The position numbers were made by a program, and so were the translations under genes. Positions 1 to 44,698 of a stretch of 44,698 nt of DNA are shown here, one piece after another. The stretch's first letter is position 1. Each line of letters opens with the position of its first letter. The stretch comes from Microbacteriaceae bacterium (lineage in GTDB: Bacteria; Actinomycetota; Actinomycetes; Actinomycetales; Microbacteriaceae), in contig JAODAT010000091.1 in assembly GCA_025463565.1 (NCBI GenBank), positions 1 to 44,698 on the forward strand, given 5' to 3'. The notes below the pieces were generated by a model. It worked only from the letters and a program-made list of their open reading frames with translations. It did no database searches and was not told the DNA's origin.

Positions 1-677
1 ACCACGAACGCTCGCCCGACCACGTCATCCTCCGGCACGAAGCCCTTGGTCGGGCCCTGCGTGTTGAAACGCGAGTCGCGCGAGTCGTAACGGTTGTCGC
101 CCATCACCCAGAGTGAGTTCTTGGGCACTGTGACCTTGAAGTCGTTGCCGGACACCTTGGTGACGCCGGCGGGCAGGTCGAGGTAGGGCTCCACGAGCGG
201 GATGCCATTGACGCTCATCTGGCCGAACGCATTGCAGCAGCTCACCGTGTCGCCCGGGAGTCCGATGACACGCTTGACCAGGTGGTCGTTGCTGTCCGGA
301 GCGCTGAGGCCGACGATCGAGAGCAGCCAGTCGATCGCGCCCGCGACACCGTTCGGCTCGGCCACGGTCGGCTGGCCTTCGAGCCACCCACCCGGGTCTT
401 TGAAGACGACGACGTCACCGTGCTGGATGGGCACGAGCTTCGGAACGAGCTCATTGACGATGATGCGATCGTTGATCTGGAGGGTGTTCTCCATCGACCC
501 GGAGGGGATGTAGAACGACCTGATAAGGAACGCCTTGATGCCGATCGAGATGATGATCGCCGCCAGAAAGATCAGAACGATGTCGCGAACGAACAGCCGA
601 ACACCCCGCGTCTTACGGCGACGCTCTTCGGCCGCCTCACGCGGTCTCGTCGGCGCGACCGGTTGTTCTTGTGTCAT
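1..677 (-). CDS. lepB: Signal peptidase I, C-terminus cut by window edge
   Basis: Type I signal peptidase, which cleaves signal peptides of exported proteins at the outer face of the membrane. The start is ATG at 677-675 (MTQEQPVAPTRP). An Arg/Lys-rich cytoplasmic segment is followed by a membrane anchor at about residues 31-50. The family serine motif PSGSM lies at about 58-62, with the second serine as nucleophile, and the general-base lysine is in the KRVIGLPGD box. The conserved GDNR box follows (VMGDNRYDSRDS). About 225 codons are visible and the reading frame is still open at base 1, so the end lies outside the window. It follows rplS on the same strand after 70 bp that contain a strong perfect hairpin. 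The order rplS-lepB is the usual one in actinobacteria. Confidence 0.95.
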   Translation of the reverse strand, partial: MTQEQPVAPTRPREAAEERRRKTRGVRLFVRDIVLIFLAAIIISIGIKAFLIRSFYIPSGSMENTLQINDRIIVNELVPKLVPIQHGDVVVFKDPGGWLEGQPTVAEPNGVAGAIDWLLSIVGLSAPDSNDHLVKRVIGLPGDTVSCCNAFGQMSVNGIPLVEPYLDLPAGVTKVSGNDFKVTVPKNSLWVMGDNRYDSRDSRFNTQGPTKGFVPEDDVVGRAFV

Positions 678-685
678 TAAACCCC

Positions 686-720
686 TGTGCTCCCCACCAT
701 GTTAACCGGTGGGGAGCACA
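686..720 (-). terminator. Perfect 13-bp hairpin between rplS and lepB
   Basis: The arms TGTGCTCCCCACC (686-698) and GGTGGGGAGCACA (708-720) pair perfectly around a 9-nt loop. On the minus strand the hairpin follows the rplS stop by 27 nt and ends 8 nt before the lepB ATG. The only SD-like bases for lepB (GGGG) lie directly at its base. There is no long U-run, so it could be a partial terminator, an RNA-processing site or a structure tuning lepB translation. Confidence 0.6.
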
Positions 721-747
721 GAAAAGCTCGTAGTTGCGCGGCGCGTT

Positions 748-1098
748 CTAGTGCGCTTCGCGCTTCTCCTTGATCTTGGCCTTCTTGCCGCGGAGATTGC
801 GGAGGTAGTACAGCTTCGCGCGACGCACGTCGCCGCGGGTGACGATCTCGATGTGGTCGATGACCGGGGAGTGCACCGGGAAAGTACGCTCGACGCCGAC
901 CTGGAAGCTGACCTTGCGAACGCAGAACGTCTCGCGAACACCCTCGCCGGAGCGGCCGATGACGACGCCCTGGAAGACCTGGATGCGGGAGCGGGTGCCC
1001 TCCACGATGTTCACGTGGACCTTCACGTTGTCGCCGGCACGGAAGTCCGGGATATCGGTGCGGAGTGATGCCGCATCTACTGCGTCAAGGATGTGCAT
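748..1098 (-). CDS. rplS: 50S ribosomal protein L19
   Basis: Ribosomal protein L19, at the interface of the large and small subunits. The 116-residue length is normal for the family. Recognisable family segments are [14 protein letters not shown] near the start, [15 protein letters not shown] in the middle and the basic end [18 protein letters not shown]. The start is ATG at 1098-1096, preceded by a weak purine-rich stretch (AGAGAGCG). It lies between a small membrane-protein gene upstream and lepB downstream, all on minus. A hairpin of moderate strength lies in its 5' region (1191-1229). Confidence 0.98.
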
Positions 1099-1190
1099 GG
1101 TGATTCGCTCTCTGCAACCGCCACAGGTCGACCGCGATTAGATGAAACTAAGAGTGGATTGGCGCCTTGCTGAAAAGCAAACTCCCCTGT

Positions 1191-1229
1191 GGCAGAGCCG
1201 TGCTGCAAGGCACAAGGAGCCATTCTGCC
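1191..1229 (-). other. Imperfect hairpin in the rplS 5' region
   Basis: In the 158 bp between the 1257-1784 gene and rplS, GGCAGA (1191-1196) pairs with TCTGCC (1224-1229), enclosing a second stem GTGC/GCAC (1200-1203 with 1210-1213). It could be the terminator of the upstream gene or part of a structured rplS leader. No clear promoter hexamers could be assigned in this gap. Confidence 0.35.
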
Positions 1230-1256
1230 ATAGAAAGCGACCGCTGTGCCAGCCGT

Positions 1257-1784
1257 TCAGGCGATGAGCTCCGTCGGGGGCGTCTCGGGCACCGGCTCCT
1301 CGAGATCCAGCCCCGTCAACGAGTGCATCATGGCGGGCCGAGTCTCGATCAGGTACTCGATCAGTACCACCCAGAAGGTTGCGAGGCCGGCCACGATCAT
1401 GACGCCGCCGGCGATGTCGGCAACCGTGAACGAGGCATCCCGAATCCACTGGCCGAACAGCACAGTCGCGACCGACTTGCCCTGCTCGTAGCTGTGCACC
1501 GAGTCGACGACGAAGAAGCCGTAGACCAGCACCGAGAGGTAGAGCACGGAGATCAGCGAGGCGTCGACCCGGGTGACCGCCCCGCTCGCCCGCGCGCGCC
1601 TTCGGGCCCAGCTGAGGGTCGAGATCACCGCGAGGAACACGAACAGCAGCGGGGCGAGGAACAGCTGGATGGCGTAGTGCCAGCCGAGGATCACGCCGAA
1701 GAAGACCCGGCCGATGAGCATCCAGAGCGGGAGCACGATGGTTGCGGCGAACTGCACGTTGAAGAGCGCTCGCCGGTACCACAT
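1257..1784 (-). CDS. Small integral membrane protein, function unknown
   Basis: A 175-residue protein starting MWYRRALFNVQF. At least four hydrophobic segments can be seen: about residues 10-30 and 35-55 (with a YAIQLFLAPLLFVFLAVI core), one near 75-95 and one near 115-140. A basic loop (SWARRRARAS) follows the second, and the C-terminus is acidic and proline-rich (LEEPVPETPPTELIA). No catalytic motif was recognised. The ATG at 1784 was chosen because a TAGACT box lies 7 nt upstream, fitting a leaderless transcript; the frame is open further upstream but would overlap the map promoter. It is divergent from map and upstream of rplS. Confidence 0.7.
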   Translation of the reverse strand: MWYRRALFNVQFAATIVLPLWMLIGRVFFGVILGWHYAIQLFLAPLLFVFLAVISTLSWARRRARASGAVTRVDASLISVLYLSVLVYGFFVVDSVHSYEQGKSVATVLFGQWIRDASFTVADIAGGVMIVAGLATFWVVLIEYLIETRPAMMHSLTGLDLEEPVPETPPTELIA

Positions 1785-1787
1785 GGG

Positions 1788-1797
1788 TAAAAGTCTA
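1788..1797. promoter_or_regulatory. Overlapping divergent -10 boxes (map / 1784 gene)
   Basis: TAAAAGTCTA contains a plus-strand box TAAAAG (1788-1793) pointing at map and a minus-strand box TAGACT (1797-1792) pointing at the membrane-protein gene. The minus box is 7 nt from the ATG at 1784. The plus box is 7 nt from an in-frame ATG at 1801. This is inferred from spacing and sequence only. Confidence 0.55.
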
Positions 1798-1821
1798 CGC
1801 ATGCAAGGGAGAATGGATTTC

Positions 1822-2589
1822 ATGATCGAACTACGCACGCCGGCCGAGATCGACGAGATGCGCGCCGCGGGGCGATTCGTCGCGAGCACGCTGGTGGCGC
1901 TGCGGGATGCCGCGGACGTCGGCGTGAACCTCCTGTCGCTCGACCGGCTTGCCGCCGACCTCATCAAGAAGGCCGGCGCGGTCTCGAGCTACGTCGACTA
2001 CCACCCGTCGTTCGGCGCGATGCCCTTCGGAAAGGTGCTGTGCACCTCGGTGAATGACGCGGCGCTGCACGGGTTGCCCTTCGACTACCGCCTCAAAGAC
2101 GGCGACCTGGTCAGTCTCGACTTCGCGGCATCCGTCAACGGCTGGGTCGCAGACTCGGCACTCTCGATCATCGTCGGAACACCGAACACCGCCGACCAGC
2201 ACCTCATCGACACCACCGAACTGGCCCTGGCCGCGGGCATTGCGGCAGCGCAGCCGGGTGCGCGGATGGGCGATGTGTCCGCCGCGATCGGCGAGATCAG
2301 CCACGCGGCGGGGTTCAGTGTGAACACCGACTTCGGAGGTCACGGGGTCGGACGCACCATGCACGGCGATCCGCACGTTCCGAACGACGGCCGCCCGGGG
2401 CGTGGGCTTCCGATTCGGCCGGGTCTCGTGTTCGCGATCGAACCGTGGTTGATGCAGGGCACCGACAAGATCTTCACCGACCCCGACGGCTGGACCCTGC
2501 GTTCACTCGACGGGTCGCGCGCCGCTCACTCCGAGCACACAATCGCCGTCACGGAGGACGGGCCGATCGTGCTCACAGCTCGCGACTAA
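1822..2589 (+). CDS. map: Methionine aminopeptidase, type I
   Basis: Removes the initiator methionine from nascent proteins. All expected ligands of the two-metal site are visible, numbered from the start at 1822: D100 (SLDFAAS), D111 (VADSA), H174 (GGHGVG), E207 (AIEPW) and E238 (HSEHT), plus substrate-binding H83 (HGLP). The 255-residue length is normal for a type I enzyme without an N-terminal zinc-finger extension. The start at 1822 has an SD-like GGGAGA 9 nt upstream. An in-frame ATG at 1801 lies 7 nt after TAAAAG and could be used on a leaderless mRNA, adding seven residues. The gene is on the opposite strand from its ribosomal-protein neighbours, and a palindromic element begins directly after its TAA. 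Confidence 0.96.
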   Translation: MIELRTPAEIDEMRAAGRFVASTLVALRDAADVGVNLLSLDRLAADLIKKAGAVSSYVDYHPSFGAMPFGKVLCTSVNDAALHGLPFDYRLKDGDLVSLDFAASVNGWVADSALSIIVGTPNTADQHLIDTTELALAAGIAAAQPGARMGDVSAAIGEISHAAGFSVNTDFGGHGVGRTMHGDPHVPNDGRPGRGLPIRPGLVFAIEPWLMQGTDKIFTDPDGWTLRSLDGSRAAHSEHTIAVTEDGPIVLTARD

Positions 2590-2656
2590 GCGGGTCGAGC
2601 TTGTCGAGACCTCACTGACGTGGTTCGTCGGTGAGATTTCGACAAGCTCAATCCGC
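2590..2656. repeat. Palindromic element copy 1 (map/trmD junction)
   Basis: Left arm 2590-2615 is the consensus form. Right arm 2631-2656 has several substitutions. It begins right after the map stop and overlaps the 3' end of convergent trmD, whose TGA lies within the right arm. A bidirectional terminator role is plausible. Confidence 0.85.
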
Positions 2657-3349
2657 GAGAAGGTCTGGCCTGACTGCTCGCGTGCGCTCGACCTGCTGCT
2701 CGTGGCGCCACGCGGCGATCGCGCCGTGGTTGCCGCCAAGCAGCACTTCTGGCACCTCGAATCCGCGCCATGATGCAGGCTTCGTGTAGCTCGGATACTC
2801 GAGCAGACCACCCTGGTGGCTCTCCTCGACGAGGCTCTCCGGGTTGCCGACGACGCCCGGGATGAGCCGGCCGATCGCCTCGATCATCGCCATCGCCGCG
2901 ACCTCGCCCCCGTTGAGCACGTAGTCGCCAAGGCTGACCAGACGTACCCGAGCGCGCGTGGCCGCATAGTCGACGACGCGCTGGTCGATGCCCTCATACC
3001 GCCCGCATCCGAAGACCAGCTGGCGTTCCGTGGAGAGTTCCTGCGCGAGCGACTGGGTGAACAGCTCCCCCGCGGGCGACGGGAAGAGGATGACCGGGGC
3101 CGTCTCGTGCTGCGCTTCGCTCGCATAGAGGATGCTGTCGAGCGCCTCGCCCCACGGTTCCGGCTTCATGACCATGCCGGCCCCGCCGCCGTACGGGGTG
3201 TCGTCGACGCTGCGATGCCGGTCGAAGGTGTAATCGCGCAGGTCGTGGACGGCCAGGTCGATCAGGCCCGACTGGCGGGCGCGGCCGAGCAGCGACACAT
3301 CGAGCACGGAGAAGAACTCCGGGAAGATGGTCACGATGTCGATGCGCAT
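2648..3349 (-). CDS. trmD: tRNA (guanine-37-N1)-methyltransferase
   Basis: SAM-dependent methyltransferase of the SPOUT (trefoil knot) class that modifies G37 next to the anticodon and keeps the reading frame. Family segments are [13 protein letters not shown] at the start, [17 protein letters not shown] at about residues 50-65, [10 protein letters not shown] and [10 protein letters not shown]. The 233-residue length is normal. The last codons (DLLAD then TGA) run into palindromic element copy 1: the consensus arm would read GCG GGT CGA, here GCG GAT TGA, so substitutions inside the arm supply the stop. It lies 9 bp downstream of rimM on the same strand. Confidence 0.97.
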
Positions 3350-3358
3350 CGCTGCTGC

Positions 3359-4000
3359 CTACTCCGGCGCTTCGGCGGTGGGCAGTTGCTCGGCAGGCAG
3401 CTCGTCGTCGGCCGGCTCGTCGGGCAGCTCCTCGAAGAGTCCGGCGGGAGGCGTGACCGTGAGGGTGCCGGCGGCGACATCCACGGCCGGCACGATGGCC
3501 TTGACGAACGGCACCAGCACTTCGCCGGTCGCGGTCTGCACGTGCAGGAGATCCTGCGCGGGGAGGTGATCGACGAGGGTCACCATTCCCACCTCGACGC
3601 CGTCACGCAGCACACGGAGGCCGACCAACTGGCTGTCGTACCAGGCGTCTTCCTCGTCGGAGGGCGCATCGGTGTCGTCGTCGATCCAGAGGATGGCCTT
3701 GATGAGCGACTCGGCTGCCGAACGGTCGTTGATGTTCTTGAAGAACGCGACCGGGTGCGAGTTGTACCACTTGAGTTCGGCGAGTTCGAGTGTCTTGCCG
3801 TGCCACGGCGACTCGGTGGGCACCTGCAGGCGGTACACGGCGCCCGGAACGAATCGTCGTTCCGGGGCATCCGTGTACAGCTCGATCTTTATTGCGCCCT
3901 TGAGGCCGTGTGGCTTGGTGAGCCGCGCGACGCGCAGCCCATCCGGTGAACTTAGATCAGAAATCGGTGTCCACCACGTCGACTCGCACGCGTTTGCCAT
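3359..4000 (-). CDS. rimM: 16S rRNA processing protein RimM
   Basis: Chaperone-like factor for assembly of the 30S head. The N-terminal RimM motif reads RVARLTKPHGLKGAIK, and a PRC-barrel-like half follows (DAWYDSQLVGLRVL...DLLHVQ...VPFVKAIVPAVDV). The C-terminus ends in an acidic, proline-rich tail (about 30 residues). The start is uncertain. The only ATG in frame is at 4000 and overlaps the KH gene by 44 bp, giving a leader unlike the family (MANACESTWW). No GTG or TTG lies between it and the conserved region, so either this overlap is real or a rare start (CTG or ATT) after 3957 is used. Confidence 0.92.
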   Translation of the reverse strand: MANACESTWWTPISDLSSPDGLRVARLTKPHGLKGAIKIELYTDAPERRFVPGAVYRLQVPTESPWHGKTLELAELKWYNSHPVAFFKNINDRSAAESLIKAILWIDDDTDAPSDEEDAWYDSQLVGLRVLRDGVEVGMVTLVDHLPAQDLLHVQTATGEVLVPFVKAIVPAVDVAAGTLTVTPPAGLFEELPDEPADDELPAEQLPTAEAPE

Positions 4001-4193
4001 CGGCGAGCGCGGACACCAGGGTGCGGAGCGCCTTGGCGGTGCGACCGGCCCGGCCGATCACACGACCCAGGTCATCCGGGTGAACACGGACCTCGAGCAC
4101 GTCGCCGCGTGGCGACGTCTTCGAAACTACCTGGACTTCGTCGGGGTTATCGACGATGCCCTTCACAAGGTGCTCGAGCGCTGCGGAAAGCAC
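3957..4193 (-). CDS. khpA: KH-domain RNA-binding protein (KhpA type)
   Basis: A 78-residue single KH-domain protein with the signature loop GRVIGRAGRTAKALRTL at about residues 43-59. Related proteins bind RNA and are linked to cell-division or elongation control in Gram-positive bacteria. It sits 3 bp after rpsP and overlaps the probable rimM start, as is usual for rpsP-khpA-rimM-trmD operons. The start ATG is at 4193. The symbol is given by homology of size, motif and position. Confidence 0.93.
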   Translation of the reverse strand: MLSAALEHLVKGIVDNPDEVQVVSKTSPRGDVLEVRVHPDDLGRVIGRAGRTAKALRTLVSALADGKRVRVDVVDTDF

Positions 4194-4196
4194 AGG

Positions 4197-4799
4197 CTAC
4201 TTGTCGCCTTCTGCGGCCTCGCTGGCGGCAATCTCTTCCGTCGCGTCGGCGTCGGCAGCAGCCTCGGCTTCTTCGACGACGGCTTCCTCAGCGGCTTCGG
4301 ACGAAGCCTCCTCGGTGGGAGCCTCGACCGCTGCCTCGGCGGCAACGTCGTCGCCGGTCGCGGCGGCGGCGTCATCGTCGGCAGGAGTTGCCTCTGCGGC
4401 CGGCGCTTCGACGGGCTCAGCGACCGCTGCCTTCGGCGCGGGCGCCTCGGCCTTCGGCTTCAGAACCGGCTTCTTCTTCTCGTCGGCCGTGAACTCGTCC
4501 TTGGTGGCCTTGGTGCGCACGGTGCTGACGCTCGTGGCCTTGTCACCCTTGAAGATTCCCCAGTCGCCGGTGAGCTTCAGAAGCGCGGTGACCTGCTCGG
4601 TCGGCTGCGCGCCGACGCCAAGCCAGTACTGCGCACGCTCGGAGTCGACCTCGATGAACGAGGGCTCCTCGGTGGGGTGGTACTTGCCGATCTCCTCGAT
4701 CGAGCGACCGTCGCGCTTGGCGCGACCATCGACGACGACGATTCGGTAGTAAGGAGCGCGGATCTTGCCCATGCGCTTCAAACGAATTTTTACAGCCAC
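4197..4799 (-). CDS. rpsP: 30S ribosomal protein S16 with long acidic tail
   Basis: Ribosomal protein S16. The start is GTG at 4799-4797 ([12 protein letters not shown]) with SD GGAG 5 nt upstream. The core is conventional up to about residue 85 ([42 protein letters not shown]). It is followed by about 115 residues very rich in Ala and Glu with some Pro and Asp, giving 200 residues against 80-100 in most bacteria. Tails of this kind occur in actinobacterial S16. It heads the rpsP-khpA-rimM-trmD operon. The 283-bp gap upstream must hold the operon promoter; a TCTAAT stretch near 4896 on minus is a weak -10 candidate. Confidence 0.96.
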
Positions 4800-5082
4800 A
4801 ATTCTCCGTAGATTTTTTTGGGGCGAACTGCTTGCCGTGAGCGTGGGGTGCACACTCGGCATGAAAGCTCTGATGGGAGTCAGTGCCGTCTGATTAGAGG
4901 GTCGAACGGCCAAAGACTCGACTGACCATTCTTGCAGATTTCGGGAGGGGTCGGGTACACGAGCAGATTTCCGCCAACTCGCCGGACGTTCCGAGCCCCA
5001 GACCACCCGTGAAACCGCACTTTCTGCGCCAACCGATCAGGTTTAGCGCGGAATTTGCAGTCTCGCGGCTACTCGGTCGCGG
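4800..5082. other. Intergenic gap between rpsP and the EamA gene
   Basis: No convincing gene is seen. The stretch must contain the rpsP operon promoter and leader, and the 3' region of the EamA gene. A perfect 14-bp tandem duplication (TCGCGGCTACTCGG at 5063-5076 and 5077-5090) crosses the EamA stop codon. No clear terminator hairpin was found. Confidence 0.6.
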
Positions 5083-5997
5083 CTACTCGGGAGCGGCTAC
5101 CGGGCGCGAACGCCTCCGCGAGAGCGCAACACCCACAAGGCACACCACGCCACCGACGATGGCGAGCAGCGGCGGCACCTCGTGGAAGAACACCAGCCCG
5201 AACACGACGACGAGCGCGGGAACGACGTATGTCGTCACTCCCAGTTGCCCGGCGGGCATCTTCGACAGCGCGTACGCCCAGGTACTGAACGCGAGCGCGG
5301 TGGGCACCGCCCCGAGGTAGACGGCACCAAGGATGCTGGCAAGCGGCGCCGTGTGAAGATCGCCGATCAACTGGCCGATGAACGGCGTGCATGCGACCGC
5401 GCCGATCACGCAGCCGAGGAATGTCACCTGCCGAGCGGGCAGCCGCTTCAGCGCGGGCTTCTGGCACAGCACGCCGATCGTGTACGTGACGGCGGCGAGC
5501 AGCGCCCAGAGCAGCCCAATCGGATCGAGGGCCCCCGAGATACCTGTCGCTATGCCGATGAGAACGACGCCCACGAACGCCACACCGGCCCCGATGATTA
5601 GCCATCTCGGCACGCCCTCGCCCAGGAAGATACCGGCTCCAAGCGCGATGAGGATCGGCCCGATGTTCACGATCATCGCCGTGGTGCCGGCGTCGAGGCT
5701 GTGCTCGGCGATATTCAGCGCGACGTTGTATGCCCCGAACCAGGCCACCCCGAAGACGAGCACGAGCAGCCATTCCCGCCCGGTCATCCGAACCCATCTG
5801 CGCCCGATCATGAGGAGACCCAGCAGCACCGCGCCGACGGTGAGCCGGGCGAGAGCCAGCGCTCCCCCGTCGAAGTGCGGCGCGACGCCGCGGATGACGA
5901 CGAACGCACTCGCCCAGGCCAGCACGGTGACACCGATCGCCACGAACACGGTGGGGTGCAGGCGGGCGGTGGCGGGTTTCTCGGTGGTCGTGGTCAC
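5083..5997 (-). CDS. EamA/DMT-family transporter
   Basis: A 304-residue inner-membrane protein of the drug/metabolite transporter type: two EamA repeats of about five helices each. The first spans about residues 15-150 (starting VFVAIGVTVLAWASAFVVIRGVAPHF, a typical EamA opening). The second runs from about 160 to 290 (starting LLWALLAAVTYTIGVLCQKPAL, with a TWAYALSKMPAGQLGVTTY segment near the end). The substrate cannot be told; relatives export amino acids or other metabolites. The start is GTG at 5997, exactly 6 nt after TAGCCT (6009-6004), which fits a leaderless mRNA. The last codons and stop lie in a 14-bp tandem duplication. Confidence 0.9.
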   Translation of the reverse strand: MTTTTEKPATARLHPTVFVAIGVTVLAWASAFVVIRGVAPHFDGGALALARLTVGAVLLGLLMIGRRWVRMTGREWLLVLVFGVAWFGAYNVALNIAEHSLDAGTTAMIVNIGPILIALGAGIFLGEGVPRWLIIGAGVAFVGVVLIGIATGISGALDPIGLLWALLAAVTYTIGVLCQKPALKRLPARQVTFLGCVIGAVACTPFIGQLIGDLHTAPLASILGAVYLGAVPTALAFSTWAYALSKMPAGQLGVTTYVVPALVVVFGLVFFHEVPPLLAIVGGVVCLVGVALSRRRSRPVAAPE

Positions 5998-6003
5998 TCT
6001 CCG

Positions 6004-6009
6004 AGGCTA
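6004..6009 (-). promoter_or_regulatory. -10 box TAGCCT, leaderless EamA gene
   Basis: TANNNT exactly at -12 to -7 of the GTG start at 5997, so transcription would begin at the first base of the start codon. No standard -35 was recognised. Confidence 0.6.
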
Positions 6010-6078
6010 GTGATCACGGACGACGGCCGACATGGCGAGGGCACACGATGTCCGTATCCCGCCGACCGGCGGCAGGAA

Positions 6079-7836
6079 TCAGACCCGGCGACGGAAGAAG
6101 AACACGCCCAGCCCGGCGAGCACGAGGACGAGGACGAGGATGCCGACCAGCCACCAGATCCAAGCGAGGTTCGCCGACGCGGGAGTCGCCGGATGGGACG
6201 GTGTCTGGGTGGTGACCGTCGGCTCGGGCGTTGGGCTCGGTGTGACCGTCGCAATCGGTGTGGGCGTCGGCGTCACGTCCGGCGTCGGTGTCACCTCCGT
6301 CGAGGTGCGGAAGAGACTGTGGCGCACGACCGGTGAAACGGGCGCCGGCGGCGCCGGTTCGTCGCCGCACGGGGTCGTCGGGGTGACCAGGTCGATGCTC
6401 AAGTTCGGTTGGTCACCCAGTGACGTGCCGCTGATATCGATCGCACAATCGTCCGCCGCCGGCGCGTACGCATACCCGCCGACTCCGCTGTCATTGAGGT
6501 TTGAAGGATCGACGGCCATCCAATTGCCTGAGTCGTCGGTGAACCGCAGCCGGTAATCGCCCGGGTTCGATTCGATGAACGACGCGGCCGTGCTCTCCAA
6601 GTCGTTCTGGGTTTCGACCGGCGTCCAATAGGCGCCGGTCTTCACATAGAGGTGGGTGTTGACGCTGCCGCATCCGCACCCGGGCAGATAGACCTCGGCC
6701 AGGATATTGATCCGCTGGGCGATGGGGATGAGGTCGAAATCGTACCCGGGCAGGTCTGAGCCCGCAACACCCGACGTCACCACCTGTGTCGCCGCGCCTA
6801 CAGCGCCCGCGCCGCTGTAGAACTGCGTCACATATGAGGAGGGTGAGGCGATGCCAACCGAGAGCAGGACCGGGAATCCTGACGGGATCGGAAAGAGCGG
6901 GTCGGTCTGGTAATGGCCCGAACCGTCGGTGATGCCGCCCGTGAAGGTGCCGAGGATCGGGTAGCCGACCAGGCTCACATCCACCTCAGCGCCCACCACG
7001 GGGTTGCCGTTGGATATGACCGTGCCCGAGAGCGTGTGCAGTGTGGGAACGGTAACGATTCCGAAGTCCATGCTGCCTGCGGCTCCATCGAGAGTTCCCG
7101 CGCCACCCACGTCAGGAGGGGTCACGCTGCCCGTCGCAAACCCCTCGGTGTATCCCGTGGATGTGGACGTGGTCGGATCGAGGAGGAGCACGTAGTTCTG
7201 GCCCGGGTGGATGCCCGCGTTGAAGAAGAACGCAGTGATCGTGGACCCGCCGAACACGGTCGTGCTCACGATGCCGTCCCCGACGTCCTGGCCGAAGCCG
7301 CTGGAGCTGTATTCGATGAGACTCACCGTCGTGCCGTCGAGCGATGAGTCGGCCGGCGTGATCTCCCCGTCGACGACAGTGCTGACGGCCATCGTGATCG
7401 CGCCGAAGTCCATGGTGACCGCCCCTGGCAGCACGCCGGGGCTTGACCCGTCATCCGGCACGATCATGGTGCCATTCGAATAGGTTCCGACGTAGCCGAC
7501 GGCCGTCGTGTCGACGTACACAGCATAAGAAAATGTGGTGTCAAGGCTCGCTGCGGTGAACGTGAACGACCCGTCGCTGGCAATCGTCGTTGAGATTGTC
7601 TGGCTGAAAGAACCACCCGGCTGGAACTCGTACAAGAAGACGCTGTCTCCCGTCACGAAGGAAGCAGGGTCTGCCACTGAACCGACGATGTCGCCCGTGA
7701 TCGCGGTGGTCGGTGATGCGGTGGCCGCAATCGGACCGGCCGCGACGCCGAAACCGACCAGCGCGACGACGGCGAGGGCGGCCAGCAATCGTCCGCGCAC
7801 ACTACGGGAACGACTCGACGGGGGCATCCGGGTCAT
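6079..7836 (-). CDS. Secreted, membrane-anchored surface protein with Ig/prealbumin-like repeats
   Basis: A 585-residue exported protein of unknown role. The signal peptide is at about residues 1-40 (SRSVRGRLLAALAVVALVGFG...ATAS). Three beta-rich blocks follow: about 42-140 (ending MDFGAITM), about 141-250 (ending MDFGIVTV) and about 255-370. The third opens LSGTVISNGNPVVGAEVDV, the typical start of carboxypeptidase-regulatory or Cna-B-like modules. A Cys-containing block (LPGCGCGS) comes next, then a Pro/Thr stalk (TPTPDVTPTPTPIATVTPSP) and a C-terminal helix with an RRR stop-transfer end. There is no LPXTG motif, so anchoring is by the helix. The ATG at 7836 lies 6 nt after TAGGCT (7848-7843). 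Adhesion or display roles are possible but unproven. Confidence 0.8.
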   Translation of the reverse strand: MTRMPPSSRSRSVRGRLLAALAVVALVGFGVAAGPIAATASPTTAITGDIVGSVADPASFVTGDSVFLYEFQPGGSFSQTISTTIASDGSFTFTAASLDTTFSYAVYVDTTAVGYVGTYSNGTMIVPDDGSSPGVLPGAVTMDFGAITMAVSTVVDGEITPADSSLDGTTVSLIEYSSSGFGQDVGDGIVSTTVFGGSTITAFFFNAGIHPGQNYVLLLDPTTSTSTGYTEGFATGSVTPPDVGGAGTLDGAAGSMDFGIVTVPTLHTLSGTVISNGNPVVGAEVDVSLVGYPILGTFTGGITDGSGHYQTDPLFPIPSGFPVLLSVGIASPSSYVTQFYSGAGAVGAATQVVTSGVAGSDLPGYDFDLIPIAQRINILAEVYLPGCGCGSVNTHLYVKTGAYWTPVETQNDLESTAASFIESNPGDYRLRFTDDSGNWMAVDPSNLNDSGVGGYAYAPAADDCAIDISGTSLGDQPNLSIDLVTPTTPCGDEPAPPAPVSPVVRHSLFRTSTEVTPTPDVTPTPTPIATVTPSPTPEPTVTTQTPSHPATPASANLAWIWWLVGILVLVLVLAGLGVFFFRRRV

Positions 7837-7842
7837 GCCCGA

Positions 7843-7848
7843 AGCCTA
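7843..7848 (-). promoter_or_regulatory. -10 box TAGGCT, leaderless surface-protein gene
   Basis: TANNNT at -12 to -7 of ATG 7836. This favours 7836 over the second ATG at 7827. Confidence 0.6.
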
Positions 7849-7881
7849 GCGGTCCAAGGGTTTCGATACGCGACGCTTCGC

Positions 7882-7907
7882 GGCTGCAGGCGGCTACGCC
7901 TTCAGCC
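7882..7907 (-). terminator. Hairpin at the 3' end of the LLM gene
   Basis: On minus, GGCTG-A-AGGCG, loop TAGC, CGCCT-G-CAGCC forms an 11-pair stem that includes the stop codon (7904-7902). There is no U-run, so it may act as a Rho-independent-like or 3'-protecting hairpin between two minus-strand genes. The adjacent TTTCGATACGCG (7861-7872) resembles another dispersed repeat but is seen only once here. Confidence 0.45.
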
Positions 7908-8699
7908 TGCATTCTTCTCGTCGCGCCAGGCCAGCCAGCGCTTCACCGGCTCCAGGTCGTAGTCGGGCCCGGTGATGCCGACCGTGTACAGCGTCGTGCC
8001 GAGCGCGTGCATCTCGTCGGCGTCGGCGACCGTGCGGTTGCGCAGCTCGGTGGAGATCTCGATACCGGCGATGTCACGCCCGACCGCGGTGCAGTGCTCG
8101 CCGAGGATGCCCAGCTTGCGCTCGAGCGTTGCCGCGTCGCTGAAGCTGTGCCAGATGTCGGCGTGCTCGGCGACGATCCGCAGTGTCTTCTTCTCGCCGC
8201 CACCGCCGATCAGCACCGGGATGTGGCGGGTCGGCGGCGGATTGAGCTTCGCCCAGCGCGCCTCGATCACCGGAAGGTTCGCGGCGAGTGCGTCCAGCCG
8301 CTGGCCGACCGTTCCGAACTCGTAGCCGTACTCGTCGTAGTCACGCTCGAACCATCCCGAACCGGTGCCGAAGATGAACCGGCCCGTGCCGGTGCCCTTC
8401 GCGCTGATGTTGTCGATGGTGCGCGCCATGTCGGCCTGCAGGTTGGCGTTGCGATAGCTGTTGCAGTTGACCAGGGCGCCGAGCTCCACCCGGGAAGTCT
8501 GCTCGGCGAGGGCCGCCAGCATCGTCCACGACTCGTAGTGCTCGCCGTCCGCGGGACCGGAGAGGGGATAGAAATGGTCCCAGTTGAAGATGATGTCGAC
8601 GCCGAGCCCCTCGAGCTCTGCTGCTACATCGCGGATCTTCTCGTAGTGCGCGTGCTGGGGCGCGACCTGCACGCCGATTCTGATTGGCCGACTCGTCAT
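7902..8699 (-). CDS. LLM-class (F420- or flavin-dependent) oxidoreductase
   Basis: A 265-residue TIM-barrel protein of the luciferase-like monooxygenase superfamily. It opens IRIGVQVAPQHAHYEKIRDVA, followed by VDIIFNWDHFYPL, then LGALVNCNSYRNANLQADMARTIDNIS (strand beta-4 and helix region), FIFGTGSGWFERDYDEYG, and IPVLIGGGGEKKTLRIVAEHADIWHSF. These are hallmark segments of the F420-dependent branch, and fbiC in the same window shows that FO/F420 can be made. The substrate is unknown. The ATG at 8699 lies 6 nt after TAGCCT. It is divergent from the SGNH lipoprotein gene. Confidence 0.9.
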   Translation of the reverse strand: MTSRPIRIGVQVAPQHAHYEKIRDVAAELEGLGVDIIFNWDHFYPLSGPADGEHYESWTMLAALAEQTSRVELGALVNCNSYRNANLQADMARTIDNISAKGTGTGRFIFGTGSGWFERDYDEYGYEFGTVGQRLDALAANLPVIEARWAKLNPPPTRHIPVLIGGGGEKKTLRIVAEHADIWHSFSDAATLERKLGILGEHCTAVGRDIAGIEISTELRNRTVADADEMHALGTTLYTVGITGPDYDLEPVKRWLAWRDEKNAG

Positions 8700-8705
8700 A
8701 GCTCA

Positions 8706-8715
8706 AGGCTAAGGT
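8706..8715. promoter_or_regulatory. Overlapping divergent -10 boxes (LLM / SGNH)
   Basis: AGGCTAAGGT contains TAGCCT on minus (8711-8706), exactly 6 nt from the LLM ATG at 8699, and TAAGGT on plus (8710-8715), exactly 6 nt from the SGNH ATG at 8722. The two boxes share bases 8710-8711. Both transcripts would be leaderless. Confidence 0.65.
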
Positions 8716-8721
8716 GTGCGC

Positions 8722-9426
8722 ATGGGGCGAATGACACTCGCGCTCGCCGCGACGGCCGCTGTTTCGGCATTGCTGCTCACCGGCTGTACGGCCGCACAGC
8801 CGCATTCGTACTCGACCCGGCACTCGACCCCGAAACCGACGTCGACATCCTCAGGGCCACTCGGGCTTGTCGTGCTCATCGGCGACTCGATCATGCGTGG
8901 CCATGGCCTGTCGGCGGACGAAGCCTGGCCGCAACTCCTCGCGGCCGACCAGGGCTGGACTATCGACAATCTCGGCTGCGACAGTGCGGGATTCCTGGCG
9001 GACGGCAATGAGAACGAGTGCGACGGCGACTACAGCGCGCTCGTCACCGCTGCGATAGCTCTCGACCCGACCACGGTGTTCATCCAGGGCAGCAGCAACG
9101 ACTTCGGCTGGAACGATGACGCACTCGCGGGCGCCACGACGCAGGATGTCCAGGCCCTGCGGGCCGCTCTCCCGAAGGCCAGGATCATCGGGCTGAGCAC
9201 CATCTGGAGCGAAGGCACGCCCCCCGACCAACTCGCCGATGTGAACGGGCAGGTCGAGAGCGCCGTCACCGCCGTCGGGGGCACGTACCTCGACCTCGGC
9301 CAGCCGCTCGGCGGCCACCCCGAGTGGATGCAGTCCGACGATGTCCACCCGACCGCGGATGGGCAGGTGGCGATAATGCAGGCGGTCAAGTCCGCGCTCG
9401 ACGCGGCCGGGCTCTCCCGCTCCTAG
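8722..9426 (+). CDS. SGNH/GDSL-family hydrolase lipoprotein
   Basis: A 234-residue predicted lipoprotein: signal peptide with lipobox LLTGC, then a Ser/Thr-rich linker and an SGNH fold. Catalytic blocks are GDSIMRGHG (block I, Ser), QGSSNDFGW (block III, Asn) and SDDVHPTADG (block V, Asp and His). This suggests an extracytoplasmic esterase or deacetylase acting on a lipid, cell-wall or polysaccharide acyl group; the substrate is unknown. The ATG at 8722 is preferred over the GTG at 8716 because TAAGGT lies exactly 6 nt before it. Its end overlaps the convergent ffh end by 4 bp. Confidence 0.88.
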   Translation: MGRMTLALAATAAVSALLLTGCTAAQPHSYSTRHSTPKPTSTSSGPLGLVVLIGDSIMRGHGLSADEAWPQLLAADQGWTIDNLGCDSAGFLADGNENECDGDYSALVTAAIALDPTTVFIQGSSNDFGWNDDALAGATTQDVQALRAALPKARIIGLSTIWSEGTPPDQLADVNGQVESAVTAVGGTYLDLGQPLGGHPEWMQSDDVHPTADGQVAIMQAVKSALDAAGLSRS

Positions 9427-10997
9427 CCGCGGCCCAGGAACTTCTGCAGGCTGGCGAGCTCTTCTTCGCTCGGTGCGGCCTTGCCGTCTTTGCCTGTTTT
9501 GCCGAGCCCCAGTCCGAAGCCGGAACCGCCCGCTGAGGTGACCGGCTTCGCGCCAGACGCCAGCGCCGCGTTCTCCGCGGCACGCTTGGCCGGGTTGCCG
9601 GACTTCGAGCCCTTCTTCTTCGGCTGGGCCTTGCGCGCTCCGCCATAGCTGGCGCCGGGGATCGGCCCCATCCCTGGCACCTGCGGCACGCCACCCTTGG
9701 CGACGGTCTTCATCATCTTCGCCGCCTGCTCGAACCGGTTGACCAGCGCGTTCACCTCAGTGACCGTGGTGCCCGAACCCCGCGCGATGCGCACCCGGCG
9801 CGAGCCGTTCAGCACTTTCGGCTGCACGCGCTCCTGCTTGGTCATCGACTGGATGATCGCTTCGGTGCGGGTGATCTCCGACTCATCGAAGTTCTCGAGC
9901 TGCTGGCGCATGCCCTTCGCGCCGGGAAGGAGACCCAGCATGCTCTTGATCGAGCCCATGTTCTTGAGCTGCTGCATCTGGCCGAGGAAGTCGTCGAGGG
10001 TGAAGCTGTCAGTCGCGAACTTCTCTGCGGTCTTGCGCGCGTCCTCTTCGTCGAAACTCTTCTGCGCCTGCTCGATGAGGGTGAGGATGTCACCCAGATC
10101 GAGAATGCGGCTCGCCATGCGATCCGGGTAGAACGGTTCGAAGTCGTCGAGTGTCTCACCCGTCGACGCGAACATGATCGGGCGGCCGGTGACCGAAGCG
10201 ACGCTCAGCGCGGCGCCACCGCGCGCGTCGCCGTCGAGCTTGGTGAGCACGACGCCGGTGAAGTCGACGCCGTCCTGGAAGGCTTTGGCCGTCGCCACTG
10301 CGTCTTGCCCGATCATCGCGTCGATGACGAACAGCACCTCGTCGGGGTCGATGGCCTTGCGGATGTCGCCGGCCTGCTTCATGAGCTCGGCGTCGACACC
10401 GAGACGGCCGGCCGTGTCGACGATGACCACGTCGTAGAGCTTGCGCTCCGCCTCTTTCACGCCGTCTTTGGCGACCTTGACCGGGTTGCCCTTGCCGTTG
10501 CCCGGCTCGGGTGCGAAGACCGGCACCCCGGCCTGCTCCCCGACGATCTGCAACTGGGTAACGGCGTTCGGCCGCTGGAGGTCGGCGGCGACCAGCAGCG
10601 GCGTATGGTTCTCGCTCTTCAGCCACTTGGCGAGCTTGCCGGCGAGGGTGGTCTTGCCCGCACCCTGGAGGCCGGCGAGCATGATGACCGTCGGCGGCTT
10701 CTTGGCGAACTCGATGCGACGCGCTTCGCCACCGAGGATGGTGACCAGCTCGTCGTTGACGATCTGCACCACCTGCTGGGCCGGGTTCAGCGCCTTCGAG
10801 ACCTCATCGCCGAGGGCTCGCTCCCGCACCTTCGCGGTGAAGTCTTTGACGACGTCGAGTGACACGTCGGCGTCGAGCAGCGCGCGACGGATCTCGCGGA
10901 CGGTGCCGTCGACATCCGCAGCACTCAGCTTGCCTTTGCCGCGGAGATTCTTGAAGGTCTCGGCGAGGCGGTCGGTGAGGTTTCCAAAGGTTGCCAT
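9423..10997 (-). CDS. ffh: Signal recognition particle protein Ffh
   Basis: The GTPase of the signal recognition particle, which binds signal sequences and SRP RNA. The 524-residue protein has the N domain (MATFGNLTDRLAETFKNL), the G domain with P-loop LQGAGKTT at about residue 108, DTAGRLGVD, and TKLDGDARGGAALS. A methionine-rich M domain follows (LDDFLGQMQQLKNMGSIKSMLGLLPGAKGMRQ, and the SRP-RNA binding stretch RVRIARGSGTTVTEVN). The C-terminus carries a Gly/Lys/Ser-rich low-complexity extension. The ATG at 10997 lies 9 nt after TAAACT (11012-11007), giving at most a 2-3 nt leader. It is divergent from the aldo/keto reductase gene, 37 bp apart. Confidence 0.98.
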   Translation of the reverse strand: MATFGNLTDRLAETFKNLRGKGKLSAADVDGTVREIRRALLDADVSLDVVKDFTAKVRERALGDEVSKALNPAQQVVQIVNDELVTILGGEARRIEFAKKPPTVIMLAGLQGAGKTTLAGKLAKWLKSENHTPLLVAADLQRPNAVTQLQIVGEQAGVPVFAPEPGNGKGNPVKVAKDGVKEAERKLYDVVIVDTAGRLGVDAELMKQAGDIRKAIDPDEVLFVIDAMIGQDAVATAKAFQDGVDFTGVVLTKLDGDARGGAALSVASVTGRPIMFASTGETLDDFEPFYPDRMASRILDLGDILTLIEQAQKSFDEEDARKTAEKFATDSFTLDDFLGQMQQLKNMGSIKSMLGLLPGAKGMRQQLENFDESEITRTEAIIQSMTKQERVQPKVLNGSRRVRIARGSGTTVTEVNALVNRFEQAAKMMKTVAKGGVPQVPGMGPIPGASYGGARKAQPKKKGSKSGNPAKRAAENAALASGAKPVTSAGGSGFGLGLGKTGKDGKAAPSEEELASLQKFLGRG

Positions 10998-11006
10998 GGT
11001 GATTCC

Positions 11007-11028
11007 AGTTTACCCGGCCACCTAGGGT
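11007..11028. promoter_or_regulatory. Divergent -10 boxes for ffh and the aldo/keto reductase
   Basis: The minus box TAAACT (11012-11007) is 9 nt before the ffh ATG. The plus box TAGGGT (11023-11028) is exactly 6 nt before the reductase ATG at 11035. The boxes are 10 bp apart inside a 37-bp gap, so each promoter's upstream region overlaps the other's -10. Confidence 0.55.
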
Positions 11029-11034
11029 GAAGGC

Positions 11035-12000
11035 ATGAAGCAGGTCACGCTCGGTACGACGGGCATCCAGGTGAGTGAGCTGTTCTTCGGAGCGGGATCG
11101 ATCGGCGGCGTCGGATCGTCGGTGACCACCCGCGACGCCGGTATGAAGACCGATGAGGCGCTCGAGCGGCTCGACGAAGCGTACGAGCTGGGCGTCAGGG
11201 TGATCGACACCGCGAACAGCTATGCGGGCGGCGAGAGCGAGCGCGTCGTCGGGCGGTGGCGCGAGGAGCGCGAGCACGCCGATGTCGTGGTGGAGACCAA
11301 GGTGGGCAACGTGGTCGAACGGGGCCAGGACGGCATCGACCTCACAGCCGGGCACATCGAGCGCCAGCTGGCGCTCTCGCGAAGTCGACTCGGCACCGTC
11401 GACCTCTACCTGAGCCACGCGCCCGACCCATCCACCCCGCTCGAGGCAACCATCACCGCCTTCGCCGCCGCGATCGACGCGGGGCAGATCCGCGCATACG
11501 GCTGCAGCAACCTGACCGTGCACGACCTCGAGGCCGTGCTGCTGGCCGCCGATCGCGCGGCGCTCCCCCGGCCGGGCTGGATCCAGAACGAGTTCAGCCT
11601 CGCCGCCCGCTCCGACGAGCGCGACCTGCTGCCGCTCGCGGCCGGCGAGGGCCTCGGCTACACGGCATACTCGCCGCTCGCCGGCGGGGTGCTGGCCGGA
11701 CGATACCGCTTCGACGAGGAGCCGCCAGAGGGCTCCCGGCTCGCGATCGCGCCCCGAATGTACGTCGGCGCGTTCACCGAGAAGACCCTGGATGCCGTCA
11801 CGCGGCTCGGCGCGGTCGCCCGCGAGCGCGACGTGTCGACCGCTGGCCTCGCGCTCTGGTGGCTGCTGCGGCATCCGTCGGTCACCGCCCCGATCGTCTC
11901 TCCCCGCCGCACCGAGCAGTGGGACGCGGTGACCGAGGCGCTCGCGCTGGAGCCGGATGACGCGCTGTTCGAGCAGGTCGGCGCGCTGTTCGCGCCGTAG
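11035..12000 (+). CDS. Aldo/keto reductase family oxidoreductase
   Basis: A 321-residue (beta/alpha)8 NAD(P)H-dependent reductase. The catalytic tetrad is visible: Asp in VIDTANSYAGG, Tyr in the same segment, Lys in VVVETKVGN and His in DLYLSHAPD. The C-terminal half shows the cofactor-binding strand near VTAPIVSPRRTEQ. The carbonyl substrate is unknown. The ATG at 11035 lies 6 nt after TAGGGT, and no SD is present. The stop TAG is directly followed by palindromic element copy 2. Confidence 0.92.
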   Translation: MKQVTLGTTGIQVSELFFGAGSIGGVGSSVTTRDAGMKTDEALERLDEAYELGVRVIDTANSYAGGESERVVGRWREEREHADVVVETKVGNVVERGQDGIDLTAGHIERQLALSRSRLGTVDLYLSHAPDPSTPLEATITAFAAAIDAGQIRAYGCSNLTVHDLEAVLLAADRAALPRPGWIQNEFSLAARSDERDLLPLAAGEGLGYTAYSPLAGGVLAGRYRFDEEPPEGSRLAIAPRMYVGAFTEKTLDAVTRLGAVARERDVSTAGLALWWLLRHPSVTAPIVSPRRTEQWDAVTEALALEPDDALFEQVGALFAP

Positions 12001-12068
12001 GCGGGTCGAGCCTGTCGAGACCTCACCGACGAGATAGCACCGGTGAGGTCTCGACAGGCTCGACCCGC
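12001..12068. repeat. Palindromic element copy 2, perfect 28-bp arms
   Basis: Arms 12001-12028 and 12041-12068 are exact reverse complements around a 12-nt loop. This is the most symmetric copy in the window. It starts at the base after the reductase stop and ends 2 nt before the -10 box of the next gene, so it may separate the two transcription units. Confidence 0.9.
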
Positions 12069-12070
12069 TC

Positions 12071-12076
12071 TAGTGT
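12071..12076 (+). promoter_or_regulatory. -10 box TAGTGT, leaderless carbonic anhydrase gene
   Basis: TANNNT at -12 to -7 of ATG 12083, with no SD between. The -35 region would fall inside the right arm of palindromic element copy 2. Confidence 0.6.
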
Positions 12077-12082
12077 GATCTC

Positions 12083-12601
12083 ATGCCACTGATTCTCACC
12101 ATCGATGACTACGAGCCCGTCGTGCACGAGAGCGCCTGGGTTGCGCCGAACGCGACACTGGTCGGCCGCGTCACGCTGCACGCCGACTCGAGCGTCTACT
12201 ACGGCACAGTGCTGCGTGGCGATCGCGCCGACATCGTGCTCGGAGCCGGCTCGAACCTGCAGGACAACGTCACGGTGCACTGCGATCCCGGCACCCCCAC
12301 CATCATCGGCACCGGCGTGAGCGTCGGCCACGGCGCCGTGCTCCACGGCTGCATCATCGAAGACGATGTGCTGATCGGTATGAGCGCAACCGTGCTGAAC
12401 CGCGCCGTCGTCGGCACCGGGTCGCTGGTGGCGGCCGGCGCCGTCATCCTCGAAGACACCGTCATCCCGCCGCGATCGCTCGTGGCCGGCGTTCCAGCGA
12501 AGGTGCGTCGCCAGCTCACCGACGAGGAGGTCGCCCGCGTGAAGCAGAACGGACTGAACTACCTCGAGATCACCGCGTCGCACAAGGTGATTCAGCCATA
12601 G
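12083..12601 (+). CDS. Gamma-class carbonic anhydrase family protein
   Basis: A 172-residue left-handed beta-helix protein built from hexapeptide repeats, with the three metal-ligand histidines of the gamma class: H66 (TVHCDPG), H83 and H88 (VGHGAVLHGC). The RGDRADIVLGAGSNLQDNV segment is typical. The C-terminal part forms the long helix (VRRQLTDEEVARVKQNGLNYLEI). Members bind zinc or iron; many lack strong carbonic anhydrase activity, so the reaction remains a family-level inference. No SD is present and the start fits a leaderless mRNA from TAGTGT. Confidence 0.93.
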   Translation: MPLILTIDDYEPVVHESAWVAPNATLVGRVTLHADSSVYYGTVLRGDRADIVLGAGSNLQDNVTVHCDPGTPTIIGTGVSVGHGAVLHGCIIEDDVLIGMSATVLNRAVVGTGSLVAAGAVILEDTVIPPRSLVAGVPAKVRRQLTDEEVARVKQNGLNYLEITASHKVIQP

Positions 12602-12605
12602 TTGG

Positions 12606-12917
12606 CTAGTGGCGTGCGCCCAGCGCCGCCACGATGAGCCCGGTGATCGGCAGAATGCCGACGGCGAGTGCGATCGTTGACAACACCTTCGCGCTGGTGC
12701 GCAGCAGGCCGAGAATGGCCAGCACCACAGCGACGACCAACAGGCCGGCGCCGATGTAGAAGATGATGATGCTCGCGCCCGGCTCCCGGCCGGCGAGCGC
12801 GGCATCAACACCCGTCACGAACCCGCCGAAGCCGAGACCTGCACCGATGATGGCAAGCACCAGGGCGACGAGCGCGGTGCGACCGGGATAGTACGCGGGT
12901 ACCTGGGGGGCGGTCAT
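12606..12917 (-). CDS. Small three-helix membrane protein, function unknown
   Basis: A 103-residue protein with three hydrophobic segments at about residues 14-36 (TALVALVLAIIGAGLGFGGF), 50-70 and 77-98, and a short N-terminal tail with Pro and Tyr (APQVPAYYPGR). It resembles small DUF4190-like membrane proteins, but no specific family is claimed. SD GGAGG lies 4 nt before the ATG at 12917. The gene begins 7 bp after the ftsY stop on the same strand, so the two are likely cotranscribed. Confidence 0.75.
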   Translation of the reverse strand: MTAPQVPAYYPGRTALVALVLAIIGAGLGFGGFVTGVDAALAGREPGASIIIFYIGAGLLVVAVVLAILGLLRTSAKVLSTIALAVGILPITGLIVAALGARH

Positions 12918-12924
12918 GGTCCTC

Positions 12925-13794
12925 CTAGCCGACGAGGTTCTGCACGAACACGGTTGGGGTGAAGCCGGTGAGGTCGTTGATGCCCTCGCCCTGGCCGACG
13001 AGCTTGATCGGGATTCCCGTCTTCTCCTGCACGGAAAGCACGAAGCCTCCCTTGGCCGAGCCGTCGAGCTTCGTGAGCACCAGGCCGGTCACGCCGGCGT
13101 GCTCGATGAAAGCCTCCGCCTGCGCGAGACCATTCTGGCCGGTTGTGGCGTCGAGCACGAGAAGCACTTCGGCGATCTCCACCTGCTTCTCCAGCACCCG
13201 CTTGATCTTGCCCAGCTCGTCCATCAGGCCGCTCTTGGTCTGCAACCGGCCGGCGGTGTCGATGAGCACGATCTCGATGCCCTCGCGCTGTGCTCGTTCG
13301 ACGGTTTGGAAGGCGACGGATGCCGGGTCCTGCCCCGGCTGCTGCGGCAGCTGGATCTCGGCGCCCCCGCGCTCCGCCCAGGTGGCCAGCTGCTCCACCG
13401 CCGCAGCCCGAAAGGTGTCGGCCGCTCCCACGATGACGCTGCGGTTGTAGCCCTTCAAGAACTTGGCGAACTTACCGATGGTCGTCGTCTTGCCGACCCC
13501 GTTCACGCCGACGACGAGCACGACAGCCGGGCGGGCGGTGAGGTGCAGGGTGGGGTCGAGGCGGGCCAGGCGTTCCTCGAGGGTTTCGCGCAGCATCCGC
13601 TTCAGGTCCGTGGGATCGGTCGTCGCGTAGCGCTTCACCGCTGCCCGGAGCTCGTCGATGACCGACTCGGTGACATCCGGACCGAAATCGGCGGAGATGA
13701 GGGCGTCTTCGAGGTCGTCCCACGTCTCGTCGTCGATGGTCTTGCGCGAGAACATGCCCCTCAGCGCGCCGGAGAGAGACCACGGGGATGCCAT
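12925..13794 (-). CDS. ftsY: Signal recognition particle receptor FtsY
   Basis: Membrane-associated GTPase that docks the SRP-ribosome complex. G-domain motifs are GVNGVGKTTTIGK (P-loop, about residue 88), AADTFRAAAVEQL, DTAGRLQTK, TKLDGSAKGG and GQGEGINDL. The 289-residue protein begins MASPWSLSGALRGMFSRKTIDDETW, so the acidic N-terminal A domain of proteobacterial FtsY is absent and the amphipathic start probably serves in membrane contact. The ATG at 13794 was chosen because TACCAT (13807-13802) lies 7 nt upstream; longer in-frame starts run into the neighbouring gene. The 37-bp divergent gap is shared with the GH13 gene. Confidence 0.97.
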   Translation of the reverse strand: MASPWSLSGALRGMFSRKTIDDETWDDLEDALISADFGPDVTESVIDELRAAVKRYATTDPTDLKRMLRETLEERLARLDPTLHLTARPAVVLVVGVNGVGKTTTIGKFAKFLKGYNRSVIVGAADTFRAAAVEQLATWAERGGAEIQLPQQPGQDPASVAFQTVERAQREGIEIVLIDTAGRLQTKSGLMDELGKIKRVLEKQVEIAEVLLVLDATTGQNGLAQAEAFIEHAGVTGLVLTKLDGSAKGGFVLSVQEKTGIPIKLVGQGEGINDLTGFTPTVFVQNLVG

Positions 13795-13801
13795 GCCTGC
13801 A

Positions 13802-13824
13802 ATGGTACAGAGCGCGAGTACCGT
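13802..13824. promoter_or_regulatory. Divergent -10 boxes for ftsY and the GH13 gene
   Basis: The minus box TACCAT (13807-13802) and plus box TACCGT (13819-13824) each lie 7 nt from their start codons, 11 bp apart. The gap is 37 bp, identical in length to the ffh/aldo-keto reductase gap. Confidence 0.5.
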
Positions 13825-13831
13825 GCTCCGC

Positions 13832-15499
13832 ATGCGGATCACCGATACCAGCGACCTGTGGTGGAAGACGGCGGTCGTCTACTGCCTCGACGTGGAAACC
13901 TACCTCGACTGGAACGGCGACGGAACTGGCGATTTCGAGGGCCTCTCGCACCGCATCGACTATCTCGCTGAGCTCGGCATCACTTGTCTGTGGCTGATGC
14001 CGTTCTACCCGACGCCGAACCGCGACGACGGCTATGACATCAGCGACTACTACGGTGTTGATCCGCGGCTCGGCCACCTGGGCGACTTCGTCGAGGTCGT
14101 GCGCACGGCCCGTGATCGCGGAATCCGGGTGATCGTCGACCTGGTGGTCAACCACACCTCGGACCAGCACCCGTGGTTCAAGGCCTCTCGGTCGAGCCGC
14201 GACTCGGCGTACCGCGATTGGTATGTCTGGCGCGACGAGCCGCCGGAGCACCCGGAGGCAACCGCTTTCCCCGGTGAGGAGACCAGCACCTGGCAGTTCG
14301 ACGAGAAGACCGGGCAGTACTACCTGCACAACTTCTACCACTTCCAGCCCGACCTCAACGTGACCAATCCGCTGGTGCGCGACGAGGTCGCCAAGGTGAT
14401 GGGATTCTGGCTGCAGCTCGGTGTGACGGGATTCAGGGTGGACGCCGTGCCGTTCTTCCTCGACACCGAGGGCGTCGAACCGGGGCACGGGCAGCTGAAG
14501 AACCCGCTCGAGTACCTCAAGTCCCTGCACGCGTTTCTCGAGCGCCGATCCGGCGAGGCGATCATGCTCGGCGAGGTGAATCTGGCCCGGTCGAAACAGC
14601 TCTCCTACTTCGGCGGAGAGGATGCTGACGGCCTCACCATGCAGTTCGACTTCATCGGCATGCAGAACCTGTTCCTCTCGCTCGCCCGCCAGGACGCGCG
14701 CCCGCTGGCGGCGGCACTGGCGAAACGCCCGGTGCTGCCGCAGGCCAACCAGTGGGCGAACTTCGTGCGCAACCACGACGAACTGACGCTCGACAAGCTC
14801 ACGCCGAAACAGCGCGACGAGGTGTTCGCGGCGTTCGCTCCCGACGCGGACGAGCAGATCTACGGGCGCGGCATCATCCGTCGACTGGGGCCCATGCTGC
14901 TCGGCGATCCGCGACGAATCCGGATGGTCTACAGCCTGCTGTTCTCGATGCCGGGCACGCCCGTGCTCTTCTACGGGCAGGAGATCGGCATGGGCGAAGA
15001 TCTGGCGCGCGGCGACCGGGAGGCGGTGCGCACCCCCATGCAGTGGACGCACGATGCCAACGGCGGATTCTCGGACGCCCCGGCATCGAAGCTGGCGGCG
15101 CCGATGGTGAGCGGCGGATACTCCCCCGAGCACGTGAACGTCGCCAGCCAGCGGCACGACCAGGACTCGCTGCTGCACTTCATTCGGCGGCTCGTCGAGC
15201 GCTACCGCGCGTCGGCCGAGATCGGCTGGGGCGACTTCACCCTGCTCGACCAGCCGAACAATTCGGTGCTCGCCCACACCATGTCGGGAGACGAGGGACG
15301 GATGCTGGCGGTGCACAACTTCTCGGCGGAGCCGGCGGTGGTGACTGTGGCACTCTATGCGCCCGACACCCGCTTCGTCGACCTCCTGCGGGACGGGTCG
15401 GTGACGACCGATACGCGCGGACGGCTCGACCTCTCGCTGGAGGGTTACGGCTACCGCTGGCTGCGCCAGGTGGGCCCGAACGAGAAGCGGTTGTTCTGA
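13832..15499 (+). CDS. GH13 alpha-amylase-family enzyme, trehalose-synthase-like
   Basis: A 555-residue glycoside hydrolase family 13 protein. It opens DLWWKTAVVYCLDVETYLDWNGDGTGDFEGL, close to trehalose synthase and alpha-glucosidase subgroups. Conserved regions are DLVVNHTSDQHPWF (region I), GFRVDAVPF with nucleophile D204, MLGEVNL with acid/base E248 and VRNHDE with D316. The C-terminal beta domain starts near residue 480. It likely acts on alpha-glucosidic bonds (maltose/trehalose interconversion or transglucosylation). TreS assignment is not certain because the CYLD-type start and the loops differ from classic TreS (normally MYYAVxxxxF). The start is ATG 13832, 7 nt after TACCGT. It ends next to palindromic element copy 3. 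Confidence 0.88.
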   Translation: MRITDTSDLWWKTAVVYCLDVETYLDWNGDGTGDFEGLSHRIDYLAELGITCLWLMPFYPTPNRDDGYDISDYYGVDPRLGHLGDFVEVVRTARDRGIRVIVDLVVNHTSDQHPWFKASRSSRDSAYRDWYVWRDEPPEHPEATAFPGEETSTWQFDEKTGQYYLHNFYHFQPDLNVTNPLVRDEVAKVMGFWLQLGVTGFRVDAVPFFLDTEGVEPGHGQLKNPLEYLKSLHAFLERRSGEAIMLGEVNLARSKQLSYFGGEDADGLTMQFDFIGMQNLFLSLARQDARPLAAALAKRPVLPQANQWANFVRNHDELTLDKLTPKQRDEVFAAFAPDADEQIYGRGIIRRLGPMLLGDPRRIRMVYSLLFSMPGTPVLFYGQEIGMGEDLARGDREAVRTPMQWTHDANGGFSDAPASKLAAPMVSGGYSPEHVNVASQRHDQDSLLHFIRRLVERYRASAEIGWGDFTLLDQPNNSVLAHTMSGDEGRMLAVHNFSAEPAVVTVALYAPDTRFVDLLRDGSVTTDTRGRLDLSLEGYGYRWLRQVGPNEKRLF

Positions 15500-15501
15500 A
15501 G

Positions 15502-15625
15502 AGCGGATCAAGCTTGTCGAGTGGGCCCACGCGGCGCAGACCGGACGATTCGAAGAATCGGCAGGCGGCACCGTGGGGACTCACCAACGAACTGCGCGGG
15601 TGAGGTCTCGACAAGCTCGACCCGC
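15502..15625. repeat. Palindromic element copy 3, left arm interrupted
   Basis: The outer part of the left arm (15502-15521) and the complete right arm (15600-15625) are recognisable. Between the outer and inner parts of the left arm (inner part near 15578-15585) lie about 55 bp absent from other copies. That insert holds the palindromes GTGGGCCCAC (15521-15530) and CGATTC-gaa-GAATCG (about 15546-15560). The element sits between the convergent GH13 and smc genes; the smc stop directly abuts the right arm. Confidence 0.75.
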
Positions 15626-18600
15626 CTAAGCAGACGTGCCGACGCGCTGGCCCACCACGGCGCTGATGCCGTCGGCGCGCATCGAGACGCCGTACAGCGC
15701 ATCCGCGATCTCCATGGTGCGCTTCTGGTGGGTGATCACGATGAGCTGTGACGACTGGCGCAGGTCTTCGAAGATCGTGAGCAGTCGGCCGAGGTTGGCG
15801 TCGTCGAGCGCCGCCTCCACCTCGTCCATGATGTAGAACGGGCTGGGGCGCGCCTTGAAGATGGCGATCAGCAGCGCGACGGCGGCCAGGCTCCGCTCGC
15901 CACCACTCAGCAGCGACAGCCGCTCGATCTTCTTGCCGGCCGGCTTCACGCTCACCTCGATGCCGGTGGTGAGCATGTTCTCCGGGTCGGTGAGATGGAT
16001 GCTGCCGGTACCCCCCGGGAACAGCACCGGAAACACGAGGTTGAAGGCCGCACGCGTGTCTTCGAACGCGCTCGAGAAGATGTCCTGCATCTTCTCGTCG
16101 ATCTCCTCGATGATCGACAGCAGGTCGCGTCGGGTGTCAGTGAGGTCGGTGAGCTGCTCGGTGAGGAACTTGTGGCGCTGCTCGAGCGCCGCGAACTCCT
16201 CGAGTGCGAGCGGGTTGACCCGGCCGAGCTGGCCGAGCTTGCGCTCGGCGCGCGCGAGGCGTGCCTGTTGCTGCTCTCGGTTGAACGGGACGGTCGCGAT
16301 AGAGGTCTCGACGAGCTCGACCCGCTCTTGCACCTCGACCCGCTCTTGCGACTCATCCACGGGCACCGGCACCTCTGGCCCGTACTCGGCCACGAGCACA
16401 TCCTCGACGAGACCCAGCTCTTCGCCCGCGCGCTCGAGCAGCGTAGACAGGTGGAGCTTCTTCTCGTAGACCTGCATCTCGAGCCCGTGCACGCTCTCGC
16501 TGACCGCGAAGAGCCGTTCGCGCAGGCTGTTCTCGCCACGACGCAGTTCCGCGAGTTCCTCGTTCTGCGCCGAGCGCTCCGCCTCGCGCGCGGTCAGCGC
16601 GACCCGCGCCTCCGAGACCGACCGGTCGACCGCATCCAAAACCGCGGGCAGCGCGGCGATCACCGATTCCGCCGACGCGACCTGGCGACGGCGGATGACG
16701 GCACGACGGGCGGCCTCCTCGGCGGCGACACGATCCGCCTGCAGCTGGCGCTCGAGCTGTTCGGCGCGCAGCTGCTCCGCACGAACCCGCTCGCGTGCCG
16801 TCTCCACCTGCAGCCGGGCCTCGACCTCGGTCTCGCGCGCCCGTTCGAGGTCGGCGAGCACGCCGTCGCGTGCGGCGACATCGAGGATGGGCCGGGGGCG
16901 CGAGGCGGCCTCGTCGAGTTCGCGACGGGCGTTCTCGTTCGCCGCAGCGGCATCCGTGACGGCCTCTTCGGCGAGCGCGAGTCCGCGTTCGAGGCGCTCG
17001 GCTTCGGCCTGCGCCGCCTCGACCTGCACGCGCACCCGGTTGAGTTTCTCGGTTTGCGCGGCGAGCCGTGAATCGAACTCGCGCAGCGCGGTGAGCGCGG
17101 CACTCGAGTGTTCCTTTGCAACCTCGAGGCGGCCGCGCTGCTCGGCGAGTGCGAATCGGGCCCGGTCGATGAGGGCGGTGACCGCGCCATGGCGATCGTT
17201 CGCGGCATCGCGATCAGCGACGAGTTCGAGGCGGGAGCGCTTGGCGCCGGAGCCGCCGCGGAGCACCCAGCGCGAGAGCACGTCGCCGGACTTTGTTATC
17301 ACTGTCGAGTCGGTGCCGTCCAGGCTGTGCCTGTCGAGTTCGGGCCACGCGGCCCTGGCCGCGGCCAGGTCGTCGGCGATGAACACCGCGTCGAGCAGGG
17401 AGAGCACACCGTCGGGCGCGGTGACGACACTGGACGCCGCGACGACACCCTTCGCGCTGACGGTTGCCGCGCTTCGTCGGCCCTCAGCGATGACGATCTC
17501 GACCCGGCCGAAGTCGCTCGCGCCGGACTTCTCGATGGCGTCGAAGGCGGCATCCCGGTTGTCCGCGAGCACGGCGTCGGCGAGCGAGCCGAGCGCAGCG
17601 GCGATCGCCGCCTCGAAACCGGGCTGCACCTGCACATGCTCCGCGACGAGGCCCCGGATGCCCGCGAGTCGAGCGGAGACCAGGGCGCTCGAGCCGTCCT
17701 TCTGGTCGAGCGCCAGGGAGAGCGCACCCGTTCGCGCTGCCAGCGCGTCGCGCTCGCGTTCGTGGGTGTGCAGTTCCTCACGCAGCCGCTCGATCTCGGC
17801 CTCCGCTGCAGTCACCTCGGCCTGAGCCGCTTCGTAGGCAGCATCGAGGTCGGTGTCGCCCGAGTCGCTCAGTGCGGCTTCCGCCTCCAGCGAGGTGAAC
17901 TCGGCCTGCACTGTCGATCGTCGATCGCGTGCGGCGTCGATCGCGTTCTGCTGGCGAAGCACCTCGCCGCGCACTGCCGCAAGGCGGGAGGCCGCGGTCT
18001 CAGCTTGCCCGGTCAGCTTCGAGATCTCGAGGTCGTGACGGGAGACGAGCGAGGACTGGTACGCGATCTGCTCGTCGAGGCCGTCGAGGTTGGCGCGCGC
18101 GACGGCCGTCGACGCCTGCGACTCCTGCCACGCCGACTCCGTCTCGACCACGAGCTCGCCGAGGCGGGTCACCTCCTCGCGCGCGTCATCCACCATCTGG
18201 CGGGTCACCGCCTGACCGGAGGCCTGCGTGTCGGGCTGCTGCCCGAGCAGGGCAAGCCGCTGGTTGGCGAGCGTGTACAGGCCGCGCAGGCGTTCCTGCA
18301 CCGACTCCAGACCGAACGCTGTACGCCGGGCGATGTCGACGGCGTCTCCGACCTGGGCCTGCTCGATGCGCGCCTCGCGGAGCTTGTTCTGGTCGAGCTG
18401 CTCCTGCAGCACGATGCGCTCCGTCTTGCGCTCGCTCTCGCTGCGGCTCGACGCTGTGATGGCGGTGCGCAGCTCGACGACCTCGTCGGCGAGAAGCCGG
18501 GCCCGGGCATCCCGCACGATCGCGGCGATCGACTGCGCCTCTTTCGCGATCTCGGCCTGCTGGCCGAGCGGCTTCAACTGGCGACGGATCTCGCCCGCGA

Positions 18601-19180
18601 GATCGCTCAGGCGCGTCAGGTTGGCCTGCATCGCCTCGAGCTTTCGGAGCGTCTTCTCCTTGCGTCGGCGGTGCTTCAGGATGCCGGCGGCCTCCTCGAT
18701 GAACCCGCGGCGCTCCTCCGGGCTGGCGTGCAGCACGGCGTCGAGCTGGCCCTGCCCGACGATCACGTGCATCTCGCGCCCGAGGCCGGAATCGCTCAGT
18801 AGCTCCTGCACGTCGAGTAGTCGACAGGTCTCACCGTTGATCGCGTACTCGCTGCCACCGTTGCGGAACAGGGTGCGGGAGATCGTGACCTCCGCGTACT
18901 CGATCGGCAGGGCGCCATCCGCGTTGTCGATGGTGAGGATCACCTCGGCCCGACCCAGCGGACCTTTCGTCGCCGTCCCGGCGAAGATCACGTCTTCCAT
19001 CTTGCCGCCGCGGAGCGTCTTCGCCCCCTGCTCGCCCATCACCCAGGCGAGCGCGTCGACCACGTTCGACTTGCCGGACCCGTTCGGCCCGACGACACAG
19101 GTGACGCCCTGTTCGAAGGCGAAGGTGGTGGAATTGGCGAAGGACTTGAACCCCTTCAGGGTCAGGCTCTTGAGATACAC
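15626..19180 (-). CDS. smc: Chromosome segregation protein SMC
   Basis: Condensin ATPase that organises and segregates the chromosome. The 1184-residue protein starts MYLKSLTLKGFKSF. Walker A is GPNGSGKSN at about residue 32; long coiled coils flank a hinge at about 500-640 (SALVSARLAGIRGLV...). The ABC signature LLSGGERSLAAVALL is near 1085 and Walker B is FYIMDEVEAALDD near 1110. At about residues 945-961 the linker QERVEVQERVELVETS is encoded by a half palindromic element plus an 18-bp duplication, just before the conserved LGRVNPLALEEFAAL segment. SD AAGGGGA lies 7 nt before the ATG. It is divergent from the GNAT gene. Confidence 0.98.
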   Translation of the reverse strand: MYLKSLTLKGFKSFANSTTFAFEQGVTCVVGPNGSGKSNVVDALAWVMGEQGAKTLRGGKMEDVIFAGTATKGPLGRAEVILTIDNADGALPIEYAEVTISRTLFRNGGSEYAINGETCRLLDVQELLSDSGLGREMHVIVGQGQLDAVLHASPEERRGFIEEAAGILKHRRRKEKTLRKLEAMQANLTRLSDLAGEIRRQLKPLGQQAEIAKEAQSIAAIVRDARARLLADEVVELRTAITASSRSESERKTERIVLQEQLDQNKLREARIEQAQVGDAVDIARRTAFGLESVQERLRGLYTLANQRLALLGQQPDTQASGQAVTRQMVDDAREEVTRLGELVVETESAWQESQASTAVARANLDGLDEQIAYQSSLVSRHDLEISKLTGQAETAASRLAAVRGEVLRQQNAIDAARDRRSTVQAEFTSLEAEAALSDSGDTDLDAAYEAAQAEVTAAEAEIERLREELHTHERERDALAARTGALSLALDQKDGSSALVSARLAGIRGLVAEHVQVQPGFEAAIAAALGSLADAVLADNRDAAFDAIEKSGASDFGRVEIVIAEGRRSAATVSAKGVVAASSVVTAPDGVLSLLDAVFIADDLAAARAAWPELDRHSLDGTDSTVITKSGDVLSRWVLRGGSGAKRSRLELVADRDAANDRHGAVTALIDRARFALAEQRGRLEVAKEHSSAALTALREFDSRLAAQTEKLNRVRVQVEAAQAEAERLERGLALAEEAVTDAAAANENARRELDEAASRPRPILDVAARDGVLADLERARETEVEARLQVETARERVRAEQLRAEQLERQLQADRVAAEEAARRAVIRRRQVASAESVIAALPAVLDAVDRSVSEARVALTAREAERSAQNEELAELRRGENSLRERLFAVSESVHGLEMQVYEKKLHLSTLLERAGEELGLVEDVLVAEYGPEVPVPVDESQERVEVQERVELVETSIATVPFNREQQQARLARAERKLGQLGRVNPLALEEFAALEQRHKFLTEQLTDLTDTRRDLLSIIEEIDEKMQDIFSSAFEDTRAAFNLVFPVLFPGGTGSIHLTDPENMLTTGIEVSVKPAGKKIERLSLLSGGERSLAAVALLIAIFKARPSPFYIMDEVEAALDDANLGRLLTIFEDLRQSSQLIVITHQKRTMEIADALYGVSMRADGISAVVGQRVGTSA
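16302..16349. repeat. Half palindromic element inside smc with 18-bp duplication
   Basis: 16302-16325 matches one arm of the palindromic element. Its outer end CTCGACCCGCTCTTGC (16316-16331) is repeated at 16334-16349 with an 18-bp period. Both are in frame and encode QERVEVQERVELVET on minus. The second arm is missing. Confidence 0.8.
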
Positions 19181-19275
19181 CGTTCCCCTTCCGGGCTCGC
19201 CGCTGACATTGGGTCTACGGTACCCGACCGCGGGGTTGTAGTCTGGCGGGCTGCCCCAGCGAACGGAGGTCGAAA

Positions 19276-20301
19276 GTGATCGAGCGAGTGCATATTCCCC
19301 AAACGCTGCACGATGCCGACGCGGCGGACTACCTTGCGGCGATCGAAGTGAGAAACGCGGTCGAAGCGGAAGGGTACGGAACCGACGAAATGGCCGTCAC
19401 GGCGGCCGAAGACCTGCCCGCGTTCCACAACGAATTCGAGCCGGCCGAGCTGTACCTCGCGCGAGTGGACGGAAAGCCTGTCGCGATGGCGAGCTACGAA
19501 TACCAGCTGGACGAGAGCGTCGCCTGGTTGGGAGTGAAGGTGCTGCCCGCCTTTCGACGCCAGGGCATCGGCTCGGCGCTTGCGCAGCACCTCGAAGAAG
19601 TCGCGGGCCGCAACGGCCGAAACAACCTCGCCGTCTACACGGCGTCGAGAGACGCGCCCGGCGAACGGCTGCCGTCTCCCACCGGGTTCGGGTCCGTGCC
19701 GGCCGACAATCCCGAGGTGCGATTCCTTGTCGGGCGTGGCTACCGGTTCGAGCAGGTCGAGCGGATCAGCAGGCTCTCGCTGCCGATCGAGGTCGACGTG
19801 CCGCCGGCACCTGAGGGGTACACGCTGCACGAGTGGATCGGGTCGACGCCCGAACGGCTGGTCGACGGCTTCGCGCTGCTGAAGACCCGGATGTCCACGG
19901 ATGCTCCGTCGGCCGGCATGGAACAGCCCGAAGATGTCTGGACCGCTGAACGCGTACACGCCCTGGAGGAGCAGAACCGCAAGGCGAACCGCACGATGTT
20001 CCTCACTGCAGTGGAGCGGGACGGTGAACTCGTCGGCTTCAACCTGCTCAACGCACCGGACGAGCGCGAGCGGGCGGTCATCCAGTGGGACACCATCGTG
20101 CTGCGGGAGCATCGTGGCCACGGCCTCGGGATGCTGATGAAGACCGCGAACCTGCGCCAGTTGCAGGCGGCCCGGCCCGGGCATCCGTCGATCATCACGT
20201 TCAACGCCGAGGAGAACCGCTTCATGCTCGACGTGAACGAGCGGCTGGGTTTCGTGCCGATCGGCTACGAGGGCGCGTGGAAGAAGCTGCTCGGAAACTA
20301 G
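19276..20301 (+). CDS. Double-domain GNAT-family N-acetyltransferase
   Basis: A 341-residue protein with two GNAT folds. The first, about residues 50-165, carries the acetyl-CoA loop in LGVKVLPAFRRQGIGSALAQHL. The second, about residues 175-340, has the degenerate loop IQWDTIVLREHRGHGLGMLMKTANL. Two-domain GNATs of this type include enzymes modifying small molecules or antibiotics, but the substrate is not evident. The start is GTG at 19276 with SD GGAGGT 5 nt upstream; a TAGTCT box near 19240 could be its -10. It is divergent from smc, and palindromic element copy 4 begins 1 nt after its stop. Confidence 0.9.
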   Translation: MIERVHIPQTLHDADAADYLAAIEVRNAVEAEGYGTDEMAVTAAEDLPAFHNEFEPAELYLARVDGKPVAMASYEYQLDESVAWLGVKVLPAFRRQGIGSALAQHLEEVAGRNGRNNLAVYTASRDAPGERLPSPTGFGSVPADNPEVRFLVGRGYRFEQVERISRLSLPIEVDVPPAPEGYTLHEWIGSTPERLVDGFALLKTRMSTDAPSAGMEQPEDVWTAERVHALEEQNRKANRTMFLTAVERDGELVGFNLLNAPDERERAVIQWDTIVLREHRGHGLGMLMKTANLRQLQAARPGHPSIITFNAEENRFMLDVNERLGFVPIGYEGAWKKLLGN

Positions 20302-20302
20302 A

Positions 20303-20369
20303 GCGGGTCGAGCTCGTCGAGACCTCACCGACGTAATTCGCTGGTGAGGTCTCGACGGGCTCGACCCGC
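20303..20369. repeat. Palindromic element copy 4 (GNAT / secreted protein)
   Basis: Left arm 20303-20328 and right arm 20344-20369, nearly perfect. It lies between the stops of two convergent genes (20301 on plus, 20378 on minus), consistent with use as a bidirectional terminator. Confidence 0.88.
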
Positions 20370-20377
20370 CTTCGGTG

Positions 20378-20890
20378 CTAGCTGCCGCTGGTGCAGCTGC
20401 CCTGCACGGCCTTCGCGAACGACTCGATCGTGGCGCCATACGTTCCGGAGAGCGCACCGGCCGCGATCTTCTTCGCCTCGGCCGGCTTGTCGGCCTTCGA
20501 GTCGGAGTGCAGCGTCTTCAGGTCGGATTTGAGGTTCGCCGGCAGCGGGCGGAGCTTCGTACCCTTGTTGTCCTGCCGCCACGTGGCCTTCGCCTCGACG
20601 CCGGCACCGTAACCGCCGTCGAGCGCCTTGGCGCGGATCTTCACGGCATCCGCGCGTCGGTCTTTACCAGCGGGCATCGCCTTGAGGGCCTTCAGGTCGG
20701 TCTTCAGTGCCGACGACGCCCTCCAGTCGGTGCGCAGCTGCGCGAGCGTGCAGGTGGTGGACGACGTTGTGGTCGAGGCAGCGGGTGTGGCCGCGTTCGC
20801 CGCGACCGCTCCGCCGCCCAGTACCAGCGATCCAGTGGCGAGCGCCAGACCGGCGACCGTCGCGATTCCGAGGTTCCGGAGGGATGTCAT
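20378..20890 (-). CDS. Small secreted protein with two internal repeats, unknown function
   Basis: A 170-residue exported protein. The signal peptide is about residues 1-33 (TSLRNLGIATVAGLALATGSLVLGGG...ANA). A Thr/Ser linker follows, then two homologous stretches of about 41 residues: 61-101 (ALKTDLKALK...GYGAGVEAKA) and 119-160 (NLKSDLKTLH...TYGATIESFAKA). Lysine is abundant. Only two cysteines remain after processing, C47 and C166, flanking the repeats and able to form one disulfide. SD AAGGAG lies 7 nt before the ATG at 20890; the frame is open further upstream, but that part is not signal-peptide-like. The gene is divergent from the two-component system at 21027, which may control it. 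Confidence 0.8.
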   Translation of the reverse strand: MTSLRNLGIATVAGLALATGSLVLGGGAVAANAATPAASTTTSSTTCTLAQLRTDWRASSALKTDLKALKAMPAGKDRRADAVKIRAKALDGGYGAGVEAKATWRQDNKGTKLRPLPANLKSDLKTLHSDSKADKPAEAKKIAAGALSGTYGATIESFAKAVQGSCTSGS

Positions 20891-20913
20891 TGTGTGTCTC
20901 CTTGTGTCCGGCC

Positions 20914-20946
20914 GCGCTCTGCGACCTCTAGACAGGTTCGCAGCGC
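20914..20946. promoter_or_regulatory. Inverted repeat in the promoter of the secreted protein
   Basis: GCGCTCTGCGACC (20914-20926) and GGTTCGCAGCGC (20935-20946) form a near-perfect inverted repeat around TCTAGACA. On minus, TCTAGA could be the -10 of the 20890 gene. It is a candidate operator or leader hairpin. Confidence 0.4.
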
Positions 20947-20977
20947 GCTGTAAACACCCCATTCGGCGCGTGTTCGG

Positions 20978-21000
20978 GGAATGTAAGGCGACCTCATTCC
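20978..21000. promoter_or_regulatory. GGAATG-N11-CATTCC inverted repeat upstream of the response regulator
   Basis: Perfect 6-bp arms at 20978-20983 and 20995-21000, starting 49 bp before the response-regulator ATG. A possible operator for autoregulation, inferred from position and symmetry. Confidence 0.35.
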
Positions 21001-21026
21001 GGCCGCGCTCCCGGGAGAATGGCTGA

Positions 21027-21704
21027 ATGAGCGAAACGCGGGGCCTCGTGGTGGTCGTCGAAGACGAACGGCCGATCGCCGACCTCCAGCGGCTCTACCT
21101 GACGGAGGCCGGTTTCGGCGTGCACGTGGAGAGCGATGGCGCTGAAGGCCTTGCCGCGATCCGCCGCCTGCGGCCGGTCGCCGTGGTTCTGGATGTCGGC
21201 CTGCCGAGCCTCGACGGCATCGAGATCTGCAGGCGGTTGCGTGAGTCTGGCGACTGGACCCCCGTCGTGTTCGTGACCGCGCGAGACGACGAGGTGGACC
21301 GCATCCTCGGCCTCGAGCTCGGCGCCGACGACTACCTCACGAAGCCCTTCTCGCCGCGTGAGCTGGTGGTGCGCATCAAGACCATCCTCCGGCGGCAGCA
21401 CGGTGATACCTCGGTGCCGTTGGCGGTCGGCACCATTACCCTCGACGCAGTGCAGCGGAGGGTGGAGGCATCCGGCCGCGTCGTCCCCCTCACCAGCACC
21501 GAGTTCGACCTGCTCGCGAAAATGATGTCGTCGCCCGGCCAGGTCTTCACGCGCGAGCAGCTGCTGTCGTCAGTCTGGGGGCAGGCCGACTACGGGCTGG
21601 GCCGCACGGTCGACGTGCACATCGCGCAGTTGCGCTCGAAGCTCGGGGACGACTCCCCCATCGTCACCTCGCGCGGCGTCGGCTACAGCGTGGCGCGCGC
21701 ATGA
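21027..21704 (+). CDS. OmpR/PhoB-family response regulator
   Basis: A 225-residue DNA-binding response regulator. The receiver domain (about 5-120) has the acidic pair in VVVVEDERP, phosphoacceptor Asp in VVLDVGLPSLDG, Thr in VFVTARDD and Lys in DYLTKPFSPRE. The C-terminal winged helix (about 130-225) has VPLTSTEFDLLAKMMSSPGQVFTREQLL and a recognition helix in GRTVDVHIAQLRSKL. SD GGGAGA lies 8 nt before the ATG. It overlaps the following histidine kinase by 4 bp (ATGA), so the two are translationally coupled. The regulon is unknown; the divergent secreted-protein gene is the nearest candidate. Confidence 0.96.
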   Translation: MSETRGLVVVVEDERPIADLQRLYLTEAGFGVHVESDGAEGLAAIRRLRPVAVVLDVGLPSLDGIEICRRLRESGDWTPVVFVTARDDEVDRILGLELGADDYLTKPFSPRELVVRIKTILRRQHGDTSVPLAVGTITLDAVQRRVEASGRVVPLTSTEFDLLAKMMSSPGQVFTREQLLSSVWGQADYGLGRTVDVHIAQLRSKLGDDSPIVTSRGVGYSVARA

Positions 21705-23047
21705 CCTGGCTGCGCTCGCTCGGCGGCAGGATCACCCTCGTCACCGTCGCCGTGGCCGTGCTCGCCGTGCTGGTGACCGGCCTCATCTCACTGCAACTGG
21801 TGCGTGCATCCACCCTCGGCGACGGCAAGGCGCAGCTCGTAGCGCAAGCGGACGTGCTGGCGAAGCTGCCGGAGACCCGTCGCGACACGCTCGGTGCTCG
21901 GGAACAGGCCGCTCTCGGCGACACGCAGGTCGCGTTCATCACACCGACCGGCGAGGTCACCGGAGATGCCGCCGAATATGTCGGTCCAGCCCTCGCCCAG
22001 AGGGTGCTGAGGCAGGGGCGGGTATCGACGTCCGAACGGGTGCAGGGCGCGACTGTGCTCATCGAGGGTAGATCGACGCGAGCGGGCGGCGGGGTTGTCG
22101 TCGCGCGCACCCAGAACAGCCTCGATGCGGCCACCCGAGACAGCGCGCGGCGCATCGGTCTCGCACTGGTGATCGGGGTCGCGGTTGCGATCCTGGCCGG
22201 GGTGCTGCTCGGGCGCTGGCTGGCTCGCCCGCTGGTGAAGGTGGCGGCGACCGCCAGGCGGATGGCGGCCGGGGAACGCGGCTTGCCCACGCCGGTGCAC
22301 AAGCCTGCGGAGATTGCCGACGTGTCGGATGCCCTCGCCACCCTCGACTCAGCGCTCACCACGAGCGAGGGTCGGCAGCGGGAGTTCTTGCTGTCCATCT
22401 CGCACGAGCTGCGCACTCCCCTCACCGCGGTGCGCGGCTACGGCGAGGCCATGACCGACGGGCTGGTGAAGGAGGCCGACATCGCCGGGGTGGGCGCCAC
22501 TCTCGTCGCCGAGACTGAGCGCCTCGACCGGTTCGTGGCCGACCTTCTCGAACTGGCGCGGCTGGAGGCGGATGACTTCGTCATCCATCCGCAGCCGGTG
22601 GATGTCGGCGAGCTGCTCGGGCAGGTGCACGACGCCTGGCAGGGGCGCTGCTCGACCCTCGGCGTCACGATGACTGTCTCCGCTCCGGCGATCACGATCA
22701 CCACGGATGGTCGTCGGGTGCGCCAGGTGATCGACGGGCTGGTCGAGAACGCGCTACGTGTCTCGCCCGCCGGCTCGACGGTGACGATCATGGCGGCCGA
22801 TCATCCGGCCACCATCGAGGTCACCGATGGCGGTCCGGGCCTTACTGGCGACGACCTTGCCGTCGCGTTCGACCGCGGTGTGCTGCGCGACCGCTACCGC
22901 GACGAGCGACCGGTGGGAACCGGGCTCGGGCTGTCGATCGCCTCCCGGCTGGTCACGCGCCTCGGCGGCACAATCGGCGCGACCAACGCGCCCGGCGCCG
23001 GCGCGCGCTTCACGGTCACCCTGCCGTCCGCGGCGGGTGGCTCCTGA
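21701..23047 (+). CDS. Sensor histidine kinase (HAMP-HisKA-HATPase)
   Basis: A 448-residue membrane kinase partner of the preceding regulator. TM1 is at about residues 10-32. An extracytoplasmic sensor of about 110 residues follows, containing LPETRRDTLGAREQAALGDTQV. TM2 is at about 148-170 (IGLALVIGVAVAILAGVLLGRW), then HAMP. The phosphoacceptor His is in LLSISHELRTPLTAVRGYGEAM, the N box in GLVENALRVSPAG, and the G boxes are DGGPGLTGDD and GTGLGLSIASRL. The signal sensed is unknown. Its 3' end overlaps the convergent LOG gene by 32 bp. Confidence 0.95.
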   Translation: MTWLRSLGGRITLVTVAVAVLAVLVTGLISLQLVRASTLGDGKAQLVAQADVLAKLPETRRDTLGAREQAALGDTQVAFITPTGEVTGDAAEYVGPALAQRVLRQGRVSTSERVQGATVLIEGRSTRAGGGVVVARTQNSLDAATRDSARRIGLALVIGVAVAILAGVLLGRWLARPLVKVAATARRMAAGERGLPTPVHKPAEIADVSDALATLDSALTTSEGRQREFLLSISHELRTPLTAVRGYGEAMTDGLVKEADIAGVGATLVAETERLDRFVADLLELARLEADDFVIHPQPVDVGELLGQVHDAWQGRCSTLGVTMTVSAPAITITTDGRRVRQVIDGLVENALRVSPAGSTVTIMAADHPATIEVTDGGPGLTGDDLAVAFDRGVLRDRYRDERPVGTGLGLSIASRLVTRLGGTIGATNAPGAGARFTVTLPSAAGGS

Positions 23048-24158
23048 TGAATGCCGCCGTGTCTTCGGCCGAGTCCGTCACGAACACCAGGTCGTTGTAG
23101 GGGCCCGCCTCGGTGCGCAAGGCGCCCGCGAGCGTGTCCCAGCGTTCCGTGCCGAGGAAGACCATCGGGCTCTGGTAGGCGAAGGTCGAGTAGTAGTTCT
23201 GGGCGGCATCCTGGAAGATCTCCTGAACGGTTCCCGCCGCACCGTCGGCGAAGATGATGCCCGCCAGGCTGATGGCGAGCAGGCCGTCCTCCCGGATGCT
23301 GTTGGCGAAATACTTCGCGATGCCAGACGCGAACAGGCTGGTCTTCTCGAAGCCGTAGAACCAGGTCGGGATCGACAGCGTATACGTGCCGTGCGGATAC
23401 TTCCTCAGCACCTCGCGCGCCCGGGACTGGTAGTCGGGGTGTGCGACCGTCGGGGCGTTCCGCAGGGTCGCCAGCGCGTCGTTCAGGGCGTCGGGGCCGA
23501 AGGGCGCGAGGTAGGCGCCCAGGTTGCCGGCCTCCATGATGCCAGGGCCGCCGCCGGTAACCACCAGGTGATCGCGGCCGAGGTCGAGCGCGGCGCGGGC
23601 GGCGCTCTCGTAGGCGGGAGCATCCCGGCTCACATCGTGACCGCCCATGATGCCGACGATGCTCTTCTCGAGCCGTTTCTGCACGGTGTCGCCGATCACG
23701 TCGGCGAGCGCCTCATCGATCGAGAAATCGTGGGTGCGCTGCGCGAGCGCCTCCCCCACGTCGGGCAGGTAGCTGCCGCCGGCCGAGTACCAGTCGTAGA
23801 TCATCTCGTCGAGGGTCTTCCGGGTGCCGAACCACTCGACCTCGGCGTCCAGTTCCTCGGCGGAGTAGAGGGTGCGCCGGTAGGGGTCGTACGGCCGTTT
23901 CGAGAACGGCGGGAAGACCAAGGCGCCGCGGGCACCGAGCTCATCCGTGACGCCGGGCGGCAGCGTGCAGCCGAGAAAGAGCGCGCCGTCGACCTTGAGC
24001 GTCGCCCAGTCCACCTTCCAGTGGGTGAGGTCGAGGTTGTGCACGGCGATGTCGCAGAGATCGGGCTCGCGAGCCACCAGGGCCTCGAGCGTCTCGATCT
24101 CGCGGATGTTGCGCCGCCGCGGCGGCTCTTTCATGACTCGCTGCTCGATGGCGCTCAC
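23016..24158 (-). CDS. LOG-family Rossmann-fold protein
   Basis: A 380-residue protein of the LOG / putative lysine decarboxylase family. The nucleotide-binding motif GGGPGIMEAGN is intact, but the usual second motif PGGxGTxxE reads DGAAGTVQE here. Many LOG proteins are cytokinin-type nucleoside-monophosphate phosphoribohydrolases; this longer form has an N-terminal extension of about 120 residues (LCDIAVHNLDLTHWKVDWA...) and its reaction is uncertain. The GTG start at 24158 overlaps the mutM stop (GTGA), so translation is coupled. An ATG nine codons later is an alternative. Confidence 0.85.
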   Translation of the reverse strand: MSAIEQRVMKEPPRRRNIREIETLEALVAREPDLCDIAVHNLDLTHWKVDWATLKVDGALFLGCTLPPGVTDELGARGALVFPPFSKRPYDPYRRTLYSAEELDAEVEWFGTRKTLDEMIYDWYSAGGSYLPDVGEALAQRTHDFSIDEALADVIGDTVQKRLEKSIVGIMGGHDVSRDAPAYESAARAALDLGRDHLVVTGGGPGIMEAGNLGAYLAPFGPDALNDALATLRNAPTVAHPDYQSRAREVLRKYPHGTYTLSIPTWFYGFEKTSLFASGIAKYFANSIREDGLLAISLAGIIFADGAAGTVQEIFQDAAQNYYSTFAYQSPMVFLGTERWDTLAGALRTEAGPYNDLVFVTDSAEDTAAFIRSHPPRTAG

Positions 24159-25111
24159 ACGCGAATCCTCTGGCAGAAGGGGCAGTAGTGGCTCCCGCGG
24201 TTCATGAACTGGTCGCGCACGATCGGGCGGCCGCAGCGCGGGCACGCCTCACCCTGCTGGCCGTAGGCGTTCAGCGAGTGCGAGAAGTAGCCGGAGGCGC
24301 CGTTGACGTTCACGTACTGAGCATCGAAACTGGTGCCGCCCTCGGCGAGCGCCTTGCCGAGCACCAGCCGCACCTCGGCAAGAAGAGTCTTGGCGCGCGG
24401 CAGGCTGAGGGATGCCGTCGGCTGGTCGTAGTGCACGCGCGCGGCCCAGAGGGCTTCGTCCGCGTAGATGTTGCCGATGCCGCTCACCAGCGTCTGGTCG
24501 AGCAGGGCACGCTTGATGCCGGTCCTGCGTTTGGCGAGGATGTCGAAGAATCGTCGGTCGTCGAAGGCGGGGTCGAGCGGGTCGCGGGCGATGTGCGCGA
24601 CCTGGGCCGGAACGAGCGCCGAGTCGGAGCCGAGTCCGGCCGCGCGACCGTCCGCCGTCGGCACGAGGTCATCGATCGCCATGGACCCGAAGATGCGCTG
24701 ATCGACGAAATCGAGCCGCACCGGCCCGTCTTCGGCGGTGTCAAGCAGCAGCCGGATGCGCAGCAGCGGGTCGTCGGGCTGGCTCTCGTCGCGCAGCAGC
24801 ACCTGCCCGCTCATGCCGAGGTGGATGACCAATGCGTACAGGCGGGTCGAGCTTGTCGAGACCTCACCAGCGCGGTTCGTCGGTGGGGTCTCGACAAGCT
24901 CGACCCGCTCTAGCGGCAGCCAGAGGAACTTGCCGCGGCGCACCGCGCCACCGAGAGTCGCGCCGGTGAGCCGCTCGACGAAATCCTCGCTCGGTCCTAC
25001 GTGGCGGCGCAGCGAGCGTCCCTCGCGCACTTCGACCGATCGCACGACGGCGCCGGTGACCACCGGTTCGAGCCCGGATCGCACCACCTCGACCTCGGGG
25101 AGCTCAGGCAC
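24155..25111 (-). CDS. mutM: Formamidopyrimidine-DNA glycosylase carrying an in-frame palindromic element
   Basis: Base-excision repair glycosylase/lyase for 8-oxoguanine and formamidopyrimidines. The N-terminus PELPEVEVV after GTG supplies catalytic Pro and Glu, and K61 in RRGKFLWLPL is the family lysine. HLGMSGQ and the H2TH region (GIGNIYADEALW) are present, and the C-terminal zinc finger has four cysteines (CPRCG...YCPFC). The 318-residue length is slightly long because residues about 68-91 are encoded by a complete palindromic element (RVELVETPPTNRAGEVSTSS...), inserted in the loop between FLWLPL and the ALVIHLGMSG strand. All catalytic motifs remain intact. The start GTG 25111 overlaps the rnc end by 8 bp. 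Confidence 0.95.
   Translation of the reverse strand: MPELPEVEVVRSGLEPVVTGAVVRSVEVREGRSLRRHVGPSEDFVERLTGATLGGAVRRGKFLWLPLERVELVETPPTNRAGEVSTSSTRLYALVIHLGMSGQVLLRDESQPDDPLLRIRLLLDTAEDGPVRLDFVDQRIFGSMAIDDLVPTADGRAAGLGSDSALVPAQVAHIARDPLDPAFDDRRFFDILAKRRTGIKRALLDQTLVSGIGNIYADEALWAARVHYDQPTASLSLPRAKTLLAEVRLVLGKALAEGGTSFDAQYVNVNGASGYFSHSLNAYGQQGEACPRCGRPIVRDQFMNRGSHYCPFCQRIRV
24842..24908. repeat. Palindromic element copy 5, inside mutM
   Basis: Left arm 24842-24867 and right arm 24883-24908, both close to consensus. It is read on minus as an in-frame peptide in MutM, and no stop codon arises. Confidence 0.92.
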
Positions 25112-25790
25112 CTGACAGTTCGGTCCAGGCGTCGAGGGCCGCAGCCATCTCCGCCTGCTTCTTGCTCGTGCCGTCGCCCTCGGCCACGACATCCGTGCCC
25201 AGCAGCACGGCGGCGTGGAATCGCTTCGAGTGATCCGGGCCGCTGTCGGTGACCTCATAGCGCGGAAGCCCGCGGCCGAGGCGTGCTGACAGCTCCTGCA
25301 GGCTCGTCTTCGGATCCATCGCGGCGCCGAAGCGAGAGGGGTCGAGCATGAGCGGTGCGACCAGGCGCAGTACCAGACCGGTGGCGGCATCCGGGCCGGC
25401 CGACAGGTAGGTCGCGCCGATCACTGCTTCGACCGTGTCGGCGAGGATCGATGACTTGTCCCGGCCTCCGGTGAGTTCCTCACCCCGACCGAGGCGCAGG
25501 TGCCGGCCGAGGCCGATGGCGCGGGCCACCTCGGCCAGTGCCACCGATGACACCAGGCTGGCGCGGCGCTTGGCCAGTTCGCCCTCGTCGAGGCCCGGGT
25601 TGTCGTTGTACAGCTTGACTGTGACGGCCTGGCCGAGAATCGAGTCGCCGAGAAATTCGAGTCGCTCGTTGTGCGCCAGTCCACCGTTTTCGTACGCGAA
25701 AGAGCGATGGGTCAGTGCGAGCTCGAGGAGCTCAGGACTGACGTCGACCGCGAGCAACTCGACGAGCTCTTCGCGTGCGTCGTTCGGCAT
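25104..25790 (-). CDS. rnc: Ribonuclease III
   Basis: Double-stranded RNA endonuclease that processes rRNA and mRNA. The catalytic signature NERLEFLGDS is at about residues 41-50, and the second acidic pair lies in ADTVEAVIGA near 115. The C-terminal dsRNA-binding domain starts near 150 (DPKTSLQELSARLGRGLPRYEV) and ends GTSKKQAEMAAALDAW. The 228-residue length is normal. The ATG at 25790 lies exactly 6 nt after TAGCGT, so besides read-through from rpmF it probably has its own leaderless promoter. It is followed by mutM with an 8-bp overlap. Confidence 0.97.
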   Translation of the reverse strand: MPNDAREELVELLAVDVSPELLELALTHRSFAYENGGLAHNERLEFLGDSILGQAVTVKLYNDNPGLDEGELAKRRASLVSSVALAEVARAIGLGRHLRLGRGEELTGGRDKSSILADTVEAVIGATYLSAGPDAATGLVLRLVAPLMLDPSRFGAAMDPKTSLQELSARLGRGLPRYEVTDSGPDHSKRFHAAVLLGTDVVAEGDGTSKKQAEMAAALDAWTELSGA

Positions 25791-25796
25791 GCAGTA

Positions 25797-25802
25797 ACGC
25801 TA
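25797..25802 (-). promoter_or_regulatory. -10 box TAGCGT, leaderless rnc
   Basis: TANNNT at -12 to -7 of ATG 25790, within the 77-bp gap between rpmF and rnc. Confidence 0.55.
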
Positions 25803-25867
25803 GCTGGCCTGAGCTGCGAACACCGCGGAAATCGCCCTCACTGGGCAACATCCCGCATTCAGCAGCA

Positions 25868-26071
25868 CTAAATGTCGGCGACCTTGCGGCCCTTGTACTC
25901 CATGTACAGGGGCTGGCCGGTCGAGTCCTCGACGACCTTCGCGCGGTGCGGGAGGCTGTAGACGGTCTTGCCACCCTCGATGGTCTTCACCAGGGTCGGC
26001 GGGGTCGCCTTCCACTGTGCACGGCGGGCACGGGTGCTCGCACGGCTCATCTTGCGCTTCGGTACAGCCAT
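25868..26071 (-). CDS. rpmF: 50S ribosomal protein L32
   Basis: Ribosomal protein L32, 67 residues, with the family N-terminus [22 protein letters not shown]. This form has no zinc-binding cysteines. The ATG at 26071 lies only 2 bp after the DUF177 stop and has a purine-rich AGAG stretch upstream, so it is cotranscribed and probably coupled. The DUF177-rpmF pair is widely conserved and ties L32 to 23S rRNA maturation. Confidence 0.97.
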
Positions 26072-26073
26072 TT

Positions 26074-26607
26074 CTAACTCTCTTCTGGTTCTGTGCCGGT
26101 CAATCCGACCAGGCCCGCCCACCGTGGATCGATTGGCGCCTCATGCTTGTGGCCCGGGTTATCCAGGAGCCGCACCCCACACTGCGGGCACAGGCCGGTG
26201 CAATCTTCCTGGCATACCGGCTGGAATGGCAGTGATAGAACCACTGCATCCCTGATTACGGGTTCGAGGTCAATAGTGTCCTCGTGAACCTCGTATTCGA
26301 AAGCTTCGTCTTGAGAATACGCGAAAAGCTCCTGGAATTCGACCTGCACCGGCTGCTCGATGTCGATGAGGCACCGCACGCACTCGCCGACGGCGGTGCC
26401 GTCAACCTCCGCAGAGACCAGGATGCCGTCGTGCAGCGACTCCAGACGCAGGTCGACACGCAGCTTTCCGCCCTGTTTCACGCCGATCACGGCGTTGCCG
26501 AACCCTTCGGGTACGACGATGTCGAGCGTCTTCTCACGCATCTCGCCGGGGCGGTGCATGAGGTCGTACACGTCGACGGTGTACGGGGTCTTGGTCACGT
26601 GAGGCAC
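26074..26607 (-). CDS. DUF177/YceD-family protein
   Basis: A 177-residue protein of the YceD family, which accompanies rpmF in most bacteria and is linked to 23S rRNA accumulation. It has a [12 protein letters not shown] segment at about residues 77-88 and a cysteine cluster [13 protein letters not shown] at about 133-145, which could bind zinc, and it ends in a typical DPRWAGL segment. The start is GTG at 26607, exactly 6 nt after TAACAT (26619-26614), so a leaderless mRNA is predicted; a second GTG at 26598 is less favoured. Confidence 0.93.
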
Positions 26608-26613
26608 CAGAGA

Positions 26614-26619
26614 ATGTTA
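26614..26619 (-). promoter_or_regulatory. -10 box TAACAT, leaderless DUF177-rpmF operon
   Basis: TANNNT at -12 to -7 of the GTG start at 26607. Confidence 0.6.
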
Positions 26620-26671
26620 CCCGGCCACGGCAGGCGCGCGGCCGTCGTTCGCCTGCGGCGCACCCGTCGCT

Positions 26672-26789
26672 CCAACTACCTCGTGGCGGGAGATACGCCA
26701 CCTCGCGGCGGCCGTACCTCACGGCGGGAGATACGCCACCTCGCGGCGCCGTAACTACCTCGTGGCGGGAGATACGCCACCTCGCGGCG
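26672..26789. repeat. Three tandem repeats of about 39 bp, each able to form a small hairpin
   Basis: Units lie at 26672-26710, 26711-26748 and 26749-26789, sharing GGCGGGAGATACGCCACCTC and ending GCGGCG. In units 1 and 3, GTGGCG and CGCCAC flank the loop GGAGATA. A fourth degenerate unit may follow to about 26830. They lie in the 348-bp gene-free stretch between DUF177 and the aminotransferase gene. Confidence 0.85.
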
Positions 26790-26861
26790 CAGTGTAGACG
26801 TCGCGGCGGGAGGCATTCCTCTCGCCGGCGGGGTTTATGCGCCGCCGCGACTGCACAGCCG

Positions 26862-26935
26862 CGACCCCGCCGACACAGTCCGGCACACCGACGCAGTCCG
26901 ACCCCGCCGACACAGTCTGACCTGACTACGCAGTC
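26862..26935. repeat. Second repeat family: CCGAC(A/G)CAGTCYG units
   Basis: A 21-nt unit beginning CGACCCCGCCGACACAGTC occurs at 26862-26882 and 26899-26919. Shorter related units ACGCAGTCCG lie between and after them. It is distinct from the preceding 39-bp repeats. No coding signal is seen. Confidence 0.7.
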
Positions 26936-26955
26936 CGACCCACGGAATGGGGCGC

Positions 26956-28287
26956 CTATTCCACCGCCGTGAACGCCTCGTCGTAGATCGCCAGAGCGCG
27001 CGACACCTCGTCGGCGGACACGGTGCACGGCGGCACGACGTGGATGCGGTTGTCCGCGCTGAACGGCAACAGCCCGCGCTCCATCAGCTCGCCCTTCAGT
27101 GCGTTGATCACCGCGCCGGACACCGGCTCGCGCGTATCCCTGTCGATCACCAGGTCGAGCGCCCAGAACACCCCGAGTCCGCGCACATCGCCGATCATCG
27201 GATGCTTCGCCGCGAGTTCGGCGAGACCCGGGGCCAGCAGCGTCTCGCCGACGGTGCGAGCGTTGTCGACGATGCCCTCCTCGGTCATCGCGTCCAGCGC
27301 GGCAACGATGGCCGCCATGGCGAGCGGGTGGCCGGAATAGGTGAGGCCACCCGGGAACACCTCGTCGTCGAACGCCGAGGCGAGCGAGTCGGTCATGATC
27401 ATGCCGCCGGCGGGAACGTAGCCCGAGTTGACGCCCTTGGCGAACGTGATCAGGTCGGGCAGCCAGTCGCCCTCGGCTTTCGAGAAACCCTGCCAGGCGA
27501 ACCACTCGCCGGTGCGCCCGAAGCCCGACATCACCTCGTCGAAAATCAGCAGCATGCCGTATTTGTCGCACAGCGCGCGCACACCGGCGAGGTAGCCCGG
27601 CGGCGGAACGAGCACACCGGCGGTGCCGGGAACCCCCTCGAGGATCACCGCAGCGATCGTGGATGCGCCCTCGGCCTGGATGACGTGCTCCAGGTGGCGT
27701 AGAGCGCGCGCGCTCTCCTCCTCCTGGCTGGCGGCCCAGAATTCCGAACGGTAGAGGAACGGTCCGAAGAAGTGCACGTGCCCGCGCGAGTACTCGTTCG
27801 GCATCCGTCGCCAGTCACCGGTGGCGACCACCGCCGCGCCGGTGTTGCCGTGGTACGAGCGGTAGTGGCTGAGAATCTTGTCGCGGCCGGTCACGAGCCG
27901 CGCCATCCGCATCGCATTCTCATTCGCGTCGGCACCGCCGTTGGTGAAGAAGACCTTCTTGTACGCGGGGCCGGCCTTGTCCAGGATGCGCGATGCCGCC
28001 TGGCCACGAGTGAGGTTGGCGTGGGCGGGCGCCACCATGGTCAGCACGTCGGCCTGGGCCTTGATCGCCGCGATGACCTTCGGATGCTGGTGCCCGATAT
28101 TCATGTTGACGAGCTGGCTCGAGAAGTCCAGGTAGTGCTTGTCGTCGTAGTCCCAGACGTCGGTGCCGAGAGCTCCGGCGATGACGAACGGCTTCAGCGC
28201 CGCCTGGGCGGACCAGGAGTGGAAGACGTGTGCCCGGTCCAGGTCGTACGCCAGTTTTCCGTTGGCAGGGTCGGGGGTGGTGCTCAT
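26956..28287 (-). CDS. Class III (omega) aminotransferase, beta-alanine:pyruvate type
   Basis: A 443-residue PLP enzyme of the class III aminotransferase family. The cofactor Lys is K284 in TFAKGVNSGYVPAGG, and D250 in LLIFDEVMSGFGRTG holds the pyridine nitrogen. Other family segments are FFTNGGADANENAMRMAR and SHYRSYHGNTGAA. In the context of dihydropyrimidinase and a carbamoyl amidohydrolase, transamination of beta-alanine (or 3-aminoisobutyrate) is the likely role, releasing a semialdehyde. SD AGGA lies about 8 nt before the ATG, and 9 bp separate it from the preceding LLM gene, so it is the last gene of the operon. Confidence 0.92.
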   Translation of the reverse strand: MSTTPDPANGKLAYDLDRAHVFHSWSAQAALKPFVIAGALGTDVWDYDDKHYLDFSSQLVNMNIGHQHPKVIAAIKAQADVLTMVAPAHANLTRGQAASRILDKAGPAYKKVFFTNGGADANENAMRMARLVTGRDKILSHYRSYHGNTGAAVVATGDWRRMPNEYSRGHVHFFGPFLYRSEFWAASQEEESARALRHLEHVIQAEGASTIAAVILEGVPGTAGVLVPPPGYLAGVRALCDKYGMLLIFDEVMSGFGRTGEWFAWQGFSKAEGDWLPDLITFAKGVNSGYVPAGGMIMTDSLASAFDDEVFPGGLTYSGHPLAMAAIVAALDAMTEEGIVDNARTVGETLLAPGLAELAAKHPMIGDVRGLGVFWALDLVIDRDTREPVSGAVINALKGELMERGLLPFSADNRIHVVPPCTVSADEVSRALAIYDEAFTAVE

Positions 28288-28296
28288 GAGTCGTTC

Positions 28297-29313
28297 CTAT
28301 GCTTTCGCCGTGATGTGGGTGCGGATGGCCGGCATGACCGTCTCGCCGTAGACGCGCAGGGTCTCTTCTTTGTTGTCGTGCTGCAGGTAGCCGGCGAACT
28401 GGTCGACGCCGAGCTCTTTGAGCGCTTTGAGCTTCTCGATGTGGTCATCGGCCGTGCCGAGAAGGCAGAAGCGGTCCACGATCTCGTCGGGCACGAAGTC
28501 GGCGTGCGTGTTGCCGACCCGGCCGTGCTCGTTGTAGTCGTAGCCCTCGCGGCCCTTGATGTAGTCCGTCAGCGCTTTCGGCACCGCCGAGTCGGTGCCA
28601 TACTTCGCGACGATGTCGGCGACGTGGTTGCCGACCATCCCGCCGAACCAGCGGCACTGGTCGCGCATGTGCTCCCAGTCGTCCCCCACATACATCGGTG
28701 CTGCCACACAGAATTTGATCGACATCGGGTCGCGGCCCGCCTTCTCGGCGGCGTCGCGAACGGTCTTGATCATCCACTCGGCGACGTCGAGGTCGGCCAT
28801 CTGCAGGATGAACCCGTCGCCCACCTCACCGGTCAGCTTCAGCGCGAGGGGGCCGTACGCGGCAACCCAGACCTCGAGCTCCGAGCCGACGCTCCATGGA
28901 AACTGCAGGTGGGCGCCGTTGTACTCCACCGAGCGCGAGTTGCCGAGTTCGCGGATGACGTGGATCGACTCCCGCAGCTCCTTCAGCGTGGTGGGCTTGC
29001 CGTTGGTGACGCGCACGGCCGAGTCACCGCGGCCGATGCCGACGATGGTGCGATTGCCGTACATCTCGTTGAGGGTGGCGAACACGGATGCCGTGACGGT
29101 CCAGTCGCGCGTCGCCGGGTTGGTGACCATCGGCCCCACCTTGATGCGGTGCGTCTCGGCGAGGATCTGGCTGTAGATCACGTACGGCTCCTGCCAGAGC
29201 AGGTGCGAGTCGAACGTCCACGCGTACTCGAAGCCGTACTGTTCGGCCAGCTTCGAAAGGTACACCGTGCGTGACGCCGGCGGGTTGGTCTGCAGTACTA
29301 CTCCGAATTCCAT
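28297..29313 (-). CDS. LLM-class F420-type oxidoreductase of the pyrimidine cluster
   Basis: A 338-residue luciferase-like TIM-barrel oxidoreductase. It begins MEFGVVLQTNPPASRTVYLSKL, followed by YAWTFDSHLLWQEPY, KVGPMVTNPATRDWTVTASVFATLNE (a typical N-terminal cofactor segment), IVGIGRGDSAVRV and LEVWVAAYGPLALKLTGEVGDGFILQ. From memory it matches the F420 LLM subgroup often found beside dihydropyrimidinase genes. It sits between hydA and the aminotransferase gene. It could reduce a pyrimidine or a pathway aldehyde, or act as a flavin monooxygenase like RutA; the sequence does not decide. Only a weak SD (GGA) precedes the ATG, and palindromic element copy 6 lies upstream. Confidence 0.88.
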   Translation of the reverse strand: MEFGVVLQTNPPASRTVYLSKLAEQYGFEYAWTFDSHLLWQEPYVIYSQILAETHRIKVGPMVTNPATRDWTVTASVFATLNEMYGNRTIVGIGRGDSAVRVTNGKPTTLKELRESIHVIRELGNSRSVEYNGAHLQFPWSVGSELEVWVAAYGPLALKLTGEVGDGFILQMADLDVAEWMIKTVRDAAEKAGRDPMSIKFCVAAPMYVGDDWEHMRDQCRWFGGMVGNHVADIVAKYGTDSAVPKALTDYIKGREGYDYNEHGRVGNTHADFVPDEIVDRFCLLGTADDHIEKLKALKELGVDQFAGYLQHDNKEETLRVYGETVMPAIRTHITAKA

Positions 29314-29334
29314 GCTGTCCGTTCGATTGTTAAA

Positions 29335-29404
29335 GCGGGTCGAGCTTGTCGAGACCTCACTAACGAGATACTTCGCGGGTGAGGTCTCGACAAGCTCGAC
29401 CCGC
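29335..29404. repeat. Palindromic element copy 6 (hydA / LLM)
   Basis: Left arm 29335-29360 and right arm 29379-29404. Flanking bases extend the symmetry (TTAA(A)GCGGG ... CCCGCTTAA). It lies between two genes of one operon, 9 bp after the hydA stop on minus. Confidence 0.92.
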
Positions 29405-29412
29405 TTAACTCA

Positions 29413-30846
29413 TCAGATGAGGTACTGGCTGAGGCCGCGCTTGAAGTACTTACCGTCGCCCTTGGTGCCGACGTACTCGTTCTTGTCGACCACGACCTTG
29501 CCGCGGGAGATGACGGTGTCGACGTGGCCGTCGATCTCGAAGCCCTCCCAGGCGGAGTAGTCCATGTTCATGTGATGCGTCTTGCCGACGCCGATCGAAG
29601 TGTGTCCGTTCGGGTCGTAGACCACGACATCCCCGTCGGCTCCCGGCTGGATGACGCCCTTCTTGCCGTACATGCCGAACATGCGGGCCGGCGTGGTGGA
29701 GGTGAGCTCCACCCAGCGCGGCAGCGAGATCTGGCCGTCGACGACGCCCTGGTACATGAGATCGAGGCGGTGCTCCACCGAGCCGATGCCGTTCGGGATC
29801 TTGGAGAAGTCCCCGATTCCCATGTCTTTCTGGCCCTTCATGCAGAACGGGCAGTGGTCGGTGGAGATCATCTGGATGTCGTTGGTGCGAAGCGACTGCC
29901 ACATGTGGTGCTGGTGGCCTTCGGCACGCGAACGCAGCGGGGTCGAGCACACCCATTTGGCGCCCTCGAAGTCGCCCCACTCTTTGCTGATCGCGCCGAG
30001 CTGCTCCTCGAGCGAGAGGTAGAGGTACTGCGGGCAGGTCTCGCCGAACACGTTCTGGCCGTTGTCGCGGGCCATCGTGATCTGGTCGACCGCCTGCTTC
30101 GCGCTCACGTGCACCACGTAGAGCGGGGCTCCGGTGAGGTTCGCGATCATGATGGCGCGGTGGGTGGCCTCCTCCTCCGCCTGCCACGGACGAGAGGTGC
30201 CGTGGAAATACGGGGAGCTGTTTCCGGCCTCGAGCGCCTGCTTCACGAGCACGTCGATCATGGCGCCGTTCTCGGCGTGCATCATCATCAGCGCGCCGTT
30301 GGATGCGCCCTTCTGGAAGGCACGAAGGATCTGGCCGTCGTCGGAGAGGAACACGCCCTTGTACGCCATGAAGAGCTTGAAGCTCGAGACGCCCTCCTCG
30401 ATCAGTTCGTCCATCGCGGTGAGCGAGGAGTCCTGCACGTCGGAGAGGATCTGGTGGAAGCCGTAGTCGATCGCGCAGTTGCCTGCGGCTTTCTCGTGCC
30501 AGAGGTTGTACTGGTCGAGGATGTTCTGGTCGGGGTACTGCACCACGAAGTCGACGATGCTCGTCGTGCCACCCCAGGCGGCAGCGCGGGTTCCGGTTTC
30601 GAAGGTGTCGCTCGCGTTCGTGCCGCCGAACGGCATCTCCATGTGGGTGTGGGCATCCACTCCGCCCGGGATCACGTACTTGCCCGCGGCATCGATCACG
30701 GTGTCGACGTTCGCCTCGAGGTCGAAGCCGAGCAGGCTCGAGCCGGGCGCGAGCACCGCGGCGATGGTCTCGCCGTCGATGAGCACATCGGCGGCGCCTG
30801 TGCCGGTCGCGTTGACGACCAGTCCGTTCTTGATCAGGGTCTTCAC
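29413..30846 (-). CDS. hydA: Dihydropyrimidinase / D-hydantoinase
   Basis: A 477-residue cyclic amidohydrolase that opens dihydrouracil, dihydrothymine or hydantoin rings to N-carbamoyl amino acids. The binuclear zinc site is complete: H66 and H68 (DAHTHME), carbamylated K157 (SSFKLFMAYKG), H190 (MMMHAEN), H246 (VVHVSAKQ) and D330 (STDHCPF). The start is GTG at 30846 with SD GGAGGT 6 nt upstream. Flanking palindromic elements (copies 6 and 7) lie on both sides within the operon. The product would be the substrate of the upstream-encoded nitrilase-type enzyme. Confidence 0.96.
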   Translation of the reverse strand: MKTLIKNGLVVNATGTGAADVLIDGETIAAVLAPGSSLLGFDLEANVDTVIDAAGKYVIPGGVDAHTHMEMPFGGTNASDTFETGTRAAAWGGTTSIVDFVVQYPDQNILDQYNLWHEKAAGNCAIDYGFHQILSDVQDSSLTAMDELIEEGVSSFKLFMAYKGVFLSDDGQILRAFQKGASNGALMMMHAENGAMIDVLVKQALEAGNSSPYFHGTSRPWQAEEEATHRAIMIANLTGAPLYVVHVSAKQAVDQITMARDNGQNVFGETCPQYLYLSLEEQLGAISKEWGDFEGAKWVCSTPLRSRAEGHQHHMWQSLRTNDIQMISTDHCPFCMKGQKDMGIGDFSKIPNGIGSVEHRLDLMYQGVVDGQISLPRWVELTSTTPARMFGMYGKKGVIQPGADGDVVVYDPNGHTSIGVGKTHHMNMDYSAWEGFEIDGHVDTVISRGKVVVDKNEYVGTKGDGKYFKRGLSQYLI

Positions 30847-30864
30847 TGTTACCTCCGGTGTTAA

Positions 30865-30933
30865 GCGGGTCGCGCGTGTCGAGACCTCACTGAGGAGTTT
30901 TTCGCGGGAGAGGTCTCGACACGCTCGACCCGC
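30865..30933. repeat. Palindromic element copy 7 (nitrilase / hydA)
   Basis: Left arm 30865-30890 (variant GCGGGTCGCGCGTGTCGAGA) and right arm 30908-30933, loop about 17 nt. The outer TTAAGCGGG ... CCCGCTTA symmetry is retained. It lies between the nitrilase stop (30943) and the hydA SD. Confidence 0.88.
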
Positions 30934-30942
30934 TTATGAGAA

Positions 30943-31791
30943 CTACGGCTTCGGGATGCTCGTGTACGACTCCGGGCGACGGTCGCGATAGAACTGCCAG
31001 TCGTCGCGCATCTCCTGCACCATGTCGAGATCGAGGTCGCGGATGAGGATCTCCTCGTGCTCCCCCGATCCTCGCTCACCGACGAAGTTGCCGCGCGGGT
31101 CGATCACCTGGCTGGTGCCGTAGAAGTCCACGGCGAGGTCGCCGTACTCGTTGTCTTCGCGGCCGACCCGGTTGGGCTGCAGCACGAAGTAGCCGTTGGC
31201 GACCGCCGCCGCCGGCCCCTCGACCTCCCACAGCCGGTTCGACAGGCCGGGCTTCGTCGCGTTCGGGTTGAACACCATGTGCGCGCCGTTCAGGCCGAGT
31301 TCACGCCAGCCCTCCGGGAAGTGCCGGTCGTAGCAGATGTACAGGCCGACCTTGCCGACCGCGGTGTCGAACACCGGGTAGCCCATGTTGCCGGGGCGGA
31401 AGTAGAACTTCTCCCAGAACCGGTCGAGGTGCGGAATGTGGTGCTTGCGATACTTGCCCAGAATCGTGCCGTCCGCATCGACGATGACAGCCGTGTTGTA
31501 GTAGACGCCGGTGATGTCCTCTTCGTAGATGGGGAGGATCAAAACGATGCCGAGTTCTTTGGCGAGCGCGGCGAACTTCGTGACGATCGGGCCGTCGGCC
31601 GGCTCGGCGAAGCGGTAGTACTTTTTGTCCTCGGTGATGCCGAAGTACGGCCCATAGAACAGCTCCTGGAAGCAGACGATCTGGGCGCCATCCGCGGCGG
31701 CGTCGCGCGCGAATTTCTCGTGTTTGGCGATCATCGATTCCTTGTCACCGGTCCAGGTGGTCTGGGTGATCGCGGCGCGTACGACGGTCAT
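30943..31791 (-). CDS. Nitrilase-superfamily amidohydrolase, probable beta-ureidopropionase
   Basis: A 282-residue carbon-nitrogen hydrolase. The catalytic triad is E43 (CFQELFYGPYFG), K116 (GKYRKHHIPH) and C153 (LYICYDRHFPEG). The CYDRHFPEG form is typical of N-carbamoyl-beta-alanine and N-carbamoylputrescine amidases. With hydA next door, hydrolysis of N-carbamoyl-beta-alanine to beta-alanine, CO2 and ammonia is the likely reaction. SD GGAGG lies about 4-5 nt before the ATG at 31791. It is the first gene of the minus operon and divergent from the MocR-type regulator. Confidence 0.93.
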   Translation of the reverse strand: MTVVRAAITQTTWTGDKESMIAKHEKFARDAAADGAQIVCFQELFYGPYFGITEDKKYYRFAEPADGPIVTKFAALAKELGIVLILPIYEEDITGVYYNTAVIVDADGTILGKYRKHHIPHLDRFWEKFYFRPGNMGYPVFDTAVGKVGLYICYDRHFPEGWRELGLNGAHMVFNPNATKPGLSNRLWEVEGPAAAVANGYFVLQPNRVGREDNEYGDLAVDFYGTSQVIDPRGNFVGERGSGEHEEILIRDLDLDMVQEMRDDWQFYRDRRPESYTSIPKP

Positions 31792-31840
31792 GGTGCCTCC
31801 AACGTCAATGCTTCGTGCTGGCTTTTTGTTATTGTGCGCC

Positions 31841-31914
31841 GTAAACATTTCCCTTATGTTTCTGTCTATGACGTTGGCGTAAACATAGGACGCCACGTCT
31901 AACAAGGCAAACAT
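31841..31914. promoter_or_regulatory. Repeated AAACAT motifs between nitrilase and MocR genes
   Basis: GTAAACAT occurs at 31841-31848 and 31879-31886, GCAAACAT at 31907-31914, and the reverse form ATGTTT at 31856-31861, making AAACAT-N7-ATGTTT with the first copy. They lie in the 144-bp divergent gap, as expected for a MocR-type operator controlling both sides. The element is AT-rich against its surroundings. Confidence 0.6.
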
Positions 31915-31935
31915 CAACGGAGCTGGGGGACGATC

Positions 31936-33261
31936 ATGAAGGCCATCGCCCCTGCCGTCGAGGATCCGACGCCGCACGGTATCGCCGCTGCCGTCGCCCG
32001 ACTCATCACCTCCGGCGACCTGGCTCCCGGCGACCGCCTACCGACCGTGCGCGAGCTCGCATCCGACCTCAGCGTCAGCCCGGCGACCGTCAGCCACGCC
32101 TGGCAGGCGCTCTCCGGCGTCGGGCTCATCGTGTCCCGCGGTCGCAGCGGAAGCTTCGTGCGTGCCGCGCCGCGCAAGTGGCTGCCGCCCCGCTACCAGG
32201 GACTCGCCGGCCAGCTCGAAGCGACGCGACTCGACCTCTCGACCGGCACGCCCGATCCTGAACTCTTGCCGGGCCTCGGCTCCGCGTTCTCGAAAGCCTC
32301 CATGCGCGCCAGTACGGCGAGCTATCTCGAACAGCCGGTGATCCCGGAGCTCGAGCAGGTACTGCGCGACACCTGGCCGTACCCGGTGCAGACCATCACG
32401 GTGGTCGACGGCGCCCTCGATGCGCTGTCCCGGGCGATGGAACTCGTGGTGCGATTCGGCGACCGGGTGGTCGTCGAAGATCCCGGATTCCCGCCCATTT
32501 TCGACCTGCTCGAACACTTCGGTGCGGTGCGGGTGCCTGTCGGGGGCGATGCCGAGGGGATGCGCCCCGACCTGCTCGCCGAGGCGCTCACGCTGCGACC
32601 CGCGGCCATCGTGCTGCAGCCCCGGGCGCAAAACCCGACCGGCCGTTCGCTCACTCGCGAACGAGCGGGGCAGCTCGCTGACGTCATCCACCGCTCCCGA
32701 CACGCCAGTGACGCCGTCGTGCTCGAGGACGACCACTCCGGTGCGATCGCCACGGCGGACGATGTCAGTCTCGGCAGCTGGCTGCCGGGGCAGGTGCTGC
32801 ACATCCGCAGCTTCTCTAAATCGCACGGCCCGGATCTCCGGATCGCCGGCGTGGGCGGGCCCACCGAGCTGGTCGAGCGGCTGGTCGCCCGCCGCATCCT
32901 CGGCCCCGGCTGGACCTCCCGCATGCTGCAGACCATGCTGCACGACCTGCTTACCGACCGAGTGTCGGTACAGGAGGTGGCGCACGCACGCGACACCTAC
33001 CACTCCCGGCAGCTGCGGCTCTCCGAGGCGCTTCTCGCCCACGGGGTCGCACTCCCCGCGGGTGACGGCATCAACACCTGGCTCCCCGTCGCGGACGAGC
33101 GGGCGGCCATCGTGCACCTCGCCGCCGCCGGCATCAGGGCTGCGGCGGGCACTCCGTTCCAGGCCGGTGCGGGACCGGGCTTCGTGCGGGTGACGGTCGG
33201 GCTGGTGCGCGACGACTTCGACTCGGTCGCGGAGAACCTGGCTAGTGCGGCTCGGGCCTAG
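31936..33261 (+). CDS. MocR-type regulator (GntR wHTH fused to aminotransferase-like domain)
   Basis: A 441-residue transcription factor. The N-terminal GntR winged helix is at about residues 10-75 (LPTVRELASDLSVSPATVSHAWQALSGVGLIVSRGRSGSFV). A fold-type I PLP-binding domain follows, with a lysine in SFSKSHGPDLRIAG as the probable Schiff-base residue and QPRAQNPTG as the family Asn-Pro segment. MocR proteins sense PLP and an amino compound; here a cluster amine such as beta-alanine is a reasonable but unproven ligand. SD GGGGGA lies 6 nt before the ATG. It is transcribed away from the catabolic operon. Confidence 0.92.
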   Translation: MKAIAPAVEDPTPHGIAAAVARLITSGDLAPGDRLPTVRELASDLSVSPATVSHAWQALSGVGLIVSRGRSGSFVRAAPRKWLPPRYQGLAGQLEATRLDLSTGTPDPELLPGLGSAFSKASMRASTASYLEQPVIPELEQVLRDTWPYPVQTITVVDGALDALSRAMELVVRFGDRVVVEDPGFPPIFDLLEHFGAVRVPVGGDAEGMRPDLLAEALTLRPAAIVLQPRAQNPTGRSLTRERAGQLADVIHRSRHASDAVVLEDDHSGAIATADDVSLGSWLPGQVLHIRSFSKSHGPDLRIAGVGGPTELVERLVARRILGPGWTSRMLQTMLHDLLTDRVSVQEVAHARDTYHSRQLRLSEALLAHGVALPAGDGINTWLPVADERAAIVHLAAAGIRAAAGTPFQAGAGPGFVRVTVGLVRDDFDSVAENLASAARA

Positions 33262-33271
33262 ACCGCGCGCG

Positions 33272-33277
33272 TAATGT
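33272..33277 (+). promoter_or_regulatory. -10 box TAATGT, near-leaderless acyl-CoA dehydrogenase
   Basis: TAATGT lies 7 nt before ATG 33285, and no SD lies between. Confidence 0.45.
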
Positions 33278-33284
33278 TGCTGCC

Positions 33285-34466
33285 ATGCCCGACGACTACC
33301 ACCTCGACGCCGATTTCTACCACTTCCAGGACCAGCTCAGCGATCGCGAGAACGAGCAGATCCTCAAGATCCGTGACTTCCTGGAGCGCGAGGTCCGTCC
33401 GATCGCGAACGACTACTGGAAGCGTGCGGAGTTTCCGCACCAGCTCATCCCCGGCATCGCCGAACTCGGCCTGTTCGGGTCCGAGTGGCCGGAGACCCGG
33501 CTGTTCGAGTCGAGTGCCCTGTTCCGCGGCTGGACAGCACTGGAGATCGCGCGCGTCGACGGATCGATGACCACCGCGATCGGTGTGCAGAGCGGCCTCG
33601 CCATGGGCGCGCTCGGCGTCGGCGGGTCGCCGGAACAGCGGGCGAAATGGATGCCGGGCATGGGCCGCGGAGAAATTCTCGGCTCGTTCGGCCTGACCGA
33701 GCCGCTCTCCGGATCCGACACCGCGCGAGGCCTCCACACCACGGCCGAGCGCAGCGGCGACACCTGGACCATCAACGGGGCGAAGCGCTGGATCGGCAAC
33801 GCGACATTCGCGCACTTCACCGTCATCTGGGCCCGCGATGTGGCGGACGACCAGGTGAAGGGGTTCATCGTGCCGACGGACTCCCCCGGGTTCGCGGCAA
33901 CCAAGATCGAAGACAAGCAGAGCCTGCGCATCGTGCAGAACGCCGACATCACGCTCGAGAACGTGCAGATTCCGGAAGAGAACCGGCTGCAGGAGATCAA
34001 CTCGTTCCGTGATCTCGCGGTCGTGCTGCGCCTGACCCGTGCCGGCGTCGCCTGGCAGGCGGTCGGCAACGCGGTCGGCGCGTACGAGGCGGCGGTGAAG
34101 TATGCCAAGGAGCGCGAACAGTTCGGCAAGCCGATCGGCGGATTCCAGCTGATCCAGTCGATGCTGGCCGACTGCCTCGGCAATATCACCGCATCGATCG
34201 CGATGTGCATGCAGCTCTCCCGGCTGCTCGACGAAGACCGCCAGAGCGACGCGCAGTCCGCGCTCGCGAAGGCGTTCGTCACGACGAAAGCACGCGAGAC
34301 GGTGGCGCTGTGTCGCGAGATCTGCGGCGGCAACGGCATCACGCTCGACTATGGCGTGGCAAAGGCCTTCGCCGACGCGGAGGCCATTTATACCTTCGAG
34401 GGCACCCGGCAGATGACCTCGCTGATCGTCGGCCGAAGCATCACGGGGCTGCAGGCCTTCGTGTGA
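33285..34466 (+). CDS. Acyl-CoA dehydrogenase, glutaryl-CoA-dehydrogenase-like
   Basis: A 393-residue FAD enzyme oxidising an acyl-CoA. FAD and substrate motifs include GSFGLTEPLSGSDTARG and KRWIGNATFAHFTVIWAR, with the C-terminal helical domain in REQFGKPIGGFQLIQSMLADCLG and EICGGNGITLDYGVAKAFADAEAIYTFEGTRQ. The catalytic Glu in YTFEGTRQ near residue 372 is at the glutaryl/short-chain position. The CoA substrate is not certain. It is not obviously part of the upstream cluster, having its own promoter box, but lies 23 bp after the MocR gene. Its end overlaps the convergent transglutaminase gene by 26 bp. Confidence 0.92.
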   Translation: MPDDYHLDADFYHFQDQLSDRENEQILKIRDFLEREVRPIANDYWKRAEFPHQLIPGIAELGLFGSEWPETRLFESSALFRGWTALEIARVDGSMTTAIGVQSGLAMGALGVGGSPEQRAKWMPGMGRGEILGSFGLTEPLSGSDTARGLHTTAERSGDTWTINGAKRWIGNATFAHFTVIWARDVADDQVKGFIVPTDSPGFAATKIEDKQSLRIVQNADITLENVQIPEENRLQEINSFRDLAVVLRLTRAGVAWQAVGNAVGAYEAAVKYAKEREQFGKPIGGFQLIQSMLADCLGNITASIAMCMQLSRLLDEDRQSDAQSALAKAFVTTKARETVALCREICGGNGITLDYGVAKAFADAEAIYTFEGTRQMTSLIVGRSITGLQAFV

Positions 34467-36687
34467 TCCTCTCCCACAGGGATCGTGGGAACAGCACGGC
34501 TGCTACGCGCGTGCGCGGTTTGGTCGTTGCGAACAGCGCGGAAACCAGATCGCGAGTGTCGTCGGCGGCACCCGGATAGGCGCGCGGGTCTTTCGCGAAC
34601 CGCTCCCGCTCGAGGGCGGCGAGCATCCGTTCGAGCGACGGGCGGACATCGACGCCGAGCGCGACCGCCGCCTCACGCGGGGTGAGGGTGTCTTCGATCG
34701 GATTGCCGACATCCGCGGACGTCTGCAACACCTCGCGCCAGCCCAGCAGGGCCGGCGATCGCGCAGAAGCCAGGCGGCGAATGCGGCGCGAACGTTGTGC
34801 GGACCGCAGAATTCCGGGCGTGAGGGCGAGTAACGCGATAACCAGCACGACGAGCGCCACCCAGATCCAGGACGAACTGCCGCCCGACACCGAGCCAGCA
34901 CCACCCGATGCGACGGCATGGCGGGTGGGCACTGCCGTGGGAGCGACGGCGGGAGCGCTCGGACCGGCGCCTTTTGCGGGCAACGAGTTGTCGGTCGCGG
35001 ACACCGGCGGTACGGCCGGATCATTGGGGTCGGCGTAGGCGGGCGCGACGCCGCGGCTCACCGTCGGTTCGAAGCGGGTCCAGCCGATGCCGGCGAAGTA
35101 CAGTTCGGGCCAGGCGTGCAGGTCATGCGTGCTCACGTCGAAGGTCGCGTCAGACCGGGTGGCCGAGACCTCCTGCCCCGGCAGGAAGCCGACGGAGATC
35201 CTGGCCGGGATGCCGAGCGTGCGGGCCATCACCGCCATGGCCGCGGCGAAATGGATGCAGTACCCGGCCTTCACCTGCAAGAACTTCGCGATCACCTGGC
35301 CGCCGGTGCCGTCGTAGCCCTGGTCGACCGGGGCGGTCTCCGAATAGGTGAAATCACCGTCGTGGAAGAAGGACTGCAGGAGAAGAGCCTTCTGGTAGTT
35401 GGTGGGGGCAGTTCCCACAACCTGCTTGGCGGTCGTCGTGACGATCGCGGGAAGGCCCGCCGGCACCTGCAGGTAGCGACCAAGACCGGCCGGCACGGTG
35501 GTGCCCGCCGCAAGCAGTTGGTCGGGAGTGGGGTTCGCTACCGCGTCGGTGATGGTGTACTTCTGCCCGGCGGTGTTCTGGTCGGTGCTCGTGACCGACA
35601 GGCCGGGTGAGCTCCAGAGCCAGGTGCCCTTCAGCCCGGTCACTTTCGAGGCCGGATATGGCAGCGGCAGCAGGCTGCTGCTGAGCGTGCCGACCGTCAC
35701 CGTGGTGATGTCGGGTACGCGAGCGATGGCCTTCGTGAGACCCGGTGGCGCACCGATCTTGTCGACCGTGTTTTTGCGGGCCGTGTTTTCGGCATCCGGT
35801 TGCCAGTTCGTCCCGGAGAAGTCACTCACGCTCACCAGGCGCAGGTACTCGCCGGTGGCGGCGGAGGTCTTGTAGCTGAGCACGGTGCGATCCGACCCCT
35901 GCCGCAGGTCGTTGCCCAGCGTCAGCACCGGGTTCACGCCGTTGCCGAGACCGTTGCCGGCCAGCGAGGTGCCGTTCGGCGAGGGCAGCACCACCGTCAG
36001 CACGATGGTGAGCGCGACGATCGCCGCACCGAGGCCGATCGAGAGCTGCGCCTGGCCGCGCCGTGAGCCGACCCGCAGGAGAAGAAGATAGGCGAGGATC
36101 GCGAGGATGAAGGTGATCGGGTCGCTCGACCCGGGGTCGATCCAGGCGGGGGCGCCCAGCATGACGAGCAGCGGAATGCCGGCGAGCGCGGGGGCACCGA
36201 GCGGTATCGCGATGATGTCAGCGGCAATGGCGACGGAAGCCACGCCGATGCAGAGCACGAAGGTGACGCCGAGGTCCGCCTGGGCGGGCAGCGTCTGCTC
36301 GTTGATCGAAACTCCGGCCTGGTCGAGGATCTTCGAGAACAGGGCGAAGCTGTCGCCGGTCGGGATCACGGCGAGGAACGCCGTGCTCGGAGCGAACGCC
36401 GCCGTCAGCGCCGCGAGCGTGGCCGCGGCCGCGACCAGGGGCGGCACCCACCGGTACGTGGTCAGGAGTCGCGCGACAGCGGCAGCGCCGAAGACGAGCA
36501 GGCTGACGAATCCGAGCTGGACCAGCCAGACGGTACCGGTGAGGATGACGTGCAGGCCGGCCGCGACGACGACCAGGGTGATGAACAGCAGCAGGCTGGT
36601 GCGCCAGTCGTCACTCGCCGCCCGTGGTCGGCGACTGCGAGGGTGCGCGATCGAGGCCCGGAGCGTGTCGGGCTGGTGGGTGCTCAC
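34441..36687 (-). CDS. Transglutaminase-like membrane protein (TgpA type)
   Basis: A 748-residue membrane protein. About seven N-terminal helices (residues about 25-270) precede a large extracytoplasmic transglutaminase-like domain with Cys477 in AGYCIHFAAAMAVMARTLGIPAR and His in STHDLHAWPELYFAGIGWTRFEP. A Ser/Pro-rich linker, one helix near 610-630 (SWIWVALVVLVIALLAL) and a cytoplasmic tail follow. It is grouped with DUF58 and MoxR genes, an arrangement known for TgpA-type systems; function is thought to concern the cell envelope. The GTG start at 36687 overlaps the DUF58 stop by 4 bp (GTGA). Confidence 0.9.
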   Translation of the reverse strand: MSTHQPDTLRASIAHPRSRRPRAASDDWRTSLLLFITLVVVAAGLHVILTGTVWLVQLGFVSLLVFGAAAVARLLTTYRWVPPLVAAAATLAALTAAFAPSTAFLAVIPTGDSFALFSKILDQAGVSINEQTLPAQADLGVTFVLCIGVASVAIAADIIAIPLGAPALAGIPLLVMLGAPAWIDPGSSDPITFILAILAYLLLLRVGSRRGQAQLSIGLGAAIVALTIVLTVVLPSPNGTSLAGNGLGNGVNPVLTLGNDLRQGSDRTVLSYKTSAATGEYLRLVSVSDFSGTNWQPDAENTARKNTVDKIGAPPGLTKAIARVPDITTVTVGTLSSSLLPLPYPASKVTGLKGTWLWSSPGLSVTSTDQNTAGQKYTITDAVANPTPDQLLAAGTTVPAGLGRYLQVPAGLPAIVTTTAKQVVGTAPTNYQKALLLQSFFHDGDFTYSETAPVDQGYDGTGGQVIAKFLQVKAGYCIHFAAAMAVMARTLGIPARISVGFLPGQEVSATRSDATFDVSTHDLHAWPELYFAGIGWTRFEPTVSRGVAPAYADPNDPAVPPVSATDNSLPAKGAGPSAPAVAPTAVPTRHAVASGGAGSVSGGSSSWIWVALVVLVIALLALTPGILRSAQRSRRIRRLASARSPALLGWREVLQTSADVGNPIEDTLTPREAAVALGVDVRPSLERMLAALERERFAKDPRAYPGAADDTRDLVSALFATTKPRTRVAAVLFPRSLWERITRRPAAP

Positions 36688-37967
36688 CGCCCGGTTCCCG
36701 CCGGCGTCGCGGGCCCCGCGGGCGCCTCCTGCTCGGCGGCCAGCGCGAGCCAGGCCGTCTCGAGTGACTCGTCGGGATTCACGCTGACGCACAGCCAGCC
36801 GGCGCCCCGCAGCCGCTGCACCAGTGGCGATGTCCACGGATCGACGACGAATGCCACGGCAAGGTCGAACGAGCCACGCTGCGCGTTGAGCCTGTCAACA
36901 GTGGACTGGTCGCTATTGGACAGGATCGCGAACACCGAGCCCTGGGCCCGGTCCGGTCGCGCAGACGCGCTCGCCAAATTCAACCATCTCGGGTTGGTCG
37001 ACAGCAGTTGCAGGCCGGCAAGCGATTCGATGAAATCATCGAATTCGTCGACCGCGGCCAACTGGGGATCGCCGGTCTCTATCACTCGCACCACGAACCC
37101 GCGCTCGGCCAGGTAGAGACTGAGCGACGCGCACATGCTCACAGCCCACTCGAATGAGTCGCTCTCCGCCTCATCGATCGTGCCGGGGCCGCGCGCGTCG
37201 CGATAGCTGGCGCGGCGGGTGTCGAGCACGATCGTCGATTCGGCATGACTGCGCTGCTCCTCCTGCCGCACCATCAGCTCGCCGTGGTGGGCGGACGCGC
37301 GCCAGTGAACGCGCCGCATGGCGTCACCCTGCCGGTACTCCCGGGTCATCAGGTCGTCTTCCCCGCCAAACGACCGGCGCTGGCGAAGTCGTGTCGGTCC
37401 CTCGTCCGCGGCGATCGCCACGGCACCCTCCGGCAGGTCCACGATGCGGGGGGTGACGGCGAGGCGCGTGCTCCCGGTGGCGATCACGGCACCCTCGGCC
37501 AGGCCGAAGGGGTCGGAGAAGTCGATGATCGCCGGGCCGACATCGAACAGGCCGCGCCGGCCCGGGGTCGCCGTGTACTCGACCGCGGCCGAGCTGCCGT
37601 GGCGCCCGGCGTCGAGCTGGGCCAGAGGATGCGACGGGGTGGCGAACGGCGGCCATGGCCAGGTGTCGCGCCAGTTCGCCGCCGGGCTCCGGTATCCGGA
37701 CTCGTTGCGGAGCGTCAGTCTCACCTCGCTGGCCGTTCCCGCCTCCAGCACGGCGGGCGAGAACTCGCGACGCGCGCCGAAGCGCAGGGGGCGCAGTCGC
37801 ACGTAGAGCCAGGCGACGCCGGGAAGGGCGGCCAGGAACGCGCCGAGCGGCACCAACTCACTGCGGCTCGCCGCGTATGCGGCGATGACGGCGGCCAGTC
37901 CGAGCACGAGCATGGCCGTTCCGCGCCGGGTGAGCCGGGCGACGCGGGTGCGCTTGCTGCTCGCCAT
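36684..37967 (-). CDS. DUF58-family protein
   Basis: A 427-residue protein with two N-terminal hydrophobic segments (about 15-55) and the DUF58 signature (REYRQGDAMRRVHWRASAHHGELMVRQEEQ) at about residues 208-238, followed by a von-Willebrand-A-like half with TIVLDTRRASYRD. DUF58 proteins often work with MoxR ATPases, perhaps as their adaptor. It lies 6 bp after moxR and overlaps the transglutaminase gene, so the three form one operon. Confidence 0.92.
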   Translation of the reverse strand: MASSKRTRVARLTRRGTAMLVLGLAAVIAAYAASRSELVPLGAFLAALPGVAWLYVRLRPLRFGARREFSPAVLEAGTASEVRLTLRNESGYRSPAANWRDTWPWPPFATPSHPLAQLDAGRHGSSAAVEYTATPGRRGLFDVGPAIIDFSDPFGLAEGAVIATGSTRLAVTPRIVDLPEGAVAIAADEGPTRLRQRRSFGGEDDLMTREYRQGDAMRRVHWRASAHHGELMVRQEEQRSHAESTIVLDTRRASYRDARGPGTIDEAESDSFEWAVSMCASLSLYLAERGFVVRVIETGDPQLAAVDEFDDFIESLAGLQLLSTNPRWLNLASASARPDRAQGSVFAILSNSDQSTVDRLNAQRGSFDLAVAFVVDPWTSPLVQRLRGAGWLCVSVNPDESLETAWLALAAEQEAPAGPATPAGTGR

Positions 37968-37973
37968 CCGCGG

Positions 37974-39020
37974 TCAGGCCGAGTCGATCGCGCCGAGCGG
38001 TACGGAGGTGGCGGCCACGATTCGCTGCACGGTCTCGCTGATGAGGGCGGTGCTCGCGCTGCCTCCGCTCGACGACAGACGGTTGGCGGGAATGAGACGA
38101 TGCGCGAGCACGGGAACGGCGAGCGCGTCGATGTCGTCCGGCAGCACGAACTCCCGGCCGTCGAGTGCCGCCCTGGCTTTGGCGGCGCGCACCAGGTGAA
38201 GGGTCGCACGCGGGCTCGCACCCACGCGCAGGTCCCGGTCGCGACGGGTGGCTTGCGAGATGCTGACCGCGTACTGCTCCACCGGATACGAGACGAACAC
38301 CTCGCGCACGGTGCGAATCATCGAGATCAGCTCCATCGTGGTCACCACCGGCTCGACCTCGTCGAGGGGGCTCGCGTTCTCCCGCGTGTGCAGCATCGCG
38401 AGTTCCGCCGTCTCGTCGGGATACCCCATCGAGATGCGGGCCATGAAGCGGTCGCGCTGCGCTTCGGGCAGCGGGTAGGTCCCCTCCATCTCCACCGGGT
38501 TCTGGGTGGCGATGACCGTGAACGGGGCGGCGAGGGCGCTGGTCACACCGTCGACCGTCACCTGGCCCTCCTCCATACTCTCCAGCAGTGCGGACTGTGT
38601 CTTCGGACTGGCCCGGTTGATCTCGTCGCCGATCACGATGTTCGCGAACACCGGACCCGGCTTGAACTCGAACTCGCGGGTGGCCTGGTTGTAGATGGAG
38701 ACACCGGTGATGTCGGACGGCAACAGGTCGGGGGTGAACTGGATGCGGTTGACCGTGCAGTCGACGGTCTTCGCCAGCGCGCGGGCCAGCATGGTCTTGC
38801 CGACGCCCGGGACATCCTCGATGAGAAGGTGACCTTCGGCAAGCAGCACGGTGAGCGCCATCTCCACCGCGTCTCGCTTGCCGTCGATGACGGTCTCGAT
38901 GCTCTCGAGGATGCGGGCGCTCGAACGGGCGAACTCGTCTCCCGACATCGACACCACGTTCGTACCGTCCACCGTTGACCTCCGCGCGCGGCTTCTGCTG
39001 TGCTGCTTCTTCGTTGCCAT
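37974..39020 (-). CDS. MoxR-family AAA+ ATPase
   Basis: A 348-residue AAA+ ATPase, first gene of the moxR-DUF58-transglutaminase operon. Walker A is [15 protein letters not shown] at about residue 70, Walker B is [20 protein letters not shown], and the sensor segment is [27 protein letters not shown]. The basic N-terminus ([16 protein letters not shown]) is not conserved, so a later start at MSGDEFARS (residue 25) is possible. A TAGAGT box lies 3 nt before the ATG, too close for that start to be leaderless; it would suit a downstream start. MoxR ATPases act as chaperones in maturation of partner complexes. Confidence 0.93.
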
Positions 39021-39153
39021 GTCACTCTACGACTGGCTCGGTAAACACGTGACGGCGGTTCCGTCGGTTCACCGTACAAGCGTTAGACTTTTCCCGAATC
39101 TGGTTCTGCGCCCGGCTTTGGGCGACTTTCGTTTCTATCGAGAGCGCGCCGTC

Positions 39154-41766
39154 ATGCCTGCAGCCTTCATTCCTTCCGCTTCCGCGATCTCCCGTGCCCT
39201 GAAGCGCGCCGAGACCGGCGTCACCGTCGACCAGACCGAGGCCGAGACACTCCTCCATGCGAGGGGCGCGGACCTCGACCGCCTGCTCGTCGCTGCGGGC
39301 CGCGTTCGGGATGCCGGACTCGAGCGCGCGGGGCGCCCCGGTGTCATTACATACAGTCGCAAGGTCTTCATCCCGGTCACCCACCTCTGCCAGGACCGCT
39401 GCCACTACTGCGCATTCGTGAAGACTCCCGCCCAGCTCAAGCGCCAGGGCAAAGAGATGTACATGTCGCCCGACGAGATTCTCGAGGTGGCCCGCCAGGG
39501 TGCCGCGCTCGGCTGCAAAGAGGTGCTCTTCACCCTCGGCGACCGGCCGGAGGAGCGCTGGCCGGAGGCGGCTGAATGGCTGGATGCCAACGGTTACGAC
39601 TCCACGATCGCCTACCTGCGCGCAATGGCCGTTCGCATCATGGAGGAGACCGGGCTTCTCGTACACATGAACCCGGGCGTCATGACCTGGGAAGAGATCC
39701 AGCGGCTGAAGCCGGTTTCGCCCAGCATGGGCATGATGCTGGAGACGACATCCACTCGCCTGTTCACGGAGAAGGGCGAGGCGCACTACGGCTCCCCCGA
39801 CAAGGATCCCGCCGTTCGGCTTCGTGTGATCGAGGATGCCGGCCGCAGCAACGTGCCATTCACCACCGGCCTTCTGCTCGGAATCGGCGAGACCTACGCC
39901 GAGCGCGTGGACGGCCTGTTCGCGATTCGCGCGGCATCGCGTCGCCACGGTCACATCCAGGAAGTCATCATCCAGAACTTCCGCTCCAAGATGTCGACGG
40001 CGATGATGCGCCGTGACGACCTTCCGGTCGAGGAGTACATCGCGGCGGTGGCCGTCTCGCGCATCGTGCTCGGGCCGGGCGCTCGCCTGCAGGCGCCGCC
40101 GAACCTCACCGACGAGAATGAACTGGCGCTGCTCATTCGCGCGGGTATCGATGACTGGGGCGGAGTCTCCCCCCTCACGCCCGACCACGTGAACCCGGAG
40201 CGCCCGTGGCCGGAGATCGATGAACTGTCACGCCTGACCGCTCTCGCCGGCTACACGCTGCACGAACGGCTCACCGTTCACCCGCACTACGTTCGCGCGG
40301 AGGAGCCGTGGCTCGACCCGCGTCTGCTCCCCCACGTTCGAGCACTTGCCACACCCGATGGCCTGGCCATCGAGGGCGCGATCCCGGTCGGCCTCCCCTG
40401 GCAGGAGCCCGACCCCGAGTGGCTCGGCTCCGGTCGGGTCAACCTGCACACCGAGATCGACACGGTCGGTCGCACCACCGATCGTCGAAGCGACTTCGAG
40501 GACGTCTACGGCGACTGGTCGGAGCTGCGCGAGACCGTCGGCGACACCACTCGCACGGTCGGGCACGTCGGTGACCCGGCCGTTCTCGCCGCACTGCTGA
40601 AGGCCGAGACCGATCCGGCAGGCCTGTCCGACGCCGAATACCTCGCGCTGCTGGGTGCTGAGGGGCCCGACCTCGACGCTCTCGCGGGCCTCGCCGACCG
40701 GGTGCGCCAGGAGGTAAACGGCGACCGGATCGGGTACGTCGTCAACCGCAACATCAACTTCACGAATGTTTGTTACACCGGCTGCCGGTTCTGCGCGTTC
40801 GCGCAGCGGCGCACCGATGCCGACGCGTTCACCCTGTCGATGAAGCAGGTCGGAGACCGGGTCGACGAGGCCTGGAACATCGGCGCGACCGAGATCTGCA
40901 TGCAGGGAGGAATTCATCCCGACCTTCCCGGTACTGCGTACTTCGACCTCGCTCGCGAGGTGAAGGCGCGCCAGCCCGGAATCCACCTGCACGCGTTCAG
41001 CCCGATGGAGATCGTGAACGGTGCAACTCGCACCGGGCTCTCCTACCGCGACTTCCTGTCGCAGGCGAAGGAGGCGGGGCTGGACACGATTCCCGGCACC
41101 GCTGCCGAGATCCTGGATGACGAGGTGCGCTGGGTACTCACCAAAGGCAAGCTGCCTGCCGCGGCCTGGATCGACATCGTGTCGACCGCTCATGAGCTGG
41201 GCATCCGGTCGTCGTCGACCATGATGTACGGGCATGTCGACAACCCGACGCACTGGGTGGGGCACCTGCGCACTCTCGCGAAGATCCAGGACCAGACCGG
41301 CGGTTTCACCGAGTTCGTGCTGCTGCCGTTCGTTCACGCCAACTCGCCGGTGTATCTGGCCGGTGTCGCGCGTCCGGGCCCGACAGCACAGGAGAACCGG
41401 GCCGTTCACGCGGTCGCGCGCCTGATGCTGCACGGTCGTATCGATCACATCCAGACCTCCTGGGTGAAGCTCGGCACCGAGGGCACGCAACTGATGCTCC
41501 AGGGTGGTGCGGATGATGTCGGTGGCACTCTGATGGAGGAGACGATCAGTCGCATGGCCGGTGCCGACAACGGTTCCGAGAAGACTGTCGACGAGCTGGA
41601 GGAGCTGGCTTCGGCGATCGGTCGTGTCGCGTACCAGCGCAACACCGTCTACGGCGAGCCGTCGGATGAGCGGCGCGCCGTCGCACGAGCTCACGCGTCG
41701 ACTGGCTATGCGTCAACCGGAAAGTCGCTGAGGCTTCTTCCGTTGGACGTAGTCAACTCACACTGA
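39154..41766 (+). CDS. fbiC: Bifunctional FO synthase (CofG+CofH fusion)
   Basis: A radical-SAM enzyme that makes the 7,8-didemethyl-8-hydroxy-5-deazariboflavin (FO) moiety of coenzyme F420 from tyrosine and the flavin intermediate. It has 870 residues in two fused halves. The CofG half holds the cluster motif C79-D-R-C-H-Y-C (CQDRCHYC), and the CofH half holds CYTGCRFC starting at C540. Both 4Fe-4S motifs are complete. The start is ATG at 39154; earlier in-frame ATGs run into the moxR promoter region and were not chosen. A TAGACT box (39084-39089) is a candidate -10, giving a leader of about 58 nt. It supplies F420 for the two LLM enzymes in this window. Confidence 0.96.
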
Positions 41767-41825
41767 CCGGCGTACCGTTCACGTCACACGTCGTTTTTGG
41801 TGAAGCAGACAACTGGGAGACAACA

Positions 41826-42077
41826 ATGGGCAAGGTTCTTTTTCTGGTCGGCGGAGCGCTCGGGTTCGTCATCGGTATGCGCGTCGGGCGCCAGGGGTAC
41901 GACCGGCTGAAGCAGCAGGCATCCGACCTGTGGAGCAACCCGCGCGTGCAGAAGGCCGCCTCGGATGCTCGCGATTTCGCGGAGGACAAGTTCCCGAAGA
42001 CGACAGAGACGGTGACGAAGGTCGCGTCGGCGGTCAGCGACACCGCGAAGGCTGTGGCGGACTCCGCTACGGCGTAG
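41826..42077 (+). CDS. YtxH-like small membrane-associated protein
   Basis: An 83-residue protein with an N-terminal glycine-rich transmembrane helix (GKVLFLVGGALGFVIGMRVG, residues about 2-22) followed by an amphipathic, Ala/Lys-rich helical tail (SDARDFAEDKFPKTTETVTKVASAVSDTAK). This is the pattern of the YtxH/general-stress small protein group; no enzymatic role is suggested. SD GGGAG precedes the ATG, 8 nt away. It follows fbiC by 59 bp. Its end overlaps the convergent PrsW-type gene by 11 bp. Confidence 0.8.
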   Translation: MGKVLFLVGGALGFVIGMRVGRQGYDRLKQQASDLWSNPRVQKAASDARDFAEDKFPKTTETVTKVASAVSDTAKAVADSATA

Positions 42078-43353
42078 GTTCGTCGGCTCCAGTCGGTTGT
42101 TCCGACGGTAGCCCGACCGAGTTCTCTGCCGGTTGCTCTGCTGGTGGCCGTGTCGGGTGGGTCTCTGACACAGTGGGCGGGGGCACCCAGCCCGCGGGTG
42201 GCGGTGGTCCCTGCGGAAGGTGTCTCGCGGGTGCGAAACGTTGTTTCGGCGGCCGTATGCCGGCCTGCACGGCGGCTCGTCTGGCGACCGCCAGCCACAC
42301 GAAGGGCAGGCCGATCGCGATGCCGACCTGCAGCGCGTAGCACAGCAGTGTGACGATGCCGATGACCGCGGGCGGTGCGTGCCCGCGTAGCGGGGTCGTT
42401 CCGAACCCGAGGACGTCCCACAGGCTGTGGGCACCGACGACGGCGAGGAAGGTGCCGACCAGTGGTATCGAGAGGCGATATCGGCCGTTTCGGCTGGCGG
42501 CGAACAGCATGCCTCCGAGCAGCGCGGTGAACACGGGATGCAGCAGCGGCGTGATGACGGTACGCAGGCTGAGTGTGTAGATCACGGAACCCAGTTGGCT
42601 GAAGTTGTAGCCGGGATACTCCCACGCGTTGACCAGGTATTGCAGGTTCTCGGTTGCGGCGAACCCGAGACCGACCGCACCGCCGAGGAAGAGGCCACCC
42701 CGCAGCGTCTTCGTTCGGACGCCGAGCCCGAACAGCAGCACCGTCAGCCCTTTCAGCGTTTCTTCGACCGGACCCGCGAAGAGCGCCGACACGGGTGTCG
42801 CCAGGCCGCCCAACACGATCGAGTGCAGTGTCAGTACCCAATGCTGGATCTGGCTCTCCGCCTGTGCGGCCGCGAAGGTGGCCACGAACGCGGCGGCGGC
42901 AAGAGCGGCGAACAGGCGAGGAATGGTGACCGCGTCTCCGACCCGAACGCGGTAGAGCATCGTGTAGAACACGCAGGTCGCGGCGAGGATCGCTCCGAGC
43001 GCGAGCGAGAGCACGGGAAGAGAACGGTAGTTCGTTCCCTGGGGAACCACGACCGCGTCGTAGGTGAGATACGTGGCGAGAATGAGCCCGCCGATGAGCA
43101 GGATCCACCAACCACCGCGCGGACCCAGCCACCGTCTCGGTGCCTTTGCGGCAGGCGCTTGTGCGGTGGGTGCCTTTGGCGTCGGTGCTTCCGCGGTCGG
43201 TGCTTCCGCGGTCGGTGCTTTCGCGGTCGGTGCTTTCGCGGTCGGTGCTTCCGCAGTCGGTGCTTTCGCCGTTGGAGGTTCTACCGTCACCGCGTTGTGC
43301 AGCACTGCTCGCCCGTGCTGGTCGGCAGCGCGCAGCGCCTGGTCGTCGGTCAC
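42067..43353 (-). CDS. PrsW-family intramembrane protease with pentapeptide-repeat N-terminus
   Basis: A 428-residue multi-pass membrane protein with glutamic-type PrsW motifs: AGPVEETLKG (EE and K), FAATENLQYL, TPLLHPVFTALLG and AHSLWDVLG. About eight to nine helices are predicted between residues 80 and 370. Residues about 25-72 are nine units of APTAK/APTAE type, and the C-terminal 65 residues are Pro-rich. PrsW proteins cleave membrane proteins such as anti-sigma factors; the target here is unknown. The start GTG at 43353 lies exactly 6 nt after TAGCAT (43365-43360). Confidence 0.9.
   Translation of the reverse strand: MTDDQALRAADQHGRAVLHNAVTVEPPTAKAPTAEAPTAKAPTAKAPTAEAPTAEAPTPKAPTAQAPAAKAPRRWLGPRGGWWILLIGGLILATYLTYDAVVVPQGTNYRSLPVLSLALGAILAATCVFYTMLYRVRVGDAVTIPRLFAALAAAAFVATFAAAQAESQIQHWVLTLHSIVLGGLATPVSALFAGPVEETLKGLTVLLFGLGVRTKTLRGGLFLGGAVGLGFAATENLQYLVNAWEYPGYNFSQLGSVIYTLSLRTVITPLLHPVFTALLGGMLFAASRNGRYRLSIPLVGTFLAVVGAHSLWDVLGFGTTPLRGHAPPAVIGIVTLLCYALQVGIAIGLPFVWLAVARRAAVQAGIRPPKQRFAPARHLPQGPPPPAGWVPPPTVSETHPTRPPAEQPAENSVGLPSEQPTGADEPTP
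43144..43278. repeat. 15-bp tandem repeat encoding APTAK/E units
   Basis: About nine imperfect copies of GCGGTCGGTGCTTTC or GCGGTCGGTGCTTCC in frame in the PrsW-type gene. Several neighbouring units are identical, so copy number may vary between strains. Confidence 0.85.
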
Positions 43354-43359
43354 CTGTGA

Positions 43360-43365
43360 ATGCTA
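43360..43365 (-). promoter_or_regulatory. -10 box TAGCAT, leaderless PrsW-type gene
   Basis: TANNNT at -12 to -7 of GTG 43353, only 5 bp before the stop codon of the HNH gene upstream. Confidence 0.55.
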
Positions 43366-43369
43366 GCCG

Positions 43370-44698
43370 TCAGCCGGCGAGGAGTTCGCGCATGAGTGGG
43401 TTCTTGGTGGGCATGAGCCGGGGTGTGAGTGTGGGGTCGATGTCTGGTGGTGGAGTGAGCCAGTATTGGCCGTTCGTGTGGGTGATGGTCCAGTCGTTGT
43501 CGTGGACGAGAAGGTGGTGGAGTCGGCAGAGGAGGATTCCGTCGTCGATGTCGGTGCGACCGTGGTCTCTGTGCCAGTAGTTGATGTGGTGGGCTTCGGT
43601 CCAGGAGGGAGGCCGGTCACAGCCGGGGAATCGGCACCCGCCGTCCCTGACGGTGAGGAGTGTTTTCTGCTTGCTGGTGTAGAGGCGTTGGTCGCGGCCG
43701 ATATTGAGGGAGTTGCCGTTGTTGTCGAAGACAATGCCGATGACACCGGTGTCGCAGAGGTGTCGTTCGATGGTGGAGAAGCTGATCGGGTGCCCAGGGT
43801 TGCCTTCGATGACACCGTGGCCCTCGCGGCGGGCTAGCGCATCAGCGTTGATGAGGACGCGAACGGCGGGCCTGTGCAGTCCGAGGATCGCACTGTCGGG
43901 CACGTCGATGGCGATGCGGAGGAGGCCGGCGATCATGTCGGCGGCCTTCTGCCCCCGGGTGCGGGGATCCTCTAGCGCCCGGTCGGGGAGTTCGCCGGTG
44001 GCGAGGTTCGCAGCATCGGTGTCAACAAATCGGGGGCCGACCCGTTTGGGCCCGGTGGCCTGGTCGTAGATTGCGAGGAGCAGGGCGCCGTCTTCGTCGG
44101 CGAGGGCGTAACTGCCGGTGACCATCCCGTCGGGGCGTCGCGTGGCGGTGAAGTAGCGCAGGTCGCGGCGTTGTTTCTCCGCCCGGGCGATCGCGTCGGC
44201 GTCGAGTTCGTTTCGCACTTCTCTCGCCCGCCGGACAAGCGCATCCGCGTCGAGCGTCACGGCCTCGCGCAGCAGGCCGGCCACCGCGTCATCGGTGGCA
44301 GCGTCGCCCAAACCGATCCGGATCGCGTTGGCGCTGTCCACCCCGATCGCTCCGTCGTCCACCGCGCGCCCCAGCGGGCTTGGCTCCACCGAACCGGCGC
44401 CGAGCAGTTCCCCGACGCGGACGAGTTTGGTCGCTTCGGCTTTGGTAGACCCGGTCACTGATTGCAGGAATGCTTCGGTGTTGACGAACCCGTTCTTGCG
44501 GGCCAGACCCTGGAACCCGAGTTCCGGATCGGAGCGGTGGGCGATCTCCGCCGCGCACCTGGCTTTCAACACATCCAGTTCGCGTTGGTGAGCGGTCAGC
44601 GCACGTTGCGCAGAAACAAGCACATCGTCTGCCAACGCTGCGAACACGCCGAGCTCCGCAACCGCTGAAGCGGTGCTGAGGAAGCTCGTCGAGGACAT
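43370..44698 (-). CDS. DUF222 / HNH endonuclease (13E12-type), start at window edge
   Basis: A 442-residue protein: an N-terminal helical DUF222 region (about residues 10-300, with the family segment LLAIYDQATGPKRVGPRF) followed by a C-terminal HNH nuclease domain. That domain has CRFPGCDRP (zinc/structural Cys), the AHHINYW catalytic histidine pair and LLCRLHHLLVHDND. Genes of this group are numerous in actinobacterial genomes and often considered mobile; a biological function is not established. The first ATG is exactly at 44698, so the true start could lie beyond the window. It is divided from the PrsW gene by 16 bp on the same strand. Confidence 0.88.
   Translation of the reverse strand: MSSTSFLSTASAVAELGVFAALADDVLVSAQRALTAHQRELDVLKARCAAEIAHRSDPELGFQGLARKNGFVNTEAFLQSVTGSTKAEATKLVRVGELLGAGSVEPSPLGRAVDDGAIGVDSANAIRIGLGDAATDDAVAGLLREAVTLDADALVRRAREVRNELDADAIARAEKQRRDLRYFTATRRPDGMVTGSYALADEDGALLLAIYDQATGPKRVGPRFVDTDAANLATGELPDRALEDPRTRGQKAADMIAGLLRIAIDVPDSAILGLHRPAVRVLINADALARREGHGVIEGNPGHPISFSTIERHLCDTGVIGIVFDNNGNSLNIGRDQRLYTSKQKTLLTVRDGGCRFPGCDRPPSWTEAHHINYWHRDHGRTDIDDGILLCRLHHLLVHDNDWTITHTNGQYWLTPPPDIDPTLTPRLMPTKNPLMRELLAG

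Follow-up and report, generated by a model that had tools for sequence, protein, structure and literature searches.

The mutM (fpg) gene of an actinobacterium of the family Microbacteriaceae contains, in frame, a complete copy of a palindromic repeat (family A) that is dispersed over the genome of its host. Very probably, a dimer of this repeat entered mutM after the lineage had split from its relatives and survived there in a tolerant, repeatedly colonised turn of the protein, with MutM most likely still working. The gene lies in the window, by which is meant the whole analysed stretch of 44,698 nt. The window belongs to a MAG (G000), one assembly of the species, which is 88% complete, consists of 162 contigs and is placed near Lacisediminihabitans by its MutM relatives. 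Two things are added here to an earlier note on the same DNA: the MutM turn looks like a place where such repeats have landed repeatedly, and no fewer than five further genes hold the element in frame.

The earlier note had described a complete palindromic element in frame in mutM, and its coordinates are exact: the element has 67 nt and encodes the 22 residues R69-R90. The sequence, GCGGGTCGAGCTTGTCGAGACC...GGTCTCGACAAGCTCGACCCGC, is an inverted repeat read in the minus-strand frame, where it is flanked by FLWLPLE and LYALVIHLGMSG and accounts for 22 of the 318 residues. When it is folded together with a few flanking bases, the predicted energy is -60.2 kcal/mol, compared with a mean of -25.2 for shuffled sequences (z -11.2), and none of 200 shuffles is as good. 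Each arm contains a 19-nt unit, GGTC-TCGACAAGCTC-GACC, and element A is most naturally read as two such REP-like units joined head to head, with TCGACAAGCTC as the heart of the unit. A single unit forms a weak hairpin of -2.7 kcal/mol, with an outer stem of 4 bp. The features of the window, together with the full in-frame copies found elsewhere in the genome, are collected in Table 1.

Table 1. Copies and parts of element A in the window, with the mutM gene and the in-frame copies in other genes
Feature	Position	Strand	Remark
mutM (fpg) CDS	24158..25111	-	318 codons; GTG start at 25111; stop codon just past the end
Element A, complete, 67-nt class	24842..24908	.	near-perfect inverted repeat; MutM R69-R90
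Left arm of the mutM element (REP-like unit)	24842..24863	-	0 mismatches to the 22-nt arm
Right arm of the mutM element (REP-like unit)	24887..24908	+	the two arms lie head to head; 0 mismatches
Element A, full copy	2590..2656	.	aligned stretch
Element A, full copy, 68-nt class	12001..12068	.	aligned stretch
Element A, partial	15580..15627	.	single right arm and interior; aligned stretch
Element A, single arm in smc	16304..16325	.	read in frame as ERVELVETS; SMC_N (Pfam)
Element A, full copy	20303..20369	.	aligned stretch
Element A, full copy, 70-nt class	29335..29404	.	
Element A, full copy, 69-nt class	30865..30933	.	
In-frame full copies of element A, other loci			recG (L011), hrpA (L188), lysA (two, L198), lhr (two, L206), purH (L009)

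That the unit has a paired outer stem is seen at the G000 loci searched, where 92 of 103 units combine the heart TCGACA(A/G)GCTC with fully paired outer 4-mers. The pair GGTC/GACC accounts for 80 units, and GATT/AATC, CCCT/AGGG and CGCT/AGCG occur as well. Paired stems are found around the heart also in G011 (5/5 units), G018 (3/4) and G215 (7/13, with GGTT/AACC). When the stem partners are shuffled, 7.9 paired units are expected in G215 against 7 observed, and 69 in G000 against 92. Since shuffling changes little where one type of pair dominates, it is the variety of paired types, and not their count, that supports the stem. The heart alone is not diagnostic, since in the 80 mutM loci taken from genome contigs only 1 of 11 hearts has a paired stem, with 0 of 5 and 1 of 10 for a control heart. 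The outer flanks of the copies are rich in TTAA, TAGA and TAAA, and TAA, TAG or TGA is present in 62 of 120 outer 4-mers, a count taken in any frame and with no control. The enriched TTAA and TAGA look like part of the element.

In the window, eight stretches align in register with element A, and six of them are full copies. In the 3.12-Mb genome, the arm is matched 203 times with at most one mismatch and the full palindrome 60 times exactly, with no match of the reversed control pattern in either case. Looser matching over the stretches examined gives 60 distinct full copies, a different count that equals the number of exact palindromes by coincidence: 28 are 67 nt long, 6 are 68, 22 are 69, 3 are 70 and 1 is 82 nt. 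Rfam at its gathering thresholds finds no match in the window. The window holds other repeats too. A second kind is a 46-nt unit that looks hairpin-forming (CCTCGTGGCGGGAGATACGCCACCTCG); it occurs three times in near-tandem at 26665-26789 and is followed at 26862-26935 by a 37-nt repeat in two copies. Further on, 15-nt repeats stand in tandem at 43137-43286, with seven overlapping register copies.

Among 249 genomes of the family, the arm TYTCGACAAGCTCRACC is present in 39, with the reversed control matching once in each of two genomes. The distribution is very uneven, with 111 matches in G215, 106 in G000, 35 in G098, 18 in G081 and 15 in G018. In G081 (C1:147561-147667) and G215 (C1:396963-397075), arms with TCGACAAGCTC form clusters in which they run in the same direction, about 29-38 nt apart, and these are not palindromic dimers. 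Palindromes of the A pattern were also seen in 17 other genomes of 120, and were set aside as chance-like, with interiors mostly unrelated to A; in G071, two of five such palindromes have A-like interiors.

The turn in which the mutM copy lies is variable in length among relatives. The 111 mutM loci, some of which yielded no loop with the pattern used, give 101 distinct loops, the window's own included, with a median of 15 residues, and 29 of the 101 have at least 24. Some of the long ones, for instance that of L037, are simple tandem repeats. One could thus imagine that the loop of the window grew by ordinary slippage or drift, and that its likeness to the dispersed repeat reflects chance or convergence. 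However, both mutM arms agree with the genome-wide arm at every position over 22 nt, a pattern whose reversed control has no match in the genome. By this exact match of both arms the explanation is already refuted, and practically no probability can be left to it.

The gene that received the element appears intact. The domains Fapy_DNA_glyco, H2TH and zf-FPG_IleRS are all found with Pfam. When 28 MutM proteins are aligned, PELPEV at the N terminus and the positions K61, M100, N214, R305, C290, C293 and C310 prove invariant and C313 nearly so, which means that the four zinc cysteines are kept. These positions serve in catalysis, DNA contact and zinc binding, and the statement of the earlier note that the catalytic and zinc residues remain is borne out by the alignment. 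It is true that a 67-nt foreign element within mutM could mark a pseudogene on its way out. Nevertheless, the frame is open throughout, none of the conserved positions for catalysis, DNA contact or zinc binding has been lost and the MutM fold is predicted with a Z score of 22.1, so that the pseudogene reading is largely refuted and must be regarded as extremely improbable.

The AlphaFold model of the protein has a mean pLDDT of 81 and a pTM of 0.78, and its best match with VIA-align is the MutM structure 2f5q (rmsd 3.6 over 253 residues). The pLDDT falls below 50 in two places, namely residues 1-9 with the catalytic N terminus and residues 264-275. The element is modelled as the turn of a beta-hairpin between the strands 62-68 and 92-97, with a pLDDT of about 57-65. 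On the question of exposure, which the earlier note had proposed to check with a structural model, the insert lies in a low-confidence and presumably exposed turn. K61 and M100 are at the far ends of the two flanking strands, so that, judged from strand order, the residues that contact DNA and the insert should face in different directions; the insert probably adds a floppy surface loop. With an open frame, conserved positions, Fpg domains and the predicted MutM fold, the suggestion of a functional enzyme with a surface loop stands as probable: MutM would most likely still work as an 8-oxoguanine/Fapy glycosylase.

The peptide of the full element is present in no MutM loop other than the window's own among the 101 distinct loops from the 111 loci, and accordingly none of the relatives carries the same peptide without the element, which the earlier note had named as evidence against an insertion. 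The loop of L135 (G018) contains EPLVEPAETP, which by eye resembles half of the A peptide. Other palindromes are nevertheless found in the same place. Of the 29 long loops, 11, one of them the window's own with A, contain an inverted repeat longer than in any of 20 shuffles, and the other 18 contain none of this kind; two of the 11 (L139 and L267) come from the near-identical genomes G004 and G010. The palindromes other than A can be assigned to three families that sit in frame in the same turn. Family B (AAAACGCAGGA...TCCTGCGTTTT) is found in seven loops (L127, L128, L130, L139, L140, L141 and L267) from genomes G005, G007, G001, G004, G008, G009 and G010; family C (CGGAAATTCAGGA) in L142 (G002) and, in another genus, L134 (G034); and family D (CCGAAAATGAAGGAGA) in L053, the weakest case, where 14 pairs compare with at most 12 among the shuffles. 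The arms of B, C and D look alike and may, to judge by their sequences, form one super-family. The loops of G003 and G012 resemble, by eye, half-deleted B copies.

Like A, families B and C are dispersed repeats: of 15 genomes searched, 10 have between 4 and 37 matches to their arms, with no match of the control, and the arms are absent from G000, G006, G011, G012 and G018. Among the B and C copies collected as L156-L185, the length is 80-82 nt in 25 of the 28 loci with paired arms, some being one copy seen twice, and the arms are conserved while the interiors are very variable.

The order of events can in part be read from a tree of three proteins, in which G000 is sister to G011 (support 0.942, or 0.758 with MutM alone) and both are then joined by G009, a bearer of B (0.946). 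G001, which has B, and G002, which has C, are sisters with 0.996 on three proteins and 0.976 on MutM alone, and several deeper supports are low (0.07-0.35). Since both closest relatives examined, G011 and G009, are without A, A entered mutM after the splits from them. The loop of G011 is short, with 13 residues and no visible remnant of an element. The loop of the window has 30 residues, of which 22 come from the element, so that the net gain compared with G011 is only 17, and from this follows that A was not simply added to a loop like that of G011. The idea in the earlier note that relatives would date the insertion thus works only in part: A is absent from the two closest relatives examined, yet in many of the remaining genomes of the genus the turn is occupied by a different palindrome rather than being an empty site.

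These data may be read in another way, namely that a single ancestral palindromic insert in the MutM turn has changed along with the repeat family of each genome, by concerted evolution or gene conversion. The sister genomes G001 and G002 do have different families at the same site, the arms are conserved while the interiors vary, and the same alternative was raised for RPE-4/6/7 in the paper on Rickettsia japonica (PMC3767692). Against it, A and B have no visible arm sequence in common and differ in length, the loop in the sister of the A-bearing G000 is short and shows no remnant, and neither G000 nor G011 has B arms. The pair G001 and G002 is, moreover, a weak witness, since the hrpA pieces of the two genomes (L264 and L253) have identical linker DNA and proteins identical over 250 of 250 residues, while MutM is identical at 258 of 288, and the two bins may be cross-contaminated. 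One common insert is thus unlikely to account for both A and B. The ancestor of the genus may already have had B, and A in mutM is a later, separate event in the lineage of G000. Much of the B pattern could go back to one ancestral insertion of B that later diverged, which leaves the number of independent insertions uncertain; the only clearly separate insertions in the turn are A on one side and B/C on the other. Taken as sequences, then, the loops make the MutM turn look like a recurrent landing place for hairpin repeats.

Element A is not confined to mutM. Eight of the 60 full copies are in frame in six genes supported by Pfam, namely mutM, recG, hrpA, lhr, lysA and purH, one of the two copies in lysA being at the C terminus. 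Frames span 45 of 83 full or single-arm elements, and there are 66 spanning frames in all. From these, 34 proteins were scanned, and 15 have a Pfam family; since the scan covered 34 proteins of the 66 frames, the eight copies are a lower bound. A GH3 case (L191), where the element precedes the domain, was excluded from the count. Scoring of the flanks by codon usage was dropped, as it did not tell the strands apart and called the two sides of mutM differently. In alignments with PDB sequences, lysA is split cleanly at the element and hrpA has gaps there, while the recG element and the first lhr copy are weakly aligned, with gaps.

All eight in-gene copies are entered in the same frame, of RVELVE type. 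The seven of 67 nt stay in this frame, and their peptides finish with GEVSTSSTR or something very similar; for the 68-nt copy in lhr the ending is GLDKLDP. The 67-nt class makes up 7 of the 8 in-gene copies and 21 of the 52 others (Fisher p 0.016). The choice of frame is not forced by stop codons, since other frames are open as well: over the 67-nt class, the three frames are open in 11, 42 and 49 of 56 cases, with 42 for the RVELVE type. The RVELVE-type frame accounts for 42 of the 102 open readings, and the chance that seven of seven copies fall in it is about 0.002, which suggests that the other peptides, above all the one rich in arginine, are selected against.

Degenerate or single-arm traces of A in the RVELVE-type frame are found in smc (window position 16304), dnaX (L013), mfd (L218), a DUF3516 helicase (L223), hrpA again (L188), an AcrB-type transporter (L012) and the N terminus of an aminotransferase (L015); an Arg/Ser frame is used instead by the traces in L217, an AMP-binding enzyme, and in L210, close to where scpB starts. 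The clamp-loader gene dnaX of G000 (L013:281-2248) has three REP units, all in frame: one A arm (KRVEPVETS) and two units of E type (PSTGSG and PSTSSG). In lhr (L206:1326-5975), the two full in-frame copies are accompanied by a degenerate arm at 3972.

That different families use one site is seen also in recG, the linker of which has A in G000 and family E (CCTGAGCTTGTCGAAGGG...CTTCGACAGGCTCAG) in G011, where E is dispersed with 17 arm matches and none for the control. A and E are related units, since they have the heart TCGACAAGCTC in common. Ten further full recG linkers of 37-77 residues show no element by eye, and the linker of G001, cut by a contig end, starts with ELVEAPTSASS and resembles half of E. 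Reuse of the same site is not general, since no element is seen in the hrpA linker of any of 13 further genomes; these linkers are plain and acidic, with 36-42 residues compared with 49 in G000, which thus gains only 7-13. As the net gains in mutM (17) and hrpA (7-13) are smaller than the 22 residues of the element, old loop residues were lost or the insertions were not clean, and part of the old hrpA linker is, by comparison with these relatives, probably lost in G000.

The list of genes invites the thought that the loop is itself selected, in the sense that the peptide or the mRNA hairpin tunes the activity or expression of MutM, for example with a mutator effect, and that elements are kept for this reason. 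Genes of repair and replication do recur, with mutM, recG and lhr and with partial copies in smc, mfd and dnaX, and repair genes recur also in a survey of intragenic REPs whose authors suggest mutator effects as a possibility (PMC3733652). Yet lysA and purH are decorated too, and the sample of genes is small, with a category picked after it had been seen; the idea is quite improbable.

Regarding the way in which A moves, the Y1/RAYT transposase family PF01797 has no member in 15 genomes of the genus and its neighbours, the 88% complete G000 included, while 5 of 14 controls are positive. A RAYT/Y1 mover was rejected on this ground, PF01797 being the family searched for. Nor is there a sign of target duplication among direct repeats of 2-8 nt, which flank the copies no more often than they do in re-paired flanks (4 nt: 5 of 60 copies against 6 in the control; 5 nt: 0 against 0).

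Element A behaves like an RPE in being a high-copy dispersed palindrome that is in frame in several unrelated conserved genes, with one favoured frame. A favoured reading frame is also a property of RPE-1. The palindromic elements of Rickettsia (RPE) and Wolbachia (WPE) are described as dispersed and in frame in conserved genes, RPEs being at solvent-exposed places of proteins (PMC10969869, PMC2229807, PMC3767692). A guanylate kinase with an RPE insert is reported to have stayed active with changed substrate affinity (PMC2229807). Different RPE groups occupy the same gene sites in Rickettsia, where a hot spot was weighed against a common origin, and the latter was favoured for RPE-4/6/7 (PMC3767692). 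The likeness of A to RPEs is one of behaviour and is drawn from their descriptions: A has 67-70 nt and an actinobacterial host, whereas RPEs have 105-146 nt (PMC2229807) and an intracellular alphaproteobacterial one.

In build, A resembles the REPs of the GTAG and CGTC super-families, which the survey describes as short palindromic units, mostly head-to-head dimers and mostly intergenic or near gene ends, with GTAG termini that often supply stop codons. Within genes, REPs are found there in variable number and in several species, more than half of them as dimers or groups that encode 20-30 residues; genes of DNA synthesis, replication and repair are prominent among the bearers, and recB of two Xanthomonas species has different REPs at about the same site (PMC3733652). 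A has in common with them the short palindromic units in head-to-head dimers, the location of some within genes and the repair genes among its hosts. It differs by its actinobacterial host, the heart TCGACAAGCTC, the 4-bp outer stem and the lack of a Y1 transposase hit. Of the 120 outer 4-mers of A only 2 are GTAG, unlike in the GTAG super-family, the inner ends being checked for CGTC only. Of the 120 inner ends 42 have CGTC, and GG mostly comes next in place of an AT-led stem; the unit described for the CGTC super-family has a terminal CGTC, a stem of 8-9 bp that begins with AT, a loop of 4-5 nt and a CCA-like tail (PMC3733652). MITEs such as ERIC and Correia/NEMIS are likewise small inverted repeats of a non-autonomous kind, which may become fused to a gene in frame (PMC2229807, PMC10969869); unlike a MITE, A has no target-site duplication above control and no parent transposon was found with PF01797, the one family sought. 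Since intragenic REPs and RPEs are in print (PMC3733652 for the former), the kind is already known, and A is an actinobacterial case of it, a protein-coding repeat of REP/RPE type. The word Actinobacteria has no match in the main text of PMC3733652, and a literature search by title and abstract found no report of such elements in Actinobacteria or Microbacteriaceae.

The preferred account, then, is the following. A head-to-head, REP-like dimer of family A, a family that would be spread by an enzyme, would have entered mutM after the lineage had split from the closest relatives examined. It would have survived there because it lies in the turn of a surface beta-hairpin, keeps the frame and is read in the frame that gives the Glu/Thr/Ser/Val peptide. 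The turn would be a tolerant site, colonised more than once, by A here and by B, C and D in related species, and its reuse would come from this tolerance, perhaps aided by breakage at an older hairpin and capture of a new one. A more speculative extension, possible but doubtful, is that certain turns and linkers of repair proteins, such as the MutM turn and the linker of the RecG helicase, serve permanently as docking sites for different REP families, with loops that may tune repair and, through it, the rate of mutation. An older hairpin would then break and be lost or be replaced by the REP family now active in that genome, and from species to species the same enzymes of repair would display whichever repeat is current.

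The interesting part of these results is the reuse of one MutM loop by different repeat families. They add an independent case of such repeats in genes of repair and replication, a pattern that earlier authors found hard to call fortuitous. The question of a hot spot versus one ancient, diverged insert, familiar from RPE-4/6/7 and from recB of Xanthomonas, can now be tested on a tree, as protein-coding palindromic repeats are now at hand in a genus of actinobacteria that offers more than one species and more than one family of repeats for comparison at a single site.
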